A DNA stretch of 45,708 nucleotides from Ignavibacteriaceae bacterium. Its GTDB lineage: Bacteria > Bacteroidota > Ignavibacteria > Ignavibacteriales > Ignavibacteriaceae. Positions 1 through 45,708 of the stretch are shown here, piece after piece. The notes beneath the pieces were generated by a model, which worked only from the letters and a program-made list of their open reading frames with translations, ran no database searches and was not told where the DNA came from. The DNA lies in NCBI GenBank assembly GCA_014860115.1, contig JACZKK010000133.1, positions 1 to 45,708 of the forward strand, read 5' to 3'. A program made the translations under genes and the position numbers. Each line of letters starts with the position of its first letter. The stretch's first letter is position 1.

Positions 1-38
1 ACCTTGATGATTTTCTGGAGCATAAGAAGAAAAAATGA
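1..38 (+). CDS. C-terminal tail of an upstream gene (partial)
   Basis: Reading from base 3 gives LDDFLEHKKKK followed by TGA at 36-38, a charged lysine-rich end typical of a real C-terminus. Too little is present to identify the product. Reading from base 1 also stays open, up to a TAA at 46-48, so the frame is not certain. Confidence 0.3.
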   Translation, partial: LDDFLEHKKKK

Positions 39-251
39 TCTTGTTTAAATGACTCTACTTCGGTACTTTTGCGAACAGAAAAAGTGGCAAATACGTGTCA
101 ACTTTTTTCCGAAGTGTCGGGAAAAGTCGGGAATTTATAGGAAAGTATTTTATTAGAAAAGCTCGGTAACTTATTTATTTTATTGAAATTACAAGCGTAA
201 TGCGAGGATTGGAAATTTTCCAAAATTGAATCCGGCCTTCGGTACTTACTG

Positions 252-276
252 ACCCTCTTGAGGAGGGTTTTATTTT
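252..276 (+). terminator. Rho-independent terminator
   Basis: Stem ACCCTC (252-257) pairs perfectly with GAGGGT (263-268) around the 5-nt loop TTGAG and is followed by TTTATTTT. It probably ends the transcript of the gene entering from the left. Bases 39-251 hold no ORF or RNA gene that I can recognise; only an 11-bp direct repeat CTTCGGTACTT (58-68 and 237-247) stands out. Confidence 0.6.
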
Positions 277-342
277 AATTATGGAGATTTTTCAATTTTA
301 AGTTATAAGAAAATATTTGGTATCCTGATTGGCAGTTTCGTA

Positions 343-951
343 TTGGGATTGGTTATAAATTATTTTAATCCTGAAGGAATAACACTAATCAGGGAAAAGC
401 TTGAATTAAAATGGGCGCCTGATTCTTTGTTTCTTAAACTGGATAAAATTACTCCTGTAAGTATCGACGATTCGTCATCTTTAGAAATTTCCAAAGTGGA
501 CAAAGAGAAAAGTCTCGAAAACACAAAACCAAAAGCAGTTCTTAAAGAGAAAACTGAACCTATCACTTCAGAACCAAAAAAAATAATTGAAGAAGTTAAA
601 GAAGCCATTGCATTCACAGAACCACAGGCTATAACCCTTGATCAAGCTTACACTCTTTTTAATAAAGATGTAAAATTTGTTGATGCGAGAGATGAGGCAG
701 ATTATCTGGCTGGGCACATCACCAATTCTATAAATATCCCCTTCGATGATTTTGATAATCATAAACAGAAACTCGAAATGTTGTCCAAAGAAAAACCGAT
801 GGTAATTTATTGTGGCGGTACAGATTGCGATTTAAGTATTTTACTCGGGAATTTACTATTTGAACAAGGTTATAAACAAGTGTACGTATTCTTTGGTGGT
901 TGGTTCGATTGGTTAAGTGCTAATTATCCTGTTAAAAATCCAACCGAATAA
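343..951 (+). CDS. Membrane-anchored rhodanese-domain protein
   Basis: The C-terminal ~110 residues form a rhodanese domain: DARDEADYLAGHI, then the active-site loop YCGGTDCD with the sulfur-carrying Cys, then the closing GGWFDWL. Rhodaneses carry persulfide sulfur. Residues ~30-90 are a charged, low-complexity linker. TTG at 343 is the only standard start in frame, but it cuts through a hydrophobic segment: the frame stays open upstream and encodes KKIFGILIGSFVLGLVINYF, a good inner-membrane anchor. A GGAG at 283-286 would suit a start near 295 (ATT). The true start is therefore probably upstream and non-standard. The next gene follows after 2 nt, so the pair is an operon, presumably for sulfur or thiol chemistry at the membrane (inference). 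Confidence 0.8.
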   Translation: MGLVINYFNPEGITLIREKLELKWAPDSLFLKLDKITPVSIDDSSSLEISKVDKEKSLENTKPKAVLKEKTEPITSEPKKIIEEVKEAIAFTEPQAITLDQAYTLFNKDVKFVDARDEADYLAGHITNSINIPFDDFDNHKQKLEMLSKEKPMVIYCGGTDCDLSILLGNLLFEQGYKQVYVFFGGWFDWLSANYPVKNPTE

Positions 952-953
952 AA

Positions 954-1403
954 ATGTCGAATAAATTATTAAATAATAAATTTCTTTTGTTGGCTATCCG
1001 GGTATTTTTCGGATTTGTTTTCATCTTTGCAGCCATTACAAAAGTTACTGACCCGGAAGGATTCTCACTTTCAATTTATAACTATAAACTGATGCCGGAT
1101 ATTCTGATCAATGTTCTTGCAATAGCTTTTCCATGGATTGAACTGGTTGCTGGAATACTTTTAGTCTTTGGGATATCTGTAAAAGAAAACTCTGCAATTC
1201 TCACTGGATTACTTGCAGTTTTTATTATTTCAATTGCTATCAGTATGGCAAGAGGTTTAGATATTGACTGTGGATGTTTCGGAACAGTTGATGGGGCAAA
1301 AGTGGGTTTTATAAAAATTTTAGAGAATGTTGGACTATTTATTCTTGGTGTGATCTTAATAAAGTATGATTCAAGATTTCTATCCCTTGCCAGGCACGAA
1401 TAA
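954..1403 (+). CDS. MauE/DoxX-like membrane protein
   Basis: 149 residues with about four membrane segments, beginning NKFLLLAIRVFFGFVFIFAAITK, which is the usual start of DoxX/MauE proteins. The motif DIDCGCFG in the second half is the paired-cysteine CGCFG signature of MauE-like members, whose relatives are linked to disulfide or methylamine-dehydrogenase maturation. The gene starts 2 nt after the rhodanese stop, so both are probably translated from one message and may form a membrane redox or sulfur-transfer pair (inference). It converges with the DnaE-like gene with a 3-nt gap. Confidence 0.75.
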   Translation: MSNKLLNNKFLLLAIRVFFGFVFIFAAITKVTDPEGFSLSIYNYKLMPDILINVLAIAFPWIELVAGILLVFGISVKENSAILTGLLAVFIISIAISMARGLDIDCGCFGTVDGAKVGFIKILENVGLFILGVILIKYDSRFLSLARHE

Positions 1404-1406
1404 AAT

Positions 1407-3008
1407 TTAAGTTGTTTTTTTTATACTTTCCATTGTATCTCTCAACACTCCTAATGAACGTTGACTAAGAATATCAATCTTTATTAATCCCAGGTCTTCA
1501 ATTGAATACATATCCGGTTGAGTAACTATTAGACCTAATCCTTTGTTCTTTGCGTACTCCAGTGCAACATAATCAGTAATTTTAGTTGGTGTAATTACAA
1601 TTCCGCCAGGGTGAATTGATAGATGTCTGGGAAATCTTGCAATTTGTGAAGCAATATTAACTATGGTTTTCCAGGGTTTCTGTTTGAAGTTCAATCCCTT
1701 CGATTCAGGGAAAAGTTCCGAAAGGTGAGGAAGGTTTGCAGCGTCAGTCCAAGGAATTTTTTTACTGAATTTTGATATCTCTTCATTTGTAAAACCAAAC
1801 GCTTTTGCAACTTCTCTAAATGCTGACCTTGCTCTGAAAGTTACAGTCGTTGAAATCATTGCAACTCTCTCATACCCATATTTTTCGAAAATATATTTTA
1901 TAATTTCATCTCGTTCTTTCCAGGAAAAATCAATATCAAAATCTGGTGGGGAGCTTCTGGCTTTGTTCAAGAACCTTTCGAAGTAAAGATTATGTTGAAG
2001 AGGATCGATCTGAGTTATTTCAAGACAAAAGGCTACGAGACTATTAGCCGCAGAACCTCTTCCAATAGTCATCATTCCCCTTCTCTTTGCTTCGTTCACA
2101 ATATCCCATACAATTAAAAAATAATTTGAAAATCCCATATCACTTATCACAGAAAGTTCCATATCAAGTCTTTTCTTAGCTTCATTCGATATAGGATTAA
2201 ATCTTTTCGTTAATCCTTTGTATGATTCATTCCATAATAATGTATCAGCAGAGATATTTGTGGGATTTGAAAAAACTGGGAACTTGTATTCACCAAATTT
2301 TAAATCAACTTTACATGCTTTAGCAATCAATTCCGAATTAGCTAAGGCTTCGGGAAGTTTTTTCCATTCATGCTCGATTGATTCCGGTTTCTTGAAGTAA
2401 AATTCCTCATCTGCTAAATCTTCAGGTTGTAAATTATCTATAGTTGTTCTAAGCTTGATTGCAGTTAACGTTTTGTACAGCAAAAAATCTTTCTCATCAA
2501 GAAAACAGATGGGGTTTGTTACAACGAATTTGAACCCTTTCTCCAGTGCAAGTTGATACCGCTTCCTGTTATTTCTTTTTTCATTCTTCGATGCAATTAA
2601 TTCTATAAATAAATTATCTTTTGGAAAATGGTCTTTGATTAAATCAATTGATGGAGTAAGAATAAAAAGATTATCTAATTTATTTTCAAGAAGATTATTC
2701 AAAGAGAAATCATCATTTAGCTTCCTCGAAGTGATGATTTTGCACAACTCGGAATAACCTTTATTATTTCTAGCCAGAAGTATGACATACTCACTGGAAT
2801 TTTCAGGTGAATCTATCTGACAGCCAATAATCTGTCTGATCTTTTTATCAATTGCAATTTTTGAAAATTGGATTACACCATGCATCGAATTGTTATCAGT
2901 TAACGCAATAGAAGAAAGTCCGTAGTCAACGGCTCGTTGAACAAGCTTCTCAACAGGGATTGTCCCGTTTAATAAAGTATTATTCGAGTGAACGTGCAGT
3001 GGTATCAT
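1407..3008 (-). CDS. Truncated DNA polymerase III alpha-like protein (PHP + palm)
   Basis: The N-terminus is a DnaE-type PHP domain (LHVHSNNTLLNG, ALTDNNSMHG, IIGCQID), followed from about residue 270 by a C-family polymerase palm/thumb: GRGSAANSLVAFCL, PDFDIDF with two catalytic Asp, RFPRHLSIHPGG, and KIDIL with the third Asp. The protein ends about 20 residues later. Fingers, clamp-binding and OB regions are missing; full-length DnaE is about 1000-1200 residues against 533 here. Downstream DNA belongs to the convergent MauE/DoxX-like gene, so no frameshifted remainder exists. It may be an ancient 3' deletion, half of a split polymerase, or a specialised short form. The reading frame is intact, which argues against recent decay. 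Confidence 0.8.
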   Translation of the reverse strand: MIPLHVHSNNTLLNGTIPVEKLVQRAVDYGLSSIALTDNNSMHGVIQFSKIAIDKKIRQIIGCQIDSPENSSEYVILLARNNKGYSELCKIITSRKLNDDFSLNNLLENKLDNLFILTPSIDLIKDHFPKDNLFIELIASKNEKRNNRKRYQLALEKGFKFVVTNPICFLDEKDFLLYKTLTAIKLRTTIDNLQPEDLADEEFYFKKPESIEHEWKKLPEALANSELIAKACKVDLKFGEYKFPVFSNPTNISADTLLWNESYKGLTKRFNPISNEAKKRLDMELSVISDMGFSNYFLIVWDIVNEAKRRGMMTIGRGSAANSLVAFCLEITQIDPLQHNLYFERFLNKARSSPPDFDIDFSWKERDEIIKYIFEKYGYERVAMISTTVTFRARSAFREVAKAFGFTNEEISKFSKKIPWTDAANLPHLSELFPESKGLNFKQKPWKTIVNIASQIARFPRHLSIHPGGIVITPTKITDYVALEYAKNKGLGLIVTQPDMYSIEDLGLIKIDILSQRSLGVLRDTMESIKKTT

Positions 3009-3088
3009 TAAATTTTAAGAAAGTAACTTTTTACGAAGTAATGTATTGATAAAAATTAAGAAGCAAAAGTCGATGGGAGTTTGAAGAC

Positions 3089-4363
3089 TTATTTGAAAGC
3101 CTTGTCTGAAATGTCTTTCCGATAATAAATGTTTTTAAATTTTATTCCTGCAAGAGCTTTATAAGCGAGATCCTTTGCAAGCATTAAATTAAAATCCGGT
3201 AATACTGATGTTACGCCAAGAACTCTTCCGCCGTTAGTAATAATTTTTCCATTTACTTCCTTTGTTCCGGCATGGTATACAAGAATACCTACCAGTTGTT
3301 CATCAAGTCCTGTAATTTCAAATCCTTTTTCGAAGGAATCAGGATATCCACCAGACGCGGCGACTACACAAACTGAAGAACCACCATTATACTCAACAGC
3401 AGCCTTATCAATTTTTCCCAGAGAAGCTGAATGGAGAAGCTGCAGAAAGTTACCTTTTACAATTGGCAGAACAGCCTGCGTTTCCGGATCGCCAAATCTG
3501 CAATTGAACTCAATAACCTTTATACCTTCTTCGGTAATTATCAAACCGGCATATAGACAACCAATAAAAGTGGAGTTTCGACTATTCAAAGTTTTAATTA
3601 CAGGATATAAAATTCTGTTCTTTATTTCTTCAAACATTTTAGGAGTAACTATTGGAGCTGGAGCATAGGCACCCATTCCTCCGGTATTTTTTCCTGTATC
3701 ATTATCTCCAATTCTTTTATGATCCTGAGCTGCAGGTAAACAAATAAATTCGTTGCCATCGCAGATAGCAAATACGGAAACTTCTTCACCGACTAAAAAT
3801 TCTTCGATGAGTACTTTTTCACCAGACTCACCAAAAACTTTATCATGAAATATTAAATTGAGGATTTCTTCTGCTTCTTTCGGTTCATAACAAACAAAAA
3901 CTCCTTTACCAGCAGCTAATCCATCAGCTTTAATTACACATGGATACTTCTTACTTCTTATGTATTCTTTTGCAGGTGCAAGCATATTTGAAGTGAAAGA
4001 AAGATATTTTGCTGTAGGTACACCTGCTTCTTTCATGACTTGCTTTGCAAAATATTTTGAAGATTCAATTTGAGCAGCTTCTTTGTTTGGTCCGAAAACA
4101 TTTATTTTATTTTCTCTGAGAACGTTCGCAAGTCCCTCAACTAGAGGTTGTTCAGGACCAATTACAACCAGGTCGATTTTTTTTTCTTTACAGAACTCAA
4201 CAACTTTTGTATGATCTGAAGAATTTATGTCTATATTTTCACCAAGAAAACGTGTGCCGGGATTACCGGGCAAGACATATAAATTATTTAAATCGGAACT
4301 TTCTTTAATCTTAAGTGCCAATGCATGTTCTCTTCCACCAGAGCCAATGATTACTACATTCAT
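3089..4363 (-). CDS. purD: Phosphoribosylamine-glycine ligase (GAR synthetase)
   Basis: Full-length 424-residue PurD, the ATP-grasp enzyme joining glycine to phosphoribosylamine in purine synthesis. It begins MNVVIIGSGGREHALA and shows ADGLAAGKGV (ATP-binding loop), EEFLVGEEVS, and EFNCRFGDPETQ (metal-binding end of the ATP-grasp fold). The start ATG lies 1 nt after the stop of the upstream glycosyltransferase (TGATATG), with AAAGG just before it, so the two are translationally coupled. Together with guaB upstream this makes a partly purine-related minus-strand operon. Confidence 0.95.
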   Translation of the reverse strand: MNVVIIGSGGREHALALKIKESSDLNNLYVLPGNPGTRFLGENIDINSSDHTKVVEFCKEKKIDLVVIGPEQPLVEGLANVLRENKINVFGPNKEAAQIESSKYFAKQVMKEAGVPTAKYLSFTSNMLAPAKEYIRSKKYPCVIKADGLAAGKGVFVCYEPKEAEEILNLIFHDKVFGESGEKVLIEEFLVGEEVSVFAICDGNEFICLPAAQDHKRIGDNDTGKNTGGMGAYAPAPIVTPKMFEEIKNRILYPVIKTLNSRNSTFIGCLYAGLIITEEGIKVIEFNCRFGDPETQAVLPIVKGNFLQLLHSASLGKIDKAAVEYNGGSSVCVVAASGGYPDSFEKGFEITGLDEQLVGILVYHAGTKEVNGKIITNGGRVLGVTSVLPDFNLMLAKDLAYKALAGIKFKNIYYRKDISDKAFK

Positions 4364-4364
4364 A

Positions 4365-5642
4365 TCAAACCTTTAAGACTTTGTTCAATTGTAATGCTAG
4401 TTGCTCGGTCAATAAATCTCTTCTGAATAATTCCACATATTTTTCATCGGGAGTTGGCAATTTTCCTTCTTTGTAAAGATTATAGACATGAATTATCGTG
4501 TCTTTAATTTGTTCAATATTATCGGGCTCTGTAATAAAAGCGGCTTTGTATTCAGTAGCCGCTAATTTCGCTGCACCTTCAGGAACACAGGCGATAATCG
4601 GTTTATTCGAACCTATGTATTCATATACTTTTCCCGGAAGAATTGTATCAATGTTTTTTCTTTTACCGACCATAAACCATAATACATCAGCAGATTTTAA
4701 CTTGGCGATTGACTCTGCATGTCTGACATATCCGTGATCTTTGACAAACGACTGCAGGTTTAATTTGCGTATCAACTTGTGATTCTCTTTCCGCAAAAAT
4801 CCCACAAAATGTAGTTCAATATTTGATGCAATATCGGTTCTTTCAATTGAAAGCTGCTTAAAAGCTTTCAGGAAGTATTCGGGTGTACTATAAACTAAAA
4901 ATATTCCTGAATACATTAGCACCATTTTATTCTGAGGTTTGGGTTGCGGAGGGAATTTATCAAAATCTTCTTGGTCATAACCGTGAGATACGATCGTAAC
5001 ATCATTGAAAGTTAAGAACTTGTAATTATTAATCAGTTTCTCTTTTAGCTTCCTATTAGTTACAATTATAATATCAGCAGCTTTCAGCGCCCTATATTCT
5101 TTCTTCTTATGTGCAATTCTATGAAATGGTGTTGGATAAAAAGAAAAATAACTATCGACCCAAAGATCTCGGTAATCAAGAATTAGAGGAATGTTGTGAG
5201 TTTTTTTTATCTCACTAAAAACGTCAAACTGACTGAAGGGTGGTCCAGATATTAACAAACAATCAAAATGCTCACTCGATAAAAGTTCAATACTTTTTTT
5301 ATAAGCCGTTTTTGACCAGGAAAGTTTATTATCAGGAATGAAAAAAGTTTGGCTTATCCTATTGAAAGTCTTGCGAACAAATTCACTGGGAAGTTTTATT
5401 GTGCCTTTTTTTGATAAGAGAGAATTTGGATCAGAACCAGAAACTCTGATTACTCTAACACCGGTTTCGTCTAATTCCTGCTGTAAAGAATCATCATGAG
5501 CAAAGTAAGCTACATCAGAAGTTGTTACAACTGTTGGTTCCCAGCCGTAATTTTTTAAGTACTTTACAAATTTAAGCGTGCGCTGAACCCCACTCAAACC
5601 CATAGGAGGAAAGTAATATGCAATAACTAAAACTTTGTGCAT
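4365..5642 (-). CDS. Glycosyltransferase, family 4-like
   Basis: 425 residues with two Rossmann-like halves: an N-terminal VLVIAYYFPPMGLSGVQR acceptor domain typical of GT4-type enzymes, DYRDLWVDSYF in the middle, and a C-terminal donor domain with MYSGIF and LPGKVYEYIGSNKPIIA (nucleotide-sugar-binding helix). No signal peptide, so probably cytoplasmic. Sugar donor and acceptor cannot be read from the sequence; surface polysaccharide assembly is the usual role. It sits between guaB (28 nt upstream) and purD (1 nt downstream), which shows operon membership but no obvious functional link. Confidence 0.8.
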   Translation of the reverse strand: MHKVLVIAYYFPPMGLSGVQRTLKFVKYLKNYGWEPTVVTTSDVAYFAHDDSLQQELDETGVRVIRVSGSDPNSLLSKKGTIKLPSEFVRKTFNRISQTFFIPDNKLSWSKTAYKKSIELLSSEHFDCLLISGPPFSQFDVFSEIKKTHNIPLILDYRDLWVDSYFSFYPTPFHRIAHKKKEYRALKAADIIIVTNRKLKEKLINNYKFLTFNDVTIVSHGYDQEDFDKFPPQPKPQNKMVLMYSGIFLVYSTPEYFLKAFKQLSIERTDIASNIELHFVGFLRKENHKLIRKLNLQSFVKDHGYVRHAESIAKLKSADVLWFMVGKRKNIDTILPGKVYEYIGSNKPIIACVPEGAAKLAATEYKAAFITEPDNIEQIKDTIIHVYNLYKEGKLPTPDEKYVELFRRDLLTEQLALQLNKVLKV

Positions 5643-5670
5643 TGTAATTTAATCTGCCCTCTTCGGAAGA

Positions 5671-7143
5671 CTACGACTTAACCTGGTAGTTCGGTGCTTC
5701 CTGTGTTATTATAACATCGTGTGGATGACTTTCTTTTAAGCCTGCGGAGGTTATCTTAACAAATCTTGCATTTTTTCTTAGTCCTTCTATATTCCTGACG
5801 CCACAATAACCCATTGCTGCTCTTAATCCTCCAACTAACTGATAAATTGTATTTTCAAGCGGACCTTTATATGGTACTCTTCCCTCTACACCCTCAGGAA
5901 CTAGTTTAGCAATATCATCTTCGACATCCTGAAAATATCTATCCTTACTACCCTCTTTCATTGCGCCCAGACTGCCCATACCTCTATAAGATTTAAAGCT
6001 TCTGCCTTCATAAAGAATTGATTCGCCCGGACTTTCATCAACTCCTGCAAAAAGACTTCCTATCATAACACTATGTGCTCCGGCCGCAAGAACTTTGGCA
6101 ACATCACCGGTTTGTTTTATCCCACCATCAGCAATGATTGGTATACCTGTTTTTATAGCTGCACGGTAGGAGTTCATCACCGCAGATATCTGAGGAATGC
6201 CTACACCTGCAATTACTCGGGTGGTACAAATGGATCCTGGACCTATTCCAACTTTGATAGCATCTACCTTGCAATTTATTAAATCAAGTGTAGCCTCATA
6301 AGTTCCTATATTTCCAGCGATTAGTTGAATATACCTGAATTTTTTTCTTGCTTCCTTTATGACTTTGAGTACTCCAGCTGAATGACCGTGAGCTGTATCT
6401 ATGACTATCGCGTCGGCACCAGTTAAAGTTAGTGCTTGAATTCTTTCAAATGTATCTTTGGTCACACCAACCGCTGCTCCCACTCTTAATCTTCCATGTT
6501 CATCTTTACAGGCAAAAGGATGCCTTTTCTTTTTCATTATATCTTTGAATGTAATCAATCCTCTGAGAATTCCTTTTTTATCAACTACTGGAAGTTTCTC
6601 AATTTTATGTCGCTGAAGAATTTTCTCAGCCTTTTCTAATGTCGTACCCATAGGTGCGGTAACTAAATTTTCTTTAGTCATTAATTGGGAGACTTTTAAC
6701 TTTTCATTTGGTTCAAAGCGTAGATCTCTGTTAGTCAAAATACCAACGAGTCTTTTTGAATTATCAACTATGGGTATACCAGAAACGCTGTACTTTCTCA
6801 TCAGTTCCAATGCATCTCTAATTGTCTTATCGGGAGAAAGTGTTACTGGATCTTTGATCATTCCGCTTTCAGATCTTTTTACCTTATCAACTTCTTCACA
6901 CTGTCTTTCGATGCTCATGTTTTTATGAAGTATTCCAATACCACCTTCCCTAGCTAATGCAATAGCTAAATTAGCCTCGGTAACAGTATCCATTGCGGCG
7001 GATATGATTGGAATATTTAATTTTATTTCAGGCGTCAGGTAAGTTGTTACATCAACTTCGCGAGGTAAGACGTGTGATTTAGCAGGAACCAACAATACAT
7101 CATCAAATGTAAGCGCTTCTTCAATTCTAAATTTTTTATTCAT
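5671..7143 (-). CDS. guaB: Inosine-5'-monophosphate dehydrogenase
   Basis: 490 residues; oxidises IMP to XMP, the first step to GMP. It begins [20 protein letters not shown], has a CBS pair at about residues 90-205, the catalytic-cysteine loop GPGSICTTR near residue 300, and the flap [11 protein letters not shown] take ATG at 7143 as start because AAGGAT lies 4 nt upstream at a proper distance and the homologous N-terminus begins there; an in-frame upstream start at 7164 would overlap the preceding gene. It follows the acyl-CoA dehydrogenase gene by 13 nt. Confidence 0.95.
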
Positions 7144-7156
7144 ATTGATCCTTTTT

Positions 7157-8326
7157 TTAGTCAAACGCTGGAATACCTGTTATATCTTCACCCAGAATAA
7201 GCGTATGCATTTCATGAGTTCCTTCGTAAGTCTTAACTGATTCAAGGTTAGCTGCGTGCCTCATTATCGGATATTCGTCAAGAATTCCATTTGCTCCATG
7301 AATTTCGCGTGAAATTCTGGCAATCTCAAGGGCTTTCTCACAATTATTTCTTTTAGCCATTGAAACGTGAACATGTTTTGCTTCCCCTTTATCCATCATT
7401 CTTCCAAGCTGTAAATTAAGTAACTGTGCTTTGGTAATTTCAGTTAGCATGTAAACAAGTTTTTCCTGCGTCATTTGATAGCCGGCAATTGGTTTACTGA
7501 ATTGCTTCCTACTTTTCGCATAATTCAAAGATGAATCGTAACAAGCCATAATTGCTCCGACAACCCCCCATGCAATACCATATCTTGCTTGATTCAAACA
7601 CATTAATGCGCTCTTCAAACCTTCTGCTTTAGGGAGCAGATTATTTTCCGGAAGAAAAACATTATCAAAGATTAACTCTGAAGTTACAGAGGCTCTAAGA
7701 GAATGTTTGCCTTTCATTTCTGGTGCAGTAAATCCTTTCATCCCCTTCTCGACAAGCAATCCCCGAACGACTCCATCCAGTTTTGCCCATACTACAGCGA
7801 CATCAGCAATTGTTCCATTTGTAATCCACATCTTGGCACCATTGAGAAGATAGCCGCCATCAACCTTTTCAGCTTTGGTTACCATTCCCGAAGGATTAGA
7901 ACCATAATCCGGTTCAGTTAGTCCAAAACACCCAATCGCTTTTCCACTTGCTAATTGAGGAAGCCATTTGTCTTTCTGTTCATCGCTTCCAAAACGAAAT
8001 ATTGGATACATCACTAGAGAACTTTGAACGGAAACAAAGCTTCTTATTCCACTATCACCTCTTTCTAATTCCTGTACGATTAAACCGTATGAAACATAGT
8101 TAAGTTCAGCACAGCCATATTTTTGAGGAAAAGAACTTCCATATAATCCAAGTTCAGCCATTTTTGGAACAAGATGCAGCGGGAAAGTGGATTCTCTATT
8201 ATGTTTTTCAATTATTGGAATTACTTCATCTGATACAAATTCTCGGACCGTATCACGAATCATAATCTCTTCCGGGGTTAGAAGGGATTCAATATTATAA
8301 TAATCTACACCTTTAAAATTCTTCAT
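7157..8326 (-). CDS. gcdH: Acyl-CoA dehydrogenase, glutaryl-CoA dehydrogenase type
   Basis: 389-residue flavoprotein with the full acyl-CoA dehydrogenase fold: [14 protein letters not shown] (FAD/substrate loop), [18 protein letters not shown], and the C-terminal [16 protein letters not shown] whose Glu is the catalytic base position in glutaryl-CoA dehydrogenases. The overall pattern ([32 protein letters not shown]) fits GcdH, which oxidises and decarboxylates glutaryl-CoA in lysine/tryptophan breakdown. Start: ATG at 8326 is preferred over an in-frame TTG at 8371, because a promoter at 8360-8391 would lie inside the longer version. First gene of the purD/guaB operon. Confidence 0.85.
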
Positions 8327-8359
8327 GTTCTCAGATTTTAGGAATAAAAATTTATTTAT

Positions 8360-8391
8360 CAAATCTATCAAAACACACTTTGATATACAAT
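8360..8391 (-). promoter_or_regulatory. Candidate promoter of the gcdH-guaB-GT-purD operon
   Basis: On the minus strand TAGATTTG (plus 8360-8367) matches the Bacteroidota -7 element TAnnTTTG, and ATTG (plus 8388-8391) sits 20 nt upstream in the -33 position. A transcript starting about 7 nt downstream would give a 5' leader of about 25 nt before the ATG at 8326. Confidence 0.45.
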
Positions 8392-8436
8392 TAAAACATT
8401 CTTGCTAAGCTTAAAGTTCTGTTGAAAATATTAACT

Positions 8437-8458
8437 TGATAATAATCCAAATTAATCA
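8437..8458. promoter_or_regulatory. Possible metal-regulator (Fur/Zur-like) operator
   Basis: TGAT-AATAATCCAAATTA-ATCA is an imperfect inverted repeat ending 18 nt before the first gene of the metal-uptake cluster, in the divergent gap with gcdH. Position and AT-rich dyad fit a Fur-family site, but the match to any consensus is loose. Confidence 0.2.
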
Positions 8459-8476
8459 GAACTTGCTTACTGTATT

Positions 8477-8830
8477 GTGAAAAACTCCATAATTAAATAC
8501 CGTTCTTCTGTTGCAAGCATAATTCTGCTTTGCTACCTGCTCATTTTTTCCATAAATATTTTTCATTTTCACAATTATGATATTAAGAGCACTGCGGTTT
8601 TTAATATCATGAGCGATTCGACCTCACAACACAAACTTAGTAATTCCGGGTTTGGGTGTATCATTCATCAAAATTTTAATTCACTTCACACATATACTAT
8701 CTACAAAACATCTGTTTGCGACTTTCACCTAAACTGCTGTTCAATCACGGATTTCAGTTTAGAACATTCGCCAATAAATAAATTATTCAACTCAACAAAT
8801 CAGCTAAGAGCTCCTCCTTTCTTCTGCTAA
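8477..8830 (+). CDS. Small Cys/His-containing membrane or exported protein
   Basis: 117 residues from a GTG start. One hydrophobic segment (SVASIILLCYLLIFSINIF) can act as signal peptide or anchor; the rest would be outside the inner membrane. Cys and His recur in short groups: HFHNYD, CIIHQNF, CDFHLNCC, and a C-terminal Cys. I do not recognise the family. Its place at the head of the zinc-type uptake cluster suggests a metal-handling or sensing role (inference). The stop is followed by 77 nt and then the outer-membrane gene on the same strand. Confidence 0.55.
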   Translation: MKNSIIKYRSSVASIILLCYLLIFSINIFHFHNYDIKSTAVFNIMSDSTSQHKLSNSGFGCIIHQNFNSLHTYTIYKTSVCDFHLNCCSITDFSLEHSPINKLFNSTNQLRAPPFFC

Positions 8831-8907
8831 GTTCTCAATTCATTATTTACCTTTTTCTTTTGTCGAAAAAAGATTCATTAAGTTTATTAACCTAAAGGAG
8901 AAATTTT

Positions 8908-10101
8908 ATGCAGAAGCTGATAATCTCAGTTCTGATTGTTTTTGGAATCACCATTGCGTCAGCACAGACTTCGATAAACCCTGATATAAGTGCAATAGGT
9001 ACATTTAACACATTTACAAACTTTATTAAAGATACACCGGAGTATGGAAAATTAAATTTTGATATTCCGGAGTTCGAATTATTCGTTGACGGTTATCTAA
9101 ATCCTTACGCCCGCGCAACTTTCAATGTTGCTTTTCACGAAGGAGAATTCCACGGTGAAGAGATTTATGCTCAGATTGTCCGAGGGTTGCCGCTGGACAT
9201 TCAAATTAAAGCTGGAAAATATTTATTAGGATTTGGAAAAATTAATACAATTCATCCTCACGCATGGGCTTTTATTTACAGACCTTTATATCAACAGATT
9301 TATTTTGGTGAAGAAGGATTTAATGATATCGGTGCCGAATTAAGTTTTATTCTTCCAACAGGAGATGTCTATACGACACTGGATTTAGGAATCTTCAAAG
9401 GCGATGCATTAATAAATGAACATAGTCATGAACATGAAGAGGATCACGAAAGCGAGGAAGAAGAACACTTTGAATTAGAAAGAGGAAACAGTCCAATTTT
9501 TGTCGGACGACTCGGATCATTTTTTCCTTTGGGCGATTTCAGCAATCTTGAATTTGGATTGAGTGGATCTTACGGGGTTTATTCAAAAGCAGATTTTTAT
9601 ACATCTGAAGACTCCACCTCACTTCCTGAGAACGAGTCTCTAAATTATTTTTACGGCGGAGTTGATTTCAAATACAAATACAGACCTGACTCTTACACAG
9701 CTTTAACAGTGCAAGGTGAAGCATTGTGGAATAATCGAAATGTTCTCCGGACCGATGAACTTGGCTTAGATTTTCAGGAAGATATTAACACTTTCGGAGC
9801 TTTCATTTACGTTGATTATCAGTTCAATAAAATATTCAGTGTCGGGGCAAAATATGATTTCACTTATGGAATAATCGGCGATGAATTATATTATAATACA
9901 CTTGCGAACGATGATAAAAACAAAACTTCAGGCATTGAAGGTTGGATCGGTTACTATCCATTCGAAGAAACTCTTGCACTTAGAATAGGTGTTCAGAATC
10001 TTTCTTTCAACTACGCTGATGGTACTCAGAGAGATAGTGAAACTACTATCAATCTTCAGTTAATCTTTTCTTTGGGTCCTCATAAAGCTCATCCATTTTA
10101 A
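8908..10101 (+). CDS. Outer-membrane beta-barrel with His-rich loop, probable zinc porin
   Basis: 397 residues. A clear signal peptide (MQKLIISVLIVFGITIASAQ) is followed by alternating beta-strand sequence to the end, with no plug or TonB box seen. A loop at about residues 170-195 is packed with His and acidic residues (EHSHEHEEDHESEEEEHFE), a typical low-affinity divalent-metal trap. Strong ribosome site AAAGGAG 7 nt before ATG. It lies 18 nt upstream of the periplasmic metal-binding protein gene, so it probably lets zinc through the outer membrane for the ABC importer. Substrate is inferred from the loop and neighbours. Confidence 0.75.
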   Translation: MQKLIISVLIVFGITIASAQTSINPDISAIGTFNTFTNFIKDTPEYGKLNFDIPEFELFVDGYLNPYARATFNVAFHEGEFHGEEIYAQIVRGLPLDIQIKAGKYLLGFGKINTIHPHAWAFIYRPLYQQIYFGEEGFNDIGAELSFILPTGDVYTTLDLGIFKGDALINEHSHEHEEDHESEEEEHFELERGNSPIFVGRLGSFFPLGDFSNLEFGLSGSYGVYSKADFYTSEDSTSLPENESLNYFYGGVDFKYKYRPDSYTALTVQGEALWNNRNVLRTDELGLDFQEDINTFGAFIYVDYQFNKIFSVGAKYDFTYGIIGDELYYNTLANDDKNKTSGIEGWIGYYPFEETLALRIGVQNLSFNYADGTQRDSETTINLQLIFSLGPHKAHPF

Positions 10102-10119
10102 TTTTTGAAAGGCGATAAA

Positions 10120-10995
10120 ATGTTTAACAAGATAATTCTAATTCTGTTACTAATCTCAATCAGCAGTTTTGCACAAATTAAAGTTGTAACTACTACAACA
10201 GTTATTTATGATCTTGTGAAAAACGTCGGTGGTGATAAAGTTGAAGTTGATTACATTTCACGAGGCGATCAGGACGTGCACTTCCTTGAAATTCTCCCAA
10301 GCTATATGATGAAACTCAGAAAAGCTGATATATTTTTTCAAATTGGTTTACAGCTTGAAATGTGGGCTCCCCAACTAGTGGATGGCTCCAGAAATTCATC
10401 ACTAAAAATTGTTTATCTCTCTGATGCAATAACACCAAAAGAAGTCCCCACAACAAAAGTGGATGCCAGCCAGGGTGATGTTCATCCTCAGGGAAATCCT
10501 CATTACTGGCTTGATCCTGAAAACGCAAAATTGATGGCAAAGAAAATTTATGAGGAATTAGTAGAGCAATCACCCAACGATGAATCATACTTCAAAAAAA
10601 ATCTTGATAATTATCTGGCGAAGCTGGATAAGAAAATAACGGAATGGCAAAATAAAATCTCACAGTTAAAGCAAAATGAAATGATCTTTTTCCATTCTTC
10701 CTGGATCTATTTTACAGACCGCTTCGGTTTAAAGATTGCAGGATATGTTGAACCAAAACCAGGTATTCCGCCGACACCTTCGCACAATGCTGAAATCATC
10801 AGAATAATTCAACAAAAAAATATTAAGTTGATAGTGACTGATGTTTTTTACAGTGACAATGCACCAAACCAGATTGCAAAAGCAACCGGGGCGAAAGTAA
10901 TCAAAGTTCCGACGCAAGTTTATGGAATCGAGAATGTTGATTCTTACATAGAAATGATGGATTACATCGTTAATCAAATGACAACAAATGGATAA
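10120..10995 (+). CDS. znuA: Zinc/manganese ABC transporter substrate-binding protein
   Basis: 291 residues; signal peptide MFNKIILILLLISISSFAQ and then the cluster A-I metal-binding fold. Expected ligands are visible: His in QDVHFLE, His in GNPHYWLDP, His in FFHSSW, and an acidic residue in TDVFYSDN. A short His-containing loop (GDVHPQGNPH) replaces the long His-rich loop of E. coli ZnuA. Start ATG at 10120 has AAAGG 8 nt upstream; a longer TTG version (10105) would put the ribosome site inside the gene. Overlaps the ATPase gene by 8 nt. Zinc is favoured by the His-rich porin, but manganese cannot be excluded. Confidence 0.85.
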   Translation: MFNKIILILLLISISSFAQIKVVTTTTVIYDLVKNVGGDKVEVDYISRGDQDVHFLEILPSYMMKLRKADIFFQIGLQLEMWAPQLVDGSRNSSLKIVYLSDAITPKEVPTTKVDASQGDVHPQGNPHYWLDPENAKLMAKKIYEELVEQSPNDESYFKKNLDNYLAKLDKKITEWQNKISQLKQNEMIFFHSSWIYFTDRFGLKIAGYVEPKPGIPPTPSHNAEIIRIIQQKNIKLIVTDVFYSDNAPNQIAKATGAKVIKVPTQVYGIENVDSYIEMMDYIVNQMTTNG

Positions 10996-11743
10996 AAATA
11001 ATACCATAATAAAATTTAAAGACGTTTCTATCGGTTACAGTAATAAGGTAATTCATAGAAATATTAATATTGAAATTGAGCAGAATGATTTTATTGGTTT
11101 AGTTGGACCTAATGGTTCAGGTAAAACAACATTTTTAAAGACATTGCTTGGAACCGTCAAACCACTGACAGGTGCGATTGAGAAAAAGGAAATAATATTT
11201 GGTTACGTTCCTCAGCGAGATACTGTTCAGCCATTGCTTCCGTATACAGTGCACGATGTTGTTATGATGGGAAGATATTCACTAATGGGTTTGCTCAAAA
11301 AGCCATCCAAATCTGATGAAGAAAAAGTCGAAGAGTGCATGGAAAAAGTTGGAATTGCAGATTTAAAGAATTATAACTACAACAGTCTAAGCGGCGGACA
11401 GAGACAGCGAACACTAATTGCGAGAGCACTTGCAGTTCGACCTGATGTTTTGATACTCGATGAACCGACGAACGGAATGGATACTCCTTCACATTACTCT
11501 TTACTTAATTTAATTTCGGATCTTCATTTAAATAGAAATCTTACTGTGCTTCTTGTCAGTCATCTATTGAGTGATGTTGCTAACCTTGTAAAAAAATTAA
11601 TGCTGTTTGAAAGTGGTAAATTTCAAAGCGGATCAATTGAAGAAATGCTTTCAGAAAAAAATCTTGCTCAAACATACTCTGCAGATATTCAGGTAAAAAA
11701 AATCAACGGAGAATTTTATATTTCTTCAAGGCATGGTGAATAA
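10988..11743 (+). CDS. znuC: Zinc/manganese ABC transporter ATPase
   Basis: 251-residue ABC ATPase with Walker A GPNGSGKTT, signature LSGGQRQR, Walker B VLILDEP, and H-loop His in LLVSHLLSD. It powers the importer formed with the overlapping upstream binding protein and the permease 5 nt downstream. The tight coupling of all three genes supports one transport complex at the inner membrane. Confidence 0.88.
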   Translation: MDKNNTIIKFKDVSIGYSNKVIHRNINIEIEQNDFIGLVGPNGSGKTTFLKTLLGTVKPLTGAIEKKEIIFGYVPQRDTVQPLLPYTVHDVVMMGRYSLMGLLKKPSKSDEEKVEECMEKVGIADLKNYNYNSLSGGQRQRTLIARALAVRPDVLILDEPTNGMDTPSHYSLLNLISDLHLNRNLTVLLVSHLLSDVANLVKKLMLFESGKFQSGSIEEMLSEKNLAQTYSADIQVKKINGEFYISSRHGE

Positions 11744-11748
11744 ATAAT

Positions 11749-12627
11749 TTGGATACAATCAATATACTTTTTGAACTATTCCCTTATGCATTACTTGGAA
11801 GTATTGCAGCGGGGATAATATGTAGTTTCCTCGGAGTCTTTGTTGTATCGCAAAGAGTAGTTTTCCTTGGAGCCGCATTAACTCAGGCAGCAATTGCTGG
11901 AGTTGCATTTTCATTTCTTCATTTATTAAATCTGGAACAACTGCTAGCTTCTTTACTTAATATTAAAGTAATTGATGAATCCTTTCTCCATCATTTTGAA
12001 CATACATTTTTTTCATTACTGTTTGCTGTGATCGCTGTAATAATTTTTTCTCAGAGCAGTCGCCAAAAGTTTTTAACTCAGGATAGTTTACTAGGGATAA
12101 TTTTTGTTGCAGCAATTGCGTCACGAATCATATTCATCCAAAAAAGTCCTATTGCTGAAGTTGCTGAAATAGAATCTATATTGAAGGGCGATATTCTTTT
12201 TATCGGCTCACAGGAATTTTATACTTTACTGATCATACTGATCATTATTTTTTTCATATTCACATTGTTCAGTAAGCAGCTTAAGTTCGTAACATTCGAT
12301 GCTGACACCGCAGCCGCCCATGGAATTAATGACCGATTGTGGCTATTAATTTTTTATCTGATAGTGGGTATAGGAATCTCATTGACAACAAGATTTGTGG
12401 GTGATGTTTTCACTTTTGCATTTTTAATCTTACCGGCATCTACGGCTTTGTTATTAGCGAAGCGGATTACCAGCGTTTTTATTTATTCAGTTATAATCGG
12501 GTCAACGATTCCACCGATTGCAATTTACGTAGCATTTTTATATGATATTTCGAGTGGTCCAACAGCAGTTGTAGCAGCACTGCTTGTTTTTCTGATTGTC
12601 TTCAGTATTAAAAAATTAAAGAAATGA
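11749..12627 (+). CDS. znuB: Zinc/manganese ABC transporter permease (ABC-3 family)
   Basis: 292 residues, about eight or nine membrane segments, starting at TTG 5 nt after the ATPase stop. Family marks include GSIAAGIICSFLGVFVVSQR, GAALTQAAIAGVA, DADTAAAHGI and DVFTFAFLILPASTA. A His/acid stretch around residues 78-88 (ESFLHHFEHTF) lies between two membrane segments and may be a metal-facing loop. It forms the membrane channel of the importer. Confidence 0.87.
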   Translation: MDTINILFELFPYALLGSIAAGIICSFLGVFVVSQRVVFLGAALTQAAIAGVAFSFLHLLNLEQLLASLLNIKVIDESFLHHFEHTFFSLLFAVIAVIIFSQSSRQKFLTQDSLLGIIFVAAIASRIIFIQKSPIAEVAEIESILKGDILFIGSQEFYTLLIILIIIFFIFTLFSKQLKFVTFDADTAAAHGINDRLWLLIFYLIVGIGISLTTRFVGDVFTFAFLILPASTALLLAKRITSVFIYSVIIGSTIPPIAIYVAFLYDISSGPTAVVAALLVFLIVFSIKKLKK

Positions 12628-12641
12628 GTTGAGTTCAAAAG

Positions 12642-12672
12642 TTTCAATATTACGTTGAAAGTAGTATTTTTG
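12642..12672 (+). promoter_or_regulatory. Promoter of the tRNA-Ser gene
   Basis: TATTTTTG (12665-12672) is an exact TAnnTTTG -7 element ending 18 nt before the mature tRNA 5' end, and TTTC (12642-12645) lies 19 nt further upstream at the -33 position. The same stretch contains a TTTCAA/TTGAAA dyad (12642-12660) that might also end the upstream transport operon. Confidence 0.5.
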
Positions 12673-12690
12673 CACTGCGAATTACGATTC

Positions 12691-12780
12691 GGAGAGATGG
12701 CCGAGTGGCTGAAGGCAACGGTTTGCTAAACCGTCGTACTGGGTAAACTGGTACCGAGAGTTCGAATCTCTCTCTCTCCG
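12691..12780 (+). tRNA. tRNA-Ser (anticodon GCT)
   Basis: Acceptor stem GGAGAGA (12691-12697) pairs with TCTCTCC (12773-12779), discriminator G at 12780. Anticodon stem ACGGT/ACCGT encloses loop TTGCTAA with anticodon GCT at 12725-12727, which reads AGC/AGT serine codons. The long variable arm (GTAC...GTAC) and T-loop GTTCGAATC are typical of tRNA-Ser. The 3' CCA is not encoded. Confidence 0.97.
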
Positions 12781-12786
12781 CAATTT

Positions 12787-12815
12787 AAGCTTCCTAATGG
12801 AAGCTTTTATTATTT
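12787..12815 (+). terminator. Terminator after tRNA-Ser
   Basis: Perfect 8-bp stem AAGCTTCC/GGAAGCTT (12787-12794 and 12799-12806) with loop TAAT and a T-rich tail. It separates the tRNA from the riboflavin operon. Confidence 0.8.
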
Positions 12816-12881
12816 TTATCGGTAGATTTTCTTTTAACATAATAATTTGCTCCATTAAAATTCTTTTCGATTTATTTTGTA

Positions 12882-13958
12882 ATGAATGACGAATACTTTG
12901 TGAAAAAATGTTTTAGTCTTGCCCGGAAAGCACAAGGAAATGTTAGTCCAAATCCACTTGTCGGTGCCGTGCTCCTAAAAAACGGAAAAGTTATTGGACA
13001 GGGCTGGCACAAAAAGTACGGACGTGAGCATGCAGAAGTAAACGCAATAAAAAACGCAACTGAGGATGTTGCCGGCTCTACTTTGTATTGTAACCTTGAA
13101 CCCTGCTGCCATACAAAAAAACAAACTCCGCCCTGCGTTCCGCTGCTAATTCAGAATAAAATAAAACGAGTTGTAATAAGCAATTTAGATCCAAACAAAG
13201 ATGTCGATGGTAAGGGATTACAACAATTAATAGAAGCGGGCATTGAAGTAATATCAGGAATTCTTGAAGACGATGGTAAAGAATTAAATAAGTTTTACTT
13301 CAAGTTTGTGCAAGATAAATTACCATTCGTTACTTTAAAGATAGCTCAATCAATTGACGGAAAAATTAGTGAAGCAAAAAACAAGCAAACCTGGTTAACA
13401 GGAAAAGAAGCTATCAAGTATGTTCACAAATTACGAAGTGAATATGATGCTGTTTTAGTTGGTGCTAACACAATAAAAATTGATAATCCTCAATTGAATG
13501 TTAGAGAAGCTAAGGGAAGAAATCCAATTAGGATAATTATTGATGGTAGACTAAGCATTCCTCTTCAGTCACAAATCTTAAATCCAATCGATCCTGAAAA
13601 GACATGGATTTTTACTAAGCGTGATATCGACGAGAAAAAAGTTAAAAGGATAGCAGATAGAGGAATAAAAATTTTCAGTGTTAACTCTAAGCAAAATCAC
13701 TTTAACTTAAAAAAAATTCTTAGAGTTTTAGCAGATAACAAAATCACTTCTCTGCTGGTTGAAGGTGGGGCTGATATTTTCACTCAATTTCTTCAAAAAG
13801 ATTTGTTTGATGAGATTATAGTTCTCCAGGCTCCTAAAATTTTGGGTAGAGGAATTAATGGCTTTAATATACATAGGTTGAAAAAGATTCTGCTATTGAA
13901 GATGGATAATCTGGGTAAGGACATCAGGCTAGTTTACGGTAGAAAATTATCTGATTAG
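12882..13958 (+). CDS. ribD: Bifunctional riboflavin deaminase/reductase
   Basis: 358 residues. The N-terminal zinc deaminase has HAEVNAI (ligand His and catalytic Glu) and PCCHTKKQTPPC (two Cys ligands); the C-terminal reductase begins PFVTLKIAQSIDGKI and ends with LLVEGGADIFTQF. Converts the GTP-derived pyrimidine to the ribitylamino form in two steps. First gene of ribD-ribE-ribBA-ribH. The 75-nt leader after the tRNA terminator is too short for an FMN riboswitch and shows none. Confidence 0.95.
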   Translation: MNDEYFVKKCFSLARKAQGNVSPNPLVGAVLLKNGKVIGQGWHKKYGREHAEVNAIKNATEDVAGSTLYCNLEPCCHTKKQTPPCVPLLIQNKIKRVVISNLDPNKDVDGKGLQQLIEAGIEVISGILEDDGKELNKFYFKFVQDKLPFVTLKIAQSIDGKISEAKNKQTWLTGKEAIKYVHKLRSEYDAVLVGANTIKIDNPQLNVREAKGRNPIRIIIDGRLSIPLQSQILNPIDPEKTWIFTKRDIDEKKVKRIADRGIKIFSVNSKQNHFNLKKILRVLADNKITSLLVEGGADIFTQFLQKDLFDEIIVLQAPKILGRGINGFNIHRLKKILLLKMDNLGKDIRLVYGRKLSD

Positions 13959-13988
13959 TTTGTGATTGAAAATAATTAACTTTACCTT

Positions 13989-14633
13989 ATGTTTACTGGA
14001 ATAATTGAAGAAATAGGCAAAATTGAAAAGATAACGCCAATAGCGGGAGGCTTTAGTTTACGGATAAAGGCTGAGAAGGTTGTTGATGATTTGACCGTTA
14101 ATGATTCTGTTTGTATCGATGGCGTTTGTCTAACAGTCACCAAAAAAGAAAATGATGCTTTTTGGGCTGATGCGGTCGGAGCAACCCTGGAAAAAACTAC
14201 TTTCAATATTGTTAAAGCAAAAGCTTCAGTAAATTTAGAGAGATCAGTGAGACTGAATGATCGGCTCGGTGGACATTTAGTTCAGGGGCATGTAAATGGA
14301 ATCGGTACCATATCCGTCGTAAAAAAACTTGGTGAAAATTATCTCGTAAAAATTGTAGTTCCTGAAGGTCTGGAAAAGTATTTAATAAAAGAGGGTTCAA
14401 TAGCGATAAATGGGATTAGCTTAACCATTGCTGATGTGATTAAAAATCAAATTTCCATTTCAATCATTCCTCACACCTGGCAGAATACAAACCTGAAAGA
14501 CAAAAAGGTTAATGAAAAAGTAAATGTTGAAATTGATATTTTAGCAAAGTATGTTGAAAAACTTTTAACCAAAGTGAATAATTCTTCAAATAAAAATTTA
14601 ACCGAAAGCTGGCTAAAAGAGATTGGCTATTAA
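13989..14633 (+). CDS. ribE: Riboflavin synthase alpha chain
   Basis: 214 residues with the two repeated lumazine-binding barrels: [12 protein letters not shown] opens the first, and [15 protein letters not shown] opens the second. Dismutates two 6,7-dimethyl-8-ribityllumazine molecules to riboflavin. The stop codon shares one base with the next start (TAATG at 14631-14635), so ribBA is translationally coupled. Confidence 0.95.
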
Positions 14634-15868
14634 TGAAAGATAAAATGAACAATAATAACGAGTTTAAATTCAATACTATTGAAGAAGCCATTGAAGATAT
14701 CAAAGCCGGCAAGATGCTGATTGTTGTGGATGATCCTGACAGAGAAAATGAAGGCGACCTTGTTATGGCTGCAGAACTTTGCAAGTCAAAAGATGTAAAT
14801 TTTATTACGAGAGAAGGAAGAGGCATACTCTGCTTACCCATAACAGAAGAAAAAGCCAAAGCTCTTAATCTGGATTTAATGGTACAAAACAACACAGCAC
14901 TTCACGGAACACCTTTTTCAGTTTCAATTGATTACAGACACGGAACTACTACCGGTATTTCTGCTCACGATAGAGCGATCACAATTAATCGTGCAGCGGA
15001 TGAAAAAGTTAATCCTGATGATTTTGGAAGACCCGGACATATATTTCCTCTTATTGCGAAGAAAGGTGGAGTTCTAAAACGTGCCGGCCATACCGAAGCA
15101 GTTGTAGATCTTGTTAAACTTGCCGGATTAAATCCGGTTGGAGTTTTATGTGAAATCCTTGCTGAAGACGGAACAATGGCACGTGTTCCAAAATTGATGG
15201 AGTTTGCAAAAAAACATAATCTGAAAATTATTACGATTGCTGATTTGATTGAATACCGGATGTCGAGAGAACATTTTGTTCAGAAAAAAGTTACTGTTGA
15301 TCTGCCAACCCGATATGGTTCCTTCAAACTTCATCTTTATGAAAATACGCTTGATCATCTGGACAATCCAATGGCACTTGTTAAAGGAGATATAAGCGGT
15401 GATGATCCGGTACTTGTACGTGTTCATTCGGAATGTTTAACCGGAGATATTTTCGGTTCAAAGCGTTGTGACTGTGGAGAACAGTTAATTGCAGCAATGA
15501 GTATGGTAGAAAAAGCTGGTAGAGGTGTTGTTCTTTATATGCGTCAGGAAGGAAGAGGGATTGGTCTGGTTAATAAGCTACTCGCCTATCACTTGCAGGA
15601 ACAAGGTAAAGATACAGTTGAAGCTAATGAAGCACTAGGGTTTAAAGCTGATCTGAGAGACTACGGAACAGGTGCACAAATTTTAAAAGACCTTGGTCTG
15701 AAAAAAATAAAATTACTGACTAACAATCCTAAAAAAGTAATTGGACTAAAAGGTTATGATCTTGAAATAGTTGAACGAATTCCGCTGGAAATTCCACCGA
15801 ATGCTATCAACGAAAAATATTTAAAGACAAAGCGTGACAGATTAGGTCATCTGCTTCATTCAGAATAA
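14633..15868 (+). CDS. ribBA: Bifunctional DHBP synthase / GTP cyclohydrolase II
   Basis: 411 residues. The N-terminal half is 3,4-dihydroxy-2-butanone-4-phosphate synthase ([16 protein letters not shown] acidic loop, [20 protein letters not shown]). The C-terminal half is GTP cyclohydrolase II with zinc-binding [17 protein letters not shown] and RQEGRGIGL. It supplies both precursors of the pathway. Start ATG overlaps the ribE stop by 1 nt; a second ATG 12 nt on is possible. Confidence 0.95.
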
Positions 15869-15894
15869 AATTAAAACAAAACTAAGAGGAATAA

Positions 15895-16359
15895 ATGGCT
15901 AACATCATTGAAGGAAAATTAAACGCTAAAGGTAAGAAGTTCGGAATAGTAATTAGCAGATTTAATGAACTGATTTCTTCCCAGCTTCTGTCCGGTGCTA
16001 AAGATTGTTTATTAAGACACGATTGCAAAGAAGAAGATATAACTGTTGCCTGGGTTCCCGGGTCGTATGAAATACCATTAGTTGCAAAGAAAATGGCTCA
16101 CTCAAAAAAATATGATGCAATAATTTGTCTGGGTGCAGTAATTCGCGGTGGAACTCCACATTTCGATTATATCGCAGCTGAAGTATCTAAAGGAGTTGCA
16201 CAAGTTGGGCTCGATGCAAATCTGCCTGTAATCTTTGGAGTGCTTACGACTGATAATATTGAGCAAGCGCTGGAAAGAGCAGGAACCAAAGCAGGTAACA
16301 AAGGATGGGATGCTGCCCTTTCTGCTATAGAGATGGTTAATTTGTTCGGGAAAATTTAA
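15895..16359 (+). CDS. ribH: 6,7-dimethyl-8-ribityllumazine synthase
   Basis: 154 residues: [10 protein letters not shown] at the N-terminus, [15 protein letters not shown] (substrate loop), [21 protein letters not shown] with the catalytic His region, and [17 protein letters not shown]. Joins the ribBA and ribD products to give lumazine for ribE. Ribosome site AGAGGA lies 5 nt before ATG, 26 nt after ribBA. Convergent with the STAS gene across 2 nt. Confidence 0.95.
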
Positions 16360-16361
16360 TT

Positions 16362-16694
16362 TTAATTTTTCAGAGCTTCTTCAACTGAATTAAATTGTTG
16401 AAATATTTTATCGACTTTAATTTTAGTAAACGTTTCTTTAATTTTTTTAGGAACACAGGCCAATTTAAATGAAACCCCAGCATTTGTTGAAGTAGTATAA
16501 CCATGTATTAAAATTCCAATACCCCAGCTTGATATAAATTTAACTTCACACATATCTATAACTATATTTAGTTTATGTTTTTCAATACTTAAATTTATTG
16601 CTTCATGAAAATCATTAGCTTCATATCCTAACATCATTTCACCTTCAAGATCTATTATCACAGCATTTTCGGTTTCTCTGGTTTTTACTTTCAT
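16362..16694 (-). CDS. STAS-domain anti-sigma factor antagonist-like protein
   Basis: 110 residues, a single STAS domain: VIIDLEGEMMLGYEANDF, NIVIDMCEVKFISSWGIGILIHGY, and the C-terminal FQQFNSVEEAL. The FISSWGIG segment carries the Ser at the usual phosphorylation site of SpoIIAA/RsbV-like proteins. It lies 38 nt downstream of the SpoIIE-type phosphatase on the same strand, the expected partner that would dephosphorylate it. No anti-sigma kinase or sigma factor is seen nearby, so the output is unknown. Confidence 0.8.
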   Translation of the reverse strand: MKVKTRETENAVIIDLEGEMMLGYEANDFHEAINLSIEKHKLNIVIDMCEVKFISSWGIGILIHGYTTSTNAGVSFKLACVPKKIKETFTKIKVDKIFQQFNSVEEALKN

Positions 16695-16732
16695 ATTGGT
16701 TTCCTCAATCTTTTTAAGTTTTAATTTAAATA

Positions 16733-18859
16733 TTATTTCACTTTAATAACAACAAATGTAATATCGTCATCCTGCAGTCTTTCTCCGCCCCATTCATCAC
16801 TAGTTTTTATAAATTCTTTAATTATTTCATCTGATGTTGAGTCATTAATTCTTTCAAGCAATTCTTTTCCTTTATCCCAACCCAATATTTCTTTCTTATT
16901 ATTCATCCTTTCAGCAAAGCCATCAGTAAATACTACAATAATATCACCTTTAGAGAGTTCGCGAGTGTAAAGTCCATAATTAAAATTAGGAAACCCACCC
17001 AGAGGTGGACCAGCAGATTCAATCTCAAGAATATTTTTTATACTGCTTTGATAATATAATATTGGGGGCATTCCTGCACCAACTATCTGCAATTGATTGT
17101 TTATAATTCTAATAAAATGTAATGACATATACATTGGCGACAGTTTCATTGAAACTATAGAATTATTGAATTGAGAAATAATATTATTTAGATCCGGGTT
17201 AGAAGCAAGATTCTGAAACAATCCCTTAGTTACACTTACCATCATACCTGCATTCAAACCATGTCCGGTTGCATCTCCGACCGCAGCTGTTAAAATATTA
17301 CTATCTGATGTATGAAAATCATAATAGTCGCCACCGACTTCTGTTGCCGTTTTCATATAAACAGCAATATCATAATTTGGTAAAGTTGGAATATCTTTCG
17401 GGAGCATGGAGAGTTGCAGTTTACGAGCTTGATCAAGTTCTTTTGTCTTTCTTTCATTTTCTGCCCGCTCTAGTTCAGCTTGTAATTGTAACTCAGCATT
17501 TTGTCTTTCCTGTTCAATTTGTTTTTCAGAAAGTTCTCGTACAGTTACAATTTTTTCTTCCAAATCGCTTTGAGTTTTGCTGTAAGATTTTGCTAGATAA
17601 ATAGCCATAAAAATTGGAAGTATAGTAATAGTCAAGATCATTGTGGGCAGCCCTATTGAATTCAATAAAGACTCTGGCAGATAAGATATAACAAAGAAAT
17701 TAAGTAACACTAAAACTAAAAATAAAATAGCACCAACTGTCAAGATCCAAATATTCTCAGCTTTTCTAATAATACCAATTACAAAAACTCTAATGCTCTC
17801 AATGGTCAATAATGCAATAATAATCCCCAAAGGCATCATATTGTCAAAAATTCCTATTGTGCCAAAGAAAGCATAAACATTAATGATGATGAAAGCAGTT
17901 AAGAAAAGCCAGAATAATTTAATAATTCGCTTATAGACAGATTCGTAAATGAATAAGAGAAAAAAAGTGAAGACTAATGAAAATGCAATGAATTGTACTA
18001 TTCTATAAATAGCAAGAAGTTCTAGAGCCGGATTTCCTATATATTGTAAATCAGTCGAAGCTGACATTAAAGCGATTCCGAAAACAAAAAGCGCAAAGTA
18101 TAGATTTTGTTTTTGTTTCAAATAGAAGAAATAAAGTAGAAAAAATATCAGTGAGAATGCAAGAGCGAATCCGTTTATTCCCCAATCAGTCGCAGTTCTT
18201 TCTTGTTTAAGAATTAGTTCTGATTCAATATTACTATTGAAGTCAAAAATACTTATAGAAAAACCTAAATGGCTAAAAAACTTATTATAAAAATATTCCC
18301 AACCCAGGTGACTGTGATTTGAGTACCGTACAGCAATTGTATAAACCGTGCTTGTATCAAATGAAAAAACAAATGGTGTATTGCTTGGATCAAAAAACTC
18401 TTCGTCTACTTTATTATCACTAACTTTTCCAAACGTAAAAATCCTTTTCCCGTTAAGAAAAATCTCAGAAGCGCCATCTTGATGGATATAAGCTCCAAAA
18501 GTTTTATTTAAAAGAGTTGAATCAATTTTTATTACCTTTCTGAACCACCCAATCCCATTCCATTTTTCTGCTTCTGGTTTCGACATATCCATCCAGGGAT
18601 CCACTAATTCCCATTCACTGTCATCATAATTTGGGTCTGCCCACAGAGTATCATCTCCCGGGAAAAAGCGCCATTTAATCTCGCCTGCAGGTAGCGAACC
18701 AGGAGCAGCTAAATGGAAGCCGAAGCCTCCGTAGAAAGTTCCAGTCATTAAGGATTCTTCGGAAATAAATAATGTATCACTCTCTTCACTTGAATCAGCA
18801 AAAATTTGTGAACCGATCAATAATGTCAAAATAAGATGTATATTAAATATTTTTTGCAT
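16733..18859 (-). CDS. Membrane 7TM receptor-like SpoIIE/PP2C serine phosphatase
   Basis: 708 residues. Order: signal peptide (~1-21); periplasmic jelly-roll-like domain (~40-190) resembling sugar-binding or 7TMR-DISM extracellular folds, with IFLNGKRIFTFGKV; about seven membrane helices (~225-430); a charged coiled coil (~430-485); and a PP2C/SpoIIE phosphatase domain (~490-708). Catalytic metal ligands are present in EVGGDYYDFH, VGDATGHGLNAG, FTDGFAERM and DDITFVVI. It likely senses an outside signal and acts on the STAS protein encoded immediately downstream. The ligand is unknown. Confidence 0.85.
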   Translation of the reverse strand: MQKIFNIHLILTLLIGSQIFADSSEESDTLFISEESLMTGTFYGGFGFHLAAPGSLPAGEIKWRFFPGDDTLWADPNYDDSEWELVDPWMDMSKPEAEKWNGIGWFRKVIKIDSTLLNKTFGAYIHQDGASEIFLNGKRIFTFGKVSDNKVDEEFFDPSNTPFVFSFDTSTVYTIAVRYSNHSHLGWEYFYNKFFSHLGFSISIFDFNSNIESELILKQERTATDWGINGFALAFSLIFFLLYFFYLKQKQNLYFALFVFGIALMSASTDLQYIGNPALELLAIYRIVQFIAFSLVFTFFLLFIYESVYKRIIKLFWLFLTAFIIINVYAFFGTIGIFDNMMPLGIIIALLTIESIRVFVIGIIRKAENIWILTVGAILFLVLVLLNFFVISYLPESLLNSIGLPTMILTITILPIFMAIYLAKSYSKTQSDLEEKIVTVRELSEKQIEQERQNAELQLQAELERAENERKTKELDQARKLQLSMLPKDIPTLPNYDIAVYMKTATEVGGDYYDFHTSDSNILTAAVGDATGHGLNAGMMVSVTKGLFQNLASNPDLNNIISQFNNSIVSMKLSPMYMSLHFIRIINNQLQIVGAGMPPILYYQSSIKNILEIESAGPPLGGFPNFNYGLYTRELSKGDIIVVFTDGFAERMNNKKEILGWDKGKELLERINDSTSDEIIKEFIKTSDEWGGERLQDDDITFVVIKVK

Positions 18860-19066
18860 TTACTCTATTATAGTTAATTGGATTTTCCTCTGAGAAGGCA
18901 ACTACAATTTTAAAACAAATAAGATATCGAACAAATATTTTTTCAAAAATTTTAAGATATATAATTGACTAAATAATTGTCACCATTTTTCATCCTAAAG
19001 GATTTAATTATAAAACTTTATACTTTTTAACTGTTTATTGTACAAAGGACATAAAAATTAGGTCTG

Positions 19067-19095
19067 TTTGAAATAAAAACATTTTTGTATTTTTG
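19067..19095 (+). promoter_or_regulatory. Bacteroidota-type promoter of aroF
   Basis: TTTG at 19067-19070, 17 nt spacer, and TATTTTTG at 19088-19095 (exact TAnnTTTG). The expected transcript start is near 19102, which excludes the TTG at 19099 as start codon and supports ATG at 19135. The rest of the 275-nt gap from 18860 shows nothing else recognisable. Confidence 0.55.
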
Positions 19096-19134
19096 TAGTT
19101 GATAATTGAAAAGAGTTGTTACAAAAAACTATGT

Positions 19135-19977
19135 ATGAATAGACTTTCAGAAACAAAAGTAAAGAAATTAAGCAACGACCATAATACTATAATTGAGTTG
19201 GAATCAGTTGTAATTGGTGAAGGACATTTTACCGTAATTGCCGGGCCTTGTGCACTTGAAAGTGAAGAGCTTGCCGTAAAAACCGCAAAAGCCGTTGAGC
19301 ATTCAGGCGCTAAAGTTTTTCGATGCTCTTTGTTCAAGCCAAGAACTTCTCCTTACACTTACCAGGGTTACGGCATTGATGGTGTTAGCCTTTTAAAACT
19401 TCTTCATAAAGAAACCAATCTTTTACTGGAAACAGAAATTTTAAGTACTGATCATCTGGATGCTCTCGCAAGTGAAGCGGACATTTTAAGAGTTGGTTCC
19501 AGGAATATGGATAATTATGAACTGCTTAAAGCTGTAGGAAAAACAAATAAACCTGTAATTCTTAAAAGAAATATGAGCGCAACTCTCGAGGAGTTCCTCC
19601 TTGCCGCTGAGTACATATTATCAGTTGGCAATAATAAAGTGATACTATGCGAACGTGGAATCAGAACATTTGAAACCTACACCAGAAATACACTCGACAT
19701 TCTTGCTGTTCCTGCTTTGAAAGAATTAACACACCTTCCTGTAATAGTTGATCCATCGCATAGCACTGGAAAAAGTAGTCTCGTTCCAGCCGCAAGTAAA
19801 GCAGCATTAGCTGCAGGCGCTGATGGATTAATGATTGAAGTTCATCCTGATCCGTTAAGATCCTATTCGGATGGTCAGCAATCTCTTGATATTCCTACAT
19901 TTGAAAAGCTGATGAAAGAATTATCTGATATGGCAGTATTGCTTGGTAAAAAATCCTTCTCAGCAGTTCTCAGCTAA
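19135..19977 (+). CDS. aroF: 3-deoxy-7-phosphoheptulonate synthase (type I beta)
   Basis: 280 residues; joins phosphoenolpyruvate and erythrose-4-phosphate in the first shikimate step. Family marks: FTVIAGPCALES, RCSLFKPRTSPYTYQG, RVGSRNMDNYELL, KRNMSATLEE, ILCERGIRTFE, VDPSHSTGKSSLV and IEVHPDP. It is the short type lacking a ferredoxin-like or chorismate-mutase regulatory domain, so allosteric control is not apparent. I prefer ATG at 19135 over the upstream TTG at 19099 because the promoter would start transcription inside the longer version. Confidence 0.92.
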   Translation: MNRLSETKVKKLSNDHNTIIELESVVIGEGHFTVIAGPCALESEELAVKTAKAVEHSGAKVFRCSLFKPRTSPYTYQGYGIDGVSLLKLLHKETNLLLETEILSTDHLDALASEADILRVGSRNMDNYELLKAVGKTNKPVILKRNMSATLEEFLLAAEYILSVGNNKVILCERGIRTFETYTRNTLDILAVPALKELTHLPVIVDPSHSTGKSSLVPAASKAALAAGADGLMIEVHPDPLRSYSDGQQSLDIPTFEKLMKELSDMAVLLGKKSFSAVLS

Positions 19978-20069
19978 AACCAATCTCCTCTAAAATTTTG
20001 TTCACAGTGGAATAATTCATTTTAAATACTTTATTTAGACTATTGTTTTTTCTGAAATAAAGTATTTTT

Positions 20070-21797
20070 ATGGAAACCACGCTTTCGTACAAAATCATTC
20101 CGCTTTTACTGGGCTTATTTGGAGGCTTAGCACTTTTCTTATTCGGGCTGGAGCAAATGACAACGGCTCTTAAAAGCATAGCCGGCAATCGCCTTAAGAA
20201 TATGTTTTCAAGAATAACTGCTAATAGATTTAAAGGTGCTTTCACCGGGGCCTTTGTTACCGCTGTCATCCAATCTTCTTCAATTACTACAGTCCTTGTT
20301 GTCGGTTTTATTTCTGCAGGACTGCTGAACCTTAAGCAGGCAATCAGCATTATTATGGGCGCACACATTGGTACTACTCTGACTGTGCAAATAATTGCAT
20401 TTAAAGTTACAGAGTTAGCATTTGTGATGATCATAGTTGGTTTTGGATTGAAACTCTTGGTGAAACAGGAAAAAGTAAAACATTTTGGATTAATGATACT
20501 TGGGCTGGGTTTGATTTTCCTTGGGATGAACCTTATGAGTGAATCAACATACCCAATGAGGTCAAACAAAATATTTTTAGATTTAATGAGCAACATGGAG
20601 AACCCTCTGCTTGCAATAATAGTAGCTACTATTTTTACAGCTATTATTCAGACTTCCGCAGCAACAATTGGAATAGTAATCACTCTGGCAAGTCAGGGGT
20701 TAATATCTTTGGAAGCTGGTATAGCTTTAACATTCGGCGCAAATATTGGGACTTGTATGACCGCTATACTAGCTTCAATCGGAACCCCAAGAGAAGGAAA
20801 GCAGGCAGCACTAAGTCATATCATTGTTAATGTTATCGGGGTTCTTATTTGGTTACCATTTATATTTTATCTTATTGAAGTAGTTAAATATATATCTCCA
20901 TCATTCCCCAATTTATCAGGAATGAAAAGATTAGCTGCTGAGGTTCCAAGACAGATTGCAAACGCTCACACTATTTTTAATATAGCTAATACTATTTTAT
21001 TTCTTCCGTTCATTTCCCCTCTTGCAAAATTTATTTCATGGATACTCCCTGCAAAACCAATAGCAGAACCCGAAAAAGTGAAACCAAAGTATCTGGATGA
21101 AGTCTTTCTTAAAACTCCGGGTCTTGCCCTGGAACGTGTCAGATTAGAGCTAGGTAGACAAAGTAAAAGAGCATTGATAATGATTAAAGAGATTTCCGAA
21201 GCAGTTTTGATTGCTGATAAATCAAAATTGAAAAAAATAAAAAAGATGGATGATGATATAGATGCATTACATGAATATATAATAAGTTATCTGAGTAAGC
21301 TTTCAAAAAAGGAACTTTCAAATTCTGAATCAAGTTTACTTCAGAGTTACATAATTTCCTCAAACTACATTGAATACATCGGTGACGTTATTGAAACAAA
21401 TTTAGTAACGCTCGGTCGCGAACGAGTTGCAGCCGAAATTGAGTTTAGCAAAAAATCAGAATTTTACTTGCGGCCATTCTTAGATAAAGTAATTTATTGT
21501 GCTGATGAATCCTTCCTGGCATTAGTACAAAGCAATAAAAAAAGAGCTGAAAATGTTATTGATATGAAGCACGAAGTTAATCGATTGGCAGGAGTTGCTC
21601 AGGATCATCTTGAAGATCGCCTTCACACTGAAAAAGATATACCTTTAACTGAATACCGGATCATCTCAGATATAGTTGAGAATATGAAACGCATTTACTA
21701 TTTATCAAAAAGGATTGCAAAAGATGTAGTCGAGTTCAACGACAATAATCATTTAAAGAATCCTTATTTCCAGGAAGAAATTAAGTTTGATGAGTGA
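20070..21797 (+). CDS. Na/Pi cotransporter family protein with PhoU-like tail
   Basis: 575 residues. About eight to ten membrane helices (1-330) carry the inverted Na/Pi-cotransporter repeats: TAVIQSSSITTVLVVG and TAIIQTSAATIGIVI, the QSS/QTS motifs that form the transport core. Residues ~355-560 are helical and PhoU-like (KKIKKMDDDIDALHEYI). It probably imports phosphate with sodium across the inner membrane. A stand-alone gene with no phosphate regulon partners nearby. Confidence 0.88.
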   Translation: METTLSYKIIPLLLGLFGGLALFLFGLEQMTTALKSIAGNRLKNMFSRITANRFKGAFTGAFVTAVIQSSSITTVLVVGFISAGLLNLKQAISIIMGAHIGTTLTVQIIAFKVTELAFVMIIVGFGLKLLVKQEKVKHFGLMILGLGLIFLGMNLMSESTYPMRSNKIFLDLMSNMENPLLAIIVATIFTAIIQTSAATIGIVITLASQGLISLEAGIALTFGANIGTCMTAILASIGTPREGKQAALSHIIVNVIGVLIWLPFIFYLIEVVKYISPSFPNLSGMKRLAAEVPRQIANAHTIFNIANTILFLPFISPLAKFISWILPAKPIAEPEKVKPKYLDEVFLKTPGLALERVRLELGRQSKRALIMIKEISEAVLIADKSKLKKIKKMDDDIDALHEYIISYLSKLSKKELSNSESSLLQSYIISSNYIEYIGDVIETNLVTLGRERVAAEIEFSKKSEFYLRPFLDKVIYCADESFLALVQSNKKRAENVIDMKHEVNRLAGVAQDHLEDRLHTEKDIPLTEYRIISDIVENMKRIYYLSKRIAKDVVEFNDNNHLKNPYFQEEIKFDE

Positions 21798-21833
21798 TTA
21801 TTGAGCCAGCACTTTCATAGAATTTATTCACTA

Positions 21834-21878
21834 GGACTAAGTACCCATTTGCGTAAATTTATATTAAAATTAATTTTA
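21834..21878 (+). promoter_or_regulatory. Candidate activator site plus promoter (GTAC motif, site 1)
   Basis: GGACTAAGTACCCATTTG (21834-21851) ends in TTTG at the -33 position; 19 nt later is TAATTTTA (21871-21878), one mismatch from TAnnTTTG. The 18-bp motif recurs with one mismatch before the MscS gene (25466-25483) at the same spacing. It would transcribe the outer-membrane protein gene starting at 21925. Confidence 0.5.
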
Positions 21879-21924
21879 AATGAGTAATTCTGTATGTTCA
21901 ACACTATTAAATAATGAGGTTAAA

Positions 21925-22566
21925 ATGAAATCCGTCGTTTACAAAAACTCGAGTCTTTACTTTATTACTTTGTCAACATTATTGCTATTCTACTCAAACA
22001 CTTTTGCACAAACAGAAATTTTTGGTTTTGGAGGATACGAGGTTGCTTCTGATGTCCAGGTAACACAAGGACAATTGAACATTTACAGCAATCCAAATTA
22101 TGGTGCTGGAATCGCTTTCGAAGTAGAGAGAGGTGTTAAGGCAGAGGTATTTTGGATTGGTCAGCAAACACCAATGGAATTAAAAAGATATAACGGACTT
22201 ACAGAACCTCTGTTTGATGTTGGCATCCATTATTTTCAGGCTGGTGCAGTTTATGAATTCAGGCAGACACGAGCTCAGAAAGCATTTCCGTTTACTTCTT
22301 TCAGTTTAGGAGCTACACTATTTAGTCCGGTAGATTCGGACTTTAACGAGGAATGGAGATTCTCAATTACTTTCGGAGGTGGTGGAAAGTTTTATCTGTC
22401 AGATAATGTCGGATTAAGATTACAAGCGAGGATGCTGCTTCCACTCAATTTTTCAGGCGCAGGAATGTGGTGCGGAACCGGTGGATGCAGCGTTGGTGTT
22501 GGAAGCTGGGCTACTTTATTGCAGGCTGATTTCACAGGCGGCATATTTATCAAGCTAGGACGATGA
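21925..22566 (+). CDS. Small outer-membrane beta-barrel protein
   Basis: 213 residues: signal peptide (MKSVVYKNSSLYFITLSTLL... ending SNTFAQ), then glycine- and aromatic-rich alternating strands typical of an OmpA/OmpW-sized barrel (VGIHYFQAGAVYEF, FSITFGGGGKFYLSDNVGLRLQARMLLPL). ATG at 21925 is preferred to one at 21880, because TGAGGT lies 4 nt upstream and the promoter is expected to start transcription near 21885. Two Cys near the C-terminus (MWCGTGGCSVG) may form a disulfide. Function unknown; the putative activator site suggests envelope-stress control. Confidence 0.7.
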   Translation: MKSVVYKNSSLYFITLSTLLLFYSNTFAQTEIFGFGGYEVASDVQVTQGQLNIYSNPNYGAGIAFEVERGVKAEVFWIGQQTPMELKRYNGLTEPLFDVGIHYFQAGAVYEFRQTRAQKAFPFTSFSLGATLFSPVDSDFNEEWRFSITFGGGGKFYLSDNVGLRLQARMLLPLNFSGAGMWCGTGGCSVGVGSWATLLQADFTGGIFIKLGR

Positions 22567-22662
22567 TTCCGGAGTTTTACCGATAAAAGATCCATCTTCT
22601 TTTTATAATTAAAAAATCATTGTAGTTTTTATTTTAATTTGTGACTTGACTAAGTTACTAAT

Positions 22663-24126
22663 ATGAAAAAAATTGTACTCTCAATTATTTCAATTCTATT
22701 TGGCATATATTCCCTTCACGCACAGGATCGTCAATTCTGGGATCAGGCTGTTGGAGGAAAAACAGCATTGCTAGGTGGTATTGCCGTCGGCGGGGTTAGA
22801 GATTATAGTGCTACATTTTATAATCCCGGTGCATTGGGTTTTGTTAGTAAAAAAAGTATGAGTGTTAATTTCAATATGTATGGCATAAAGGATTTCTCAT
22901 TCATTAATGGCGGCGGACCTGGCATTGATTCCAGATATACAAGAGTTTCATTATACCCTGCTTCTTTAGCCGGTCCTCTCCCGTTTATAGGTGATTCCCT
23001 CAATCGTTTTAGTTATATGATTTATGCAAACGGTTATTCCTACGTTAGAGTATCGGAAAGATATGAGGGTTATTCTGATGTGATTCCAACAAGAATTCAG
23101 TCGGGACTTGTGAATAATTTTGAAGGTGATGAATATCTTATTAATCAGGGAAAACTTGATGTATTACTTTCTGAAGTAAGTGTAGGATTTGGATATTCCA
23201 AAAAGATTGCTGACAATGTTGGGATTGGCTTTACTTTGTTAGGTGCTTATCGCGATCAAACAAAACAACGATATGAATCTTATACAGCTTATGATACAAT
23301 TAATCAGCGTTCAGCCACTTCAGATATTTTTATTGATATTGACTATTGGGCAGTCAGATTTTCAGGTAAGTTTGGGATATCAGCAGAATGGGATGACATT
23401 AAATTAGGAGCTACCATTACAACACCCAGTATTGCATTAAAACTTGCAAGTGGCGGTACTGACCATGCAAGTCTGACTTCCAATAATGTTATAGTAGATT
23501 CCACCACCGGAAATCCAATTGATATTCTTGCTTCAGACAGGCAGGAAGGTTTGCCTGTCTACTATAAAACTCCATTCTCTATTGCAGCAGGAATTGAATA
23601 CAAATTTTCAAATGAGACGTTGATTCATTTTGCTGCGGAATGGTTTGCACCAATATCGACTTATGCTGTGATGCAGCCGGAAAGCGGGAATTTTATTCTG
23701 AATAACCCTGCTATTGTCAGACCAAGAAATAGTGCAGATTTGTTAAAAGTGTTCGATTCAATGAAATCCGTTTTTAATGCGGGCATAGCTGTTGAACATA
23801 AAATGAATGATAAAGTCACCGGGTATGCAGCAATTAGAACAGATTTCAGTAATGCAAACTATGCAGACATTGAAGGATTGTTTATTGGATTTACAGATTT
23901 TAATGTATATCATTTTACACTCGGAGCTTCAACAAATATTGATGATACAATGATAGGAGTAGGATTTGAATACAGCCATGGACAAAGAGCAGATTTTCCA
24001 CAAATATTTAATTTCCCCACAGGCTCAGTTGAACCTGACGACTTAGTATTATTTGACAAACGCGGCACAAGCCATGCAATCTACAATAACTTTAATTTAT
24101 TTTTCGGTGTAACACAGTTACTTTAG
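22663..24126 (+). CDS. Outer-membrane transport protein, FadL/OmpP1-like
   Basis: 487 residues with signal peptide (ISILFGIYSLHAQ) and a long beta-barrel. The N-terminal RDYSATFYNPGALGFVSKKS resembles the 'yNPAgl' plug region of FadL/OmpP1 proteins, which admit hydrophobic molecules. The C-terminal strands end FNLFFGVTQLL. The substrate cannot be told. A lone gene 97 nt after the small barrel gene. Confidence 0.65.
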   Translation: MKKIVLSIISILFGIYSLHAQDRQFWDQAVGGKTALLGGIAVGGVRDYSATFYNPGALGFVSKKSMSVNFNMYGIKDFSFINGGGPGIDSRYTRVSLYPASLAGPLPFIGDSLNRFSYMIYANGYSYVRVSERYEGYSDVIPTRIQSGLVNNFEGDEYLINQGKLDVLLSEVSVGFGYSKKIADNVGIGFTLLGAYRDQTKQRYESYTAYDTINQRSATSDIFIDIDYWAVRFSGKFGISAEWDDIKLGATITTPSIALKLASGGTDHASLTSNNVIVDSTTGNPIDILASDRQEGLPVYYKTPFSIAAGIEYKFSNETLIHFAAEWFAPISTYAVMQPESGNFILNNPAIVRPRNSADLLKVFDSMKSVFNAGIAVEHKMNDKVTGYAAIRTDFSNANYADIEGLFIGFTDFNVYHFTLGASTNIDDTMIGVGFEYSHGQRADFPQIFNFPTGSVEPDDLVLFDKRGTSHAIYNNFNLFFGVTQLL

Positions 24127-24196
24127 CAACATATAAAAAAATGTATCCGCTTCGCTTTTGAAGAGTACAACTTTATTTAAGAACTTAAGGCATTGA

Positions 24197-25372
24197 TTGT
24201 TCTTATATCAAACCAATAATACTTTTTTTGCACAGGTTTCTGGAATGATGGAGGAACTTTGTGAACAGGAATTAATTGAGCTTGGTGCAAAAAATACCAA
24301 AGCAGCCTACCGTGGAATTTATTTCGAAGCTGACCTCCCCACTATTTATAGAATCAATTACACATCCAGAACTATCTCACGGGTTTTAGCCCCGCTAAAA
24401 ACTTTCCACTGCCGAAATGCTGATGCAATAATGAAGCTGGCAAAAAAAATTGAGTGGGATAAATTCTTTTCCTTAAATCAGACTTTTGCAATTACCTCAA
24501 ATGTTTCAAAAAGTTCAATCACAAATTCTTTATATGCATCACAGGTTCTTAAGGATGGGATTGCTGATTACTTCCGCGCAAAGTTTGGTAAAAGACCAAA
24601 TGTGGAAACCGTGAATCCTGATGTTCGGTTTAATCTTTTTATTGAAACAGATAATGCGGCTTTAAGTTTAGACACCTCCGGTGAATCATTGCACAAAAGA
24701 GGTTACAGGCTTCTTGCCGGTGAGGCTCCGATGCAGGAAACACTTGCTGCGGCAATAATCAAACTGAGTAATTGGGATGGTGAAAAACCTCTGCTTGATT
24801 GTATGTGCGGATCAGGAACAATTTTATGTGAAGCACTGATGCATTACTGCAGAATTCCCGCACAAAAACTCAGACAGAAATTCGGATTTTTTCACCTTAC
24901 TGACTTCAATAAATCTGTTTGGGAAAAATTTAAAACCGAAGCTGATAGTAAAATCAGAGCTCTGCCAAAAGGAGTTATAAGCGGTAGTGATAAATCGCAG
25001 ATAACAATAAATGTTGCAAAAGAAAACTTATCCCGGCTGCCTTATTCTGAATCAGTTGCTTTAGCTGCACATCCATTCCAGCACATTAAACAATTTGAAA
25101 ACGGAGTGCTGATAACCAATCCTCCTTACGGTATCAGGCTTGGCGAAAGGACTGAAGTAGAGAATCTCTACAAAGAACTTGGCGATTTTTTAAAAACAAA
25201 ATGTAAAGGCACTTCGGCTTTTATTTATACAGGTGAACCCTCTTTAAGAAAACATATCGGCTTGAAGACTTCGAGAAGAATTCCATTAGTTAATGGGAAG
25301 TTGGAAGGAGTTTTGCTGCAGATAGATAGTTATGAAGGAAGCAGGAAGAAGAAGTATCAGAAAAGTGAATAA
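24197..25372 (+). CDS. THUMP-domain RNA guanine-N2 methyltransferase (RlmL/TrmN-like)
   Basis: 391 residues. N-terminal ferredoxin-like/THUMP region (FFAQVSGMMEELCEQELIELGA, FNLFIETDNAALSLDTSGESLHKRGYR), then a Rossmann SAM-binding domain with LLDCMCGSGTILCEAL and the catalytic NPPYG at about residue 312. This matches the family that modifies guanine N2 in 23S rRNA or tRNA; the exact position is uncertain. The TTG start at 24197 keeps the conserved FFA...G(x)EELxxxEL beginning; an ATG at 24245 would remove it. Confidence 0.85.
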   Translation: MFLYQTNNTFFAQVSGMMEELCEQELIELGAKNTKAAYRGIYFEADLPTIYRINYTSRTISRVLAPLKTFHCRNADAIMKLAKKIEWDKFFSLNQTFAITSNVSKSSITNSLYASQVLKDGIADYFRAKFGKRPNVETVNPDVRFNLFIETDNAALSLDTSGESLHKRGYRLLAGEAPMQETLAAAIIKLSNWDGEKPLLDCMCGSGTILCEALMHYCRIPAQKLRQKFGFFHLTDFNKSVWEKFKTEADSKIRALPKGVISGSDKSQITINVAKENLSRLPYSESVALAAHPFQHIKQFENGVLITNPPYGIRLGERTEVENLYKELGDFLKTKCKGTSAFIYTGEPSLRKHIGLKTSRRIPLVNGKLEGVLLQIDSYEGSRKKKYQKSE

Positions 25373-25465
25373 TTGAAGTCCGACCTTTCAGATTTATATT
25401 CCAACTTATTCAACTAAGAATGAAAAAACAGAATCTGATAATATTAAATGCATGAAGAAAGATTG

Positions 25466-25510
25466 GGACTAAGTACCTATTTGAACCACGAACTGTTTTA
25501 TTTACATTTT
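25466..25510 (+). promoter_or_regulatory. Candidate activator site plus promoter (GTAC motif, site 2)
   Basis: GGACTAAGTACCTATTTG (25466-25483), 19 nt spacer, then TACATTTT (25503-25510, one mismatch from TAnnTTTG). Same motif and same spacing as at 21834-21878. It lies 30 nt before the MscS start codon. Confidence 0.5.
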
Positions 25511-25540
25511 ATAAAATCAAAACAATAAATCAATCGAATC

Positions 25541-27208
25541 ATGAAAACTCAACCAAGTTCTAAACTCCGAATCCTGAAATCAATTCAGTTCTTCCTGATT
25601 ATTTTATATTTGCTCTCACTCCCATTTGCACTGGATTCTTATGCATTTACTTCTACTGACAGTATTAAGACTGAAGAAAATAATTTAAATGTCGGTCAGA
25701 CTACTGCTGCGGTTAAATTCGAAGGCAAAATATTGTTCTATGTACGCGGGATAACTTCCTTGCCAGCCGAAGAACGTGCGCGCATTATCGCCGAAAGAAT
25801 GAATAATATAGCCGAAAATGATTCTATTAATACTGGATCGCTTCGGATAGAAGAATTAGAAGACCGAAGTAATATCCTTGCTGGTGAGAATTTTATTGTG
25901 AGCATTGTCGATGCTGATGCAGCGATTGAAGGATTAGATAGACAGCTCTTATCTGAAATAATAAAGAATAATATCGCTAAAGCAATTGATTCTTACCGAT
26001 ACGAACGCAGCAGCGGTGTATTGTTGAAGAAAGTAATTTATGCGGCTGTAGCTACAGTTGTGTTTTTATTATTGTTGTTTTTGTTTCTACGAATCTCGCG
26101 CAGGCTGGATAATCTTGTACAAGCAAAATTAAAATCCAGAATTGAAGGGTTAGAAACTCAGTCATATCATCTGATCCAGGCAAAACAATTATGGACTGCA
26201 CTACGTGGGTTTATCAATTCTATAAAAATACTTGTTATCGCTATACTAATATTTCTTTATGTGCAATATGTTCTAAAATCATTTCCATTGACCAAACCAC
26301 TTGCTGATGAATTATTTTCACTTATTCTCTCCCCTCTCGGCTCACTCGGAATGGGATTTGTTTCCTCATTACCAAATATCATTTTTTTAATTGTACTCTT
26401 TTTTGTCATTCGTTATTTAGTCAAGCTGATAAAATTATTTTTTGCCGGTGTGAGCCAGGGGACAATATCATTTGCAAACTTTGATCCGGAATGGGCATTA
26501 CCAACTTTTAAAATAGTACGGTTCCTCATAATTATTCTTGCCTTTGTTATTGCATATCCCTACATCCCGGGCTCAGAGTCGGATGCTTTTAAAGGAGTTT
26601 CTGTTCTCCTTGGAATAATGTTCTCTATCGGCTCATCATCATTTATAAGTAATATCATTGCAGGATACAGTTTGACGTACAGACGGGCTTTTAAAATTGG
26701 CGACCGGATAAAAATCGATGATTCTTTTGGCGATGTTGTTGATATGAAGTTATATGTCACACGCCTGCGCTCTCTAAAAAATGAAGAAATAATTATTCCT
26801 AATTCATCATTAATAAACAGCAACGTAATTAATTACAGTTCGTTAGCGAAGCAGCATGGTCTAATCCTGCACACAACTGTGGGAATAGGTTACGAGACTC
26901 CCTGGAGATTAGTTGAAGAGATGTTAAAATCAGCAGCTGATCGTACTCAAGGATTATTAAAACAGCCGACACCATTTGTCTTGCAAAAGTCGCTCGGAGA
27001 TTTTGCAATAACGTATGAGATAAATGCTTATTGCGATAGTCCTAATAAAATGATGCTTATATATTCCTCACTGCATCAAAATATTTTAGATGTTTTCAAT
27101 GAAAATAATATTCAAATAATGACTCCTGCTTATGAAGGTGATCCGGCGGAGCCAAAAGTCGTTCCTAAAGAAAAATGGTTTCCAACTCCAGGCACAAATA
27201 AAAAATGA
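25541..27208 (+). CDS. MscS-family mechanosensitive channel
   Basis: 555 residues: signal-like N-terminus, a periplasmic region (~35-160) with EERARIIAERM, several membrane helices (~165-385), then the MscS pore helix and beta domain (SSSFISNIIAGYSLTYRRAFKIGDRIKI, SLKNEEIIIPNSSLINSNVINYS, KSLGDFAITYEINAYCD). It releases solutes under membrane tension. The large periplasmic domain resembles YnaI/YbdG-type or plant-like larger members more than E. coli MscS. The candidate activator site upstream would make it stress-induced (inference). Confidence 0.88.
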   Translation: MKTQPSSKLRILKSIQFFLIILYLLSLPFALDSYAFTSTDSIKTEENNLNVGQTTAAVKFEGKILFYVRGITSLPAEERARIIAERMNNIAENDSINTGSLRIEELEDRSNILAGENFIVSIVDADAAIEGLDRQLLSEIIKNNIAKAIDSYRYERSSGVLLKKVIYAAVATVVFLLLLFLFLRISRRLDNLVQAKLKSRIEGLETQSYHLIQAKQLWTALRGFINSIKILVIAILIFLYVQYVLKSFPLTKPLADELFSLILSPLGSLGMGFVSSLPNIIFLIVLFFVIRYLVKLIKLFFAGVSQGTISFANFDPEWALPTFKIVRFLIIILAFVIAYPYIPGSESDAFKGVSVLLGIMFSIGSSSFISNIIAGYSLTYRRAFKIGDRIKIDDSFGDVVDMKLYVTRLRSLKNEEIIIPNSSLINSNVINYSSLAKQHGLILHTTVGIGYETPWRLVEEMLKSAADRTQGLLKQPTPFVLQKSLGDFAITYEINAYCDSPNKMMLIYSSLHQNILDVFNENNIQIMTPAYEGDPAEPKVVPKEKWFPTPGTNKK

Positions 27209-27308
27209 TGTTATGTGAGTTGACAATCTCCTAAACCAGTTTACTCTTATTTCAAACATAGATTTTATTTTTTACTAAACTCTAATCGCTTTATTAGCGT
27301 ATGATATA

Positions 27309-27734
27309 ATGAAAAATCCGACAAAAATAATTTTGACTCTTGTAGCTGCAGCAATATTAATCATTCTTGTAGTTGTTCTCACAAATAAACAATCTTCAGA
27401 AAGCAACACTCCTGGCATAAAAACCACAAACGAAAATTTACTTGTCGGTAATTGGATCAGAACAGATTTTGAATACAGAATCTCAATTTCAAAAATCAAT
27501 GAGGACGGAACGCTTGCAGCTCAGTACTTCAATCCAAATCAAATAAATGTTGGTAAAGCAAGTTGGGCGGAAAGTTACGGCAACCTTAAAATTATTATTG
27601 AATTAAGGGATGTTAATTATCCCGGCTCAACTTATACATTGAACTACCTTCCAGATAGAGATATGCTTGCCGGAGAATATTACCAGGCAGTTGAGGGTTT
27701 GACATTTTACGTTGAGTTCATCAGAAAACACTGA
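27309..27734 (+). CDS. Small membrane-anchored protein, unknown function
   Basis: 141 residues: one N-terminal membrane helix (IILTLVAAAILIILVVVL), a short Ser-rich linker, then a compact beta-rich domain (LVGNWIRTDFEYRISI, GTLAAQYFNPNQINVGKA, YPGSTYTLNYLPDRDMLAGEYY) that looks lipocalin-like. The last strand ends VEFIRKH. I do not recognise a named family. It converges with the DUF748 gene with a 12-nt gap. Confidence 0.65.
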   Translation: MKNPTKIILTLVAAAILIILVVVLTNKQSSESNTPGIKTTNENLLVGNWIRTDFEYRISISKINEDGTLAAQYFNPNQINVGKASWAESYGNLKIIIELRDVNYPGSTYTLNYLPDRDMLAGEYYQAVEGLTFYVEFIRKH

Positions 27735-27746
27735 TTATTTTTTTAT

Positions 27747-30095
27747 TCAATCCAAAGAACCTATTCCGAGCCTGCATCTCACCCAGTTCCTGTCTTCCTC
27801 TTCAAAAATTTCATTCTCTTTGATTGCTATTCTCTCTGGTGGTATTTGATGAACTGTCATCATATGATTTCTTATGGCTTCTGCTCTTGTTGTTGCAATG
27901 TTTTGGAATTCCATTTCACTTATTGGTTGAGTTGAAATAAGTTTTTGTCTTAACTCTTCGAGATAATTTCTTAAATCACCATTTCCCGCCGAGTCAATTT
28001 GGAATTTAACTTTTACCAGGTTTAGTAAAGAATCATTATTAGCCTGAACGTACATTTCCTCCAGGATTCCCTGACCTTTTGTATAGTCTGTCTTTTTTTG
28101 TGAAGCTGTTGTATCCGCACCTGTTTTACCTGTTAATCTCTGGTTATAAACGCTGTCGAATTTTGCTTCACGCATTGCCAATCCATCCGTAACGGTATCC
28201 ACTGCTCCATAAATTTCCAGAACAATCCCCGGTCGTTCTGCCATTATTTTGGACAGGCTAATCATTTTTTCAAACTGGTGGTTTTCCAGTTCTGCGCTTC
28301 CGACTTCAAAATCAACTGACTCGAGATCTTCGCCACCTATACCAAGTAAACCACCAAGAAAACGAAATGGTGCTGTTACGATTGTAGTCAGAACTCTTTT
28401 AACCGCCCACCAGACTAATGCACCTGTATCTGTTTCCGGATCATTTAAATCTCCTTCAACTTCGAGATCGAGATCAATATTTCCATCAGCATCTTTCAGA
28501 AGTGCAATTGCCAGTTTTATCGGAAGTCCTAAGCCTTCTTCTCCTTCTACTTCATCACCAAGTGTGAACTTATTCAAAAATACCTTGCTGTATGAAGTAA
28601 GAATTCCATTATCAATTTTATACTCAACATCCAGAGAAAGCTTTCCGCTTTCGAGATGATACCCGATAAAGTCAATTGAATATGGTGTAAGATTGGTCAT
28701 TTCAATATTATGGAAATTCATTTTAATATCTGAATAAGCTATCGGATCAAACGGATCCATCTTGCCTTTTATTTTGGCGAGCCCGTATTCGTCAACCGTT
28801 CCTTCCATTTTTATTTCTGCTCCAAGTGGATTTTCACTTGAGAAACCGATTACTTCTCCATTTAACTGATGAATTTTAGAAGCGAATTGCAGCGGCAGAC
28901 TCAAATCAGAAAAATACATTTCACTGTTTTCAATTTTTATGCTACCAATATCATAATTAAAGTCCATCTGCTCCTTTTTGGTATCAGCAGATTTGATAAA
29001 CAGTGTATCGGAGGTTTGTCCGGAATCAACAAGTACAGGAGATTCCTTCAACACCTCGATCAGGTTAATACCTTTATCTTCTGCGATAGCTATTCTTGTA
29101 TATAATTTTTTCAGATTAACATCACCAATATTAATGAGCATAGGATTAAGCTGTCCGCTGATATCAGATACTGTAAGTGAATTCCATTCAAGAAATCTTT
29201 CATCGTGCTTTGTGTCATAAAGAATGAGGTTTGTAATACTTGTATTTGCAGTAAAAGATATATCCATTTTTTTTGATGGATCCGGTTCATCAATCTTAAT
29301 GCTGCCGTCAATTGAGAGAAGACCATCGTCCAATCTAAGGTATGCGAATTGCGCAACATAAGGTGCCAATGGTTTCAGGCTAGCTTGATCAAGAGAAAAG
29401 TTTAAATCCGCTTTTAAAGGAGTCATCGAAAAATTACCGCTGAGTGAAAAGCTTCCACCGTGTCGGAGGTTGGATGTAAGATAAAAATCAGATGTGTCAG
29501 ATGAATTGAAACGTAAATTGGTTACAGTAACACTGAAACTGTCAATCCTTGTTTCTCCGGGTGGATTTACCGCTTTGTCAGTAATCTGCAAATGAAGCCC
29601 TTGTAAATCAAACTTTTGAATGAATATTTCCCACGGTTCATCTTCTTCCGCAACCTCCACTGAATCAGTATTCTGCCGGATCGCAGTTTCTATCAAATCT
29701 GAAAAATTAAACTCTTCTTCATTATAACGGATAATATTCCCATCCGGTTCGGTTAATTTTATTTCTTCAAAGTTAACTTCCTTGCTAAGTAAAGGCAGCA
29801 AGCTGACATTGATGAAGAATTCCTTGAATGAAAAAAAAGTTTCTTCTTTTTCTTTCTCATACATTTTGAATCCTTCAACCGAAAGTGTGAAAGCAAATGG
29901 ATTGAATGAAACCGATTCTATTTCTGCATCCCTTTTAAACTCCTCTTTTATATAATCAACCGCTTCACTTTTTATTATCATCGGTACAATGAAGAATCCT
30001 GCGATGGTGTAAATGATGAACAATGCTACCGCAGCATATAATGCAATTCGAAGGATTTGTTTAATTAGTGATTTTTTGTTTTTTTGTTCTGACAT
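27747..30095 (-). CDS. DUF748 (AsmA-like) protein with OmpA-like C-terminus
   Basis: 782 residues. One membrane helix at about 15-38, then a long beta-rich periplasmic region of the DUF748/AsmA type (FSFKEFFINVSLLPLL, ITDKAVNPPGETRIDSFSVTV, LTPYSIDFIGYHLESGKLSLDVEYKI, LPIKLAIALLKDADGNIDLDL). The C-terminus has an OmpA-like stretch (MAERPGIVLEIYGAVDT... IATTRAEAIRNHM). AsmA-like proteins are linked to lipid transport or envelope upkeep. Divergent from sulfatase 1. Its promoter carries the GTAC motif. Confidence 0.85.
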   Translation of the reverse strand: MSEQKNKKSLIKQILRIALYAAVALFIIYTIAGFFIVPMIIKSEAVDYIKEEFKRDAEIESVSFNPFAFTLSVEGFKMYEKEKEETFFSFKEFFINVSLLPLLSKEVNFEEIKLTEPDGNIIRYNEEEFNFSDLIETAIRQNTDSVEVAEEDEPWEIFIQKFDLQGLHLQITDKAVNPPGETRIDSFSVTVTNLRFNSSDTSDFYLTSNLRHGGSFSLSGNFSMTPLKADLNFSLDQASLKPLAPYVAQFAYLRLDDGLLSIDGSIKIDEPDPSKKMDISFTANTSITNLILYDTKHDERFLEWNSLTVSDISGQLNPMLINIGDVNLKKLYTRIAIAEDKGINLIEVLKESPVLVDSGQTSDTLFIKSADTKKEQMDFNYDIGSIKIENSEMYFSDLSLPLQFASKIHQLNGEVIGFSSENPLGAEIKMEGTVDEYGLAKIKGKMDPFDPIAYSDIKMNFHNIEMTNLTPYSIDFIGYHLESGKLSLDVEYKIDNGILTSYSKVFLNKFTLGDEVEGEEGLGLPIKLAIALLKDADGNIDLDLEVEGDLNDPETDTGALVWWAVKRVLTTIVTAPFRFLGGLLGIGGEDLESVDFEVGSAELENHQFEKMISLSKIMAERPGIVLEIYGAVDTVTDGLAMREAKFDSVYNQRLTGKTGADTTASQKKTDYTKGQGILEEMYVQANNDSLLNLVKVKFQIDSAGNGDLRNYLEELRQKLISTQPISEMEFQNIATTRAEAIRNHMMTVHQIPPERIAIKENEIFEEEDRNWVRCRLGIGSLD

Positions 30096-30125
30096 AAGAA
30101 TAGTAATAATTGAGATAACTTGTTT

Positions 30126-30171
30126 TAAACTTACTTAAAAATATCCACCTGACAATAGTACTCTAGTATAG
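30126..30171 (-). promoter_or_regulatory. Candidate activator site plus promoter (GTAC motif, site 3)
   Basis: Read on the minus strand: CTATACTAGAGTACTATTG (plus 30171-30153), exactly 19 nt, then TAAGTTTA (plus 30133-30126; one mismatch from TAnnTTTG). This is the same order and spacing as sites 1 and 2. The leader to the DUF748 ATG would be about 24 nt. Confidence 0.45.
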
Positions 30172-30281
30172 CCCAATCTAGATAAAGATGAGTATGTGAA
30201 ATAGTGGTTTGATCAATTAACGCTGAAGCAATTTAGCATTTTTTGTCATCTTACATTTTATGTGGTGTTTCTTAGAAATTA

Positions 30282-30323
30282 ACTTAGTAATGATTAATCT
30301 GAACTATTTATTTCCTATATTTG
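30282..30323 (+). promoter_or_regulatory. Promoter of sulfatase 1 with weak GTAC-like motif
   Basis: TATATTTG (30316-30323) is an exact TAnnTTTG -7 element. ACTTAGTAATGATTAA (30282-30297) is a degenerate copy of the motif seen at sites 1-3, placed 18 nt upstream. The 285-nt divergent region with DUF748 thus holds two promoters. Confidence 0.35.
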
Positions 30324-30379
30324 TTAAAATACCAATCGATTTTAATCAACTAAATCTCAATAATTAAGGAGGCATGATA

Positions 30380-31933
30380 ATGCTTAAAAAATCACTTATG
30401 ATTTTATTTCTCTTTTCTTTTGTGTCTTTAATGGCACAGGACAAACCAAACATACTCGTTATCTGGGGTGACGATATCGGAACATGGAATATCAGTCACA
30501 ACAACCGTGGAATGATGGGATACCAAACACCAAATATTGACAGAATTGCAAGCGAAGGTGTTGGTTTTACAGATTATTATGCTCAACAATCTTGCACCGC
30601 TGGGCGTGCAGCATTTATTAGTGGCAGTGTACCCGTAAGATCTGGAATGACCAAAGTAGGTATGCCGGGTGCTAAAGAAGGATGGCAAATAACTGATCTT
30701 ACTATGGCCACTGTTTTGAAAAGTCAGGGATATGCTACTGGTCAATTTGGAAAAAACCATCAAGGTGATCGTGATGAACATTTACCTACTAACAATGGTT
30801 TTGATGAATTTTTAGGAAATCTTTATCATCTCAATGCAGAAGAAGAGCCAGAAAATATGGATTATCCTGGTGATATGATTTTAAAAGATGGCAAAACATT
30901 TAGAGAAAAATTTGGACCCAGAGGGGTTATTCACTCATGGGCGGATGGTAAAGGTGGGCAACGTATTGAAGATACAGGACCTTTAACAAAAAAACGAATG
31001 GAAACTATCGATGATGAAACTGTTGAAGCTGCAAAAAAATTCATTAGAGAAACTGTAAAATCCGGTAAGCCTTTCTTTGTATGGTGGAATGGTACCCGTA
31101 TGCACTTCAGAACCCATGTAAAAGAAGATAGACGTCATAAAGGCAATGATGAATACACAGATGGTATGATTGAACACGATATGCATGTTGGACAATTACT
31201 CGACTTGTTGGACGAATTAGGTGTAACAGAAAATACAGTTGTAATGTATTCTACGGACAATGGACCTCATTACAATACCTGGCCAGATGCTGGAACCACT
31301 CCATTTCATGGAGAAAAAAATAGTAGCTGGGAAGGAGCTTATCGTGTGCCATGCTTTATAAAATGGCCGGGTCATTTTCCAAGTGGTAAAACTTTAAATG
31401 GAATTGTTGCCCATGAAGATTGGTTGCCCACTTTTGCTGCTATCGCTGGAGAACCAGATATAGTTGCTAAGGCTAAAAAAGGTGTAACGTTAAATGGTAG
31501 ATCATATAAAAATTATATCGATGGTTATAATCAATTGGAATACTTAAAAGGGAATGTTAAAGAATCACCTAGAGAAGGTTTTATATATGTAAATGATGCA
31601 GGAGAGATTGCCGCTTTACGATATGGCGATTGGAAAGCTATGTTCCTAGAAAATAGAGCAGATCGACTGCAAATTTGGCTAGAGCCTTTTACAGAATTAA
31701 GAGCCCCTTATCTTTTTAATCTTCGAAGAGATCCTTTTGAAAAAGCATTAGTGGGTTCGAATACCTATTATGACTGGTATATTGATAGAGCCTACATTCT
31801 TATAGCTATACAAGGGTATGCTTTTAATTTCTTAAGTACATTTAAAGATTATCCACCAAGCCAAACAGCTGGTGACTGGAGTCTATCAAAAGTGCAAAAA
31901 CAAATTGAAGCAATGACAATAGGCACAAATTAA
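30380..31933 (+). CDS. Exported type I (formylglycine) sulfatase, copy 1
   Basis: 517 residues; signal peptide MLKKSLMILFLFSFVSLMAQ, so periplasmic or outer. Sulfatase core: NILVIWGDDIG (metal-binding Asp pair), SCTAGRAAF with Cys72 in the [C/S]-x-[P/A]-x-R motif converted to formylglycine, GKNHQGD (Lys/His), STDNGPHYN (metal-binding Asp-Asn), GEKNSSWEGAYRVP. Start ATG at 30380 has GGAGG 7 nt upstream; ATG at 30374 is too close to it. Hydrolyses a sulfate ester, substrate unknown. About half identical to copy 2 (37106), with much closer matching near the N-terminus. No maturase gene is in the window. Confidence 0.88.
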   Translation: MLKKSLMILFLFSFVSLMAQDKPNILVIWGDDIGTWNISHNNRGMMGYQTPNIDRIASEGVGFTDYYAQQSCTAGRAAFISGSVPVRSGMTKVGMPGAKEGWQITDLTMATVLKSQGYATGQFGKNHQGDRDEHLPTNNGFDEFLGNLYHLNAEEEPENMDYPGDMILKDGKTFREKFGPRGVIHSWADGKGGQRIEDTGPLTKKRMETIDDETVEAAKKFIRETVKSGKPFFVWWNGTRMHFRTHVKEDRRHKGNDEYTDGMIEHDMHVGQLLDLLDELGVTENTVVMYSTDNGPHYNTWPDAGTTPFHGEKNSSWEGAYRVPCFIKWPGHFPSGKTLNGIVAHEDWLPTFAAIAGEPDIVAKAKKGVTLNGRSYKNYIDGYNQLEYLKGNVKESPREGFIYVNDAGEIAALRYGDWKAMFLENRADRLQIWLEPFTELRAPYLFNLRRDPFEKALVGSNTYYDWYIDRAYILIAIQGYAFNFLSTFKDYPPSQTAGDWSLSKVQKQIEAMTIGTN

Positions 31934-31965
31934 GTAATTTAATTTATGTCTGTAAATATTGATAA

Positions 31966-32002
31966 AAGGCGCTGATGTAGTTCAGCGCTTTTTATTTTTT
32001 TT
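31966..32002 (+). terminator. Terminator between sulfatase 1 and HAD 1
   Basis: Stem GCGCTGA/TCAGCGC (31969-31975, 31982-31988), loop TGTAGT, then a long T-rich tail. It should limit read-through from the sulfatase into the HAD gene. Confidence 0.85.
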
Positions 32003-32032
32003 AAAAAATATTAATGATAATATGAGTTGATA

Positions 32033-33031
32033 ATGAAACATCTGAATTTACTTTTAATATTTTTAACATTAATTCTGTTCTCTTGTTCAGAGCAGATTAA
32101 TCAAAAATCAGAGCCCCTCCCCTCCTGGAATGAAGGGAAAAACAAGCAATCTATAATAAATTTTGTAAATGAAGTAACGGATGAAAAATCGCCAAACTTT
32201 GTAAAACCCGGAGACAGGATTGCAACATTTGATAATGATGGATGTTTATGGAGTGAACAGCCTTATTATTTTCAACTTCAGTTTGCACTTGATAGAGTAA
32301 AAGTCTTAGCGCCTGAGCATCCTGAGTGGAATGATAATCCTCTATTTAAAGCTGTATTAGAAAATGATATTAAAACTGTGCTTTCATTTGGCGAGCATGG
32401 TTTACTGCAATTAGTTATGACAACCCATGCAGGAATGACGACAGAAGAATTTGCACAAATTGTAAAAGAATGGATTAATACAGCAAAACATCCAAAGACA
32501 AATAAACTTTATAAAGAAATGGTTTTTCAGCCAATGCTTGAATTGCTTGATTACTTAAGAGCAAACGGATTTAAAACTTTCATCGTCTCCGGCGGCGGAA
32601 TAGATTTTATGCGTCCCTGGACGGAAGAAGTTTATGGTATTCCATCAGATCAAGTTGTTGGTAGTTCTGGTAAAGTTAAGTTTGAAATAAGAGAAGGGCA
32701 ACCTGTTCTAGTTAAACTTCCTGAAATAAATTTTATCGATGATAAAGAAGGCAAGCCTGTCGGTATCCATCAGTTTATAGGTAAAAGACCAATTGCTGCT
32801 TTTGGTAATTCCGATGGTGATCTTCAGATGCTCCAGTATACAGCAGCCGGCGAAGGTAAAAGACTAATGTTATACGTTCATCATAGAGATGCAGAACGTG
32901 AATGGGCGTATGATAGAGAATCACACATTGGTAGACTCAATAAAGGACTTGATGAAGCTAATAAAAAAGGTTGGATCGTAGTAGATATGAAAAATGATTG
33001 GAAAGTTATTTATCCATTTGAGATGAAATAA
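32033..33031 (+). CDS. HAD-family phosphatase lipoprotein, copy 1
   Basis: 332 residues; lipoprotein signal with lipobox LFSC (mature Cys about 20). HAD motif I is FDNDGCLW with the nucleophile Asp at about 67; motif II Ser in FIVSGGG; a late acidic motif in AFGNSDGDLQML. A phosphohydrolase of the periplasm or outer membrane. The third residue after the second Asp, normally Thr, is Cys here, whereas copy 2 has Thr. Start ATG at 32033 has GAG at a good distance. About 80 percent identical to copy 2 (38921) by eye, much closer than the two sulfatases are. Confidence 0.85.
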   Translation: MKHLNLLLIFLTLILFSCSEQINQKSEPLPSWNEGKNKQSIINFVNEVTDEKSPNFVKPGDRIATFDNDGCLWSEQPYYFQLQFALDRVKVLAPEHPEWNDNPLFKAVLENDIKTVLSFGEHGLLQLVMTTHAGMTTEEFAQIVKEWINTAKHPKTNKLYKEMVFQPMLELLDYLRANGFKTFIVSGGGIDFMRPWTEEVYGIPSDQVVGSSGKVKFEIREGQPVLVKLPEINFIDDKEGKPVGIHQFIGKRPIAAFGNSDGDLQMLQYTAAGEGKRLMLYVHHRDAEREWAYDRESHIGRLNKGLDEANKKGWIVVDMKNDWKVIYPFEMK

Positions 33032-33065
33032 ACCCAAACCATTATCACGGAATAATTACCATAAA

Positions 33066-33125
33066 CAGTAGGAAAGATTTGAACTCGCTTGCCGATAAGA
33101 ACACAGGGGTACGCAATTCGCACCT
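33066..33125 (+). repeat. Degenerate REP-like element downstream of HAD 1
   Basis: Aligns with the intact hairpin pair after HAD 2 (39965-40021): shared pieces include the GAACTCGC/GAATTCGCC arm, GCCGATAA, and GGGGTACGCAATTCGCACC against GGGGCGTATGCAATACGCCCC. The hairpins here are largely broken. The remaining sequence up to 33228 also resembles the HAD 2 downstream region (ATCTCAC, TTTAACGTT). Confidence 0.45.
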
Positions 33126-33228
33126 AGAAAGTTAAAATTCAAATCTCACAACAATTAACAAAGGTTTAACGTTCAATGCTCTGATGAATTATTCTTATAA
33201 TTTAGTATTCTGTTAAAGTCGATATATT

Positions 33229-33236
33229 TATTTTTG
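33229..33236 (+). promoter_or_regulatory. Candidate -7 element for the two-component operon
   Basis: TATTTTTG matches TAnnTTTG 32 nt before the kinase start. No clear TTTG is seen at the -33 position. Confidence 0.35.
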
Positions 33237-33268
33237 TATAGGATATATTGATTCTTTGCTGACTCCAA

Positions 33269-35146
33269 ATGATTTTAAAAACAAAAATCCACATGCTTCT
33301 CACTTTCTTACTGCTCATACCGCTGCAGAGACCATCTGCAGCTCAGTATGAAGAAGCCAAAAACATTCTCTTCCTTTTTTCCCTGAACCAGGGAATTGTA
33401 GCTTATCAAATGACACTGGAAAATTTTAAGAATACTTTAAGAGACGAATACGGTAAACCATACAATCTTTATGTAGAATATCTCGATGTTGGAAAAATTC
33501 CCTACATCAGTTACCAGGAATATTTATTTGAACATATCAATGAAAAGTATAAAAGTGCTAATATAGATTTACTCATTTGCGTTGGCCCAAGGATAATGCC
33601 TTTGCTTGAAAAATATGCTGCCACCCATATCATTAACCTACCCACAATTTCCCTGGACTTAAGAAATCCTTTTAACGAAAGTCAAAAATATTCATTGCAT
33701 TCCGACACAAAGGAAATATTACTCAGTATAAATGCCAAAAAGAATTTTGAGCTTGCGTTTTCATTATTCCCGGACTTTACATCTGTATATATAATTTCTG
33801 GTGTATCAGATGCAGATGCGTATTGCAGTAAAATAATTAAGAGTGCGGTACCTGAATTCGAAAAATTGAAAAATATTATAAACCTGACTGACCTATCTAT
33901 GGAAGAAGTTCTTAACAAAGTAACCCTAATTCCCCAAAAGAGTATTATTATAATGGCTTCCTTTTTATCGGATGCTAATCACATAACATATAATACAGCT
34001 GAAGCAGTCAGACTGATTCGAAGCAGAACATCAGCTCCTATTTTTATTTTATTTGACACTGCTTTTAATGAAGGTGCACTGGGCGGTTTTGTTGGAAGTT
34101 TTACAAATGGAGGTTTAGTAGCCGGTAAAGCAGCCACCAAAATATTAAATGGTGAAAATCCTAATCATGTCCAGATAGATGAGAGCAAATCAAACCAATA
34201 CATGTTCAATTATCAGGAACTCGAAAGATTTAACCTGGTCAATTCAAGTCTTATTCCGGATGAGAGTATTATCCTTTTTGAAAAAACTAATTTGATATCC
34301 AGATATAAGTGGATTTTAGCTGCTGGAATTTCATTCATTATTCTACAAGCATTGCTAATAATCACCCTTGTACGTAAAAATAAAAACCAAAAGCTATTAA
34401 CTCATCAGTTAATTGAAACTGAAAACAGGTATCGTGAACTGGTAAGAGAAGATCGCCTTCAGCGAATGTCTGAGTTGACAGCATCACTTTCACACGAACT
34501 GAATCAGCCGCTCACTGCAATTCGTAATTCTGCTCAAGCAGGATTAAAATTTATGTACTCTGAGAATACAGACCCTAAAATAATGAATGAAATATTCCAA
34601 AATATTGTTGAAGACAATAAGAGAGCTGCGGATGTTTTAAGCAGCATCAGAGAACTAATGAAGCTTGAAAAAAGAGAAAAGCAAAAAATTGATCTTAACT
34701 TAATGATCAAACAGGTAAAAGAAATATTCAGGGGTGAAACAAATCAAAAAAATTTAAAACTGCAATTGAATCTTCCTGAAAAACCGGTTTATGTTTTGGG
34801 AGATAATATTCAAATTCAGCAAGTGCTTTTGAATTTCATATCTAATGCTGAACATGCGATAGAAGAAGGCAGCAGTAATAATATGATTGAAATGAATGTG
34901 ATGATTGTGAATGATATAGCAATAACATCAGTTCGTGATTACGGCAAAGGGATAGATGAATCTGTAAAAAATAAATTATTCAGACCGTTTGTAACAACAA
35001 GAGAAAAGGGATTTGGAATTGGGCTGGCTATCAGTAAATCTATTATTGATGAACACGGCGGAAAAATCTGGGCAGAAAATAATCCTGATGGCGGTGCAAC
35101 TTTTTCATTTCAGTTAAAGTTATGGAATGATGATCAGAGAAAATGA
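33269..35146 (+). CDS. Sensor histidine kinase with ABC-substrate-binding-like sensor domain
   Basis: 625 residues. Signal peptide (~1-25), a periplasmic region (~30-340) of the ABC substrate-binding type (two-lobe pattern: NILFLFSLNQGIVAYQM, LLICVGPRIMPLLEKY, SVYIISGVSDADAY, PIFILFDTAFNEGALGGFVG), one membrane helix (~348-370), HisKA with SLSHELNQPLTAIRNS (His about 409), and HATPase with NAEHAIEEG, DYGKGID and GFGIGLAI. The binding-protein-like sensor suggests a small-molecule ligand. The regulator gene overlaps its end by 20 nt. Confidence 0.9.
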   Translation: MILKTKIHMLLTFLLLIPLQRPSAAQYEEAKNILFLFSLNQGIVAYQMTLENFKNTLRDEYGKPYNLYVEYLDVGKIPYISYQEYLFEHINEKYKSANIDLLICVGPRIMPLLEKYAATHIINLPTISLDLRNPFNESQKYSLHSDTKEILLSINAKKNFELAFSLFPDFTSVYIISGVSDADAYCSKIIKSAVPEFEKLKNIINLTDLSMEEVLNKVTLIPQKSIIIMASFLSDANHITYNTAEAVRLIRSRTSAPIFILFDTAFNEGALGGFVGSFTNGGLVAGKAATKILNGENPNHVQIDESKSNQYMFNYQELERFNLVNSSLIPDESIILFEKTNLISRYKWILAAGISFIILQALLIITLVRKNKNQKLLTHQLIETENRYRELVREDRLQRMSELTASLSHELNQPLTAIRNSAQAGLKFMYSENTDPKIMNEIFQNIVEDNKRAADVLSSIRELMKLEKREKQKIDLNLMIKQVKEIFRGETNQKNLKLQLNLPEKPVYVLGDNIQIQQVLLNFISNAEHAIEEGSSNNMIEMNVMIVNDIAITSVRDYGKGIDESVKNKLFRPFVTTREKGFGIGLAISKSIIDEHGGKIWAENNPDGGATFSFQLKLWNDDQRK

Positions 35147-35765
35147 GAAAATATTTGTAATTGACGACGACGAATCAGTTAGAAGGAGTTTACCCCTACT
35201 TCTAAAGACAATGGATTACGAAGTCGAGACGTTTTCCAGTTCTGAGGAATTTCTTAATAGTAAACAATTCAATGGATCAGGCTGCATAATTCTTGACATA
35301 AATCTTGAAGGTAAAAGTGGTCTTGAACTTCAGGATGAATTGTTAAAAAATCCATATCACCTTCCTATAATTTTTATTACCGGTAAAGGTAAAGTTCCAG
35401 AAAGCGTACAGGCAGTGAAAAAAGGTGCAGTTGATTTTCTTCAGAAGCCGTTTGATGATGAGCAACTTCTGAAAGCAGTGGAAGAAGCTGTTGCTAAATC
35501 GCGTAATTGGAAGAAAGAATTCGATGAGCAAATGGAAGCAAAGGACAAGATAGATAAACTTACTCAAAGAGAGCTTGAAGTTTTAAAGTACGTAATAACA
35601 GGAATGCTTAACAAGCAAATAGCAAACGAGCTTAATATTGCAGAACACACCGTAAAAATTCACAGGGGCAAAATAACTGAAAAGATTGGAGTCAAATCAG
35701 TTGCAGAACTCGTACGCATTGCAGAGCAAGCCGGAATCCAACCATTGTATACGAAAATATCTTAG
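35127..35765 (+). CDS. FixJ/NarL-type response regulator
   Basis: 212 residues. Receiver domain with DDDE, phospho-acceptor Asp about 57 in ILDINLEG and Lys in QKPFD, then a LuxR-type helix-turn-helix (LTQRELEVLKYVITG, NKQIANELNIAEHTVKIHRG) as in FixJ. The start overlaps the kinase gene by 20 nt, so the two form one system. It is the only DNA-binding regulator in the window and hence the natural candidate to bind the GTAC-centred sites (inference). Confidence 0.92.
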   Translation: MMIRENEKIFVIDDDESVRRSLPLLLKTMDYEVETFSSSEEFLNSKQFNGSGCIILDINLEGKSGLELQDELLKNPYHLPIIFITGKGKVPESVQAVKKGAVDFLQKPFDDEQLLKAVEEAVAKSRNWKKEFDEQMEAKDKIDKLTQRELEVLKYVITGMLNKQIANELNIAEHTVKIHRGKITEKIGVKSVAELVRIAEQAGIQPLYTKIS

Positions 35766-35801
35766 TCTGATTCCTTCCTAATATCTACCTAGATTTTATA
35801 G

Positions 35802-35817
35802 AACTAAGGTACTATAG
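35802..35817 (+). promoter_or_regulatory. GTAC motif variant upstream of the lone receiver (site 4)
   Basis: AACTAAGGTACTATAG matches site 3 (ACTAGAGTACTATTG) at 12 of 15 positions. It lies 38 nt before the receiver start. The TAnnTTTG element is not at the 19-nt spacing seen at sites 1-3; TACTGTTTTG begins 9 nt downstream. Confidence 0.35.
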
Positions 35818-35855
35818 ACATTATCCTACTGTTTTGCAATCTTCATTTCAGAATT

Positions 35856-36218
35856 ATGATATACATTATAGATGACGACAAATCCGTAAGAAGATCATTT
35901 GAAATACTTTTTGCGGCCGCCGGTTTTACGTGCAAATCTTTTGAAGGCACAAAAGAATTTCTGGATGAATATGTTCAAACAGAGGGTGATCTGCTTATAC
36001 TTGATATACACATACCTGATATTAACGGATGCGGGCTTTTAAAAATACTGAAAGAAAAAAATATTCATATATCTGTCATTATTGTAACTGCATACGATGA
36101 GGAAGAGAGTCGCAAATGTGCAGAAGATTACGGAGTAATTGATTTTTTAGTAAAACCCGTTGATGGTGATGCACTTATAGAATTGATTAGTTCAAATACA
36201 AAACAACCAACCTCATAA
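35856..36218 (+). CDS. Stand-alone receiver domain protein
   Basis: 120 residues, a CheY-like receiver only: IIDDDKSVRRS, phospho-acceptor Asp about 50 in ILDIHIPDINGC, Thr in IVTAYD and Lys in VKPVD. No output domain. It probably takes phosphate from the upstream kinase as a sink, relay or competitor, or binds a partner directly. It begins 90 nt after the FixJ-type gene and has its own candidate motif upstream. Confidence 0.88.
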   Translation: MIYIIDDDKSVRRSFEILFAAAGFTCKSFEGTKEFLDEYVQTEGDLLILDIHIPDINGCGLLKILKEKNIHISVIIVTAYDEEESRKCAEDYGVIDFLVKPVDGDALIELISSNTKQPTS

Positions 36219-36334
36219 GGCTGGATTATAAAACAAATTTATCACTAAGGATTCTTAAAAATATTTACAGAAGCAGAATGCAATATCTTCCAAATAGAAA
36301 ATGAACAGTCAGTTTTTAATAAACAAATAGAATA

Positions 36335-36352
36335 AAAGTACTTATATAGACC
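36335..36352 (+). promoter_or_regulatory. GTAC motif variant upstream of the DUF4136 lipoprotein (site 5)
   Basis: AAAGTACTTATATAGACC resembles site 4 (AGGTACTATAGAC) and is followed by TACTTTTT, one mismatch from TAnnTTTG, 4 nt later. It lies about 48 nt before the lipoprotein start. Confidence 0.3.
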
Positions 36353-36399
36353 GGATACTTTTTTCTGACAATTAATCAATAATAACGGAGGTAACACAA

Positions 36400-36954
36400 A
36401 TGCTTAGAAAATCTATTTCATTTTTTGTTTTACTGGCACTTATAGGTTGTTCTGCAGTTTCAGTTTCTACAGATTATGACCCCGCTACAGATTTCAATAC
36501 GTATAAAACATACAAATGGGGTACTGCAAACGATCCTAACGATGCACTACTAAAAAACCAGCTTGTTCTCAACAGGGTTTATAAGGCAATCGATAATTCT
36601 TTAACTGCAAAAGGATTCACAAAGACAGATAATAATCCTGATTTCGTTGTTTATCCACACGCCGGAACAAAAGAGAGAACTAATATAGAAAGCTGGGGAT
36701 ATGGATATGGTGGCTGGTGGGGTGCCGGACCTTATATGGGCTGGCCGGGCGGAAACATAGATGTAAATCAATATACTGAAGGATCATTATTCATAGATAT
36801 AGTTGATATGACCGACAACAAGCTTATCTGGCGTGGTGTCGGAACAGGTGTAGTTGATGCACCTTCTTCACCCGAAGAAGGATCACAAAAAATGAACGAT
36901 GCAGTTGCAAAAATCCTTCAGGATTTTCCACCGCATACTGGGAGTTCTAAATAA
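36400..36954 (+). CDS. DUF4136-type lipoprotein
   Basis: 184 residues; lipoprotein signal with lipobox LIGC (Cys about 17). The body follows the DUF4136 pattern: YDPATDFNTYKTYKWG at the start, FVVYPHAGTKE, a Gly/Trp-rich stretch (SWGYGYGGWWGAGPYMGWPG), YTEGSLFIDIVDMTDNKLIWRGVGTG, and a C-terminal helix AVAKILQDFPP. Envelope protein of unknown function, often found in stress-type gene sets. Ribosome site GGAGG 8 nt before ATG. Confidence 0.85.
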   Translation: MLRKSISFFVLLALIGCSAVSVSTDYDPATDFNTYKTYKWGTANDPNDALLKNQLVLNRVYKAIDNSLTAKGFTKTDNNPDFVVYPHAGTKERTNIESWGYGYGGWWGAGPYMGWPGGNIDVNQYTEGSLFIDIVDMTDNKLIWRGVGTGVVDAPSSPEEGSQKMNDAVAKILQDFPPHTGSSK

Positions 36955-37105
36955 GATCAGGCAGTGAAAATATACAGATGGATTTAACGTGATTAAATAA
37001 AACCGAATTAATAAAATTATCAACAGCTTTAATTAGTTAAACCATAAAAATGAACTTTACTAAACTAATTAACATTCTAACAATAAAAATGGAGGTAAAT
37101 TAATT

Positions 37106-38677
37106 ATGATTAAGAAATCTTTTTTGACTCTCTTTTTCATTTCTTTCGTGTCGTTAATGGCACAGGACAAACCAAACATACTCGTCATTATGGGTGATGA
37201 CATTGGCTGGTTTAATTGCAGTACATATAATGAAGGAATGATGGGTTACTTGACACCCAACATTGATCGCCTTGCTACAGAAGGCCAACGATTCAATACG
37301 TGGTACGGCCAGCAGAGCTGCACTGCAGGTCGAGCTGCTTTTGTTACCGGCCAATCGCCAATTCGCACCGGTTTAACCAAAGTAGGTATGCCGGGCGCTG
37401 ACGTTGGGCTTAGTCTGGAAGATCCGACGATCGCTGAATATTTAAAAGCACTTGGCTATGCTACAGGTCAGTTTGGTAAAAATCATTTAGGTGATTTGAA
37501 CAAATTCCTGCCAACGGTTCATGGTTTCGACGAATTTTTTGGCAACCTTTATCATCTTAACGCTGAAGAAGAACCAGAAGATTCTGATTATCCAAAGGAT
37601 CCAAATTATAGGGAACTATTCGGCCCACGTGGTGTACTTAAATGCACTGCAACTGAAGTTGATGATCCCACGGTCCAAGGAAAGTTTGGTCCGATTGGAA
37701 AACAAAAAATCGAAGACACTGGTCCCTTAACAAAAAAACGTATGGAAACTATCGATGAGGAATTTACATCTGCAGCAATCGATTTTATTGATAGGCAGGT
37801 AAAAGCAAACAAACCATTTTTCTGTTATTACAATTCTACACGATGCCACGTGTTCACCCACCTCAGCCCACAATATGAAGGTAAAACTGGTTTTGGATTG
37901 GAAGCAGATGCAATGACAGAGCTTGATGATAATGTGGGAAAGTTGCTAAAGAAACTTGATGATCTTGGGATAACAAACAATACAATTGTTGTGTTCACCA
38001 CTGACAATGGGGCAGAGATGATGTCCTGGCCTGATGGAGGAAGCACTCCCTTTCGCGGTGAAAAAGCAACGAACTGGGAAGGCGGTTACCGTGTTCCTAC
38101 ATTAATTCGTTGGCCGGGAATCATTAAGCCGGGGACTGTTTCTAATGACATCTTCGCTCACGAAGATTTTATTCCTACTTTCTGTGCTGTCGCTGGACAA
38201 ACTGACGTGGTGCAAAAAAGTTTGACAGGTTACACAATGAACGGCAAAACATATAAGGTACATCTTGACGGCTATAATATGCTTCCGTTTTTAAAAGGCG
38301 ATGTAAATGAAAATCCCAGAAAAGAATTTGTTTACTGGAGTGATGATGGGGACCTTTTCGCAATTCGCTATGGCCGCTGGAAAATTTCATTCACTGAACA
38401 GTACAATACCGGAATTGATATCTGGATGAAGGATTATACTAAACTCAGAGCCCCAAATATTTATGATTTGTATGCCGATCCATTTGAACGTGGACCACAA
38501 TCCTCATGGTATACTGACTGGATGGTTCACCATCTTTACCTCACATATGGAGCACTTGCTTATGTGGCTAATTGGCTTTCTAGTTTTAAAGAATTCCCAC
38601 CAAGACAAAAACCGGCAAGCTTCAACCTCGATGAAATAATGAGGAAAATGAGCGAAACGCATACCGGAAGTCATTAA
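37106..38677 (+). CDS. Exported type I (formylglycine) sulfatase, copy 2
   Basis: 523 residues; signal peptide MIKKSFLTLFFISFVSLMAQ. Core motifs: NILVIMGDDIG, SCTAGRAAF with the formylglycine-precursor Cys72 (same position as in copy 1), GKNHLGD, TTDNGAEMMSWPDGG and GEKATNWEGGYRVP. Ribosome site GGAGG 10 nt before ATG. A 32-nt tract at the signal-peptide junction (37154-37185) is identical to copy 1 although the rest diverges strongly. A strong hairpin follows the gene. Substrate unknown. Confidence 0.88.
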   Translation: MIKKSFLTLFFISFVSLMAQDKPNILVIMGDDIGWFNCSTYNEGMMGYLTPNIDRLATEGQRFNTWYGQQSCTAGRAAFVTGQSPIRTGLTKVGMPGADVGLSLEDPTIAEYLKALGYATGQFGKNHLGDLNKFLPTVHGFDEFFGNLYHLNAEEEPEDSDYPKDPNYRELFGPRGVLKCTATEVDDPTVQGKFGPIGKQKIEDTGPLTKKRMETIDEEFTSAAIDFIDRQVKANKPFFCYYNSTRCHVFTHLSPQYEGKTGFGLEADAMTELDDNVGKLLKKLDDLGITNNTIVVFTTDNGAEMMSWPDGGSTPFRGEKATNWEGGYRVPTLIRWPGIIKPGTVSNDIFAHEDFIPTFCAVAGQTDVVQKSLTGYTMNGKTYKVHLDGYNMLPFLKGDVNENPRKEFVYWSDDGDLFAIRYGRWKISFTEQYNTGIDIWMKDYTKLRAPNIYDLYADPFERGPQSSWYTDWMVHHLYLTYGALAYVANWLSSFKEFPPRQKPASFNLDEIMRKMSETHTGSH

Positions 38678-38693
38678 ATATAAACCAAGTCCC

Positions 38694-38722
38694 TGCGGGG
38701 TCTCTCAACAGAAGACCCCGCA
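38694..38722 (+). terminator. Strong hairpin after sulfatase 2
   Basis: Perfect 10-bp stem TGCGGGGTCT/AGACCCCGCA (38694-38703, 38713-38722) with a 9-nt loop. There is no T-run, so it may be a transcript-stabilising hairpin or a weak terminator. It differs in sequence from the hairpin after sulfatase 1. Further on, GGGGTACTAGTAAATTGG (about 38747) loosely recalls the GTAC motif. Confidence 0.6.
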
Positions 38723-38920
38723 CAGACTATTATTAATTAATCGATTGGGGTACTAGTAAATTGGACAAAGAGGGTAACTTAATCTTCAATGTTAAATTTG
38801 AATCCCAATATTCTATATTACAAGATGGAATAGGGCAAACAGATTTTCAATTATTTAATAGTATAAATCTGCAGTTTGCTAAAAATTTTATTTTTAGAAA
38901 AAAAACTAAAGGAGTTGATT

Positions 38921-39928
38921 GTGAAAAAGAAATATTTTCTACTTCTTATAATTGTGTTAGTAACCGGCTTGCTCACTACTTGCAAACAAAGTACAACAGA
39001 AAACTCAAATCCACTTTCTTCCTGGAATGATGGAAAGACGAAGCAGTCTATAATAGATTTTGTAAATGATGTTACAAACGAAGCAAGCCCGGACTATGTG
39101 AAGCCGGTAGATAGAATTGCTACATTTGATAATGACGGAACACTCTGGTCTGAACAGCCAAATTATTTTCAGTTTGCTTTTGCTTTCGACAGAATTAAAA
39201 CAATGGCACCGGATCATCCTGAATGGAAAAACACCCAGCCATTCAAAGCAGTTCTTGAAAACGATATGAAGACAATTATGGAATCAGGTATGAAAGGACT
39301 GATGGAAATAATGATGACCACACATGCGGGAATGACTACAGAGGAATTTGTTCATATTGTAATGGAATGGATAAACACTGCAAAACATCCGAAGACAAAT
39401 AAACTTTACAAAGAAATGGTCTTTCAACCTATGCTCGAGTTATTGGATTATTTAAGAGCAAACGAATTTAAAACCTACATTGTTTCTGGTGGAGGAATAG
39501 AATTTATGCGTCCCTGGACGGAAGAAGTTTATGGCATTCCCGCAGATCAGGTTGTCGGTAGTTCAGGCAAAGTTAAGTTTGAGATAAAAGACGGACAGCC
39601 TGTTTTAATTAAACTGCCAGAACTAAATTTTATTGACGATAAAGAAGGCAAGCCTGTTGGTATTCATCAGTTTATTGGTAAAAGACCAATAGCAGCTTTT
39701 GGAAATTCAGATGGCGACTTACAAATGCTTCAGTGGACAGCAGTCGGTGAAGGGAAAAGATTAATGCTATACGTTCATCACACAGATGCAGATCGAGAAT
39801 GGGCTTATGATAGAGAATCACACATCGGAAAACTCGATAAAGGGCTTAACGAAGCAAATGAAAAAGGTTGGGTTGTTGTTGATATGAAGAATGATTGGAA
39901 AGTTATTTATCCGTTCGAGATGAAATAA
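38921..39928 (+). CDS. HAD-family phosphatase lipoprotein, copy 2
   Basis: 335 residues from GTG at 38921, chosen because AAAGGAG lies 7 nt upstream and the protein then begins with a lipoprotein signal (MKKKYFLLLIIVLVTGLLTTC); reading further upstream adds only unrelated sequence. HAD motif I FDNDGTLW with nucleophile Asp about 70, motif II Ser in YIVSGGG, and AFGNSDGDLQML. Canonical Thr is kept in motif I, unlike copy 1. Long stretches are identical to copy 1, including KLYKEMVFQPMLELLDYL and the C-terminal KVIYPFEMK. Confidence 0.87.
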   Translation: MKKKYFLLLIIVLVTGLLTTCKQSTTENSNPLSSWNDGKTKQSIIDFVNDVTNEASPDYVKPVDRIATFDNDGTLWSEQPNYFQFAFAFDRIKTMAPDHPEWKNTQPFKAVLENDMKTIMESGMKGLMEIMMTTHAGMTTEEFVHIVMEWINTAKHPKTNKLYKEMVFQPMLELLDYLRANEFKTYIVSGGGIEFMRPWTEEVYGIPADQVVGSSGKVKFEIKDGQPVLIKLPELNFIDDKEGKPVGIHQFIGKRPIAAFGNSDGDLQMLQWTAVGEGKRLMLYVHHTDADREWAYDRESHIGKLDKGLNEANEKGWVVVDMKNDWKVIYPFEMK

Positions 39929-39964
39929 ATCCAGACCCCTTTCACGTAATCATTATTCTAAACT

Positions 39965-40021
39965 GTGGGGTGAATTGAATTCGCCCACCACCGATAATTC
40001 GGGGCGTATGCAATACGCCCC
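39965..40021 (+). repeat. REP-like double hairpin downstream of HAD 2
   Basis: First hairpin: GTGGGGTGAATT/AATTCGCCCAC (39965-39988, one mismatch and a bulge). Second: GGGGCGTAT/ATACGCCCC, a perfect 9-bp stem with a 3-nt loop (40001-40021). Two GC-rich palindromes about 12 nt apart in AT-rich intergenic DNA fit a REP/BIME-type element. A decayed relative lies after HAD 1 (33066-33125). The rest of the 209-nt gap shows no gene. Confidence 0.55.
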
Positions 40022-40137
40022 GTACAAAAGAAAAAAGAATTATCTCACGGGACAAATTGAGAATTCGATAAATATTATAATGCTTTAACGTTATATTTTC
40101 ATTGTAAATTTTTCAAAATTATTTTCCAGTTTATTTA

Positions 40138-41433
40138 GTGTTAACTGCTGAGAACCAGAAACCCAAAAGCTTCACAGGTATACTTCTGCATCTTCATCCG
40201 CAATCAATAAAAGAAGACGCATTAGTTTTTAATCGTACTTTCGGTCTGGGTGGAATGGCTGCATTGCTCGTAGTAATTCAGTTCATTACCGGGATAATGC
40301 TACGATTTTATTATGAGCCATTCCCGCAAAAAGCTTACGATTCAATTTTACATTTACAAAACAATGTTCTGTTCGGGCAACTGATCAGAAATATTCATCA
40401 TTGGTGCGGAGTGTTTCTTGTTATAATTGCCTTTCTTCATCTTCTCAGAGTTTTTTTTACCGGAGGTTTTCAATCATCAAGAAAGGTAAACTGGATTATT
40501 GGAATAGCTCTTTTAATTCTAATCGTCTTTTTAAACTTTACAGGTTACCTTCTTCCATGGGATCAATTAGCATACTGGGCAGTAACCGTCGGCACAAGCC
40601 TTTTAAATTATTTTCCGGTTATCGGAGAAAGCATCAGGCAATTTGTTCTGGCAGGTGATGAAGTTAATGCAAACACATTAATTATCTTTTACAATTTTCA
40701 CACAGCAGTCCTGCCTATTCTTTTGCTTCTTCTAATGGCTTATCATTTCTGGAGAGTCAGAAAAGCAGGGGGGATCTTTTTATCAAACTCAAATGAGAAC
40801 AAAGAGATAGTCCCAACATATCCGAATTTAGTATACAAAGAGTTCATAGTCGCTTTAGTTTTGATAGCAGTTGTGCTTGTCTTTTCAGTATTTCTGAACG
40901 CACCCCTACTAGCTAAAGCAAATCCGGATGTTAGTCTTAATCCAACAAAAGCTCCGTGGTATTTTGCAGGCATTCAGGAATTGCTTTTACACTTTCATCC
41001 TTTTATAGCTGCATTTCTGATTCCACTGACAATTATTTTTTTACTAACAGTATTGCCATTCATAAATTTCAAAGAAGAACCAAGCGGTTTCTGGTTCCAT
41101 TCCGAAAATGCAAAGCAGGCTGCTAAATTCACAGCAGTTGCTTCGTCAGTAATTACAGTGATTCTAATAATCATAAATGAATTCATTCCCGATTTTGAAA
41201 TTCTTCTACCCTGGTTAAACCCATTTATTAGCAACGGAATAATTCCTCTTGCGATCCTTCTTTTTATACTTTGGCTGTTTTACAAATTTGTATCGAAGAA
41301 GTTCAACTTGTCATACCTCGAAGTTGTGCAGAGTATGTTTGTGTTCATAACAACTTCATTTATCATCCTTACTTTAATTGGAATCTTTTTCCGCGGTGTT
41401 GATATGGAATTAACCTTTCCTTGGAATCTGTGA
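40138..41433 (+). CDS. Cytochrome b of a Rieske/cytochrome b complex
   Basis: 431 residues, about 10 membrane helices, with N- and C-terminal cytochrome b parts fused. Heme ligands: His87 and His101 in NIHHWCGVFLVIIAFLH, and His188 and His203 in FHTAVLPILLLLLMAYH. The second pair is spaced 15, as in cytochrome b6. The Cys that anchors heme cn in b6 is Gly here (FGLGGM). The Qo motif is KAPWY in place of PEWY. It carries quinol oxidation and Q-cycle electron flow in the inner membrane. GTG start with no clear ribosome site. First of three closely spaced genes with the Rieske and octaheme cytochrome. Confidence 0.9.
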   Translation: MLTAENQKPKSFTGILLHLHPQSIKEDALVFNRTFGLGGMAALLVVIQFITGIMLRFYYEPFPQKAYDSILHLQNNVLFGQLIRNIHHWCGVFLVIIAFLHLLRVFFTGGFQSSRKVNWIIGIALLILIVFLNFTGYLLPWDQLAYWAVTVGTSLLNYFPVIGESIRQFVLAGDEVNANTLIIFYNFHTAVLPILLLLLMAYHFWRVRKAGGIFLSNSNENKEIVPTYPNLVYKEFIVALVLIAVVLVFSVFLNAPLLAKANPDVSLNPTKAPWYFAGIQELLLHFHPFIAAFLIPLTIIFLLTVLPFINFKEEPSGFWFHSENAKQAAKFTAVASSVITVILIIINEFIPDFEILLPWLNPFISNGIIPLAILLFILWLFYKFVSKKFNLSYLEVVQSMFVFITTSFIILTLIGIFFRGVDMELTFPWNL

Positions 41434-41436
41434 TTT

Positions 41437-41991
41437 ATGAAATCCAAAAAGGACATAAAAAAGAAAAAGCAGGAACAAGTTAATGTTGAATTAAAAACTC
41501 AGTCCAAAGATCCTATACAAACACGACGTGAGTTCCTGAATAAATTATGGAAAGGATTGGGTGTTGTAGCTTTCATTGAACTCACTGCTGTATTCTTCGG
41601 ATATTTATTTTCGGGAAAAAGTGAAAACGAAAATCTAAAACCAAAGCAGCTTTTTGATGCAGGCAATATCAACGCATTTCAAAAAAAATCAGTTACAATA
41701 TTCAGAAGCGGAAGATTTTATCTTGTGAGATTAGATGACGGAGGATTTCTTGCTCTGTCTCTTAGATGCACACATCTCGGATGCTCAATAAATTGGGAAG
41801 AGGATAAGAAAAGATTTATATGTCCATGTCATGCCTCTGCATTTGAAATTAATGGAAACGTTCAGAATCCACCAGCCCCATCAGCGTTAGATTACTTCCC
41901 TGTTATAATTCAAAGTGGAAGAGTTATGGTTGACATCGGAACAAAGCTGAGCAGAAACCGATTCAGTAAAGATCAAGTCACGTATGTTTAA
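41437..41991 (+). CDS. Rieske iron-sulfur protein
   Basis: 184 residues. A basic N-terminus with a Tat-like TRREFLNKL and a membrane helix (about 38-56) anchors the protein; the Rieske fold follows with CTHLGC (Cys about 111, His 113) and CPCHAS as [2Fe-2S] ligands and the two disulfide Cys. It moves an electron from quinol at the cytochrome b Qo site to a cytochrome c. The start lies 3 nt after the cytochrome b stop. Confidence 0.93.
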   Translation: MKSKKDIKKKKQEQVNVELKTQSKDPIQTRREFLNKLWKGLGVVAFIELTAVFFGYLFSGKSENENLKPKQLFDAGNINAFQKKSVTIFRSGRFYLVRLDDGGFLALSLRCTHLGCSINWEEDKKRFICPCHASAFEINGNVQNPPAPSALDYFPVIIQSGRVMVDIGTKLSRNRFSKDQVTYV

Positions 41992-41996
41992 CTATT

Positions 41997-44306
41997 ATGA
42001 TAAGTAAGTGGAAGCTAACCGGAATTATTGCTACAGGAATTATCGTATTAATGATTCCTATATCTATTGTTCTTCACTCACCTTCTACACAATCGTATCA
42101 AAAACAAGCAAAATTCGTTGGTGGAAAAGAATGCGTAAGCTGTCATCAAAGAGAATATGAACTCTGGAAGGGATCTGATCACGACAGAGCAATGATGGTT
42201 GCAAACGATTCAACTGTCCTTGGGGATTTTAATAATGTTGAAGTTGAATTCAGAGGCCAGACACACAAATTCTACAGACGTGATGGAAAGTTTTTCGTCT
42301 ACACCGAAGGTATTGGTGGAAAGCTGACAGAGTTTCAAATTACTCATACGTTCGGCGTTCGTCCTCTTCAACAATATTTAATTCCATTTGATAAAGGAAG
42401 ATATCAATGCCTGCCGATTGCCTGGGACTCAGAAAAAAATAGATGGTTTGATATGGCAGGAATGGTTTATTCCGAAGAGGAGTTGAAACCTGATAGCTGG
42501 TTCCACTGGACAAACCAATCGCAGAACTGGAACGGGATGTGCGCCGAGTGCCACTCAACCAATCTTCAGAAGAATTATGATCTGGAAACAGATTCTTTCA
42601 ACACAACCTGGTCAGATATAAATGTAAACTGCGAAGCCTGTCATGGTCCCGGTTCTGATCATCTCGACTGGGCAAAGCTACCGGAAAGTTCACGAGATTA
42701 TGATGGGAATATGGGATTAGTTTTGAAAACAAGTGAAACAACTTCGAAGCAATATATTGAGGCTTGCGCGCCCTGTCATTCACGAAGAACATCTTTTGGA
42801 CCGAATGAACATCAAGATGCTGAATATTATAATCTTCATCGTCCGCAAAATATTTCTCCCCCGCTCTACTATGCTGACGGACAAATACTTGATGAGGTTT
42901 ATGTTTTTGCATCCTTCACTCAAAGCAAAATGTATATGCATGATGTGAGATGCAATGATTGCCATGATTCTCATAGCATAAAATTTAAATTTGAGGACAA
43001 CGCACTTTGCACTCAATGTCACCGTCCGGAAGAGTATGACACATTTCAACACCACTTTCATAAATACGCGAATGAAAAAGGTGAGCTGGTAAAAAATAAA
43101 TTTGGAGAAATGATTCAGGTTGGTGAAGGAGCTTTATGCAAGACCTGTCACATGCCCGGAAATTATTATATGGGAATTGATTTCAGGAGAGATCACAGTT
43201 TCAGAATTCCACGACCGGATCTTTCGTTAAAATATAATGTTCCGAATGCCTGCAATGATTGTCATGCAGATAAAAGCTATCAGTGGTCAGAGGATTGGAT
43301 TAAAAAATATTTCGGTGAAAGAAAAAAATTTACTTATGCTTCAGTGCTAGCTGATGGTTACCTGCACAAGGAAAATGCTGATACCAGCCTTAACAGATTA
43401 ATTAAAAATGATCTTTACCCTGAAATGGTCAGAGCAACCGCATTAAGTTATTTGTCAGCTTACAATAGTCCTGCTGCTGATTCTGTGATTATTGAAATGC
43501 TCTACAATATTGAACCATTAGTTCGTGAAAGAGCAATCGATGCATTCAATACAGATGATGCCCGTCAGTTAATCAGAATAATTTTCCCGCTATTGAATGA
43601 CCCGATAAAGATGGTACGCATATCGGCAGCATCAAAGCTTTTTGTTGTTGGTAAAGAATTTTTCACAGAAGAACAATTCAAAAAGATGAATGAAGTTCTT
43701 GAAGAGTATTTACAAACTTTAAATTACACGGCAGACTTCCCTACCGGCAAATACAACCTTGGAAATTTTTATTCAAACAAAAGTGATATTGTTAAAGCAG
43801 AAAAATTTTATTTAGATGCGATAAGGATGGATAATAATTTTTATCCGGCAAAATCAAATCTGGCGTTGCTTTACTACAACCAGGGAAAGCTGAAGGAAGC
43901 TGAAAACTTATTTCTTGATTTGATCCAAAATCATCCAGAATACACCCAGGGTGAATACTACCTCGGATTACTTTACGCAGAACAAAAGAAATATAAAGAA
44001 GCGGCAGAAGTTCTTGAGAAAGCAACTTTAAAATCTGATGTCAATCCGAGAATCTTTTATAACCTCGGACTTATTTATCAATATTTGAATAACAATTCAA
44101 AAGCTGAAACTTCACTTCTAAAAGCTAATCAATTATCACAGAATGAATTTGATGTTCTTTATGCTCTGGCAGATTTTTATATTAAAGCTGGTGATTATAC
44201 CAAAGCAATGAATTATGCTGAGGAATTAAAAATTAAATTTCCTTCAAATCCTGCCGGCTTGGAAATAATAAATTACTTGAAAGAAAGTCAGACTAGATTG
44301 AAATAA
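41997..44306 (+). CDS. Octaheme cytochrome c with HEAT and TPR repeats
   Basis: 769 residues. N-terminal membrane helix (WKLTGIIATGIIVLMIPISIVL), then eight CxxCH heme sites: CVSCH (~46), CAECH (~182), CEACH (~211), CAPCH (~257), CNDCH (~319), CTQCH (~337), CKTCH (~381) and CNDCH (~418). Next a HEAT-like stretch (~480-550: MVRATALSYLSAY, LVRERAIDAF, MVRISAASKLF) and four or five TPRs (~585-765: YPAKSNLALLYYNQGKLKEAENLF and following). Starts 5 nt after the Rieske gene, where a cytochrome c1 would be expected. Probably receives electrons from the Rieske protein and passes them to a periplasmic partner held by the TPRs (inference). Confidence 0.9.
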   Translation: MISKWKLTGIIATGIIVLMIPISIVLHSPSTQSYQKQAKFVGGKECVSCHQREYELWKGSDHDRAMMVANDSTVLGDFNNVEVEFRGQTHKFYRRDGKFFVYTEGIGGKLTEFQITHTFGVRPLQQYLIPFDKGRYQCLPIAWDSEKNRWFDMAGMVYSEEELKPDSWFHWTNQSQNWNGMCAECHSTNLQKNYDLETDSFNTTWSDINVNCEACHGPGSDHLDWAKLPESSRDYDGNMGLVLKTSETTSKQYIEACAPCHSRRTSFGPNEHQDAEYYNLHRPQNISPPLYYADGQILDEVYVFASFTQSKMYMHDVRCNDCHDSHSIKFKFEDNALCTQCHRPEEYDTFQHHFHKYANEKGELVKNKFGEMIQVGEGALCKTCHMPGNYYMGIDFRRDHSFRIPRPDLSLKYNVPNACNDCHADKSYQWSEDWIKKYFGERKKFTYASVLADGYLHKENADTSLNRLIKNDLYPEMVRATALSYLSAYNSPAADSVIIEMLYNIEPLVRERAIDAFNTDDARQLIRIIFPLLNDPIKMVRISAASKLFVVGKEFFTEEQFKKMNEVLEEYLQTLNYTADFPTGKYNLGNFYSNKSDIVKAEKFYLDAIRMDNNFYPAKSNLALLYYNQGKLKEAENLFLDLIQNHPEYTQGEYYLGLLYAEQKKYKEAAEVLEKATLKSDVNPRIFYNLGLIYQYLNNNSKAETSLLKANQLSQNEFDVLYALADFYIKAGDYTKAMNYAEELKIKFPSNPAGLEIINYLKESQTRLK

Positions 44307-44408
44307 TTATTTCTTGGTAAAAGTTACCTGGTTAAATTTTCTTTACGCTATTTGAATTTTATGGGTAATCTTTAAAGTAGCGGGTATAATTTTTTAATCA
44401 AAGCTTTT

Positions 44409-44416
44409 TATATTTG
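44409..44416 (+). promoter_or_regulatory. Candidate -7 element for the PAS gene
   Basis: TATATTTG matches TAnnTTTG 25 nt before the TTG start of the PAS gene. No clear -33 TTTG. Confidence 0.3.
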
Positions 44417-44441
44417 ATATAGCAACAATTCGCAATGTAAC

Positions 44442-44813
44442 TTGAAACAGAAATTTTCCAAAATAGTACTTAACGAATTAATAATGGATAGTATGCCAGG
44501 ACTATCCTACATCTTTTCGAAAGAGGGTAAGTTAGTTTATTGGGGAAGCAAAAAAGCATGGCAGTTGCTTGAGTATTCAGATGAAGATTTAGAAAACAAA
44601 TATGTACTTGAATTCATTGATGAGGCTGATAGAGAAAAGGTTCTGTCTGTATTTCAAAACGTTTTTAAAGAAGGCTATGGACAAGTAGAATGTTTTAATG
44701 TAGCTAAATCTGGGATAACGAATATCATTTTAAGTTTTTGCCAAAAGCCGGGAGTATGGGGATTGGGTTTTATGAGAACAGATTTATTCATCTGGACACT
44801 AGAGCTACATTGA
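44442..44813 (+). CDS. Short single-PAS-domain protein, possibly truncated
   Basis: 123 residues from TTG. Residues ~10-85 follow a PAS fold: DSMPGLSYIFSKEGKLVYW, WQLLEYSDEDLENKYVLEFIDEADREKVLSVFQNVF. The expected final strands and a following output domain are missing; the last ~25 residues (KPGVWGLGFMRTDLFIW) do not look like PAS. It probably is the stump of a larger sensor, broken by whatever placed the inverted-repeat element 21 nt downstream, though a real stand-alone PAS protein cannot be excluded. Confidence 0.5.
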   Translation: MKQKFSKIVLNELIMDSMPGLSYIFSKEGKLVYWGSKKAWQLLEYSDEDLENKYVLEFIDEADREKVLSVFQNVFKEGYGQVECFNVAKSGITNIILSFCQKPGVWGLGFMRTDLFIWTLELH

Positions 44814-44834
44814 AAAGAATTGCACCGGCGAGGT

Positions 44835-44966
44835 GGTGAACGGTAAATTGTATGAGTAGTGGCAGATTGCGGGCTTCTTTTCTATCAACCCACTACGCTG
44901 TTTGAGCGGGCTACAAACCTTGATGTTTAGCACTTTACCTGCCATTACTTATACAAAATGTTGTAT
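44835..44966. repeat. attC-like imperfect inverted-repeat element
   Basis: TTGTATGAGTAGTGGCAG (44848-44865) and CTGCCATTACTTATACAA (44939-44956) are 16/18 complementary, and both mismatches become G-T pairs when the plus strand folds. Inside are a second pairing, GTAGTGG/CCACTAC (44856-44862, 44890-44896), and a direct repeat GCGGGCT. The outer ends carry GGTGAAC (44835-44841) and GTTGTAT (44960-44966), the AAC...GTT order seen at integron attC ends. The length of 132 bp is in the attC range. It ends 4 nt before the stop codon of the minus-strand DUF1254/DUF1214 gene, the normal place for an attC in a cassette. Confidence 0.4.
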
Positions 44967-44970
44967 GATG

Positions 44971-45708
44971 TTATTCCATTAATTCAAATTCCCCAGGCTT
45001 CCATGTTTTATCAAATAGTGCTTGCTGTGTACCATAAGTTCTAATCAAAGGAAACCATCCTTCACCAACATTGGTTTGTACCCAGTTGCTTTCTTTGCCT
45101 TGGGGCGCTTTTGGACCGATATACAAATCCACACTGCCATCTGCGTTTATGATCAGATTCTTATCTCTCGAATCGACACTTGTAGCCCTTAGTTTATCCT
45201 TTGCATTTTTATTGTCAATAAAACAGCGGGTGTTTTCACTATATAAAGTCAATGCCCAGAAATTAGAAGCAGGAATGCCAGCTGGTAAATGGATTTTGTA
45301 TGTATTTGACCCAAGCAAGAGGTTACCGTCTTTATCTTCCTTGGTGGTTAAATAACTTGTCGTACCAGGTCCTGGCGTATTAGATTGCATACCTGCTGTT
45401 ACGGTTACAGCTTCATAATAGTACTGATTACTTTCATCTAAAAAATAATTCGACTTACTGGTTTTGGTTAACGGGAAATTAGTTAACTCTCTGTACCAAC
45501 TACTATTTTCATAATATGGCTCATCTTGACGCGGTTCTATCTGGTTAGCTTTACACATCAGTTCGCCCAAATTGGCTCCTTCCGTTAAAATCGTTTTTAG
45601 TTTTTCTGAAGGATTAAAGGGTTGGCCATTTTCAATACCCAGATATTTTAAGTAGGTATAGAAAATTTTATCTTCTTCCTTCTGTGGCTCATTTTGAATA
45701 AACTGATG
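44971..45708 (-). CDS. DUF1254/DUF1214 domain protein (C-terminal part, cut by window end)
   Basis: 245 residues visible; the frame stays open to the last base, so the N-terminus lies outside. The visible part opens with FYTYLKYLGIENGQPFNPSEKL, typical of the linker between DUF1254 and DUF1214, and continues with the DUF1214 beta-rich domain: PAGIPASNFWALTLYS, NADGSVDLYIGPKAPQGKESNWVQT, GWFPLIRTYGTQQALFDKTW. Members are usually exported, of unknown function. The visible part starts inside the protein, so a signal peptide cannot be checked. An attC-like fold abuts its stop codon. Confidence 0.85.
   Translation of the reverse strand, partial: HQFIQNEPQKEEDKIFYTYLKYLGIENGQPFNPSEKLKTILTEGANLGELMCKANQIEPRQDEPYYENSSWYRELTNFPLTKTSKSNYFLDESNQYYYEAVTVTAGMQSNTPGPGTTSYLTTKEDKDGNLLLGSNTYKIHLPAGIPASNFWALTLYSENTRCFIDNKNAKDKLRATSVDSRDKNLIINADGSVDLYIGPKAPQGKESNWVQTNVGEGWFPLIRTYGTQQALFDKTWKPGEFELME

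Follow-up and report, generated by a model that had tools for sequence, protein, structure and literature searches.

A StyR/FixJ-type two-component regulator with a precisely spaced 18-bp operator probably controls a small envelope regulon in Ignavibacteriaceae

Among the described bacterial regulatory systems, those that most resemble the one analyzed here are built around response regulators of the StyR/FixJ type and their LuxR-type relatives. In one of these, FixL senses oxygen by means of haem. In Caulobacter, FixT, which has a receiver domain, exerts feedback on FixL (PMC7078487). StyR activates from the STY2 site at about -40 (PMC2442086), and activation by CrbR requires the ACTU repeat at -52 to -36, which is absent where CrbS/R is absent (PMC5715377). 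We examined a stretch of 45,708 nucleotides from an Ignavibacteriaceae bacterium (contig C193 of the genome denoted G000; hereafter, the window) along with the rest of the genome and its relatives. Sequence comparison makes it probable that a StyR/FixJ-type regulator encoded on a different contig, C131, acts on a small set of envelope genes through an 18-bp operator, by class II activation.

The window contains two sites, GGACTAAGTACCCATTTG at 21834-21851 and GGACTAAGTACCTATTTG at 25466-25483, that are followed 19 nt on by TAATTTTA and TACATTTT, respectively. The letters, spacing and boxes are exactly those reported in a first-pass annotation of this DNA, and with up to three mismatches allowed, the motif has two matches in the window, against 0.03 expected from shuffled sequence. 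The dyad, in contrast, had been misplaced: the symmetric element is not centred on GTAC but is ATAGG-N8-CCTAT. In the corresponding 18-bp register, operator 1, CTAGGACTAAGTACCCAT, occupies positions 21831-21848 and operator 2, TTGGGACTAAGTACCTAT, positions 25463-25480, both on the plus strand, and the respective -7-type boxes (21871-21878 and 25503-25510, plus strand) lie 22 nt past them. The -7 consensus TAnnTTTG is established in Bacteroidetes, and its use in Ignavibacteriaceae is an assumption. Operator 1, which is also found in the orthologous promoters of the related genomes G002 and G003, precedes the gene of a predicted small outer-membrane protein (21925-22566, plus strand) that has no Pfam match, and operator 2 precedes the gene of an MscS-type mechanosensitive channel (25541-27208, plus strand; Pfam MS_channel_2nd/3rd). 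In the region 21880-21927, the longest frame of the outer-membrane protein begins at 21880, immediately past the -7 box; the ATG at 21925 is the better start, given its better fit to the promoter and to the G002 orthologue, the start of which it matches. Judging from these features, operators 1 and 2 are real sites of the same kind, precisely spaced, for a putative activator of the StyR/FixJ type.

A third site had been placed on the minus strand at 30171-30153, upstream of the gene of a DUF748/AsmA protein (27747-30095, minus strand; Pfam DUF748), and the 19-nt spacing had been held to be constant over three promoters. The letters are indeed present, but the best ungapped alignment to the 18-mer has mismatches at 9 of the 18 positions, more than 2,000 positions in the window match the 18-mer as well or better, and the resemblance to the motif appears only when one base is inserted (ACTA-AGTAC vs ACTAGAGTAC). 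The distance of exactly 19 nt is obtained because the annotation chose where the motif ends; when measured from the common ..YAT, the -7 box is 21 nt away, vs 22 nt at operators 1 and 2. The constancy of the spacing, then, stands for two promoters in the window and for nearly all sites in the genus (see below) but not for the third site, which is 1 nt closer in register. The membership of the DUF748 promoter in the regulon is unsupported. What is found there is a different motif, GCTATACTAGAGTACTAT (30155-30172, minus strand), which has ACTARRGTACTATNGNC in common with a site at 35798.

This latter site is part of another two-component locus within the window. A sensor histidine kinase gene (33269-35146, plus strand; Pfam HisKA, HATPase_c and a weak ABC_sub_bind) is followed on the same strand by the gene of a FixJ/StyR-type response regulator (35127-35765; Pfam Response_reg and GerE), a variant operator, ATAGAACTAAGGTACTAT (35798-35815), and the gene of a CheY-like, receiver-only protein in a FixT-like position (35856-36218; Pfam Response_reg), in which, according to the alignment, the phosphorylation residues are retained. 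No position in the six genus genomes other than 35798-35815 matches ATAGNACYWARGTNCTAT exactly, and the FixJ paralogue of the window probably uses this variant operator. Whether the DUF748 promoter and the receiver gene, together, make up a second small regulon of this paralogue, with the diverged operator ACTARRGTACTAT, is almost evenly balanced, and we lean slightly against it. The DUF748 and 35798 sites are the only two exact matches of ACTARRGTACTATNGNC in the genome, although that pattern was itself derived from these two sites, and the 35798 site falls in the interval from the regulator gene to the receiver gene, where this family of regulators usually has its operator. However, the TA-box is at +21 in the case of DUF748, there is none at +22 in the case of the receiver gene, and no such site is present in the upstream stretches examined of the DUF748 orthologues in G002 and G003. 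Gene pairs encoding a sulfatase and a HAD hydrolase (30374-33031 and 37106-39928) flank the kinase, FixJ, receiver and DUF4136 genes of the window on both sides, as if a pair had been duplicated.

The scan of the complete assembly (3.9 Mb in 222 contigs) recovered five matches to the motif with at most one mismatch and none with two or three. We count these as four distinct sites because the start of contig C7 (1-26) and the end of contig C199 (1-26, reversed) share the same 26 bases; both contigs break exactly at the operator and are probably neighbors, the two copies apparently being one place split by the assembly. The four sites precede the genes of the small outer-membrane protein and the MscS channel, a C7 operon that includes a DUF4136 lipoprotein gene, and the gene of an outer-membrane protein on C131, and each is followed, at equal distance, by N19 and a TAnnTTT box. 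Rather than being scattered, which would have refuted the original proposal, the sites are in all four cases located 71-163 nt before the next gene start (with 21925 taken as the start of the first gene). A 13-base match on C217 (AAGTACCTATTTG without GGACT) was left out, its strand being opposite to that of the next gene. When the TAnnTTT box is included, the full pattern is found at 11 sites in four of the six genus genomes, seven of these sites coming from same-genus relatives, compared to a single match of the backwards control. A TAnnTTT-like box is at +22 in 10 of the 11 sites, a result that none of 20,000 shuffles matched at any offset; the exception, before the outer-membrane protein gene of G003, shows no more than a weaker box at +23. 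The 17-mer with at most one mismatch is absent from 53 other genomes of the family and order, where the 9 matches of the backwards control indicate the chance rate of such matches, and the search of viral contigs yielded one distant match only. A small regulon, with the operator immediately upstream of -33 and at a fixed spacing, is as would be expected of an activator that touches RNA polymerase, in agreement with the original proposal.

The target genes are shared across the genus to different extents. MscS is not a conserved target: its G005 orthologue has no site, and that of G002 has only a degenerate GGACT-N5-CCTAT, at the right spacing. In the latter region (L025:3538-3585), AGGACTTTCGTCCTAT precedes TACTTTTC by the same distance; the dyad there is degenerate but more symmetric. 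In G001, relatives of the outer-membrane (57%) and DUF4136 (33%) proteins are present, with no site before either.

The C131 site is located 63 bp behind a StyR/FixJ-type regulator gene, itself preceded by the gene of a sensor kinase in which Pfam detects HisKA and HATPase domains only. The regulator combines the Pfam Response_reg and GerE domains, and its closest solved structures are those of StyR (1yio, E 1e-48) and FixJ (5xso, E 1e-31). At E <= 1e-40, orthologues of this regulator (71-73% identical) are present in G000, G002, G003 and G005, and there are none in G001, G004 and 74 other genomes of the family. The regulator and the motif thus occur in the same four of the six genus genomes. 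In a sample of six genomes, several of them incomplete (77-91%), perfect agreement of this kind arises by chance in 1 case in 15, so that linkage is the stronger argument. In G000, G002 and G003, no gene intervenes between the regulator gene and the site; in G005, one does, and the site stands before a receiver-only gene. In all four genomes, the kinase gene is immediately upstream of the regulator gene. On these grounds, the C131 protein is most likely the cognate activator, with better support than the window FixJ protein (35127), which had been proposed as the first candidate. The latter is encoded on the same contig as the sites, shares 53% identity with the C131 regulator, and differs from it by a single residue in the recognition helix (AEHTVKNH/AEHTVKIH), a near identity with which the two paralogues could cross-bind. 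At E <= 1e-40, however, the 35127 protein is found in this genome only, whereas the motif occurs in three relatives that lack an orthologue, and what stands behind its gene is a different variant, the aforementioned ATAGAACTAAGGTACTAT. The earlier assignment is hence unlikely to be correct, the C131 paralogue being both linked to the motif and co-occurring with it.

Homologues of the C131 regulator in other phyla have the same 18-bp dyad behind their genes, 22 nt ahead of a TA-box. The Bacteroidetes loci L058 and L062 contain ATAGAACCAAAGTACTAT-N22-TAATTTTG, with a divergent second copy with TATTTTTG, and ATAGACCTAAAGTTCTAT-N22-TATATTTG, respectively; the Aminicenantes locus L066 contains ATTGTACCAAGGTACAAT-N22-TAAATTAA; and dyads are found also in Deltaproteobacteria (L060, L064), Desulfopila (L069) and Omnitrophica (L072). 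Across 39 loci, counting both strands, the 250 bp that follow the regulator gene contain 20 matches to the dyad with at most two mismatches, where area alone would predict 1.4 and Markov sequence gives 0.12. All 12 oriented sites from other phyla have TA at +22, and any other offset has it in four at most; these sites were picked partly by eye after the first ones had been seen, so the count is descriptive, and the 22-nt distance was preset by the Ignavibacteriaceae sites. Some of the boxes in other phyla are weak -10 elements. A strict Bacteroidota-type pattern (ATAGNACYNARGTNCTAT, N22, TANNTTTG, with at most one mismatch) has zero matches in 395 genomes of the phylum, where the operator-promoter unit is accordingly rare; the GTACC half-site of the genus is a misfit to this pattern. 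Additional copies of the dyad are found at L058:2046-2063 and at L069:792, 3609 and 7985, and because these face other genes near the regulator, additional targets are probable for the L058 and L069 systems. In a Verrucomicrobia MAG (L082:4630-4660) and a deltaproteobacterial MAG (L064:2265-2295), the dyads past the regulator gene are in tandem, 15 nt apart.

These comparisons bear on what the element is. It is very improbable that it represents the -35 box of an alternative (ECF-type) sigma factor rather than the site of an activator: strong conservation does stop right at -33, and the spacing to the downstream box is fixed, but this box is one expected of the primary sigma factor (TAnnTTTG in Bacteroidetes and TATTNT-like elsewhere). 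The 18-bp element, moreover, has dyad symmetry, almost complete in Aminicenantes (ATTGTACCAAGGTACAAT), and it goes together with a LuxR-type regulator gene. A small mobile or repetitive element, as near-identical 18-mers at several places, one of them at two contig ends (C7 and C199), might suggest, can hardly be the source of the repeats, and this reading was rejected: the flanks are not shared, with the similarity ending at the operator and the 22-nt spacers of the genus sites averaging 40% identity; the two contig ends have an overlap of 26 identical bases and look like a single place; and the sites keep their placement with respect to start codons and -7 boxes.

In the activator model that we favor, the phosphorylated C131 regulator would bind as a dimer to the 18-bp imperfect dyad ATAGG-N8-CCTAT at about -52 to -35, a position assigned because the box is taken as the -12 to -7 region, so that the operator would be centred near -43 relative to the transcript start. 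The bound dimer would then recruit the main RNA polymerase, with the TAnnTTTG-type -7 element exactly 22 nt on. Class II activation is the most likely mode because this placement matches the CrbR and StyR precedents and StyR is the closest structure. The C131 operator itself would also drive the operon behind the regulator gene, which encodes the outer-membrane protein, a receiver-only protein and, perhaps, a DcaP-type porin and a glutaminase, whereas the small outer-membrane protein, the MscS channel and the DUF4136-lipoprotein operon would be remote targets in the same genome.

In ten loci, at most one gene separates the receiver-only gene from the operator that precedes it, and in the alignment of its products, D8, D52 and K102 are invariant and T80 is nearly so. 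By analogy with FixT, this protein probably provides feedback on the kinase, which it would damp as Caulobacter FixT does. Next to the cassette, C131 encodes a glutaminase and a DcaP-type porin, L058 an aspartase-family lyase and an asparaginase, and L062 a DcuA/B transporter along with a further lyase with the same start sequence, which suggests amino acids or their amides as a theme; the signal itself, perhaps, belongs to these compounds. More tentatively, and with some doubt, these loci can be viewed as variants of a phylum-spanning cassette of three genes, encoding a membrane kinase, a StyR-like activator and a receiver-only feedback protein, with a portable, invariant operator-promoter unit (18-bp dyad, 22 nt, TA-box) fitted to local outputs, namely, asparaginase, aspartase-family lyase and C4-dicarboxylate transport in Bacteroidetes, and glutaminase, porin and envelope proteins in Ignavibacteriaceae.

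Taken together, the analysis corrects the regulator assignment of the first-pass annotation and offers a testable combination of a regulator, an operator and a target list for uncultured Ignavibacteriaceae, whose transcription control is little known. The occurrence of the dyad and its spacing in several phyla opens the way to sequence-based prediction of regulons for a widespread, uncharacterised StyR-like branch, and the receiver-only protein is indicated as a built-in feedback part of StyR-like systems.

As for the novelty of the regulon, which had been presented as likely unreported, no report was found in the literature searched, nor did this yield a bacterial operator with these letters, but the type of operator is already known from StyR and CrbR. 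The StyS/StyR system of Pseudomonas fluorescens ST is similar in that StyR is the best full-length structure match of the C131 regulator and an activator acting near -40, and differs in its kinase, in its targets and in its role, the control of styrene catabolism. The STY box, ATAAACCATGGTTTAT, differs from the genus operator in the outer arms, and StyR is not known to have a linked receiver-only gene. CrbR/ErdR of Gammaproteobacteria likewise combines a LuxR-type regulator with an imperfect inverted repeat that has the same core (e.g., TACGACTAAAGTCTAAA) but is associated with an SLC5-fused (SLC5-STAC) kinase and acetate genes, whereas Pfam detects no SLC5 domain in the C131 kinase and the targets here are envelope proteins, not acs/actP. 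The DevR/DosR box, GGGACTWWAGTCCC, shares its core with one deltaproteobacterial site, GGACTAAAGTCC (L064); DevR/DosR is, however, an actinobacterial regulator with other kinases, and the C131 regulator matches DevR (3c3w) far less well in sequence (E 3e-9). The FixLJ-FixT system of Caulobacter resembles the present one in joining a FixJ-type regulator to a receiver-domain protein, although FixT binds Fe-S, whereas the receiver proteins here retain the usual phosphorylation residues. With its receiver and GerE domains, the paired kinase, the dyad at a fixed 22 nt from the -7/-10 box, and a motif found only where the regulator is present (in a small sample, four of six genus genomes), the C131 system falls among the StyR/FixJ-type regulons, whose response regulators have the NarL/LuxR fold. 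The regulon is new, but its kind is familiar: a StyR/FixJ-type two-component activator with a site layout that recurs in distant phyla.
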